This document shows, one piece after another, positions 1 through 33,178 of a DNA stretch of 33,178 nt. Source of the stretch: Syntrophobacterales bacterium (GTDB lineage: Bacteria > Desulfobacterota > Desulfobaccia > Desulfobaccales > 0-14-0-80-60-11). Within the stretch, counting starts at the first letter, position 1, and each line of letters starts with the position of its first letter. Position numbers and translations under genes: made by a program. Below the pieces are notes generated by a model, which searched no databases, was not told the origin of the DNA, and was given only the letters and a program-made list of their open reading frames with translations. The stretch spans positions 1 through 33,178 of the forward strand of contig JAGVAH010000097.1 of assembly GCA_020060385.1 (NCBI GenBank). Direction: 5' to 3'.

Positions 1-106
1 GGAATCTCCTGTCTGTTTAGTGAGTTACGCCAAACCCATTTTAACAGATTCTCAGGAGTTTTCGGGCCTTTTTTAATCAGTTAACCGGACAGAACTGATT
101 TAATTT

Positions 107-1558
107 ATGAAAAATTTCCAGCGTCAGCTATTAAATAATTTCTTAATAATTTTCGACCAGGGGATAGTATTTTTTTGTCTTATCTTGTCAGCTCTACTGG
201 TCGTCGAAGAAACAGAATCCCTTTCTCTTTCCCAATTTTTCTCTTTACGCCTCAAGGTAGAGGACTTCCTTCTTTTTATAGTGATCGCCATTATCTGGTA
301 TGGCGTCTCCAATTTCTTCGGAGTTTACTATTCCAGGCGTTTGGCCACCTGGAAAAATGAGTTGACCGATATCGTTATCGCCACCTCGGTGGCGACTCTG
401 CTGCTTTTCATCCTGGATGTCATCTTCGACTTGAGATTTATCACCCCCCTTATACTCCTGCTGTTCTGGCTGCAAACCAATGTTCTGGTCATTATCAGCC
501 GCTTCCTTTTCAGGTTTTTTCTGGAACGTCTCCGGGCCAAGGGCATCAATCTGCATTACGTGGTGATCATCGGCACCAACCCGCGAGCCGTGGAATTTGC
601 CAGGAAGATAGAGAGCAAGCTGGAACTGGGGTACCGCATCATTGGCTTTGTGGATGATAACTGGGCCGGAACCAGGGAATTCCTTAAATATGGCTACCCC
701 TTGGTGGCCAATTTTGCTGACTTTCCCGCTTTCTTAAGAAAAAACGTGGTGGATGAGGTGATGATCGATCTGCCTCTGCACTCCTGCTATCGCCAAGCCA
801 CGGCCATCGTGGCCCTGTGCGTCGAGCAAGGCATTATCGTCAGATTTATTTCCGACAGCTTTTATTTGCTGCGCAACATGAAACTGGTGCGGTCAAAATT
901 GGAGCAGTACGAAGACAACGTGGTCATCTCGGTTTACACCGGAGCCATGGGGGGGTGGCCCCTCCTGGCCAAACGGGGTTTTGACCTGGTGGCCTCCTTT
1001 TTTCTCTGCGCCCTTTTTTCCCCCCTGTTTATTACGGTGGGCCTGCTGATTAAATCCCTCTCCCCGGGACCGGTCTTTTTTATCCAGGAGCGGCTGGGCC
1101 TGAATAAAAGAATCTTCCGGTTATATAAATTCCGCACCATGATTCCGGACGCGGAACAACAAATCGTCAATCTGGAATCTTTCAACGAAGCCGATGGTCC
1201 GGTCTTCAAGATCAAAGACGATCCCCGGGTCACCGCCATCGGCAGATTTTTGCGCCGCACCAGTATCGATGAACTCCCCCAGCTGTTCAACGTGCTCCAG
1301 GGGGACATGAGCCTGGTGGGTCCCAGGCCCCTGCCCCTGCGGGACTACGCGGGGTTTAGCCAGGACTGGCAACGGCGCCGCTTCAGCGCTCCTCCCGGCA
1401 TCACCTGCCTGTGGCAGATCAGCGGCAGAAGCACCCTCTCCTTTCAGGATTGGATGCGCCTGGATTTGCAATACATTGACAACTGGTCCTTTGGCCTGGA
1501 TCTGCAAATCCTGGCCAAGACCCTCCCTGCAGTAATAAGGGAAACCGGGGCTTATTAG
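107..1558 (+). CDS. Undecaprenyl-phosphate sugar phosphotransferase (exopolysaccharide initiation)
   Basis: This 483-residue inner-membrane protein should transfer a hexose-1-phosphate from a nucleotide sugar to undecaprenyl phosphate, the first step of exopolysaccharide or O-antigen assembly. The N-terminal half has about four membrane segments (roughly residues 12-32, 53-72, 87-106, 110-133) followed by a nucleotide-binding-like domain (VVIIGTNPRA near 152-161). The C-terminal catalytic domain starts with KRGFDLVAS (289-297) and a membrane helix. It then carries the family blocks YKFRTM (340-345), DELPQLFNVLQGDMSLVGPRP (388-408) and PGITCLWQISGR (430-441). Length and order match the WbaP/EpsE-type polyprenyl glycosylphosphotransferase family; the sugar cannot be told. 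No clear Shine-Dalgarno sequence precedes the ATG at 107, so the start is less certain than the function. No other polymer-assembly gene adjoins it, so it may close a cluster lying to the left of the window. Confidence 0.93.
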   Translation: MKNFQRQLLNNFLIIFDQGIVFFCLILSALLVVEETESLSLSQFFSLRLKVEDFLLFIVIAIIWYGVSNFFGVYYSRRLATWKNELTDIVIATSVATLLLFILDVIFDLRFITPLILLLFWLQTNVLVIISRFLFRFFLERLRAKGINLHYVVIIGTNPRAVEFARKIESKLELGYRIIGFVDDNWAGTREFLKYGYPLVANFADFPAFLRKNVVDEVMIDLPLHSCYRQATAIVALCVEQGIIVRFISDSFYLLRNMKLVRSKLEQYEDNVVISVYTGAMGGWPLLAKRGFDLVASFFLCALFSPLFITVGLLIKSLSPGPVFFIQERLGLNKRIFRLYKFRTMIPDAEQQIVNLESFNEADGPVFKIKDDPRVTAIGRFLRRTSIDELPQLFNVLQGDMSLVGPRPLPLRDYAGFSQDWQRRRFSAPPGITCLWQISGRSTLSFQDWMRLDLQYIDNWSFGLDLQILAKTLPAVIRETGAY

Positions 1559-1564
1559 CAGTAG

Positions 1565-1593
1565 TAGGGCGGGAAAGCGGAGCGCATCCCGCC
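1565..1593. repeat. Palindromic dispersed repeat, left copy flanking the AT-rich island
   Basis: A 29-bp GC-rich element with self-complementary arms GGCGGGA (1568-1574) and TCCCGCC (1587-1593). Its reverse complement matches 3429-3457 at 28 of 29 positions. It lies between two convergent genes, so its hairpin could also end transcription from either side. Confidence 0.8.
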
Positions 1594-1599
1594 TGTAGG

Positions 1600-2196
1600 C
1601 TATTCTTGATATTCAACAATCGAAAAACAAATATTAGGTATTGATTTTATTCGCTCAATAAAGTATCTGATATTTCCGACTGTCGTAGGATAAATATCAT
1701 GCATGAGAATTATATTATTTCCATAATGGTTTATTTTTTTCATTCCATAATCTATCCAATAAGCATTCTTCTTATATTTCCAATCCATTGTATCTACATT
1801 CCAAAACAATTGAGAATATCCAAGTTCTGCAAGGACTTGACTGATAGCTTTGTTGGTTACCCCAAATGGCGGCCTAAACAAGACACAAGTCTCAGTATAT
1901 TGGCATATAAGTTCATGAGCACGAAAGATTTCATCACGGATTTGAGGTTTGCTTAGCCTCATAAGATTTATATGACTAAAGGTATGGTTGCCTATAATAT
2001 GGCCATCCACATGAGCTCGTCTTATTATCGATGATCCTTGTTTGGTTATGAGATTCCTTCCAATTACGAAAAAAATAACTTTAATATCATTCTCGTTAAG
2101 AAAATCTAATAACTTAGGGGTTGTTTCGGGATTTGGACCATCATCAAATGTGAGAACAATACTACAAATATCTTTCGTGGATTGAATGGGGTCCAT
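1600..2196 (-). CDS. Polysaccharide deacetylase (NodB homology domain)
   Basis: This 198-residue protein is a carbohydrate esterase family 4 deacetylase, which removes N- or O-acetyl groups from a polysaccharide using a bound metal. The expected motifs are visible in order: TFDDGP near residues 16-21 (catalytic base and metal Asp), HTFSH at 71-75 (the two metal His), RPPFG at 108-112, and LMHD near 164-167 (C-terminal catalytic His). I chose the ATG at 2196 because AAGAGGTG lies about 9 bases upstream; a GTG four codons earlier falls inside that ribosome-binding site. No signal peptide or membrane anchor is evident, so the protein may be cytoplasmic or use another export route. The gene is strikingly AT-rich compared with the sugar transferase next to it and lies in the bracketed island, which suggests acquisition by transfer. 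Substrate unknown. Confidence 0.9.
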   Translation of the reverse strand: MDPIQSTKDICSIVLTFDDGPNPETTPKLLDFLNENDIKVIFFVIGRNLITKQGSSIIRRAHVDGHIIGNHTFSHINLMRLSKPQIRDEIFRAHELICQYTETCVLFRPPFGVTNKAISQVLAELGYSQLFWNVDTMDWKYKKNAYWIDYGMKKINHYGNNIILMHDIYPTTVGNIRYFIERIKSIPNICFSIVEYQE

Positions 2197-2308
2197 ATCA
2201 ATAATCACCTCTTTTGAAATGATAAAAAGATAGATTGCTAATAACTATTATTAATTATTAATAAATATTATACAAATATACTTAAGAGATCATTTTGGAG
2301 TCAGTTAG

Positions 2309-2983
2309 ATGCTTGAGAATCTTTGGAACTTGAAGATCCAAATCCTACCTGTAGTACTTTCATTAGTAATCTGTGAATTACCTGGGATAACTCGATGGTT
2401 TAAAAAACTACCATACATTCCTATTTATTTCTCGGTTTTTCCCTTTAGTATACTTAATCACGATCTTTCTATATATTTAGGAGAGGATTACTTTTATGGC
2501 AATGGCCGAAACCTTTTAGAAGAAGAAGCAGAAAATCTGCGCAAACATATAATTAATATTTCCATCATTTCGACGACTCTTTCTGTAATTATTACTCCTC
2601 TTATTGGCGGATTCTTTTCTGCATTTTTTCTGCCATTAGATTCATTTCCGGGATTTTGTGTTATATTTATTGCATACAAATTAATTGGTATGACTGAGGC
2701 AGCGCTTGATTTTGGCAAGCATGCTGTAGCAAACAAAAAGACCATGACCTGGTTTCTTCTTGTATATTTAGTTTATTTTGGCCTTTTCCTCCATGTTTTT
2801 GGGACAACATATGATTGGGTAGAACCGTTCATCTTTAAAAAAGATTGGATTGGCCTCTTTAAAACTACCCATGCTTTGTTGTTTGGGAAGTATATTTTTT
2901 CTGCATTAATAATAGCTATTTTAACTAGATTAGCCTATGCAGCAATCACAGACCGAAAGCTCCGCAACCAGATTAAGGATTGA
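2309..2983 (+). CDS. Hypothetical multi-pass membrane protein
   Basis: A 224-residue protein that I cannot assign to a family. Hydrophobic stretches near residues 12-24, 40-50, 90-125, 147-165 and 190-210 suggest four or five membrane segments. An acidic loop around 56-78 is rich in Glu (LLEEEAENLRKH). An SD-like GGAG lies 8 bases before the ATG. It is divergent from the deacetylase and shares its AT-rich composition. It overlaps the next gene by 47 bases, so the two are probably co-transcribed. The coding potential is convincing because a frame this long is rarely open in AT-rich DNA, but no function can be inferred. Confidence 0.7.
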   Translation: MLENLWNLKIQILPVVLSLVICELPGITRWFKKLPYIPIYFSVFPFSILNHDLSIYLGEDYFYGNGRNLLEEEAENLRKHIINISIISTTLSVIITPLIGGFFSAFFLPLDSFPGFCVIFIAYKLIGMTEAALDFGKHAVANKKTMTWFLLVYLVYFGLFLHVFGTTYDWVEPFIFKKDWIGLFKTTHALLFGKYIFSALIIAILTRLAYAAITDRKLRNQIKD

Positions 2984-3413
2984 CGTTGAGCGATATCTTG
3001 AGTCTTTAACATATGATATCTGCGCGCTCTTAAGGAGTGGTCGCAATGATGCTGACGTTATCGCTATTATTTTAACAGAAGCTTTTTTTCGGTCGAAACA
3101 GATTCGTCTTATCGAATATGTAATTTATCGAATCTTGCGATATTTAGGATGCGATTATGCCAATATGATTTCATTGGGGATGGGTCAAGTGCAGGCTCGA
3201 TATTGGCGATCCCCAATTACTTTATTTGGCATTTTATCACCGATGATTGCTTATGATGTGACAAAAAAACATTGGGAACAAAATGGATGGCTCGGGCTTC
3301 CATTGCCTATAAAAATTTCACGGCACGTTGGAGAATTGCGATTTTATTATTTAAACATATCCATTAGATGCCGGAATGAGGTACAAAAATGGATATGCCA
3401 CCTGACTATGTAG
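2937..3413 (+). CDS. Hypothetical protein, coupled to the upstream membrane protein
   Basis: A 158-residue unrecognised protein whose start lies 47 bases inside the preceding gene. The N-terminal part (1-60) looks soluble and helical. The middle (about residues 90-110) is weakly hydrophobic, and the C-terminal part is rich in Arg, Ile and Trp. No catalytic motif was seen. There is no strong ribosome-binding site before the ATG at 2937, which fits translational coupling to the upstream gene. Composition is AT-rich like its partner, and it ends just before the right-hand palindromic repeat. It may work with the membrane protein; that rests on overlap and shared composition only. Confidence 0.6.
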   Translation: MQQSQTESSATRLRIDVERYLESLTYDICALLRSGRNDADVIAIILTEAFFRSKQIRLIEYVIYRILRYLGCDYANMISLGMGQVQARYWRSPITLFGILSPMIAYDVTKKHWEQNGWLGLPLPIKISRHVGELRFYYLNISIRCRNEVQKWICHLTM

Positions 3414-3428
3414 CTTGAAGACGCTAAA

Positions 3429-3457
3429 GGCGGGATGCGCTGCGCTTTCCCGCCCTA
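3429..3457. repeat. Palindromic dispersed repeat, right copy flanking the AT-rich island
   Basis: Inverted counterpart of the element at 1565-1593, with one mismatch in 29. Arms GGCGGGA (3429-3435) and TCCCGCC (3448-3454) can fold into a hairpin just after the last island gene. GC-rich coding resumes immediately to its right. Confidence 0.8.
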
Positions 3458-3475
3458 CGGGATAATGTTGGAAAT

Positions 3476-4438
3476 ATGCCTGAAACCTTACTGGAAACTC
3501 AAGACCTAAGCCGCCACTTCCGCCTGGCCGGGCCCTGGGGCCGGGGGCCGTGGCTCAAGGCGGTGGAGGGAGTGAACCTCTCCGTCCAGGCCGGGGAGAC
3601 CCTGGGCCTGGTGGGGGAGTCCGGCTGCGGCAAGTCCACCCTGGGCCGTCTCATCCTGGCCCTGCTGCCCCCCACCGGGGGCCGGGTCTTCTTCGACGGC
3701 GAAGAATTGACCAAACTTCCCAAGCCCCGCTTGAAACAACTGCGCCGGGAGATGCAGATCGTCTTCCAGGACCCTTACTCTTCCCTGAACCCCCGGCTGA
3801 CGGTGCGCCAGATCCTGGAGGAGCCCTATGCCATTCACGGCCTGGGCGGCCGGGGGGAGCGCCGGGCCTGGGTGGCGGAGCTGCTCCAGGAGGTTGGCCT
3901 AGCCGAGGAACACCTGGAACGCTATCCCCATGAATTCAGCGGCGGCCAGCGCCAGCGCTTGGGAATAGCCCGGGCCCTGGCCCTGAAGCCGAAGCTCATC
4001 GTGGCCGATGAACCGGTCTCGGCCCTGGACGTCTCCATCCAGGCGCAGATCCTCAATCTCCTGGCGGACCTGCAGCAGCGCCACGGCCTCACCTATCTCT
4101 TCATCTCCCACGATTTGAGCGTGATCTCCCAGATCAGCGACCGGGTGGCGGTCATGTACCTGGGCCGGCTGGTGGAGACGGCTCCCCGCGCGGTCTTCGA
4201 CACGGCCAGGCTCCACCCTTACACCGAGGCGCTTTTGGCCGCGGTGCCCCTCCCGGACCCGGGGCGGCCCTTTCAGCCCCCGGAGCTCAAGGGGGACCCC
4301 CCCAGCCCCATTAATATCCCTGCCGGCTGCCCCTTCCATCCCCGCTGCCCGGAAGCCCGGCTGCCTCTCTGCCGGGAAGTGATCCCGGATTACCGGGAAA
4401 CCGCGGCGGCACACTGGGTTTCCTGCCATCTGCGTTAG
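3476..4438 (+). CDS. Oligopeptide/dipeptide-type ABC transporter ATP-binding protein (OppF/DppF-like)
   Basis: This 320-residue ATPase would energise uptake of peptides or related solutes by a binding-protein-dependent importer. The nucleotide-binding domain is complete: Walker [10 protein letters not shown] (47-55), Q-loop [12 protein letters not shown] (95-106), signature FSGGQRQR (154-161), Walker B LIVADEP (174-180), D-loop SALD and switch His212. The C-terminal tail GCPFHPRCP is the oligo_HPY-type extension typical of OppD/OppF ATPases. Such genes normally close an operon of binding protein, two permeases and OppD. None of these is beside it: the island lies upstream and an MFS gene downstream. 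The partners may be encoded elsewhere, or an operon was broken. Substrate cannot be told. Confidence 0.92.
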
Positions 4439-4525
4439 TCTGCGTTTCCTAACTTGTTCGAGATATTTTCGGGGAATAGTTTATCCACCTGAAATTACTA
4501 CAATTTCTCATCAAAAGACATTGTA

Positions 4526-4588
4526 CTGTAGGGGCGATTCTTGTATTCGCCCCGTGTGGGCGGGCGAACACAAGGTTCGCACCTACAG
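4526..4588. repeat. Dispersed hairpin repeat (GGGCGAA family), copy 1
   Basis: A 63-bp imperfect palindrome beginning CTGTAGGGGCGA and ending TCGCACCTACAG. A second copy is at 18552-18611, and a short core occurs in the terminator at 17407-17433. An 82-codon frame reading through it is spurious. The rest of the 4439-4790 gap holds only this element and the C5T3/A3G5 hairpin at 4681-4706. Confidence 0.75.
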
Positions 4589-4680
4589 AAAAATTGCTGT
4601 TAGATGGCGACTTGGTATAAGCCCCCTTTTATTTAAAAAGATGATTTCAGTAGTGCTTTCGGCATGTTATCCAAAATTAC

Positions 4681-4706
4681 CCCTCCCCCCTTTAAAAAAG
4701 GGGGAG
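4681..4706. repeat. C-tract/G-tract hairpin repeat
   Basis: Short inverted repeat of the form CCCCCTTT-AAAAAAGGGGG. The same core recurs twice at 27184-27262. It may act as a bidirectional transcription stop, but it has no extended U-tract. Confidence 0.5.
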
Positions 4707-4790
4707 AATGCTTACCATTTCTCAAGCCTCATCCCCTTGATGAGAATAATCTGCATTAATGCAGGATAACGTTGGACGCGGAAACCGCGC

Positions 4791-5966
4791 ATGACACCAT
4801 TCATAACCCTCCTGTTGGCCGGGTTTCTGGCCCGGTTCAGCTACCAGATGGCCCGGAGCCCGGTGCTCCCCCGCTTTGCCCAGGACCTGGGGGCCGCGCC
4901 GGAATTCATCGGCCTCATCGTGGCCGCGTCCACCATTTCCGGGGTCCTCATCAAGCTGCCCGCGGGGGCCCTCTCCGATATTCTGGGGCGTAAGCGCATG
5001 CTGCTCCTGGGGGGCCTCTTTTTCGCCATCCCCCCCTTTTTCTACCCCCTGATTCACTCCCCCGGCCCCCTCCTGGCCCTGCGCTTCCTCCACGGCTTAG
5101 CCACCGCCATCTTCTCCCCGGTGGCCGCGGCCGCGGTCGCCGACCTGGCCTCCCGGCGGCGGGGGGAGCAACTGGGCTGGTTCGCGGCCGCCAGCGACCT
5201 GGGGGCCACCTTGGGACCCCTGATGGGGGGATTAATCTTGTATTACACTGCCAGCTACGGCCAGACGTATCTGGTGGTGGGGTGCCCGGGACTGCTGCCC
5301 CTGGGGCTCCTGCTGCGCCTGCCGGAGCCTCCCCGGGAGCCTGCCGGGAAATCGTCTTTGGGGGAGCGGCTCCGGGGTTTTGGGGAGGGGATAAGGGAAG
5401 TGCTGGCCAGCCGGGGGGTACTCATCGCCTCCAGCTTGGAAGCCGTGCTCTACGTGGGCTACGGCGCGTTTTTGGGCTTTTTCCCCACCTATGGCCGGAG
5501 CATCGGTTTAAACGACGCCCAAATCGCGGTGGTGATGGGCGGGCAACTCGCCACCACCATGCTGGCCAAGCCCATCTCCGGACGACTCTCCGACACCTGG
5601 GGCCGCAAACCCATGATCGTGGCCGGATTATGTCTCTGCGCCGGGACCCTTCCCCTGATCCCCGCTCTCACCTCGATCTGGGCACTCTTGATCATCTCCG
5701 CTGGCTTCGGCCTGGGGGTGGCCATTGTCACCCCGTCCACCACCGCGCTGGTGGCGGACCTGGTGCGGGGCCGGCGCATGGGCTCGGCCATGGGGGTCTT
5801 CGGCACCATCTGGGACAGCGGCGAGGCCGCGGGGCCCATTCTGGCCGGATTTCTCATTGCTTCCCTGTCTTACTCCTATGCCTTCAGTTTGATCGGGGCC
5901 TTGATGTCAGGGATGGCCCTGTTTTTTGCCCTGGCGGTCCAAGACCCGGGGACCTCCCGGACCTGA
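4791..5966 (+). CDS. Major facilitator superfamily transporter
   Basis: A 391-residue, probably 12-helix inner-membrane permease of the MFS. Each half carries the loop 2-3 motif A signature: GALSDILGRKR in the N-terminal half (about residues 59-69) and SGRLSDTWGRKP in the C-terminal half. This confirms two six-helix bundles. The central loop near 185-205 is hydrophilic (EPPREPAGKSSLGERLRGFG). The family includes drug/H+ antiporters and sugar or acid carriers; the overall look resembles the drug-efflux (DHA1) type, but no substrate can be given. The ATG at 4791 fits the usual short N-terminus before helix 1, although no strong ribosome-binding site is visible. It is separated from its neighbours by more than 150 bases on each side, so it is probably transcribed alone. 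Confidence 0.9.
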   Translation: MTPFITLLLAGFLARFSYQMARSPVLPRFAQDLGAAPEFIGLIVAASTISGVLIKLPAGALSDILGRKRMLLLGGLFFAIPPFFYPLIHSPGPLLALRFLHGLATAIFSPVAAAAVADLASRRRGEQLGWFAAASDLGATLGPLMGGLILYYTASYGQTYLVVGCPGLLPLGLLLRLPEPPREPAGKSSLGERLRGFGEGIREVLASRGVLIASSLEAVLYVGYGAFLGFFPTYGRSIGLNDAQIAVVMGGQLATTMLAKPISGRLSDTWGRKPMIVAGLCLCAGTLPLIPALTSIWALLIISAGFGLGVAIVTPSTTALVADLVRGRRMGSAMGVFGTIWDSGEAAGPILAGFLIASLSYSYAFSLIGALMSGMALFFALAVQDPGTSRT

Positions 5967-5999
5967 TCCCGATTTTTCCAGCAATTCGTCACAAGCCAT

Positions 6000-6021
6000 C
6001 CTAGACATTTTATGTTCTAGG
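6000..6021 (+). terminator. Possible hairpin downstream of the MFS gene
   Basis: CCTAGACAT and ATGTTCTAGG pair around a TTT loop with one bulged base. A T-rich run follows about 17-29 bases later (6038-6050). This could terminate the MFS transcript, but the distance to the T-run makes it weak. Confidence 0.3.
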
Positions 6022-6118
6022 CAAAATATCTCCTTTAGATTTTTTTTTAAACTTCCGAAAAAAAGTTTAAAGATAGCGATTGGGAGAGATGGGAAAAAAG
6101 GCCGGGAGGTAAACAACG

Positions 6119-7753
6119 ATGAGTCTCAGGGCTAAGTTTTTTACTTTTATGGGGTTGACTCTCATAGGGTTAACCGTCTTTGCCGCAATTGCCTGGAATA
6201 CCCTGAACACCACCAAAGTCAACGGCCCCCTTTACCAGAAAATCGTGCAGGGAAAGGACCTGATTGCGGATATCCTGCCACCGCCTGAGTACATCATCGA
6301 AAGCTATTTCGTGCTCTTCCAGATGCTGGAGGAGACCGATGCCGGCAAACTGAAGGACCTGGCCCTCAAATCCAAAGCCTTGCGGGAAGAGTACGATAAG
6401 CGGCATGAATTCTGGCAGAAATCGCTGCCGGCAGGCACATTGAAGGAAACAATGGTAGTTAAATCGTACATCCCCGCCAAGAAATTCTATGAAATAAGAG
6501 ATACGGAAGTGATTCCCGCCCTCCTTAAGGGCGAGAAGGGGAAAGTCCAAAAAATCATGCGGGAGGTTCTGGCGCCCCTCTATCAGCAACACCGCATGGC
6601 CATCGATCAGGTGGTGGAGATGGCGGACAAGGGTCTTACGCACGATGAAAAGAATGCCGCTGAGATCATCAGGACCAGATTCATAATCTTGACAGGGTTG
6701 GGAGCATTGATCATCGTCGGCACCTTGCTCCTGGGAGGCCTGTATATCACCTTCGGCATTTTGAGGCCCATAAACCGGGCCACCTCGGCCATCGATCAGA
6801 GCACTGATCAAGTGGCCACCGCTTCAGCCCAGGTCTCTTCAACTTCCCAACAGCAAGCGGAAGGAGCCAGCGAACAGGCGGCGTCCATCGAGGAAGCCTC
6901 CTCATCTTTGGAGGAGATGGCCGCGAAGACCAAAGAGAATCTGGAGAAAGCCGTGCACGCCAATACCCTCATGGAGGGGACCTCCAAGGTGGTCAAGATC
7001 TCTTCGGAGTCGATGCATAAACTCGCCTCTTCCATGGCGGAGATCTCCAAGGCCTCCGAGGAAACCTCAAAGATCATCAAGACCATTGATGAAATTGCCT
7101 TCCAGACAAATCTCTTGGCCCTTAATGCCGCGGTGGAAGCGGCCAGGGCGGGTGAGGCCGGAGCAGGCTTTGCAGTGGTGGCCGATGAAGTGAGAAACCT
7201 GGCCATGAGAGCCGCGGAGGCGGCCAAAAATACTGCGGTCTTGATAGAAGGGACCGTAAACAAGGTAAAGGAAGGGTCGGAAGTAGTCCAGAAGACCTGC
7301 TCAGAATTCTCCCAGGTGGCAGCGGAAGTCTCCAAGGTGGAAGATCTGGTGGCGGAAATCACGGCTGGCTCCCAGGAGCAGGCTCAAGGGATTGAGCAGA
7401 TAAACCGGGCTATCCTCGAAATGAATAAAGTTGTGCAGCAATCTGCCGCCAGTTCGGAAGAAGCCGCTTCAGCTTCGGAGGAGATGTTCGCCCAAGCCGA
7501 GCAGATGAAAAGTTATGTAAAGGGATTGGTGGCTCTGATCGGTGGAAACAACCATGGGGGCAGCGCCGGGAGTCGGAAACCGGCAACTGAGGGCGGACCA
7601 AGTACCACTACCATGCAGGGCACCAAGAGCCTGGAGCCTTACGGGCATAACCAGGGCCGCTCCCGGAAATTGTTTGGCTTTAACGCAGCCAGGAATGAAG
7701 GGAGGGTCCAGGATCATAACCATGGGAAAGGGGGTGAATTTGAGGATTTCTAG
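6119..7753 (+). CDS. Methyl-accepting chemotaxis protein
   Basis: A 544-residue transmembrane chemoreceptor that should control CheA and hence flagellar rotation. Order: TM1 (about 6-27), a helical periplasmic sensor of about 155 residues, TM2 (about 187-213), then the cytoplasmic signalling coiled coil. The conserved hairpin tip is intact ([20 protein letters not shown] at 324-343, then [13 protein letters not shown] at 350-362). Only about 20 residues separate TM2 from the coiled coil, so a full HAMP domain seems absent or severely reduced. After residue 510 there is a Gly/Ser/Asn-rich tail with no CheR-tethering NWETF-type end. GGGAGGT lies about 10 bases before the ATG, and a strong terminator follows. 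The ligand is unknown; no che genes are adjacent. Confidence 0.95.
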
Positions 7754-7784
7754 GGGCAGTGTTTTTTTATCAGGAACCCTTAGA

Positions 7785-7820
7785 AAAGAAGCCAGGGGCA
7801 GGTACCCCTGGCTTCTTTGT
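7785..7820 (+). terminator. Rho-independent terminator of the chemoreceptor gene
   Basis: A perfect 14-bp stem (7785-7798 with 7805-7818) closes a 6-base loop and runs into TTTGTCTT. It lies 32 bases past the stop codon at 7753. Confidence 0.85.
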
Positions 7821-7869
7821 CTTGTAGGCACTGGCGGCCTGCCCATGAGGATGCTGGCTTCAGGGGTTA

Positions 7870-8106
7870 TCAGGGATTGGGCACGCCGGCGGGTTTGCAG
7901 AGCAGGTCGGGAGAAGTGGACAGGCGGCCGCACTGCTCGCAGACATACTTGATGTCCTCCAGTTTGCCTTTGCAGTAATGTTTGGTATGCGCCCCCTTTT
8001 CTCCACAGTAAGCGCAGGTCATGGGTTCACCCCCGGGATTGCAGAGGTGGCCGGGCTCCTCCGCCAGGGCCCCGCAGGTGGCACAGGTATAAACTTTCTT
8101 GGCCAT
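7870..8106 (-). CDS. Small protein with three tandem CxxC-x10-C metal-knuckle repeats
   Basis: This 78-residue soluble protein is built from three copies of a CxxCG-x9-C unit: Cys8/11/22, Cys31/34/45 and Cys56/59/70, spaced 23-25 residues apart. In the first two units a His sits two residues before the last Cys (His20, His43), giving a complete C-x2-C-x8-H-x-C zinc-knuckle-like ligand set. The third unit has Leu there. The likely role is binding zinc or iron, perhaps as a redox or regulatory adaptor; no enzyme is implied. The start is certain: AAGGAGGAG lies just upstream of the ATG at 8106. It is transcribed alone, leftward, from a promoter containing a palindromic operator (8141-8170). Similar small Cys-rich proteins are, from memory, common in anaerobic Desulfobacterota. 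Confidence 0.8.
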   Translation of the reverse strand: MAKKVYTCATCGALAEEPGHLCNPGGEPMTCAYCGEKGAHTKHYCKGKLEDIKYVCEQCGRLSTSPDLLCKPAGVPNP

Positions 8107-8140
8107 AACTCCTCCTTGTCAGGCATCTGGTTTCCTATGG

Positions 8141-8170
8141 ATAAAATAAGGTGCAAATGCACCTTGTCAA
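8141..8170 (-). promoter_or_regulatory. Promoter with palindromic operator in its spacer
   Basis: Reading leftward, a consensus TTGACA -35 box (8170-8165) is followed by the perfect palindrome AAGGTGCA-TT-TGCACCTT (8165-8148). A -10-like TATTTT (8148-8143) or TTTTAT (8146-8141) comes next. The palindrome fills the spacer exactly, so a bound dimeric regulator would cover RNA polymerase's site. The regulated gene is the Cys-repeat protein. Confidence 0.6.
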
Positions 8171-8230
8171 TCCTGGGGAGGAATTTTTATCCCCAACCGT
8201 GACCTCAGCGAAAATCCTCTAACTGGTAAT

Positions 8231-8392
8231 ACTGAGGGAGCGGGGCGACCGAAGAATCCAGAAGCTATTGCAAAACCGCCTTATCTGCCAATTTGTCATT
8301 CTGAGCCAACCGAAGAATCTAGTAATTTCAATGACTAGACCCTTCGCCTGCGGCTCAGGGTGACAGGGAAAATAGGTTTTGCAATAGCTTCT
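8231..8392. repeat. MITE-like composite repeat with 18-bp terminal inverted repeats
   Basis: A perfect 18-bp inverted repeat (AGAAGCTATTGCAAAACC at 8260-8277 and its complement at 8375-8392) encloses an inner hairpin. The inner arms are TGTCATTCTGAGCC (8296-8309) and GGCTCAGGGTGACA (8351-8364). The part 8231-8259 matches the GAGGGAGCG...GACCGAAGAATC repeat also found at 30942-31033. No protein is encoded; it occupies most of the gap between the Cys-repeat gene and the carboxypeptidase. Confidence 0.7.
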
Positions 8393-8454
8393 ATTAGTCA
8401 CCAATTAATAAGAGATTCTTGTATGTTATAGTTTTTGCCAAAAGTTCTTTCCTC

Positions 8455-8503
8455 CTATCCCCTCTCCCCCAGCGGGGGGGAGAAGGTTAGGGTGAGGGGG
8501 GGC
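8455..8503. repeat. C-rich/G-rich hairpin repeat after the LD-carboxypeptidase gene
   Basis: CTCTCCCCC (8463-8471) pairs with GGGGGGGAGA-type sequence at 8475-8484, followed by the GAAGGTTAGGGTGAGGGGG words of a common intergenic repeat. Lying about 40-90 bases past the carboxypeptidase stop, it may also serve as its terminator on the minus strand. Confidence 0.5.
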
Positions 8504-8545
8504 GGTGGGAGCGACCCTGGCGTTTCCCACCAGCAGGAAGGGGGA

Positions 8546-9535
8546 TCAGGGGGCCAGGGAGAGGCTGCCCGCCCGGGCGTCCACCCGGGCCCACACCCCC
8601 AGGGGCAGGGTATGGTTGTCCGGCTGGTGGCCCACGGGCAGACCCGCCAGGACCGGCACGCTAAGGGGCGCCAGGGCCGCGGCCAGAACTTCCCAGAGGT
8701 TGTCCCGGTCACTGCCGCTGCCGGTGAACGCGCCCAGAACCACCCCGTGAACCCCCTCCAGGGCCCCGGCCAGGAGCAGGTGGTGGAGCAAACGGTCCAG
8801 GCGGTACAGGGCTTCGTTGTGGTCCTCCAGGAAAAGGATATGCCCTTGGAAGCGGGGAGAAAAGGGGGTGCCCAGGAGATGGCAGAGGGTGGTGAGATTG
8901 CCTCCGGCCAGGATCCCTGCCCCGGTTCCCGGCAAAAGCGGGGTCAAATCCGGGAAGGTGACGGTTTGGGGCCCCGGGGCGGTGAGCCAATACAAAAAAC
9001 TCTCCCGAGCCTCCGGGGTCAATACCGGCAAATGGGCCACGGTGGGGCCGTGAAAGGTCACCAGGCCCAGGTCCCGGTGCAGATGCCAGAGGAGATTGGT
9101 GAGATCGCTGAAGCCCACCAGGCGCTTGGGCTGCGCCCCCAGGGCGGGCAAGTCCAGGAAGGGGAGGACCTTGAGGGAGCCGTAGCCCCCCCGGGCCCCG
9201 ATGATGGCCTTCACCTCCGGCTCCCGCCAGACCTCCAGGAACCTCCGGGCCAACTCCCGGTCCGTCTCCCGGCCCCAGGCCCGGGTCTGGAAGACCTCCG
9301 GCCCGCAGACCACTTTAAAGCCCCATTCCTTAAGGATGGCCACCCCCGCGTCCCAGTCCCGCCGGGACACCGGGCTGGCGGGCGCGGCCACGGCCACCGC
9401 CTCCCCGGGGGCCACCGGCGGCGGCCAGAGGCAGGACGTTGCCGGGGTTAAGGGCCGGGCCGGGGAAAGGCGCTGCCTCTGGGGCCTGCGGCCAGCCCGG
9501 CCTGGGTCCGGGGGATCTTGGGAAGAAGGGGACAT
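8546..9535 (-). CDS. LD-carboxypeptidase (peptidase family S66, LdcA-like)
   Basis: This enzyme trims the terminal D-Ala from muropeptide tetrapeptides during murein recycling; the relative MccF hydrolyses a toxic peptide-nucleotide. The serine-protease triad of the family is visible: Ser143 in GFSD, Glu237 in FLEDHNEA and His303 in PVGHQPDNHTLPLG. The sheet motif AIIGARGGYGS (110-120) is also present. From the ATG at 9535 the protein has 329 residues, including an odd Pro/Arg-rich N-terminus of about 40 residues before the normal fold begins at VAPGEAVAVAAPAS. A GTG at 9415 would remove this and could be the true start. An in-frame extension further upstream would overlap the divergent gene and is unlikely. 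No signal peptide is seen, so a cytoplasmic recycling role fits. Confidence 0.9.
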   Translation of the reverse strand: MSPSSQDPPDPGRAGRRPQRQRLSPARPLTPATSCLWPPPVAPGEAVAVAAPASPVSRRDWDAGVAILKEWGFKVVCGPEVFQTRAWGRETDRELARRFLEVWREPEVKAIIGARGGYGSLKVLPFLDLPALGAQPKRLVGFSDLTNLLWHLHRDLGLVTFHGPTVAHLPVLTPEARESFLYWLTAPGPQTVTFPDLTPLLPGTGAGILAGGNLTTLCHLLGTPFSPRFQGHILFLEDHNEALYRLDRLLHHLLLAGALEGVHGVVLGAFTGSGSDRDNLWEVLAAALAPLSVPVLAGLPVGHQPDNHTLPLGVWARVDARAGSLSLAP

Positions 9536-9586
9536 ATGTCTAAAGATTAACCGCTTCTTAGGCGGATAACAAATAATCTCTTTCAC

Positions 9587-11209
9587 ATGTCTAATATTTT
9601 GCCTTATAATACAAGGGCACTTGTACTGTTCCCCAAGAGGGCGGTTCTCCGAACGTTGCAGCGGCAGTGGCCTCAAATACCTGGCCGATATCTAGTCGGT
9701 GTGGCCTTGCTCGTTATTTTCGGGCTGGCGGTCTTTTTCCGCGTCTACGACCTGGGAGGCCGGGACCTGTGGATCGACGAGGCCTGGGTGGCCCTGGCCG
9801 CTCTGCAAGACACGCCGCGAACGGCCCTGGCCGCCAGCCAATCCACCCCGCCCCTGTACCTCCTCACCGTCTGGGCCCTGGCCCAGGTCGGCGGCAATAC
9901 TGAAGCAGTCTTACGTTCCCTCTCCCTCTTCTTCGGCCTGGGGACCCTGGCCCTGTTCTGGCCTTTGGCCCGGTCCCTGACCTCCCTGCCCGCCTCTCTT
10001 TTGGCCCTGGCCCTGGTGGGCTTTTCCCCCATCATGGTCTATTTCTCCAAGGAGTTGAAGCAGTATAGCGGCGACGCCTTTTTCGGGGTGCTCATCTTTT
10101 TCCTGATGGAGCGGCTTCAGGCCCGGGAGAGCAAATGGGCCTGGCCGGCCCTGGCCCTGGCCGGCACCCTGGGGTTGGGGTTTTCCCATACCCTGGTCTT
10201 CATCCTGCCCGTGGCCCTGGCCGGATTGTGGTTTATCCTTCCCGCCCGGCGGGGAGGGGTGGCCCTGTTGGGGGGCGTCTGGGCCGGGGCCTTTATCGCG
10301 GGTTACTTCTTGTTTTTCCGGCGGCAAGTGGACCCGGAACTGGTGGCCTATTGGGCCCAGGATTTCCCGGATTTTTCCAGCCTGGCTGCTTTTCTCTGGT
10401 GGCTGGGGACAGCCCTGTACCGCTATTTCCGGTATTTTTTCGGAGTATGGGGGGTGTATTGGGGCCTGCCCCTGTTAACGGCCGGCATCCTGGCTTTAAG
10501 GAAGCAGGGCTCCAGCCGGGCCGGGCTCTATCTGGGGGGGCCGCTGCTCCTGGCCCTGGGTGCCGCGGCCTTGCACCGCTACCCCTTTATGGGCCATTAC
10601 GGGGGCAACCGCCTGATGCTCTTCAGCGCACCGCTGCTCTACCTGGTGGCCGGGGCGGGGCTGATGGCTATTCTCACCTGGCTGTGGCAAAAACGGCAGA
10701 GAGTAGCGGCCCTGGCCCTCACCGGCCTGATCCTCCTGGCCCTCAACCCCGCGGACCTGGTCCGGGAAAACCTTTATCCCCAATACAACCGGGAAGAGAT
10801 CCAGCCCCTGGTGGACCACCTGCAAAGCCGGCTTCGGCCCCGGGACTGGGTCTATGTCTATTATTTCGCCATCCCGCCCTTTAAGTACTATTTTCAAGGC
10901 TCCGGAAACCGGGTCTGCTGGGGAAAATCCTGCGGAGAGAAGGATTTGACGGTAACGGCCGCGGGCAGCGGCCCACCCCGGCGGCTGTGGCTCATTGCTT
11001 CCCATTTCCCTTCTTTGGAGAAAATGCGGGAATTTGCCGGGGGACTCCTGGGGCCCCAATGGCGGGAGACGGCCTGCCTGTCCCGGGTCAGCGCCGCGCT
11101 TTTTTGTTTCGAGTGGCAGGGACCGCAATTGGCTAAAAGCCGGACATCCCTTGGAGCACCTGGCGAATCCGGCCTTCCAGTTCCGTCACCCGGTAAGGCT
11201 TATAAATAA
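9587..11209 (+). CDS. Glycosyltransferase family 39 (PMT-type) membrane protein
   Basis: A 540-residue integral membrane glycosyltransferase that should use a polyprenyl-phosphate-linked sugar to modify a protein or envelope glycan. Typical family features are a short cytoplasmic N-terminus, TM1 at about 37-53, and the acidic motif FRVYDLGGRDLWIDEAW (about residues 49-65) in the first periplasmic loop, where an Asp-Glu pair is catalytic. About ten further hydrophobic segments run to residue 385, followed by a soluble periplasmic C-terminal part. The start lacks a clear ribosome-binding site. The last 77 bases overlap, tail to tail, the response regulator on the other strand. Acceptor and donor are unknown; no other glycan genes adjoin. 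Confidence 0.87.
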   Translation: MSNILPYNTRALVLFPKRAVLRTLQRQWPQIPGRYLVGVALLVIFGLAVFFRVYDLGGRDLWIDEAWVALAALQDTPRTALAASQSTPPLYLLTVWALAQVGGNTEAVLRSLSLFFGLGTLALFWPLARSLTSLPASLLALALVGFSPIMVYFSKELKQYSGDAFFGVLIFFLMERLQARESKWAWPALALAGTLGLGFSHTLVFILPVALAGLWFILPARRGGVALLGGVWAGAFIAGYFLFFRRQVDPELVAYWAQDFPDFSSLAAFLWWLGTALYRYFRYFFGVWGVYWGLPLLTAGILALRKQGSSRAGLYLGGPLLLALGAAALHRYPFMGHYGGNRLMLFSAPLLYLVAGAGLMAILTWLWQKRQRVAALALTGLILLALNPADLVRENLYPQYNREEIQPLVDHLQSRLRPRDWVYVYYFAIPPFKYYFQGSGNRVCWGKSCGEKDLTVTAAGSGPPRRLWLIASHFPSLEKMREFAGGLLGPQWRETACLSRVSAALFCFEWQGPQLAKSRTSLGAPGESGLPVPSPGKAYK

Positions 11210-11510
11210 AGCCCACGGCCCCCATCTCTCTGATCCGGGTGACGTCCTCGGCAGGAAAGAAGCCCGAAGCCACCAGCACCCGCACCTGGGCATCCAGGGC
11301 CCGAAGATCCTGGAGCACCTGCAGGCCGTCCCGGCCCGGCAGGTAATAGTCCAAAATCACCAAGTCCACCCGCCCCAGGCGCTGGAAGACGTCCAGGGCT
11401 TCCTGGCCATCTTGGGCCACCTCCACCTGATACCCCAGGTGTTCCAGGAGTTCCTTTCCCAGAGAGCGGATCAGGATATCATCGTCAACCAGCAGGATTA
11501 GCGGTGGCAT
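11133..11510 (-). CDS. Single-domain response regulator (CheY-like receiver)
   Basis: A 125-residue receiver with no output domain. Phosphorylation-site residues are all present: acidic pair Asp9/Asp10, phospho-acceptor Asp54 in VILDYYLPGRDG, Ser82 in VASGF, and Lys104 in YKPY. It presumably relays phosphate from a histidine kinase or signals by protein contact. No kinase is adjacent; the nearest is at 24-25.4 kb. The ribosome-binding site is poor (AAAAAG). Its 3' end overlaps the end of the glycosyltransferase gene by 77 bases on the opposite strand, so the two may interfere. It is not necessarily a chemotaxis CheY, although a chemoreceptor lies 4 kb away. Confidence 0.92.
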   Translation of the reverse strand: MPPLILLVDDDILIRSLGKELLEHLGYQVEVAQDGQEALDVFQRLGRVDLVILDYYLPGRDGLQVLQDLRALDAQVRVLVASGFFPAEDVTRIREMGAVGFIYKPYRVTELEGRIRQVLQGMSGF

Positions 11511-11557
11511 CTTTTTGTGGCTCCGAATGCAGATGGGGTTTTATAGCCGGTTGGCAG

Positions 11558-11905
11558 CTAACGATCCTGGTCTTTCCCTAACTCTTTGGCCCCCTGGCTG
11601 CCCACCCGGATACGCAGATTGCGGATGACTCCCGGACCCAGGGCCTTATCCAACTCCCCCAGGATTCCTGACCTCAAGAATTGCAGTTCCTGGCCCCAGG
11701 CCGGAGCGCTCACCTCCACCCAGAGTTCCCGGCGGCGGACCTCCAGGAGCCGGGTGTGGGGCAGGATCTCCGGGGGCACCACCGCCTCCCAGTACTGGCG
11801 GATCAAGCTGCGCTGGGCCAGGTCTTCCCAATCCCGGGGCTGCATCAGCCCCAGCAGGACCTCCCGGACGGCCAGGGGCCGGGCTAACGGCTGGCGCTTG
11901 GTCAT
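11558..11905 (-). CDS. DUF721/DciA-like protein
   Basis: A 115-residue basic protein with the DUF721 layout: an N-terminal helix with VREVLLGLMQ, then the conserved WEAVVPPEILPHTRLLEVRR and the LWVEVSAPAWGQELQFLRSGILGEL stretch leading to IRNLRIRVG. In bacteria without DnaC, DciA proteins of this family help load the replicative helicase DnaB; that role is from the family, not from this context. The ATG at 11905 is chosen because GAGGAGAGG lies just upstream. A start nine codons earlier would lie further inside the aminotransferase gene. It overlaps the end of that gene and is the last of a coupled leftward run. Confidence 0.82.
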   Translation of the reverse strand: MTKRQPLARPLAVREVLLGLMQPRDWEDLAQRSLIRQYWEAVVPPEILPHTRLLEVRRRELWVEVSAPAWGQELQFLRSGILGELDKALGPGVIRNLRIRVGSQGAKELGKDQDR

Positions 11906-11912
11906 CCTCTCC

Positions 11913-13085
11913 TCAACCCCGGGCCCGGGCAAAGCCCGGGGCCGCCCGCCGGATCACCTCCTCCGGCACGCAAAAGGCCAGGCGGAAATAGCCCGCCCGG
12001 CCGAAACCCCGGCCCGGCACGGCCAGAATGTTTTCTTCTTTCAGCCGGGCCACCAGGGCCAGGTCATCACCCCCGGGAGCCTTGGGGAAGAAGTAAAAGG
12101 CCCCCCGGGGCTTGACAAAATCATAGCCCGCCTGCTCCAGAACCTCGCTGAAGAGGTCCCGGCGCCGGGCATAATAACCCATGTCCACCGACACCTCCAA
12201 GAGATGGGCCACCACTCGCTGCATCAGGGCCGGGGCGTTGACGAACCCCAGGATACGGTTGGCCAGCACCATGCCCGCGAAGAGCTCGCCCCGTCCCGTG
12301 GCCCGGGGACTCACCGCCGCGTAGCCCAGGCGCTCCCCGGGAATGGAGAGGTCCTTGGAAAAGGAGGTGGCCAGGAGGGTGTTGGGGTAGGCGGCAAAGA
12401 TGCTGGGCAGGTCCAGGCCGTCGTAGACCAGGCGGCGGTAGGGCTCATCCGCCAACAGATAGACGGGCCGCCCGTGGCGGCCGGCGTGGTGGGTGAGGAA
12501 CCGCCCCAGCTCTTTTAAGGCCGCGGCCTCGTAAACCTGGCCCGTGGGGTTGTTGGGGGAGTTGATGATCACCACCCGGGTGCGGGGGCTCAGGGCCTGC
12601 TCCAGGCGGTGCAGGTCCAGCTGGAAGTGGGCGTCGGTCTCCACCACCCGGGTCGTGCCCCCGTGGTTGTCCACATAGAACAAGTATTCCGGGAAGAAGG
12701 GGGCCAGGACCACCACTTCGTCCCCGGGGTCCAGGAGGGCCTTGAGAATGATATTGATGGCCCCCCCCGCGCCGCAGGTGAGCACGATATCATCGGTCTT
12801 GAAGTCCAGATGGTGGACCTTGCTCAAATGATGGGCGATGGCCTGGCGGGCGGGGACCAGCCCGGCATTGGCCATGTAGATGTGGAGGCCGGGCCGGGTG
12901 TCTTGTGCGGCGGCCAGCAATTCTTTTTTGAACTCCGGGGGAGGCTCCAGGTCCGGGTTCCCCAGGGTGAAGTCAAAAACCTGGTCCGGCCCTAGCTTGG
13001 CCTTGAGTTCCGCGCCCTCTTCGAACATGCGCCGAATCCAGGAAGAGCCCTCCAGGGCTTGTTTGATGCGGTTGGAGACCGTCAT
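11913..13085 (-). CDS. Pyridoxal-phosphate aminotransferase, class I/II
   Basis: A 390-residue fold-type I aminotransferase that moves an amino group between an amino acid and a 2-oxo acid. Visible motifs: GNPDLEPP near 42-49 (substrate Arg-binding N-terminal segment), NSPNNPTG (175-182), ADEPY with Asp213 (212-216) pairing with the cofactor nitrogen, the PLP lysine Lys244 in SFSKDLSIPGERLGY, and FRLAFCVPEE near the end with the carboxylate-binding Arg. Substrate is not clear; aspartate, alanine or a branched-chain acid are all possible. It starts within the last four bases of the threonine ammonia-lyase gene, so the two are translationally coupled. This suggests a link to 2-oxobutanoate or isoleucine metabolism, by context only. 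Confidence 0.9.
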   Translation of the reverse strand: MTVSNRIKQALEGSSWIRRMFEEGAELKAKLGPDQVFDFTLGNPDLEPPPEFKKELLAAAQDTRPGLHIYMANAGLVPARQAIAHHLSKVHHLDFKTDDIVLTCGAGGAINIILKALLDPGDEVVVLAPFFPEYLFYVDNHGGTTRVVETDAHFQLDLHRLEQALSPRTRVVIINSPNNPTGQVYEAAALKELGRFLTHHAGRHGRPVYLLADEPYRRLVYDGLDLPSIFAAYPNTLLATSFSKDLSIPGERLGYAAVSPRATGRGELFAGMVLANRILGFVNAPALMQRVVAHLLEVSVDMGYYARRRDLFSEVLEQAGYDFVKPRGAFYFFPKAPGGDDLALVARLKEENILAVPGRGFGRAGYFRLAFCVPEEVIRRAAPGFARARG

Positions 13086-14371
13086 ATGGGCAGTTTCCTG
13101 TCTCCCGTTTTCTTGGCTTTGGATATGGAAAATTGACTGCTGCTGGCCGCCAGCTTGATTTGGGGCTTCTCTTCCACCTGGTAACCCGCGTCCCGCAAGG
13201 CCCAGAGCACCGCTTCCCCGTGCTGCCGGTCCCGGGTCTCCAGGCTCAACTCCACCCTAGTATAGTCCAAAGGCAGCTCCGGGGCCAGCCGATCGTGAAA
13301 GAGATGCAAAATATTGGCCCCTTCCTCCCCCAAAAGGGTGGCCAGACGCCCCAGGGCCCCGGGCTTATCCGGCAAGGTCACCCGCAGGCTCCAGAGACGG
13401 CGGCTCTCCAGCAAGGCCCGGGGCAGCACCCTTTCCAGTACCGGAATATCGATGTTGCCCCCGCTAACCACCAGGACCACCCGCTTCCCCAGGTCCCGGG
13501 ACTTGAGGGGGAAGAGAAAACCGGCAGTGGTCACCGCGCCGGCCCCTTCCGCCAACACCTTCTTGCCTTCCAGGAGGAACAACAGGGCTTGGGCGATTTC
13601 CATCTCCCGGACCAACACCACTTCCTGGAGATATTGTTGCAGGTAGGGAAAGGTGCGGCTCCCCACCATGGGCACCTGAATGCCGTCGGCCATGGTGGGC
13701 CGGGCGGGCTCCGGGGTGGGGCCGCCCCGCTTCAGGGCCACGGCCAGAGAAGGCACCTGGGAAGTCTGGACGCCGATGACGGCCACCTCGGGTTTCCGGG
13801 ATTTCAGGGCCAGGGCCGTGCCCGCGGCCAGGCCGCCGCCGCCCACGGGAAGGAGCACGGTGTCCACTGCCGGCAGGTCCTCCAGGATCTCCAGGCCCAG
13901 GGTGCCCTGCCCGGCCATCACCTCCGGATCGTCATAGGGATGAATGAAGATGTAGCCTTGAGCCGTCAGTTCCCGGGCCTTTTCCAGGGCCTCGGAGAGG
14001 TCCCGGCCGTGGAGGATCACCTCCGCGCCGTAGCTGCTGGTGGCCATCTGCTTGGAAATGGAGGCCCCCAGGGGCATGACGATGGTGGCGGGAAGCCCCA
14101 GAGCAGTCGCGGCAAAGGCCACGCCCTGGGCGTGATTGCCCGCGGACGCGGCCACCACCCGCTCCCCCTCGCCCCGCTGCTTCAGGAGGATGAGGCGGTT
14201 CAGCGCCCCCCTCAGCTTAAAGGAGCCGGTGGTCTGGAGATTTTCCAGCTTCAGGAAGACTTCCCGGCCGCTGGCTTGGCTCAAGGTGCGGGAGTAGACC
14301 AGGGGGGTGTGTTGCACCACCCCCCGCACCCGCTCTTGTGCGGCCTCGATGTCCGATAAGGTAATGGTCAT
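13082..14371 (-). CDS. ilvA: Threonine ammonia-lyase with C-terminal ACT domain
   Basis: A 429-residue PLP enzyme converting L-threonine to 2-oxobutanoate and ammonia, the entry to isoleucine synthesis. The catalytic part runs to about residue 320: Lys52 in TTGSFKLRGALNRL forms the internal aldimine, AGNHAQGVA is the substrate loop, and PVGGGGLAAG (about 176-185) is the phosphate-binding glycine loop. A single ACT domain follows (LRVTLPDKPGALGRLATLL onward), the likely site of feedback by an amino acid. The single-ACT form of this length is common outside the enteric bacteria and is often labelled IlvA or TdcB-like, so a degradative role is not excluded. The following aminotransferase overlaps it by four bases. 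A hairpin sits just upstream (14384-14412). Confidence 0.93.
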   Translation of the reverse strand: MTITLSDIEAAQERVRGVVQHTPLVYSRTLSQASGREVFLKLENLQTTGSFKLRGALNRLILLKQRGEGERVVAASAGNHAQGVAFAATALGLPATIVMPLGASISKQMATSSYGAEVILHGRDLSEALEKARELTAQGYIFIHPYDDPEVMAGQGTLGLEILEDLPAVDTVLLPVGGGGLAAGTALALKSRKPEVAVIGVQTSQVPSLAVALKRGGPTPEPARPTMADGIQVPMVGSRTFPYLQQYLQEVVLVREMEIAQALLFLLEGKKVLAEGAGAVTTAGFLFPLKSRDLGKRVVLVVSGGNIDIPVLERVLPRALLESRRLWSLRVTLPDKPGALGRLATLLGEEGANILHLFHDRLAPELPLDYTRVELSLETRDRQHGEAVLWALRDAGYQVEEKPQIKLAASSSQFSISKAKKTGDRKLPI

Positions 14372-14383
14372 AACAAAATCATC

Positions 14384-14412
14384 GCGGTCTCCACCTAAAA
14401 GGAGGAGACCGC
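14384..14412 (-). terminator. Hairpin between the secreted-protein gene and ilvA
   Basis: Arms GCGGTCTCC (14384-14392) and GGAGACCGC (14404-14412) are perfectly complementary around an 11-base loop. Read leftward it follows the stop of the secreted protein, with a weak T-rich run (ATGATTTTGTT) after it. It could terminate that gene or attenuate entry into ilvA. Confidence 0.5.
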
Positions 14413-14425
14413 GGCAATTATCCCT

Positions 14426-15109
14426 TTAACGTTGGAACCTGATGGAATCGATGAGCCGCTGCATCTCCGCGCGGTTGGCGTTGAAATCCTTGGGTTCGCT
14501 ATGGGCCATAAAGCTGTACATATAATTCTGGCCGTCATAGCACTGCCACTGGATGCGTTGGAAGCCCCCCGAGCCCTTCTCTGCGGTCTCGATAGTCTCC
14601 CAGCCGATGATCCCTTCCTTGCCCTTGCCGCCCTGGTCCCGGCGCTTCACCGACAGATACTTGCCGATGCTCTTTTCTTCCATGGCCTGCTTGTAAGAGG
14701 CGTCCACCGAGGCCTTCCTGGGGAAGCTGGGCACCATCTGGGTCCAATGGATGTTGAAGCCGCAGGTGGTCCCGGGTTTCATGAAGATGATGTTGGTTCT
14801 TTCGGCATTGCCGGTGGGGTCCCCCCGCTCCAGGCGCCAGCCCGCGGGGATGGTGTAGGAGAATTTCCGGACTTTGTTCTGGTAGGTCACGGGGGAGGTG
14901 GACACCCCGGTTTTGGTGTCGCTCATGGACGCCGAACCTTCGTAGGCCTTGGTCGCCGGTTGCTGTGGTGACGGTTGCTTCTCCGCTTCCTTGGCCCGGC
15001 GCAAGGCATCCGCGCCGCTTTGAATGGCCCCCCACTGAGCCCAGCCGGGGGGCAAGGCCCATAAACCAACCAGGGTCAAAATACCTAAGGTCCAGATTAC
15101 CTTCCGCAT
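14426..15109 (-). CDS. Secreted hypothetical protein
   Basis: A 227-residue protein with a clear Sec signal peptide: basic MRK, a hydrophobic core to about residue 20, and likely cleavage after GWAQ (about residue 25). A low-complexity linker with Pro, Gln and Ser (about 45-75) leads to a single globular domain of about 150 residues beginning KFSYTIPAGWRLERGD. This opening, and the end EMQRLIDSIRF, resemble the PsbP/DUF1795-like fold (YxIPxGW at the start and a final helix LxxxxxSIRF). No catalytic residues are recognisable. The ribosome-binding site is excellent (AAGGAGGAG before the ATG). It is probably exported to the periplasm; function unknown. Confidence 0.75.
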   Translation of the reverse strand: MRKVIWTLGILTLVGLWALPPGWAQWGAIQSGADALRRAKEAEKQPSPQQPATKAYEGSASMSDTKTGVSTSPVTYQNKVRKFSYTIPAGWRLERGDPTGNAERTNIIFMKPGTTCGFNIHWTQMVPSFPRKASVDASYKQAMEEKSIGKYLSVKRRDQGGKGKEGIIGWETIETAEKGSGGFQRIQWQCYDGQNYMYSFMAHSEPKDFNANRAEMQRLIDSIRFQR

Positions 15110-15152
15110 GTTGCTCCTCCTTAATTATTGACGTTGATAAGATCAGGGAGTC

Positions 15153-15590
15153 TCAGGCACTCTGGGCCTTGCGCCAGCCCGCGGCCTTGAGCTCCGCCAC
15201 ATGCCTCAGCCATTCGCCCTTCATGGCTTCAAGATACCGGGCCAGGTCTTGCTCAATGAGGGGGGCCAGCCGCCGGTGCAAGGCGGCGTTCATCTCCTGG
15301 TCTCCAGGAGACAGCCCCTGCCAGCTCAGGTAGCCTTCATCAAAGAGAAATTCCGGGGTGGCCGGGCCTTTTAAGCCCTGCTGCCGCAGTAATGCTTGAG
15401 CTCCGGGAATATCATACTCCAGTATCCAGCCGCAGTCCCGGAGCATGATGGCTTCATCCCAAAGCGCCCGGTCCTGGCAGAGGGGACAGTAAAGATTAAG
15501 GAGGATTTCCGGATAGAGGAGGTTATCCCGAAAAAGGAGAAAGGCCGAATTCCGGCCGCAGCGGCAAAAGCGGCGTTCATTCCTGCACAT
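15153..15590 (-). CDS. Hypothetical Cys-rich (zinc-ribbon-like) protein
   Basis: A 145-residue protein I do not recognise. The N-terminal part has Cys2, Cys9, Cys11 and then the CPLC pair Cys35/Cys38, suggesting one zinc site that brings CRC and CPLC together. The rest is helical and charged, rich in Leu, Ala, Glu and Arg, without membrane segments. AGGAG lies about 10 bases before the ATG at 15588-15590, supporting this start. It is 43 bases upstream of the secreted protein gene on the same strand, so both may share a transcript, although the secreted protein has its own strong ribosome-binding site. It is divergent from the glycosylase-like gene. Confidence 0.65.
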   Translation of the reverse strand: MCRNERRFCRCGRNSAFLLFRDNLLYPEILLNLYCPLCQDRALWDEAIMLRDCGWILEYDIPGAQALLRQQGLKGPATPEFLFDEGYLSWQGLSPGDQEMNAALHRRLAPLIEQDLARYLEAMKGEWLRHVAELKAAGWRKAQSA

Positions 15591-15679
15591 GGCTTCATCT
15601 CCTGAAGGGTGCTACTCCAAAATACTAGGTTTCGGTTATAATAGCAATATTCTTAAACTTTTTACAAAGGAATAAAATC

Positions 15680-16372
15680 ATGGAGCAGATCGCCCAGGTC
15701 CTGGACCGCCTGCCGGGCCGCTTCGCCACCGAGTTGGGCATCGACCTTAAGGCCAACCCGGAAGCCAGACAAAAGTGGTTCCTGGCCGCCATCCTTTACG
15801 GCGCCCGCATCTCCGGCAAACTGGCGGCCCGCGCCTACCAGGTCTTTGTGGCCCGGGGGGTCTACACCCCGGAGGCCATCCGGGAGCAAGGCTGGGATAA
15901 TTTGGTGGCCCTGCTGGATGCCGGCGGTTACGGCCGCTATGACTTCAAGACCGCCACCAAACTGTTGCAGGTTATGGCCTCCCTGAAAGAGCAGTACCAG
16001 GATTCTTTGGAGCGGCTCCATGGGATGGCCGCGGACGGCCCGGACCTGGAGCTGCGGCTCATCAACCTGGCCCCAGGGATCGGCCCGGCCACGGCCAATA
16101 TCTTTTTGCGGGAACTCCGGGGCGTCTGGGCCAAGGCCACCCCGGGCTTGAGCCCCCTGGCCCAACTGGCCGGGGAGCACCTGGGGCTCCTGCCCCCCGG
16201 GCTCACCCCCGGTGAGGCCCTGGCCGCCCTGGCAGCAGAATGGCAGCAACAACCGGTGGCGCCTTACGACTTCCCGGACCTGGAAGCAGCCCTGGTGCGT
16301 CTGGGCCGGGATTATTGCCGCAAGGCCCCGGGGCCCCCCTGCCCTCTGGGGGCCTTCTGCGGCCGCCATTAG
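15680..16372 (+). CDS. Helix-hairpin-helix DNA glycosylase-like protein, probably without lyase residues
   Basis: A 230-residue protein with the endonuclease III/HhH-GPD layout: helical N-terminal domain, helix-hairpin-helix INLAPGIGPATANIFLREL (about 128-146), and a C-terminal Cys group. In endonuclease III the hairpin is followed by a catalytic Lys (GxGRKTA) and then an Asp in a VDTH motif. Here the Lys position is Pro136 in GIGPATA, and the Asp region reads AKATPGLSP, so both catalytic residues seem lost. The C-terminal Cys213, Cys221 and Cys227 give C-x7-C-x5-C, one Cys short of the normal iron-sulphur ligand set. It probably binds DNA; glycosylase activity is doubtful. AAAGGA precedes the ATG. 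A perfect TATAAT occurs at 15637-15642, but with no convincing -35 box. Confidence 0.78.
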   Translation: MEQIAQVLDRLPGRFATELGIDLKANPEARQKWFLAAILYGARISGKLAARAYQVFVARGVYTPEAIREQGWDNLVALLDAGGYGRYDFKTATKLLQVMASLKEQYQDSLERLHGMAADGPDLELRLINLAPGIGPATANIFLRELRGVWAKATPGLSPLAQLAGEHLGLLPPGLTPGEALAALAAEWQQQPVAPYDFPDLEAALVRLGRDYCRKAPGPPCPLGAFCGRH

Positions 16373-16439
16373 CAGGGAAAAAGGCTTTTGGGGGAAGGAG
16401 GCCTTTTACCTTCATCCCGGACTCTCATCCCACCCCTCC

Positions 16440-16455
16440 TGTCAATAAATTGACA
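16440..16455. promoter_or_regulatory. Palindromic upstream activator site, FleQ-like
   Basis: TGTCAATAAATTGACA is a perfect 7+2+7 palindrome. Its core GTCAATAAATTGAC fits the FleQ consensus GTCaNTAAAtTGAC as I remember it. It is centred about 82 bases upstream of the sigma-54 GG element, a normal distance for an enhancer-binding protein. Confidence 0.65.
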
Positions 16456-16527
16456 AGTAGGCAAAACTTACCGCCGCAGCTGACGTCACCATTCAGAAAA
16501 GTCCTTGTAATTACTAATATTTTCTTA

Positions 16528-16543
16528 TGGCACTGATATTGCA
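16528..16543 (+). promoter_or_regulatory. Sigma-54 (RpoN) promoter
   Basis: TGGCACTGATATTGCA matches the -24/-12 consensus TGGCAC-N5-TTGCA at every defined base, with the GG and GC pairs 10 bases apart. Transcription would start near 16554, about 26 bases before the ATG at 16580. It should require an AAA+ enhancer-binding activator. Confidence 0.85.
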
Positions 16544-16579
16544 GACGATTAAGGGAAATTCCCCATAAGGAGATGTGGA

Positions 16580-16903
16580 ATGGAAATTTCCAGCCTTTAT
16601 CCCCAGCAGACAATGACGTTGGACTCGGGGGTGGATGACCGGGTTACGGTTGCCAACCAGGGAACGACAGAGGCCCAAAACGCGGAGAGCCAGACTGCTG
16701 TCGAAGAAGACCGGGTGGAATTGGTTACCACCCAGAACCTGGCTTCCCCACCCCCGGCAGAGGTGGATGTGGACCAGGCCCAGCAGCTCCTCCAGCAGGT
16801 GCAGCAGGATTGGGCCAGCTTCAGCCCCCAAGACCTGCGGGAGCTGTACCAATTTGACCGCCTGCGGGAAATCTGCGCCCAGGTGCAGTCCGTGCTGCTC
16901 TAA
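16580..16903 (+). CDS. Unknown small protein, first gene of the sigma-54 unit
   Basis: A 107-residue acidic protein of unknown function. Residues 1-60 are Ser/Thr/Gln/Glu-rich and look disordered (VDDRVTVANQGTTEAQNAES). The C-terminal part from about residue 62 (AEVDVDQAQQLLQQVQQDW) is predicted helical and ends in REICAQVQSVLL. The plan of a disordered start and a short helical C-terminus recalls FlgM-type anti-sigma factors and other small flagellar proteins. I see no diagnostic FlgM motif, so that remains a guess. AAGGAG lies about 8 bases before the ATG. It stands 26 bases after the predicted sigma-54 start site and 35 bases before the next gene. The promoter suggests a motility-linked or surface-linked role. 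Confidence 0.7.
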   Translation: MEISSLYPQQTMTLDSGVDDRVTVANQGTTEAQNAESQTAVEEDRVELVTTQNLASPPPAEVDVDQAQQLLQQVQQDWASFSPQDLRELYQFDRLREICAQVQSVLL

Positions 16904-16938
16904 AGTTCGCCGGGATTATTGCCGATTAAGAGGCCATC

Positions 16939-17373
16939 ATGAAGATAGAAGACCTGCTCACCCAAATCATAGCCCCGAAGACCCAGGAGGCCCAACCCGC
17001 CACCGGAGAGGCAAACTTTGCCCAACAGTTGCAGGAGGTCCTGGCCGCCCAAGAAATCACGGACCCCCAGGCCTCTGCAGCCCTGGGGAATTTGGCTGCC
17101 ATTACCCAGATAACCGAAGTCAGCAACTCTCCGGGCGAAGTGCTGGATGCGGTCCTCTCCCACCTGGACAGCTACCAGGAGGCCCTGGCCAACTCGGATC
17201 AACCTCTGAAAAAGATTGCCGCCCTGGTGCAGACCCTGGAGCAGGACAGCCAAAGGCTCCAGGCCCTGGCCCAGGCCCTGCCCGCTTCCTCTCCCTTGAA
17301 ACAGGTGATGGAGGAGGCCGCGGCCCTGGCTTATACGGAGAGCTTCAAGTTTAACCGGGGCGACTACGTCTAA
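16939..17373 (+). CDS. Unknown small helical protein, second gene of the sigma-54 unit
   Basis: A 144-residue acidic, Gln/Leu/Ala-rich protein, almost wholly helical and probably coiled-coil, with no membrane segment. It begins MKIEDLLTQII, has heptad-like stretches (residues 76-116) and ends in the distinctive KFNRGDYV. The size and helical character resemble small secretion or flagellar chaperones such as FlgN, but no homology can be claimed by eye. AAGAGG lies about 7 bases before the ATG. It follows the first gene by 35 bases and is closed by the strong terminator at 17407-17440, so the two form a complete two-gene transcription unit under the sigma-54 promoter. Confidence 0.7.
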   Translation: MKIEDLLTQIIAPKTQEAQPATGEANFAQQLQEVLAAQEITDPQASAALGNLAAITQITEVSNSPGEVLDAVLSHLDSYQEALANSDQPLKKIAALVQTLEQDSQRLQALAQALPASSPLKQVMEEAAALAYTESFKFNRGDYV

Positions 17374-17406
17374 TACCAGTCTGCCAAAAACCGGATATTG
17401 GCATCG

Positions 17407-17440
17407 TCGGGGCGAACCTTGGGTTCGCCCCGATTTATTT
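17407..17440 (+). terminator. Rho-independent terminator of the sigma-54 unit
   Basis: A perfect 12-bp stem (17407-17418 with 17422-17433), TTG loop, then TTTATTTT. Its GGGGCGAACC/GGTTCGCCCC arms share the core of the dispersed repeats at 4526-4588 and 18552-18611, so a repeat seems to have been recruited as a terminator. Confidence 0.85.
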
Positions 17441-17468
17441 TGATATCTTCCAATTGCTGGTGAACTGG

Positions 17469-18002
17469 TCAGGGTGGGAAAGTCTGTTCCCCGGAGAGGA
17501 TAAGACTGCCGTCCTGGAGGCGGCGGATCTCCACGGCCACACCATCGGGGGAGAGACGCAGCAGCGCGAAGGTGGGGGGATGGCCCCGGTCTTGCCGCTC
17601 CCGCAGATGGCCGGGATTGATCCACAAGATTCCTCCCCGGTTCTCCATCCGGGGGTGGTGCGTGTGGCCATAGAGCACCAGCTGCACCCCGGGCTCCGGG
17701 TCCTGGGGGTCGGGGTCCCCCGCCAGGTCCAGGGGATGGCGCCAGGGAGTGTGGGTCAGCAGCATCTTCACTCCCCCCAGTTCCACCACCCGCCGATTGG
17801 GGATCTCCTGGCGAGCGTATTCGGGGCAGTAGGCCCCAGGCACGGCCAAAACCTCCAAGCCCTCCCCGGCCAACACGGCCAGATCCCGGTAATCGTCTCC
17901 CAGGTGTAGGACCGTGGAGACTTTTAAGCCTTGCAGGCGCTTGGCCAGGCGGCGCAATCCCTTCCGGTTGCCGTGGCTGTCGCTCACCACCCCCACTAAC
18001 AT
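17469..18002 (-). CDS. YfcE-type calcineurin-like metallophosphoesterase
   Basis: A 177-residue cytoplasmic phosphoesterase of the small YfcE/MJ0936 family, which hydrolyses phosphodiesters with two metal ions. Motifs: VSDSHG with Asp8 and His10, HLGDD with Asp36, LLTHTP with His84, and GHTHHP with His113 and His115. The usual third motif GN(H/C)D reads VPGAYCPE (54-61), so the metal-bridging/catalytic Asn is replaced by Ala57. Activity may be lowered or the metal site altered. In vivo substrate unknown. It ends 29 bases past the bidirectionally foldable terminator of the convergent sigma-54 unit and begins divergently from the HIT gene. Confidence 0.88.
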   Translation of the reverse strand: MLVGVVSDSHGNRKGLRRLAKRLQGLKVSTVLHLGDDYRDLAVLAGEGLEVLAVPGAYCPEYARQEIPNRRVVELGGVKMLLTHTPWRHPLDLAGDPDPQDPEPGVQLVLYGHTHHPRMENRGGILWINPGHLRERQDRGHPPTFALLRLSPDGVAVEIRRLQDGSLILSGEQTFPP

Positions 18003-18056
18003 CCCCCGGACTCCTCCTGATTCTCAGTCCATTTATTTTCCCCCATCACCATCTCC

Positions 18057-18085
18057 TTGGCAATACCCGGTTTTTGCCCTATATT
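18057..18085 (+). promoter_or_regulatory. Sigma-70 type promoter for the HIT gene
   Basis: TTGGCA (18057-18062), a 17-base spacer and TATATT (18080-18085), five of six matches in each box. Transcription would begin near 18092, about 41 bases before the ATG at 18133. Confidence 0.65.
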
Positions 18086-18132
18086 TTAAAAAATATCTTC
18101 CTGACCTCAGACTTCCTCCAGAAAGGAACGCT

Positions 18133-18549
18133 ATGGGTGATTGCGTCTTCTGCAAAATTGTGGCCGGGAAACTTCCCTCCGTACAGGTGCTGGAAACTCC
18201 CCGGGTCCTGGCCTTCCTGGACCTGGCGCCGGTGAACTACGGCCACACTTTGGTCATCCCCAAGGAGCACCATGAAAACCTCCTGGACCTGCCGGACGAC
18301 CTGTGGACGGAGATGGGGCGGGTTTCCCGGCAGGTGGCCCAGGCCCTGAGAAAGGCGCTCTACGCCCGGGCTTTCAACGTGGGCATGAACAACTTCGAGG
18401 CCGCGGGCCAGGTGGTGTTCCACGCCCACCTCCACGTCATTCCCCGCTATGCGAACGACGGCCTCTATCTCTTCCCCCAGGGGACTTACCAACCCGGGGA
18501 CATGGAAAAGGTGGGGCAGCAGCTCCGGCAGGCTTTGGGGATAAGGTGA
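18133..18549 (+). CDS. HIT family nucleotide hydrolase/transferase
   Basis: A 138-residue histidine-triad protein, which hydrolyses adenosine phosphoramidates, AMP-lysine-type conjugates or dinucleoside polyphosphates. The catalytic triad HAHLHV is at residues 97-102, preceded by the hydrophobic VVF. The N-terminal CVFC (Cys4, Cys7), with His48 and His97, could form the structural zinc site seen in many family members. NYGHTLVIPKEHHENLLDL is the usual nucleotide-binding block. The ATG at 18133 is chosen over an upstream in-frame ATG because GAAAGGAA lies 8 bases before it, homology begins here (MGDCVFCKI), and the sigma-70 promoter ends upstream. A hairpin repeat follows the stop and may limit read-through. 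Confidence 0.92.
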   Translation: MGDCVFCKIVAGKLPSVQVLETPRVLAFLDLAPVNYGHTLVIPKEHHENLLDLPDDLWTEMGRVSRQVAQALRKALYARAFNVGMNNFEAAGQVVFHAHLHVIPRYANDGLYLFPQGTYQPGDMEKVGQQLRQALGIR

Positions 18550-18551
18550 AG

Positions 18552-18611
18552 CAGGGGCGAATCTTGTATTCGCCTAACAGCCTCAGGGCGAACACAAGGT
18601 TCGCCCCTACA
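18552..18611. repeat. Dispersed hairpin repeat (GGGCGAA family), copy 2
   Basis: Imperfect 60-bp palindrome starting CAGGGGCGAATCTTG and ending AGGTTCGCCCCTACA. It is related to 4526-4588 and fills the convergent gap between the HIT gene and pabC. Confidence 0.75.
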
Positions 18612-18629
18612 TATCAATCGCTACCAGGC

Positions 18630-19466
18630 TTACTCTTCGGATTTCAGGCACTCCTGGAGCAGCCCGGTCGCCTCGGCAAGGGGCAGGGACTGGCCATCCA
18701 GGGAAGACACGGGCATTACCCCCATTAAAGAATTGGTCAGCCAGAGGCCGTCGGCCTGGCTGAGTTGCGCGGGGGTGGTGGGAATCGCTTGCAGAGAAAA
18801 TCCTCGCCGGGCCAACCCCCGGCCCAGGACCGCGCTGGTCACCCCCGGCAAGGCGCTGGGGGCCGCAGGTGTACAAAATTTGCCAGCCCGGGCATAAATC
18901 AGGCTGGTGGCCGCGCCCTCCGACACCAGGCCGTCCGCCTCTAAAATCAGGGCCTCCTGGGCCCCCTGCTCCAGGGCATACTGCCGGGCCGCCAGGTAAA
19001 ACAGATAATTGAGACTCTTATGGCGCCCCAAAAAGGTGGAGCGGCGCTCCGGGAAAGTGGCCACCGTCCAGCCCCGGGCGTACTCCTCCGGCCCGGGGGG
19101 CGTATAAGGGTGGGCCCAGATCACCAGGGTGGGCCAAGTCTCCTGGGGCAACCCCAGGCCCGGGGCCTCCCCCCGGGTGAGCAAAATCTTCACCCGGGCC
19201 AGGCCCTCCTCCAGGCCGTTGGCCGCCAGCACCCGGTGGAGGCGCTTTTCCCAGGAGAATTTTTTGGGGAAAGGTATGCCAAAGGCCTGGGCCGAGGCCC
19301 GGAGCCGGGCCAGGTGCTCCGGTAGAAACAAGAGACGCCCCCCTTCGGCCCGCAGGGTTTCGAAGAACCCGTCCCCATAGAGAAAGCCCCGGTCATTGAC
19401 GGAAACCGTGGCCTGGTCCAAGGGAATTAGCTCTTCATTCAGCCAGACAAACCTGATTTTCTCCAT
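18630..19466 (-). CDS. pabC: Aminodeoxychorismate lyase (fold-type IV PLP enzyme)
   Basis: A 278-residue fold-type IV PLP enzyme. The family includes branched-chain and D-amino acid aminotransferases; the operon position after pabA and pabB points to 4-amino-4-deoxychorismate lyase, which releases p-aminobenzoate and pyruvate for folate. Visible features: NDRGFLYGDGFFETLR (24-39), the PLP lysine Lys150 in GRHKSLNYLFYLAAR, EALILEADGLVSEGAATSL (about 170-188) with the cofactor-binding Glu, and TTPAQLSQADGLWLTNSLMG near the end. The start at 19466 gives the normal length. It begins 21 bases after the pabB stop, so it is the third gene of the operon. Substrate specificity within fold-type IV cannot be proved from sequence alone. 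Confidence 0.88.
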   Translation of the reverse strand: MEKIRFVWLNEELIPLDQATVSVNDRGFLYGDGFFETLRAEGGRLLFLPEHLARLRASAQAFGIPFPKKFSWEKRLHRVLAANGLEEGLARVKILLTRGEAPGLGLPQETWPTLVIWAHPYTPPGPEEYARGWTVATFPERRSTFLGRHKSLNYLFYLAARQYALEQGAQEALILEADGLVSEGAATSLIYARAGKFCTPAAPSALPGVTSAVLGRGLARRGFSLQAIPTTPAQLSQADGLWLTNSLMGVMPVSSLDGQSLPLAEATGLLQECLKSEE

Positions 19467-19487
19467 ATCCCCTACTACACCTAATCC

Positions 19488-20924
19488 CTAACCCCTGATC
19501 CCTGCCCCCTGGCCCCTGACCACTGACCACTGCTTTTCTTCCCTCTCAATAACCCCGAACAAAGTACGGCCCTTGTGGATGGTTTCCTCGTATTCCGCAT
19601 CCTCGTCCGAATCATAAACTATGCCGCCGCCCACGGAAAAATGGGCCAGGCCCTGGGAGATGATGGCAGTGCGGATGGCCACGTTCAGGTCCAGGTTTTG
19701 ATGCAGACCCAGATAGCCGATGGCCCCGGTGTAGACGTGGCGCACGTGGGGCTCCAGTTCATCGATGATCTCCATGGAGCGGATCTTGGGGCAGCCGGTA
19801 ATGGAGCCCCCGGGGAAGGCGGCCTTGAGGATGTCCACGTGGCTGCAACCGGGGCGCACCTGCCCGGTGACAATGGAGACCAGGTGATAGACGTTCTGGT
19901 AGGCCTCCAGGCGCTTGTGCTCCTTGACCTGGACCGTGCGGGCCCGGCAGACCTTGCCCAGATCGTTGCGCAACAGGTCCACGATCATGGACAGCTCCGC
20001 GTCGTCTTTGCGACTCTCCGCCAATTCCCGGCGCAGAACTGCGTCCTCCTCCGGGGTTTGGCCCCGGGGGCGGGTCCCCTTGATGGGCCGGGTCTCCAGG
20101 TAGTCCCCCTGGCGAAAGAGGAAACGTTCCATGGAGGTGGAGAGGATGACAAAATCACCACAGTTAAGATAGGCATAAAAGGGCGCGGGATTCAAGGCAA
20201 AGAGGCGGAGAAAGAGGCGGTAGGCCTCCCCCTGGAAAGGAAAGGAAAAGCGCTGGGAGAGGTTTACCTGGTAGACGTCCCCCTGGCGGATGTATTCCCG
20301 GACCCGGCTCACGGCCTGAAGATAGGCGGGCCGGGTGAAGTTGCTCTGCAAGGCCCCCACCTGGTAAGGTCCGGGGCCCTCACCGGGGGGCGTCAACCCG
20401 GCTCCGGCCAGCCGCCGCCCTCGGGGGTCTTCATAAACGATCCGGACCTGCCAGAATTGCCCGGCCCGGCGGTCATGGACCAGCAAACGCCGGGGAAAGG
20501 CCCAGACCATTTCCGGCAGACCCAGATCGTCCACCGCGGTGGCGGGCAGGCGCTCCAGATGGTTTTTCAGGTCGTAGGCGAGAAACCCCATCCCTCCCCC
20601 GGCGCAGGGGGGCAGGGGCGGAGGCCCGGGCAAGGCCAAGGCGGCCAGGGCCTCCTCCAAGACCGTGAAAGGATCAGCTTGATAAGTCTCCCCCCCATTA
20701 CCCTGGCTCACTGCCACTTCCCGGCCCTTGGCCCGCAGCACCAGAAAGGGGTCCCAACCCATCAGGGAATAGCCGGCGCAATCCAGGTCCCCGCCGCTCA
20801 AGAGCAGCATGGCGTAAGGCTGCCGCCGCAGGGGGGCGAAGAGGGCCGCCAGGTCCTGCACCCCGGGGGGAGGCGCATACGGCGCAATCTGCAAATCCAC
20901 GATGCGGCCGAACACGTTGCTCAA
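19488..20924 (-). CDS. pabB: Aminodeoxychorismate synthase component I
   Basis: A 478-residue chorismate-binding enzyme. With PabA-supplied ammonia it converts chorismate to 4-amino-4-deoxychorismate, the first step to p-aminobenzoate. The PIKGTRPRG motif (280-288, Lys282) is diagnostic of PabB because anthranilate synthase has Ala in that position. The later blocks DLLRNDLGKVC, FPGGSITGCPKIRSMEIIDELE and GGGIVYDSDEDAEYEET match the chorismate-binding domain. The start codon is TTG and overlaps the pabA stop as TTGA, so translation is coupled. The last 15 or so residues (KQWSVVRGQGAGIRG) are encoded by short degenerate repeats and seem to be a non-conserved tail added when a stop was lost. 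Confidence 0.93.
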   Translation of the reverse strand: MSNVFGRIVDLQIAPYAPPPGVQDLAALFAPLRRQPYAMLLLSGGDLDCAGYSLMGWDPFLVLRAKGREVAVSQGNGGETYQADPFTVLEEALAALALPGPPPLPPCAGGGMGFLAYDLKNHLERLPATAVDDLGLPEMVWAFPRRLLVHDRRAGQFWQVRIVYEDPRGRRLAGAGLTPPGEGPGPYQVGALQSNFTRPAYLQAVSRVREYIRQGDVYQVNLSQRFSFPFQGEAYRLFLRLFALNPAPFYAYLNCGDFVILSTSMERFLFRQGDYLETRPIKGTRPRGQTPEEDAVLRRELAESRKDDAELSMIVDLLRNDLGKVCRARTVQVKEHKRLEAYQNVYHLVSIVTGQVRPGCSHVDILKAAFPGGSITGCPKIRSMEIIDELEPHVRHVYTGAIGYLGLHQNLDLNVAIRTAIISQGLAHFSVGGGIVYDSDEDAEYEETIHKGRTLFGVIEREEKQWSVVRGQGAGIRG

Positions 20925-21583
20925 ATCCTGCTAGGAGATGGGGGGAGGGGGCTTAAGGTAGAAAGCAAGGGCTTATAGGGCGTGCGTCCCCGCCCGCCGT
21001 CCGTCACAGCTTTCTCCAACCTCTGCAAACGCAAAAAATTCGCGGCCAGGGCCTGGCCGTGGGCGGTGAGGAAGGATTCCGGGTGGAACTGGACGCCGTG
21101 GAGGGGGTAGCGGCGGTGGCTGAGGCCCATGACCACCCCGTCTGCGGTCCAGGCGGTGATTTCCAGTTCCGGGGATTCCGGGGCCGCCATCAGGGAATGG
21201 TAGCGGGCCGCGCCAAAGGGGGAAGGCAGGCCGGCGAAGAGGCCCCGGCCCTGATGAAAGACCTGGTGGCATTTGCCGTGCACCGGCACCGGGGCCTTAA
21301 CGGTGGCGCCGCCGAAGACCTCGTTGATGGCCTGATGCCCCAGGCAGACCCCCAGGATAGGGATTTCCTTATAAAAACGGGAGATGACCGCCTTGCTGAT
21401 CCCCGCCTGGGCCGGGGCCTTGGGGCCCGGGGAGATGCAGAGCCAATCGGGCTGGAGCCCGGCAATCTGGGCCAGGTTCACCGCGTCGTGGCGGAAGACC
21501 AGGACCTCCAGGTCAAACTCATAAAACAGCTGCACCAGGTTGTAGGTGAAGGAGTCGTAGTTGTCGATCATTACCAGACGCAT
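20921..21583 (-). CDS. pabA: Aminodeoxychorismate synthase component II (glutamine amidotransferase)
   Basis: A 220-residue class I glutamine amidotransferase that provides ammonia to PabB. The catalytic triad is Cys80 in GVCLGHQAI, and His167 and Glu169 in VQFHPES. The opening MIDNYDSFTYNLVQ and the oxyanion block SPGPKAP are typical of PabA/TrpG. Because the partner gene is pabB rather than trpE, I call it pabA; many bacteria use one protein for both pathways, and no trp gene is present. GGAG precedes the ATG. About 35 extra residues after residue 185 form a Pro/Ser-rich tail without homology. It is first in the pabA-pabB-pabC operon. Confidence 0.92.
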   Translation of the reverse strand: MRLVMIDNYDSFTYNLVQLFYEFDLEVLVFRHDAVNLAQIAGLQPDWLCISPGPKAPAQAGISKAVISRFYKEIPILGVCLGHQAINEVFGGATVKAPVPVHGKCHQVFHQGRGLFAGLPSPFGAARYHSLMAAPESPELEITAWTADGVVMGLSHRRYPLHGVQFHPESFLTAHGQALAANFLRLQRLEKAVTDGGRGRTPYKPLLSTLSPLPPSPSRI

Positions 21584-21670
21584 GAGGGCGTCTCCGTTGT
21601 CAGTAAAATAAAATGATTTTCAAGAGTTAACCATGACGGCAGCGTCTTCCGCAGGCTCACAAAAAACCAA

Positions 21671-21703
21671 TAAAAAAAGCCACCCAGCGAGTCTGGGTGG
21701 CTT
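21671..21703 (-). terminator. Rho-independent terminator downstream of the GT2 gene
   Basis: Perfect 9-bp stem GCCACCCAG (21679-21687) with CTGGGTGGC (21693-21701). Read leftward it runs into seven T residues. It ends transcripts from the GT2 gene before pabA. Confidence 0.88.
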
Positions 21704-21787
21704 GCGCCTATTACATAACTCTTAAGTTTTTATATACGCAGCATTCCTCAGGCTGTCAACTCTTTTCTGCCAACCGCAGCCCAGGGA

Positions 21788-21811
21788 GGGGCGGACCCAG
21801 GTGTCCGCCCC
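21788..21811. repeat. GC-rich hairpin after the GT2 gene
   Basis: GGGGCGGAC (21788-21796) pairs perfectly with GTCCGCCCC (21803-21811) around a 6-base loop, flanked by CTGTAGG. It looks like another dispersed palindrome; no T-run follows, so the nearby terminator at 21671-21703 does the stopping. Confidence 0.6.
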
Positions 21812-21829
21812 TGTAGGCCGGGGGTGTTA

Positions 21830-23200
21830 TCAGCGGGTCAGCCAGCGGCCGTCCCGCAAAGTGAGAAACGCGTAAGGCCGGATCCATTTCACAAAAAATA
21901 GGGCGAAGAAGGCATAGAGAACGCCGTAAACGAAGTCCATGTCCCTCTCCGTGCTAAGGTAATATACGGTGAGGATGAAGGAGACCAGGGTCAGGGCCGT
22001 GACAAACTTCACCAACACCACGGGGGAGATGATGATGGAGACCAGGAGGAGGGGGATAAAGATACAGGAGAGGGGGAACTCGAACTCCCGGATAAAAAAG
22101 TCGATGATGGGCAGCAGCCGGTGGCGCCGCCGGTAGCGGCTGAACATAAACTGCAGTTGGACGTAAGACTCCCGGAAATTGGAGCGGTCCCAGCGCAGGA
22201 ACATGCGGCACATGCCTTTGTAGGTCTCGGGAACCATAGTGTAAACCACGGCGCTGCGCTGGTAGACGGTGTCGTAACCCTGGCGCAGGATGAGGTTGGT
22301 AAAGGCCCGGTCTTCACCGATAGTGGAGGGGAGGCCCAGAAAGGTCTGGTGCAGCCACTCCTCCAAAATGGGGGCGATGGCCTGCCGCCGGTAGGCGGAT
22401 AAGGCCCCGGGTGTGCAAAAAACGAAGCGGTATTTGGATTGGGAGGCCCGCAGGAAGTCAAAGGCCAGGACGAAGCGCACCCAGAGCATGCGGGTGATCA
22501 GGTTGACGGAACGGTTATAGACCTTGACGTTGCCGGCCACCCCGCCGATCCTAGGGTCCTGGAGCATGGGGGCCACGATCTGTTTCACGGTGTCGGCTTC
22601 GATGACGCTGTCCGAATCCACGGTGACAAAATATTCCCCGGTCCCCTGGGTAAAGCCGGCATACAGGGCTTCCCGTTTCCCCTTATTATGGGGGAAGCGG
22701 ATCAAGCGGATCAATTCCGGGCAGCGGGCCTGGGCCCGCTGCATATACTCCCAGGTGTCGTCCTTGGAGCCGTCATCGATGCAGATAATCTCCAACCGGT
22801 CCGCGGGGTAATCGGACGCGGCCACGGAATAAACGGCCTTCTCCACCATGGCCCCTTCATTGTAGGCGGGGATGATGACCGTGACCTTGGGCAAGGGCCC
22901 CGGGGGCAGGGCAAAGGGACGGTAGCGCCACCAGAGGAAGGTACGCACCCCCTGAAAGATTAAAAAGGCCAGGCTGTAAGCCGCGCCCACGGCCATCAGG
23001 GGCTTATGGTAAGTCCGCAAGGAAAAGAGCGCCAGATAGCCGTCCAGGGATCCCATCTGCAGGGCCACCCAGAAGGAAACCGCCAGCCCTAAAGGGACAA
23101 TAATTTTAACCAATAAATCCAGACTCTTAAACCGTTCGGTGGCAGGCAGGGGGGTGCCATAGCCCACTGCGCTTTTGACGAAACTGGCTGATGCCTCCAT
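21830..23200 (-). CDS. Membrane glycosyltransferase family 2 (polysaccharide synthase type)
   Basis: A 456-residue processive-type GT2 enzyme resembling hyaluronan, chitin-oligosaccharide and PgaC synthases. Two N-terminal membrane segments (about 30-50 and 66-85) precede the catalytic domain: VTVIIPAYNEG (106-115), IDDGS with Asp142/143, VDSDS (194-198), GALSAYRR (265-272), EDRAF (296-300) and RMFLRW (332-337), the Q/RxxRW product-binding motif. Three or four membrane helices follow from about 376. It should polymerise a UDP-sugar on the inner face and export the chain, but the sugar is not predictable. No partner genes flank it. It has its own terminator and is not overlapped by the regulator downstream of 23368. 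Confidence 0.9.
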   Translation of the reverse strand: MEASASFVKSAVGYGTPLPATERFKSLDLLVKIIVPLGLAVSFWVALQMGSLDGYLALFSLRTYHKPLMAVGAAYSLAFLIFQGVRTFLWWRYRPFALPPGPLPKVTVIIPAYNEGAMVEKAVYSVAASDYPADRLEIICIDDGSKDDTWEYMQRAQARCPELIRLIRFPHNKGKREALYAGFTQGTGEYFVTVDSDSVIEADTVKQIVAPMLQDPRIGGVAGNVKVYNRSVNLITRMLWVRFVLAFDFLRASQSKYRFVFCTPGALSAYRRQAIAPILEEWLHQTFLGLPSTIGEDRAFTNLILRQGYDTVYQRSAVVYTMVPETYKGMCRMFLRWDRSNFRESYVQLQFMFSRYRRRHRLLPIIDFFIREFEFPLSCIFIPLLLVSIIISPVVLVKFVTALTLVSFILTVYYLSTERDMDFVYGVLYAFFALFFVKWIRPYAFLTLRDGRWLTR

Positions 23201-23367
23201 GGAAGTAAGCCCAAACTTGAAGATGAGGATTTGACTGCTTCTGGAGAATTATTAAACAACCCGTTAGCTTCGCCTATTGGCAGATCACTAATTCTGGGAT
23301 GGCTGGAGGAGGTTTGTTTAGGCGCTGATGGAGGGAAAGGGGGGCTCCAAAGGAGGGTGGAGGAAAG

Positions 23368-24015
23368 TCAGGTTTCCAGAGAAGTGAGCCCTTCCCGGAC
23401 GGCATATTTGACGAGTTCCGCGAAGCTGTTAAAACCCAGCTTCTCCATGATCTGACGGCGGTAGGCTTCCACGGTCTTTAAACCCAGGTGCAGGGCCCCG
23501 GCGATCTCCCGGGGGCTCTTGCCTTCGGCGAAGAGCTGCAACACCTCCCGCTCCCGGGGGGTCAGCACCCCAAAGGCCGAGTCATCGGCCGCGGGGGCTT
23601 TATAGTCCTCCACCACCACCCCGGCCACTTCCGGGCTCAGGTAGACCCGGTTGGCCTTGACCAGATGGATGGCCTTGATGAGTTCCTGGGAGGCGGAGTG
23701 CTTCAGCAGGTAGCCCGAGGCCCCGGCCTGGAGCATGCCCTTGACGAAGCGGCGGTCCGCATGCATGGACAAGGCAATGACCTTGATCCGCCGGTTTTCC
23801 TCCAGGATCTGGCGGGTGGCGTCAATACCGTTCAAGTCCGGCATGGTGACGTCCATGACCACCACGTCGGGGGCGAGCTGCCGGGCCAGACGCACCGCGG
23901 ACCGGCCGTCCCCGGCCTCTCCCACCACCTGCAGGCCGCTCTCCCGCTCCAGGAGGGCCACCAGGCCCTCCCGCATGATCTGGTGATCGTCGACCAAAAG
24001 AATCTTAGTGGTCAT
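23368..24015 (-). CDS. NarL/FixJ-type response regulator with LuxR DNA-binding domain
   Basis: A 215-residue transcription regulator. The receiver domain (1-120) has Asp9/Asp10, phospho-acceptor Asp55 in VVMDVTMPDLNG, Ser83 and Lys105. The LuxR helix-turn-helix is at about 150-205 (LTPREREVLQLFAEGKSPRE, then LGLKTVEAYRRQIMEKLG). Its start lies inside the 3' end of the histidine kinase gene (11-base overlap), so the two are co-translated and almost certainly cognate. Target genes are unknown; the GT2 synthase just downstream, on the same strand after a 167-base gap, is a candidate by proximity only. Confidence 0.95.
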   Translation of the reverse strand: MTTKILLVDDHQIMREGLVALLERESGLQVVGEAGDGRSAVRLARQLAPDVVVMDVTMPDLNGIDATRQILEENRRIKVIALSMHADRRFVKGMLQAGASGYLLKHSASQELIKAIHLVKANRVYLSPEVAGVVVEDYKAPAADDSAFGVLTPREREVLQLFAEGKSPREIAGALHLGLKTVEAYRRQIMEKLGFNSFAELVKYAVREGLTSLET

Positions 24016-25414
24016 GGGGCACGTTCTCGGTCACAGGGGGCGCCAGGGGCACGGTGAGGATGACGTGGGTGCCGGCCCCGGGCGCGGACTGTACGTCCAG
24101 GAGACCGCCCAAGGGGCGCAGCCGTTCCCGGATGCTGAAAAGGCCAAACCCGCACCCCTGGCGGCGGAGCTCCGTCTGGGGCACTTGGAACCCCGCGCCG
24201 TCGTCACCCACCTCCACCTTCAGGGTCCCACCCTCACGGCGCATGGAGACCTCAATATGCTGGGCCCGGGCGTGCTTCACCACGTTGACCAGCAGTTCGC
24301 CCACCGCCTGATAGAGAATGACCCGAACGTCATCGTCCAGGGGGTGGGGCTGGCCATCGGTAACAAACCGGGTGGCCAGGCCATGGTCCTTGGTGACCTG
24401 TTCCGTCAGCCATTCCAGCGCGGCTTCCAGTCCCAACTCATAGAGTATGGGGGAGCTGATCTTGAATGTCAACGAGCGGGTGTCCCGGATGGCCTGCTCC
24501 AGGAGGCTGCCGGTTTTTTCCAGTTCCCCGGCGGGCCATTCCGGGCACTGGCCGGGGATGGATTTTTGCAATTCCTCCAGCTTGATATTGGCCAGGGCCA
24601 GGGTGTGGCCGATCTGATCATGGAGATAGACTGACAGACGCCGCCGCTCCCGCTCTTCCGCCAGGGACAGGGCGGAGGCCAGGGAACGGAGGTTTTCCTG
24701 GTAGGCGGCCACCTGGCTTTCCGCGATTTTGCGCACCCTGATCTCCTGGTTGAGGAGATAGATCACCAGAAACAGGAGGGTGAAGCTGGCAAAGGTGCCG
24801 CCGGTAAGCACCCAGAGGATGATCCTGGTCTTTTGCTTCTCTTGGGCCCACTCGGGGTTCAGGTATCTTTTCCCTTTATCCTCGAGCTTCTCCAGGCTCT
24901 TGCGGATGCGATCCTGCAGCCTGGCCCCCTCCCGGGCTGCGGACAGTCTTGCCTGCTCTTCCACCCCCGGTTGTCTGGCCAGGTCGATGGATTTCTGGAA
25001 CAGGACCTGCCGTTTTTTGATCATGGGCTGCAGTTCGGCCAACAGCTGGCTGGGGGCCGTTTCCCCGCTAGTCAGTTGCTGGAGTTCGTCGAAGGCCCGG
25101 TCCATTTCCTTGACGGCTGACCGATAGCGGGCCAACTGCTGCTCATCGCCGGTGAGGATAAAGCCCCGGGCCCCGGATTCGGCTTCGGCCAACTGGTTTT
25201 CCAAATCGTAGACCACGGCTAAGGTTTCCCGGATATGGGCCACCCGATCCAGGTCCAGCCGTAGTTTCTCCTGATAGGTAACCAGATAAACGGTGGTGAA
25301 AACCACCACCGCCAGGGAGATCCAGACCGCCACGATCCTCTTCCCCATGGCCGAGGCCAGGGAATCGGCAATCCCTTTTCTGGGGGCAGGGTTGCTGCTG
25401 CTCTCCGGGACCAT
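24005..25414 (-). CDS. Sensor histidine kinase with CHASE3 sensor domain (NarX/DesK type)
   Basis: A 469-residue membrane kinase. TM1 lies at about 27-47. A periplasmic CHASE3-like domain follows (ENQLAEAESGARGFILTGDE, about 71-90), then TM2 (about 198-221) and a short coiled coil. The HisKA_3 phosphoacceptor block is ERERRRLSVYLHDQIGHTLA, with His265 as the likely phosphorylated residue. The HATPase domain has LLVNVVKHA (N box), VGDDGAGF (G1) and GFGLFSIRERL (G2). Signal unknown. I use the ATG at 25414; an upstream TTG at 25426 lies too close to AAAGGA to be preferred, although spacing to the ATG is long. It overlaps the response regulator gene by 11 bases. Confidence 0.92.
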   Translation of the reverse strand: MVPESSSNPAPRKGIADSLASAMGKRIVAVWISLAVVVFTTVYLVTYQEKLRLDLDRVAHIRETLAVVYDLENQLAEAESGARGFILTGDEQQLARYRSAVKEMDRAFDELQQLTSGETAPSQLLAELQPMIKKRQVLFQKSIDLARQPGVEEQARLSAAREGARLQDRIRKSLEKLEDKGKRYLNPEWAQEKQKTRIILWVLTGGTFASFTLLFLVIYLLNQEIRVRKIAESQVAAYQENLRSLASALSLAEERERRRLSVYLHDQIGHTLALANIKLEELQKSIPGQCPEWPAGELEKTGSLLEQAIRDTRSLTFKISSPILYELGLEAALEWLTEQVTKDHGLATRFVTDGQPHPLDDDVRVILYQAVGELLVNVVKHARAQHIEVSMRREGGTLKVEVGDDGAGFQVPQTELRRQGCGFGLFSIRERLRPLGGLLDVQSAPGAGTHVILTVPLAPPVTENVPHDH

Positions 25415-25483
25415 TGGTATCAGCAATTTCCTTTAAAACTGGGCTTCCTCTCAGCCCGGCTCTTCCCCAATTATCCGCATCAC

Positions 25484-25834
25484 TCACTCCGCTTCTTCCC
25501 GGAGGCGGATAAAATAAAGGGTGCCGAAGGCCTGGGGTTCCACCTTGTGTCTCTCGCCGTTATATTTCTGGACGTGCCCCTCGTCGTAATCCGTTTCTGA
25601 CGAGAGGCTCAGCACCCGCTCCATGTCGCCCTTGCAGGCCATGAGCATGGCCTGGAGGAGGACCGCACCCCCGTTTCTGGCCGTGGGGTCGTGGGCGTAC
25701 ACCGCGCCGCAGGCGCAGTAGCCCCCGTTAAAGTCGTACCATTGGCCGCCTTTGATCTCCCGGGGCGGGAGGATCTCCCGGCGGCAAAAGGGACAGCGGG
25801 CCGGTACGGTGCGGTCAGCAAATAATTTGGGCAT
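25484..25834 (-). CDS. Hypothetical zinc-ribbon protein
   Basis: A 116-residue soluble protein of unknown role. Two Cys pairs, CPFC (Cys14/17) and CACG (Cys40/Cys42), suggest a zinc ribbon around a Trp-Tyr-Asp-Phe loop (QWYDFNGGY). The second half is mixed helix and strand, rich in Glu, with the end AFGTLYFIRLREEAE. A ribosome-binding site (AAGGATGG) precedes the ATG. It lies 69 bases upstream of the histidine kinase gene on the same strand and may share a transcript with the two-component system. It is divergent from the small paralogue pair at 25990. Confidence 0.7.
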   Translation of the reverse strand: MPKLFADRTVPARCPFCRREILPPREIKGGQWYDFNGGYCACGAVYAHDPTARNGGAVLLQAMLMACKGDMERVLSLSSETDYDEGHVQKYNGERHKVEPQAFGTLYFIRLREEAE

Positions 25835-25929
25835 GCTCCATCCTTTCCTTGGAAAACCGCCATATTTTCCGACTAGTCCGTAAAATTATCACCTTTTTTT
25901 TTCGGGATGGCAATTGACTCCTCTACCTA

Positions 25930-25958
25930 TTGACACCTGGGCTCCTCCACCTTAAATT
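25930..25958 (+). promoter_or_regulatory. Sigma-70 promoter of the small paralogue pair
   Basis: Consensus TTGACA (25930-25935), 17-base spacer, TAAATT (25953-25958). Transcription would begin near 25965, shortly before AAAGGAG and the ATG at 25990. A second ATTGAC lies at 25914-25919. Confidence 0.65.
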
Positions 25959-25989
25959 GTTTTCACGAGAAGCGAAAGGAGACGCACCT

Positions 25990-26169
25990 ATGGCGGATAA
26001 AACCATAATCTTTTCCGATCAGGAGCAGATGCAAATCGAAGGCATCGTCATCGATAAGGACGGGGACGAAGCCCTGAGATATCTGGCCGACCTGCTGGTC
26101 CGGATCAAGCCCCATTTCGGCCATGCCTGCGGACCGAAGGCCGCGGAAGGCCCTCCGGGACACGGTTGA
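25990..26169 (+). CDS. Unknown tiny protein, tandem paralogue A
   Basis: A 59-residue protein I do not recognise. It begins MADKTIIFSDQEQMQIEGIV, continues with a short acidic turn (IDKDGDEA) and a helix (ALRYLADLLVRIK), then HFGHACG and a Gly/Pro-rich tail. It shares most of residues 1-48 with the next gene. AAAGGAG lies 9 bases before the chosen ATG; the longer in-frame start at 25930 lies inside the promoter. It has a consensus sigma-70 promoter, suggesting good expression. The single Cys next to His could bind a metal or a thiol partner, but no function is implied. Confidence 0.75.
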   Translation: MADKTIIFSDQEQMQIEGIVIDKDGDEALRYLADLLVRIKPHFGHACGPKAAEGPPGHG

Positions 26170-26252
26170 TCACAAGGAACGGAACTTGTGCCCCTGGACC
26201 CCGGTTTCTTCCCGACTCAATAATAAACTAATCAAAGACAAGGGGAATCAAC

Positions 26253-26414
26253 ATGGCGGATAAACAGATCGTCTTTTCGGACCAGGAACAGATGCAGATC
26301 GAAGGTATCGTCATCGACAAGGATAAGGAAGAAGCCCTGAAGTATCTGGCCAAACTGCTGGAGTGGATCAAGGGACATGCCGGCCACGCCTGCGGTACCG
26401 GCCCCATTAAATAA
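26253..26414 (+). CDS. Unknown tiny protein, tandem paralogue B
   Basis: A 53-residue protein, close paralogue of the preceding one: MADKQIVFSDQEQMQIEGIV, then IDKDKEEALKYLAKLLEWIK and GHAGHACGTGPIK. Conservation extends along the entire shorter protein, with conservative changes such as Asp-to-Lys and Arg-to-Lys, as expected for selected coding sequence. The start is ATG at 26253 with AAGGGG about 8 bases upstream. It lies 83 bases after paralogue A and probably shares its promoter. It ends 12 bases before the GTG of the phosphoesterase, so all three may form one operon. Function unknown. Confidence 0.75.
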   Translation: MADKQIVFSDQEQMQIEGIVIDKDKEEALKYLAKLLEWIKGHAGHACGTGPIK

Positions 26415-26426
26415 CCTGCGGATTTA

Positions 26427-27074
26427 GTGGCTTCCCTGCAGGTTTTGGACAGGCTGGCCCTGGTAGCCGACACCCATGCCTATCAGGCCGGCCTGCCCCA
26501 ACTCCTCCAGTTTTTCCAGCACCGGGGCATACGCCACCTGGCCTGCCTGGGAGATTGCCCCCCGGACCCCTTCCGGCCCTGGCTGGAGATGGCTGCCAGC
26601 CACCGGCTTTATTGGGTCTACGATGTTTACGGGCCCGAAATGCCGGAGGCCACCGCCTGCGGCGAGGCCCTGGAGCTGGAGGAACGCATCTTCCTGGCCC
26701 ACACCCGGGCCTTGTTGTGGACCCACTTCAAAGACCAGGTTCACGCCTATCAACAGGGCCGGGCCACGGCCCGGCCCCCCATGCTCCTCTGCCATGGGCA
26801 TACCCATGTGCCCAGCGTCGCCCGTTTCAGCCCCCCCTTCAACCGGATCCTGTATATCAATGACGCCCTGCGGCCCCAGGAATTCCAAGCCCGCCAGGCC
26901 TGCCTGCCCCTGTCCCCGGACACCATCTACCTCATCGTTCCCGGGGCCTTCACCATGGAAGAGGGGCGTTATCCCACCTTCAGCTTCGCGGTGTTGGATA
27001 CCGCGGCCTCCCGGATCGCCATGGTCTCCATCAAGGACCTGGCTGCCCTCAACTCCCTGGACCTGTTCCCCTGA
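26427..27074 (+). CDS. Calcineurin-like metallophosphoesterase
   Basis: A 215-residue phosphoesterase with a GTG start. Metal-binding motifs are LVADTHAY (Asp15, His17), LGDC (Asp43), FLAHTRA (His92) and CHGHTHVP (His123, His125, His127). The position of the GNH(D/E) motif reads VYDVYGPE (64-71), so the usual Asn is missing, as in the other phosphoesterase in this window. Ribosome binding upstream of the GTG is poor, which fits coupling to the preceding small gene 12 bases away. The family includes phosphodiesterases and nucleotide phosphatases; the substrate is unknown. The ORF-free 27075-27448 gap after it holds repeats and the fusA promoter. Confidence 0.85.
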   Translation: MASLQVLDRLALVADTHAYQAGLPQLLQFFQHRGIRHLACLGDCPPDPFRPWLEMAASHRLYWVYDVYGPEMPEATACGEALELEERIFLAHTRALLWTHFKDQVHAYQQGRATARPPMLLCHGHTHVPSVARFSPPFNRILYINDALRPQEFQARQACLPLSPDTIYLIVPGAFTMEEGRYPTFSFAVLDTAASRIAMVSIKDLAALNSLDLFP

Positions 27075-27183
27075 ACTGTTTTTTAAGGATGAACCGATGG
27101 TATCGCCAGAAGATAGGCAGGAAGCGGTCCATATTTAGCATAATCTGCACCCAGTTCTAGAGCGATTGATTTGCCCAGTTAAG

Positions 27184-27262
27184 TCCCCCTTTGAAAAAGG
27201 GGGATTTAGAGGGATTTCAATTCATTACAAAATCCCCCCTGCCCCCCTTTAATAAAGGGGGG
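27184..27262. repeat. Double C-tract/G-tract hairpin repeat
   Basis: Two hairpins, TCCCCCTTT-GAA-AAAGGGGGA (27184-27204) and CCCCCCTTT-AAT-AAAGGGGGG (27242-27262), lie about 38 bases apart. The sequence between them also pairs partly. The core also occurs at 4681-4706. It may stop transcription from both sides. Confidence 0.65.
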
Positions 27263-27383
27263 TAAAATACATGCCCTTCCAGGAAGAGGTTATTAAACCT
27301 ACCACAGGTAGAACAATAGACAACTGCTTACTGACCACAGATGACTCGCGACCTCCAGTCCCTGCCTTCAAGACAATTTAAGG

Positions 27384-27412
27384 TTGAAACCCGAGGCGAT
27401 TTCATTTAAAAA
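27384..27412 (+). promoter_or_regulatory. Likely sigma-70 promoter of the EF-G gene
   Basis: TTGAAA (27384-27389), 17-base spacer, TAAAAA (27407-27412). The start near 27419 would leave a 30-base leader ending in the purine-rich GGGGAGAGAGG before the GTG at 27449. Confidence 0.5.
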
Positions 27413-27448
27413 TTGCAAGGTTTGTTTCGGCTTTAGGGGAGAGAGGCA

Positions 27449-29497
27449 GTGACCAGTCCCAGGCTCAAGGCCATCCGCAATATCGGCATCATTGCCCATA
27501 TCGACGCGGGCAAGACCACCTTGACGGAGCGCATCCTGTATTATACGGGCCGCACCCACAAGATGGGGGAGGTGCATAACGGCGCGGCGGTCATGGACTG
27601 GATGCCCGAGGAGCAGGAACGGGGCATAACCATCACCGCGGCGGTGACCACCTGCCGGTGGAAGGGCGCGGTGATCAATATCATCGACACCCCGGGGCAC
27701 GTGGACTTCACCATCGAGGTGGAGCGGTCCCTGAGGGTCCTGGACGGGGCCATCGGCGTCTTTGACGCGGTCTCCGGGGTGGAGCCCCAGTCGGAGACGG
27801 TGTGGCATCAGGCGGACAAATACCGGGTCCCCAAGCTGGCCTTCATCAATAAGATGGACCGTCTGGGGGCCAATTTTTACCAGGCCGTGGCCTCCATGCG
27901 GGAGAAACTGGGGGCCCACCCCCTGGTCCTCACCATCCCCCTGGGCGCAGAAGACCGGTTCCGGGGGGTCATCGACCTGTTGAAGATGCAGGCCCTCCTC
28001 TGGCGGGAGGAGACCCTGGGCGCGGTCTTTGAAGAGATGGAGATCCCTGAGGAATACCGGGAGGAAGCCCAGAAGGCCCGGGACACCCTCTGGGAGGCCC
28101 TGGCGGAGGTGGACGACCAGGCCATGGAGGCCTACCTGGGAGAGGAGCCCCTGTCCCCGGAAGAAATAAAGGCCGCCATCCACCGGAGCACCGTGGCCCT
28201 GAGGGGGGTGCCCACCTACTGCGGCGCGGCCCTGAAAAATAAAGGCATCCAGCCTTTGCTGGACGGCATCAAGGATTTTCTCCCCGATCCCACGGAGGTG
28301 CCCCCCATCACCGGGCATCATCCCCAAAGCGGGGCAGTGGAGGCCCGGCCCCCCCTGGACCGCGGCCCCCTGGCGGCCCTGGCCTTCAAGATCATGGTGG
28401 ACCAGGCCCAGCGCCTCACTTATGTGCGCCTCTATTCCGGCGCCTTGAAGCCCGGCCAGGAGGTCTATAATCCGGTGAAAGGGACCACGGAAAAGGTGGC
28501 CCGGCTGCTGCGCCTCCATGCCAACAAGAAGGAACCGCTGTCTGAGGCCACGGCCGGCAGCATTGTCGCCCTCCTGGGCCTGAAGGCCGCCACCACCGGG
28601 GACACCCTGTGCAGCCAGGGCCACCCCATTATCCTGGAGCCCATTTCCGCCTATGTGCCGGTGATCTCCCTGGCCATCGAACCCGCGACCCGGGACGACC
28701 AGGAGCGCCTGAGCCTGGCCCTGGCCCGCCTGGCGGAGGAGGACCCCAGTCTGCGGGTGCACACCGACGAGGATACCGGCCAGACGCTCCTTTCCGGCAT
28801 GGGGGAACTCCACCTGGAGGTGATCATCCATCGCCTGGAGCGGGATTTCCATGCCCAGGTCCGGGCCGGCCGCCCCCAGGTGGTCTACCGGGAAACCATC
28901 TCCGGGAGAGGCAAGGAAACCGGGGGGTTTGACCGGGAGCTGGCCGGCAAACTCCATTTCGCCCAGGTGGAACTGGGCTTTGCCCCCCGGCCCCGGGGCG
29001 CGGGGAACACCTTCACGCCCCTGTTGCCCGCCGACCACCCGGCCCAGGCCTTCGTGCCGGTGGTGGCCCAGGCCGTGCAGGAGGCCCTGGACGGCGGGCC
29101 CGTTTACGGCCACCCGGCGGTGGACGTGGCCGTGGCCCTCCACGAGGCTTCTGTCAAAGAAGGCCAGTCCACGGAGATGGCCTTCCGCATCGCCACCATG
29201 ACCGCGGTGAAGCAGGGCATGACCAGATTCCAGCCCCAGCTCCTGGAACCCATCATGCGGGTGGAAATCATCGCCCCGGAAGAATTCACCGGGGAGGTGC
29301 TGGGGGACCTCAACGCCCGGAAAGGCAAGGTGGAGCAACTCCTGGCCAAAGGGCCGGTGCGCCTCATCGCCGGCCACGCCCCCCTTTCTGAGATGTTCGG
29401 CTACGCCACCCAGCTCCGGTCGCTGACCCAGGGGCGAGGCACCTTTACCCTGCAATTCGACCACTACGGCTATGTGGAGCGCAGGGAGGAGAAGTAG
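27449..29497 (+). CDS. Elongation factor G paralogue (fusA2-type)
   Basis: A 682-residue translational GTPase with the full five-domain EF-G architecture. G1 is AHIDAGKT (16-23), G2 RGITIT (58-63), G3 DTPGH (80-84) and G4 NKMD (134-137). Domain II starts near residue 300, and domain IV/V blocks such as GMGELHLEV and EDPSLRV follow. EF-G translocates tRNA and mRNA or, as EF-G2, helps ribosome recycling. The gene stands alone, not in the rpsL-rpsG-fusA-tuf operon, and begins with GTG, so it is probably a second EF-G. Whether it does translocation, recycling or a stress role cannot be read here. The purine-rich leader and GTG start suggest only moderate expression. Confidence 0.92.
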
Positions 29498-29585
29498 CTG
29501 TCAGCTATCAGCGGTCAGACGAATGCACTATATGGAGGTAGCAAGCATCGACGGCTTGCGATCACCTGATAGGTTAAGGGTTAGC

Positions 29586-30083
29586 ATGAAATATAAAATT
29601 GCTATCCTCAGCTTGTTATTATTTGCATTTATATTAGGCGCAGTATTGAGTTTTATTTTTCAAAATTATATTTCTAACACAGTTTTTATTTTATTAATAT
29701 TAATTACCATATTAACTATTTTTAGTATAAAAAGGCATGGGGACCGACTTTTTGCCGCCCAAAATGCTTTATTAGCAAAGTATACTTTCTCTAAACTTGA
29801 TTTAGATAAGAAAAATGAAGTTATAAATAAGACGTGTGAAATTCTAAAACGAGGTGGTATAGAGGGGGATTCCAGAATAATTGAAGAGATGATAGAAAAA
29901 GTACGGTATAGTTTTTATGCATTAGCAATGGATGAAATAGGTATTAAGCCAGCTTTTCCAAACGAAAAATGGTGGGCGAATATCAAAAACCCATTTGTAG
30001 CTTTAATAAAAGCTGACAAAGAAATAAAAACTATCCAATCCCTATATAGCAAAATGTATGGAGTAGAGATTATATTTGAATAG
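29586..30083 (+). CDS. Hypothetical membrane-anchored protein in an AT-rich patch
   Basis: A 165-residue protein with a strongly hydrophobic N-terminus (two membrane segments at about 4-26 and 30-48), then a Lys-rich cytoplasmic part with helical stretches (residues 60-110, LDLDKKNEVINKTCEILK). Its AT-rich codon use differs sharply from fusA before it and ndk after it. I chose the ATG at 29586 (MKYKIAIL) because the upstream in-frame part is GC-rich read-through from fusA's end. No ribosome-binding site stands out. It is not recognisable and has no partner gene apart from the doubtful ORF at 30234. Coding is likely because a frame this long seldom stays open in such DNA. Confidence 0.62.
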   Translation: MKYKIAILSLLLFAFILGAVLSFIFQNYISNTVFILLILITILTIFSIKRHGDRLFAAQNALLAKYTFSKLDLDKKNEVINKTCEILKRGGIEGDSRIIEEMIEKVRYSFYALAMDEIGIKPAFPNEKWWANIKNPFVALIKADKEIKTIQSLYSKMYGVEIIFE

Positions 30084-30233
30084 TAAATAACTTATATTTT
30101 ATGGTTACCGTATATGGCACTCCATTTATGATGCGCTTTGGCCACCATGTCTATATTATTAAAACTTAAATCTTTTGTTCGCAGAAATCAGAAGATTATT
30201 GATATTTGCAATATTGTATTTGATTTATTATGA

Positions 30234-30449
30234 TTGGTATTGATTTCATGGTTTCTATTTGAGGCAAAGCCTATAAAAATTGTTTATAAAGAAACTTTCT
30301 ATGGAATAATAACTGATTATCGGCCTATTATAAATGCAATCAATCAATTGGCATTTAATACAAATTTATTAATTAAAATGTGGATCGGATTTATCATATT
30401 GGTCATTAATAATGCTTTTAAATTAACTCTTTTGCTTCTCAAAAAATAG
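30234..30449 (+). CDS. Doubtful short hydrophobic ORF, possibly the 3' part of a broken gene
   Basis: A 71-codon frame beginning with TTG. It encodes a hydrophobic, Ile/Leu-rich peptide ending [15 protein letters not shown]-like (actual end [15 protein letters not shown]). The same frame is open upstream from an ATG at 30147 but for a single in-frame TGA at 30231-30233. The whole could be a 100-codon gene ruined by one nonsense change, or the TTG could simply start a small gene. AT-rich DNA rarely keeps 71 codons open by chance, which argues for real or recent coding. No ribosome-binding site is evident. The ATG of ndk follows 20 bases after its stop. Confidence 0.3.
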
Positions 30450-30469
30450 AAATTGAGGTGAATTTATCC

Positions 30470-30889
30470 ATGGCAATCGAACAAACCTTATCCATGATCA
30501 AACCCGACGGGGTGCAACGGGGCCTCATCGGCGAAGTTATCGGCCGGTTCGAAAAAGCGGGCCTGAAGATCAAGGCGATGAAGATGCTGCACCTCACCCT
30601 GGCCCAGGCCCGGGCCTTTTACGCGGTGCACCGGGAACGCCCCTTTTATGACAGCCTCACGGGATTTATGAGCTCCGGCCCCATCGTGGCCATGATCCTG
30701 GAGGGGGAAAACGCCATCCAGGTCAACCGGGACCTCATGGGGGCCACGAACTACCGCCAGGCCGCCCCCGGCACCATCCGGGCCGATTTCGCCAAAGAAA
30801 TCGAGGCCAACATCGTCCATGGTTCGGATAGCCCGGAGACGGCCCGGACCGAAATCGCGTTTTTCTTTAACGAACTGGAAAAGGTCTAG
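30470..30889 (+). CDS. ndk: Nucleoside diphosphate kinase
   Basis: A 139-residue enzyme that transfers the terminal phosphate between nucleoside di- and triphosphates through a phosphohistidine. The active-site His117 is in [12 protein letters not shown], the family signature. Lys11 in [10 protein letters not shown], Tyr51, Thr93-Asn94 and Arg104 are also in place, and length matches the family. I use the ATG at 30470 because GAGGTG lies 9 bases upstream; a GTG at 30458 would overlap that site. GC-rich coding resumes here abruptly after the AT-rich patch. A long hairpin repeat follows. Confidence 0.96.
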
Positions 30890-30941
30890 CTGCAACTTTT
30901 ACTCGTTCCCAAGTTGATACCTCAGAGAAATTTCCAGCAAT

Positions 30942-31033
30942 TGTCATTCTGAGGGAGCGGAGCGACCGAAGAATCTCGTAGGCATCGGAAAATACGAGAT
31001 TCTTCACTCCGCTTCGCTCCCTTCAGAATGACA
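30942..31033. repeat. Long palindromic repeat (GAGGGAGCG...GAAGAATC family)
   Basis: A 92-bp palindrome. TGTCATTCTGAGGGAGCG (30942-30959) pairs with CGCTCCCTTCAGAATGACA (31015-31033), and GAAGAATCTCGTA (30968-30980) pairs with TACGAGATTCTTC (30993-31005), around a loop. Part of the same sequence is in the element at 8231-8392. It lies just after ndk. The remaining part of the 30890-31277 gap holds the mreB promoter region and a GC-rich leader. Confidence 0.75.
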
Positions 31034-31126
31034 GAAAGTGACTTTCGCAGAAGTCTTAACTTTGAACTCTGAACCTTGAACTTTTCTGTAAACCGCTAGC
31101 TTGTGCCAAAAGTCCTTAGATAAAGG

Positions 31127-31154
31127 TTGAATTTTTCTCACAAGCTGGCAAAAT
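31127..31154 (+). promoter_or_regulatory. Possible sigma-70 promoter of mreB
   Basis: TTGAAT (31127-31132), a 16-base spacer and CAAAAT (31149-31154), four of six matches in each box. It would give a leader of about 115 bases that is unusually G/C-rich at 31156-31240 and could fold before AAGGAG and the mreB ATG. Confidence 0.4.
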
Positions 31155-31265
31155 AGTGCGGGGGGGCTTAGTGGTCCTCCTTCTTTGCCCTGGGGGGCGG
31201 CCAGGAGGCCGTCTGTCCGTTTGTGCCCGGGAGGCATGATAATTCAGATTTTCCCTCTTGTTTAA

Positions 31266-32309
<1,044 letters not shown>

Positions 32310-32319
32310 GGCGGTTGCT

Positions 32320-33150
32320 GTGCGCCCTCGAACGCGCTTTCGCACCTCCCTCATTATTACCGCCACCCTCTTACTGGTCATCTCTTTACTCTCCCTGGGC
32401 CTGAGGCGCTCGTTGGTTTTGAAAAAGGTGGAGGGGGTGGTAATTTCCCTGACGGCCCCGGGCCTCAAGGGACTCTATTATCTGGGCCGCACCGTGAGGG
32501 GGGTCTGGGACGGCTATATCCACCTGGTGGGCGTGCAGCGGGAAAACGCCTCCCTGCGGAGAAGCCTGGCGGAGTATGAGCAAAAGGAGGTGCAATACCA
32601 GGAAGCCCTGCAAACCGCAACCCGCCTGGAAGCCTTGTTGCAGTTGAAAAAGCAGATGGCTATCCCCATCACCGGGGCCCGGGTGATCGCCTATGACCCT
32701 TCCCTGTGGTCCCGTTGCGCCTTACTGGATCAGGGTCAAGATCAGGGGGTGAAGCGGGGTCAGCCGGTCCTGGCCGCGGGTGGCATCATGGGCCGCATTG
32801 TGGAAACCTATCCCCATTACTCCAAGGTCATGCTCCTGGTGGACCGCAACAGCGGCGCGGACGCCATGCTGCAGCGCACCCGGGTGCGGGGCATCCTCCA
32901 GGGCAGGGGGGGCAACCGCTGCTCCCTGGAGTATGTCCCCAAAAGCGCGGATGTCCAGGTGGGGGACCTGGTGCTGGCCTCCGGTCTGGGGGGCATCTAT
33001 CCCAAGGGTATGGTCTTCGGCAAGGTCAGCGCGGCCAATAAAAAGACCCAGGGGGTCTTCCAGGAGATCGAAGTGACTCCCGGGGTGGACCTGTCAGCCC
33101 TGGAAGAGGTGGTGGTAGTGAAGGTGGTCAATCTGGCCCTGACTCCGTGA
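32320..33150 (+). CDS. mreC: Rod shape-determining protein MreC
   Basis: A 276-residue periplasmic scaffold of the rod complex. It has one N-terminal membrane helix (about 10-28), a coiled coil (about residues 68-112, with many Glu, Gln and Leu), and a C-terminal beta-rich domain. The domain carries the family signatures GGIMGRIVETYPHYSKVMLL, RTRVRGILQGRG and DVQVGDLVLASGLGGIYPKGMVFG. It links MreB and MreD to the penicillin-binding proteins. The start codon is GTG at 32320, 10 bases past the mreB stop; translation is probably coupled. It ends at 33150, four bases before a probable mreD. Confidence 0.95.
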   Translation: MRPRTRFRTSLIITATLLLVISLLSLGLRRSLVLKKVEGVVISLTAPGLKGLYYLGRTVRGVWDGYIHLVGVQRENASLRRSLAEYEQKEVQYQEALQTATRLEALLQLKKQMAIPITGARVIAYDPSLWSRCALLDQGQDQGVKRGQPVLAAGGIMGRIVETYPHYSKVMLLVDRNSGADAMLQRTRVRGILQGRGGNRCSLEYVPKSADVQVGDLVLASGLGGIYPKGMVFGKVSAANKKTQGVFQEIEVTPGVDLSALEEVVVVKVVNLALTP

Positions 33151-33153
33151 TCT

Positions 33154-33178
33154 ATGGCTATTCCCTTCCTCCTTTTTA
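33154..33178 (+). CDS. mreD: Probable start of mreD (cut by the window end)
   Basis: Only the first eight codons, MAIPFLLF, are present. The hydrophobic beginning, the spacing of three bases after the mreC stop and the usual mreBCD gene order suggest mreD, a multi-pass membrane protein of the rod complex. Identity rests mostly on position. Confidence 0.5.

Follow-up and report, generated by a model that had tools for sequence, protein, structure and literature searches.

FliX (PF10768) is a class II flagellar assembly regulator and the partner of FlbD in polarly flagellated Alphaproteobacteria such as Caulobacter. The Caulobacter protein binds FlbD, keeps it inactive ahead of early flagellar assembly and then switches it on, with no kinase activity involved (PMC3096577, PMC3930126, PMC7064773). 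FliX has been described from polarly flagellated Alphaproteobacteria, and the means by which it relays the state of assembly is not clear (PMC3096577, PMC7064773). In the Desulfobacterota, the FlbD homologue DVU1063 of Desulfovibrio vulgaris binds GGCA-xxxx-TGCC, a motif that its authors compared with the Caulobacter FlbD site CCCGGCA-xxxxx-TGCCGGG; the receiver of DVU1063 is atypical and phosphorylation is perhaps not needed (PMC3333781). For DVU2894, an FlrA/FleQ-like regulator of the same organism, the published motif is yGTCA-N6-TGACr, a copy of which precedes the DVU2894 gene itself (PMC4641369). None of the papers searched connects FliX with Desulfovibrio or the Deltaproteobacteria.

Here we describe a locus in a Syntrophobacterales genome that has sites of both motif types. 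The window analysed is a stretch of 33,178 nucleotides (contig JAGVAH010000097.1 of GenBank assembly GCA_020060385.1), in which a two-gene unit on the forward strand, at 16440-17434, is close to certain to be a flagellar sigma-54 operon. The best explanation of the unit as a whole, which we consider probable, is that it is driven by two activators, FlgR1 and FlgR2, and encodes a FliX-type protein, P2. The inverted repeat, promoter, two genes and terminator reported in the initial annotation are all in place. P1 (107 residues, 16580-16903) has a disordered N-terminus and a helical C-terminus and follows the ribosome-binding site AAGGAG at 16567-16572, which is kept across the genus. P2 (144 residues, 16939-17373, ending KFNRGDYV) follows AAGAGG at 16928-16933; good ribosome-binding sites had been claimed for both genes, which holds for P1, while that of P2 is weaker. 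The intrinsic terminator at 17406-17434, with a T-rich tail, was likewise recovered, with 13 pairs in the hairpin scan, a folding energy of -25.4 kcal/mol and a z of -4.9. Its hairpin GGGCGAAC...GTTCGCCC (17410-17430) resembles a dispersed genomic hairpin found at window 18586-18606 and at L117:803, and the terminator may thus derive from a repeat element.

The promoter TGGCACTGATATTGCA at 16528-16543 is the sole exact match of its kind within the window; TGGCAC-N5-TTGCA occurs once there, and TGGCAY-N5-TTGCW just 15 times in the 4.15-Mb genome. It has GG at -24 and GC at -12 with the spacing and conservation of a sigma-54 promoter, and in an alignment of 16 P1 upstream regions the -24/-12 element stands before all 16 P1-P2 operons, which upholds both the claim of sigma-54 control and the conservation expected of it at orthologues. 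Among 68 further, more distant P2 loci, 13 carry a sigma-54-like element (0.02 expected), 12 of them 46-54 bp before the P2 gene. These distant loci include Desulfovibrio- and Desulfomicrobium-type genomes, and for this reason the layout of the promoter region is old.

The best-conserved activator site of the operon was overlooked in the initial annotation. GGCAAAACTTACC at 16460-16472 follows the pattern GGCA-N5-T(G/A)CC, which is present in 16/16 P1 upstream regions and fits the published FlbD motif; the window copy reads TACC instead of TGCC. The distance from this site to the -24 element is 55 bp, a spacing shared by P2 homologues in Desulfovibrio; of the six distant P2 loci that combine a sigma-54-like element with GGCA-N5-TGCC, five have the GGCA site 54-56 bp upstream of that element. 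With a conserved dyad of the GGCA-N4/5-TGCC kind near a sigma-54 promoter, the window site has the form of an FlbD-type (ftr) site. The DVU1063 regulon is similar in having a nearly identical enhancer motif, the same promoter type and flagellar targets, and differs in its reported motif spacing of N4. Of 29 relatives, 13 carry at least one composite of FlbD-type site and sigma-54 promoter, and all 13 have P2. The 19 composite sites fall at the P1-P2 operon (13), before flgF-flgG (2), before a glycosyltransferase-like cluster (2) and inside a coding frame (2). Glycosyltransferase-like clusters with an FlbD-type site and a sigma-54 promoter are seen at L247 and L248 and are possibly concerned with flagellin glycosylation. 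A perfect GGCAAACTTTGCC dyad, which may or may not be functional, lies within the P2 coding sequence at 17010-17022; DVU1063 sites have also been reported downstream of promoters. On contig C91 (L117, 6434-6465), a pair of tandem GGCAA-N3-TTGCC dyads spaced by 19 bp stands ahead of an uncharacterised gene of 150 aa that has no obvious sigma-54 promoter.

Upstream of the FlbD-type site, at 16440-16455, lies the inverted repeat that had been called a perfect palindrome with a core fitting the FleQ consensus. It is a 7-2-7 repeat with perfect 7-bp arms; the AA spacer breaks the symmetry, giving two mismatches against its own reverse complement. Allowing up to three mismatches, the repeat has three matches in the window, a number reached by 0 of 100 window shuffles. 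Comparison with the literature bore out the fit: every position of GTCAATAAATTGAC agrees with GTCaNTAAAtTGAC, the FleQ consensus reported for P. aeruginosa (PMC8125075). On a genome scan, TGTCA-N6-TGACA occurs at four sites in 4.15 Mb, every one at a flagellar locus. One is the P1-P2 operon, two flank the FlgR1 gene on contig C172, and the fourth, on contig C51, lies about 100 bp upstream of the sigma-54 promoter of fliL-fliMNOPQR-flhBA-flhF-flhG-fliA, genes named here from their sequences. An estimate from base composition puts the copies of the dyad expected by chance at two or three in each genome, and the signal therefore lies in the positions of the dyads, not in their number. In related genomes, too, FlgR1 has a dyad on either side and is followed by a sigma-54 promoter TGGTA(T/C)-N5-TTGCT. 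In the window's genome, the dyad upstream of FlgR1 overlaps TTGACA-N17-TATAAG, which makes autoregulation of FlgR1 plausible.

At the operon itself, the 16 aligned upstream regions limit the perfect dyad to the window's own genome: the left half is kept in 6-7 members of the genus with a degenerate right half, and outside the genus the dyad was not seen at the aligned position. A FleQ/FlrA-type site is nevertheless supported, because the helix-turn-helix (HTH) of FlgR1 is FleQ-like and the DVU2894 motif is identical (PMC4641369). The activator site conserved at all 16 orthologues is the FlbD-type one.

FlgR1 is a flagellar sigma-54 activator of receiver-AAA-HTH architecture whose gene comes first in the flgBC-fliEFGHIJ cluster of contig C172. 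FleQ is the best match to its HTH among solved proteins (2.8e-5), including an RTTLxEKM recognition helix. The resemblance to FleQ/FlrA and DVU2894 extends to the dyad and to its position beside the regulator's own gene; unlike FleQ, whose receiver is degenerate, FlgR1 has an ordinary receiver with the phosphoacceptor Asp kept. A search of the genome for a FleQ receiver domain gave nothing convincing: the FleQ N-terminal domain PF06490 produced borderline hits near the cut-off, to ordinary receivers only, as it did in the E. coli and Caulobacter controls, and was rejected as a test for FleQ. The FlgR2 gene lies directly upstream of flgB. Its product has a degenerate receiver, recalling the non-canonical receiver of DVU1063, and an HTH (ISVRTLRNKL) close to that of an alphaproteobacterial FlbD (ISVRTMRNKI) whose gene sits between fliN and flhA; an FlbD-like sigma-54 activator thus accompanies P2 in the genome. 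On these likenesses we assign the TGTCA dyad to FlgR1, and the GGCA dyad to FlgR2, as their putative targets. The stretch between the two activator genes on contig C172 (L093, 5202-7047) encodes a small protein, probably with a signal peptide, and a TPR protein; both lie behind a conserved TGGTATGAGTCTTGCT promoter, and this pair recurs in related genomes.

The genes adjoining P1-P2 in the window are non-flagellar by sequence, and the motility link proposed in the initial annotation was borne out by gene content and neighbourhoods elsewhere. Relatives of P2 occur in 33 of 119 related genomes, with 215 family loci in one genome scan, and both P1 and P2 are almost confined to genomes with FliG. 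Within the order, 13 genomes have P2 and FliG, 3 P2 only, none FliG only and 13 neither (Fisher p 1e-5, shared ancestry ignored); presence and absence vary among genera of a single family, and of the three P2-only genomes, two have a completeness of 69-84%. At five loci in distant lineages the P2 gene adjoins FliL, FlgR1 and FlgR2, in some also flgB, and in several lineages P2 lies directly upstream of FlgR1-FlgR2-flgB; two further loci have it beside an FlgR1 orthologue, and six have it beside a short rod-like protein. That the operon is non-flagellar and the likeness of its dyad to a FleQ site a matter of chance is highly improbable. Such a reading could appeal to the loss of the perfect dyad in sibling genomes and to four P2-positive genomes in which FliG was not found, two of them less than 90% complete; the placement of four out of four genomic dyads at flagellar loci, the co-occurrence with FliG and the flagellar neighbourhoods of P2 genes in other genomes contradict it. 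A gene for a methyl-accepting chemotaxis protein, identified by sequence, lies at window 6119-7753, apart from the main flagellar contigs.

The nature of P2 emerges from its family. When 72 diverse relatives were scanned singly against Pfam and NCBIfam, matches to FliX far exceeded those to any other family, with 23 of the 72 hitting it in Pfam (best 1.1e-6) and a best value of 1.4e-6 in NCBIfam. One member exceeds the Pfam cut-off for FliX (29.2 bits vs 25), with others just below. The window P2 was not listed against Pfam FliX at E 10 or at E 1, and NCBIfam was likewise silent. A FliX-like function is probable, judged from the family members rather than from the window protein. A profile of the P2 family scores 25.6 against an annotated Erythrobacter FliX, the sole clear FliX in twelve alphaproteobacterial plasmids searched, compared with at most 21.2 for 150 shuffles and at most 24.0 for 88 real proteins; a search with the Erythrobacter protein gave no further usable FliX. 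The nearest decoy, at 24.0 and hence by a narrow margin, is FliE, which scores close to FliX because of a shared N-terminal motif. The profile alignment of P2 with FliX covers the C-terminal helical region, and several relatives align with the FliX profile start to start. In the structure model, the N-terminal half of P2 is disordered apart from one short helix, and a three-helix domain follows. A fold search gave no significant solved match, and the profile and fold matches in the PDB were rejected as helical bundles of a generic kind or coiled coils matched by chance. Invariant residues of the family include F27, E134 and R140-G141-D142.

Taken with the flagellar genomes in which it occurs, P2 thus resembles FliX in its length of about 140 residues, its conserved helical C-terminus and the presence of an FlbD-like sigma-54 activator. 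It differs in coming from another phylum, in the remoteness of the identity, in the P1 gene alongside and in a nearly invariant [NRQ]RGD[YF] end. The Erythrobacter FliX gene lies beside flgI and that of P2 does not, a matter of context and no strict requirement; P2 is encoded by a gene with its own sigma-54 promoter, whereas fliX of Caulobacter belongs to the early genes under CtrA control. On the sequence evidence, P2 is most likely a FliX-like regulator that signals assembly status to an FlbD-like activator.

P2 could instead be an exported or structural component of flagellar assembly, associated with the rod or the MS-ring and with a FliE-like N-terminus, for which P1 would serve as partner or chaperone. 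The MKI...F..xL motif that its N-terminus has in common with FliE, second in the profile test, and the short flagellar rod-like protein beside P2 in several lineages speak for such a role, which we nonetheless judge unlikely: matches to FliX outnumber those to every other family, the similarity to FliX spans the C-terminal helical region, and it is activator genes that adjoin P2 in several lineages. The proposal of the initial annotation, that P1 and P2 form an anti-sigma factor and chaperone pair of the FlgM/FlgN type, fared worse and is very unlikely. Both proteins are small, helical and encoded apart from the flagellar cluster, and FliA is encoded in the genome; FlgM and FlgN were nevertheless absent from the matches of the window proteins, from those of the 16 P1 orthologues and from the listed families of the 72 P2 sequences, and where P2 relatives match a family it is FliX, while P1 matches nothing.

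P1 is an orphan restricted to its order. It was found in 16 of the 119 related genomes, always shortly upstream of P2, and was not found outside the order; profile searches with all 16 orthologues gave no family match. Its structure model was of low confidence (pTM 0.26) and was set aside. The constant pairing suggests that, within this order, P1 probably serves P2 as an accessory.

The FliX-type reading of P2 implies the following course of events. Transcription would begin some 12 bp downstream of the -12 box and would require enhancer-binding proteins at 16440-16472, with FlgR1, through its FleQ/FlrA-like HTH, on the TGTCA-N6-TGACA dyad and FlgR2, with its FlbD-like HTH and degenerate receiver, on GGCA-N5-T(G/A)CC. 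P2, as a distant FliX-type regulator, would then act on the FlbD-like activator as FliX acts on FlbD, presumably by contact with FlgR2. Expressed from a promoter with an FlbD-type site, P2 would close a feedback loop. The operon structure, the conserved cis elements, the co-occurrence with FliG, the gene linkage and the remote similarity to FliX are read directly from genomes; the assignment of regulators to sites, the interaction of P2 with FlgR2, the switch and the role of P1 are what we infer from them.

FliX-type control has so far been described only in Alphaproteobacteria, and P2 would be a distant relative in a Desulfobacca-type bacterium. With some of its loci beside activator genes, the P2 family is a candidate controller of activators of the DVU1063 type, and its varied sequences are a resource for mapping where FliX and FlbD meet; proteins that are widespread but unnamed are thereby given a probable function. 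More tentatively, and with considerable reservation, one may envisage that the coupling of FlbD-type activators to flagellar assembly through FliX-type proteins is of ancient origin and common to Desulfobacterota and Alphaproteobacteria, and that the order of the window's genome gained P1 as a new, dedicated subunit, together with a transcriptional loop that places the FliX-like gene under both a FleQ-like and an FlbD-like activator. DVU1032, a reported target of DVU1063, is suspected to be an orthologue of P2.
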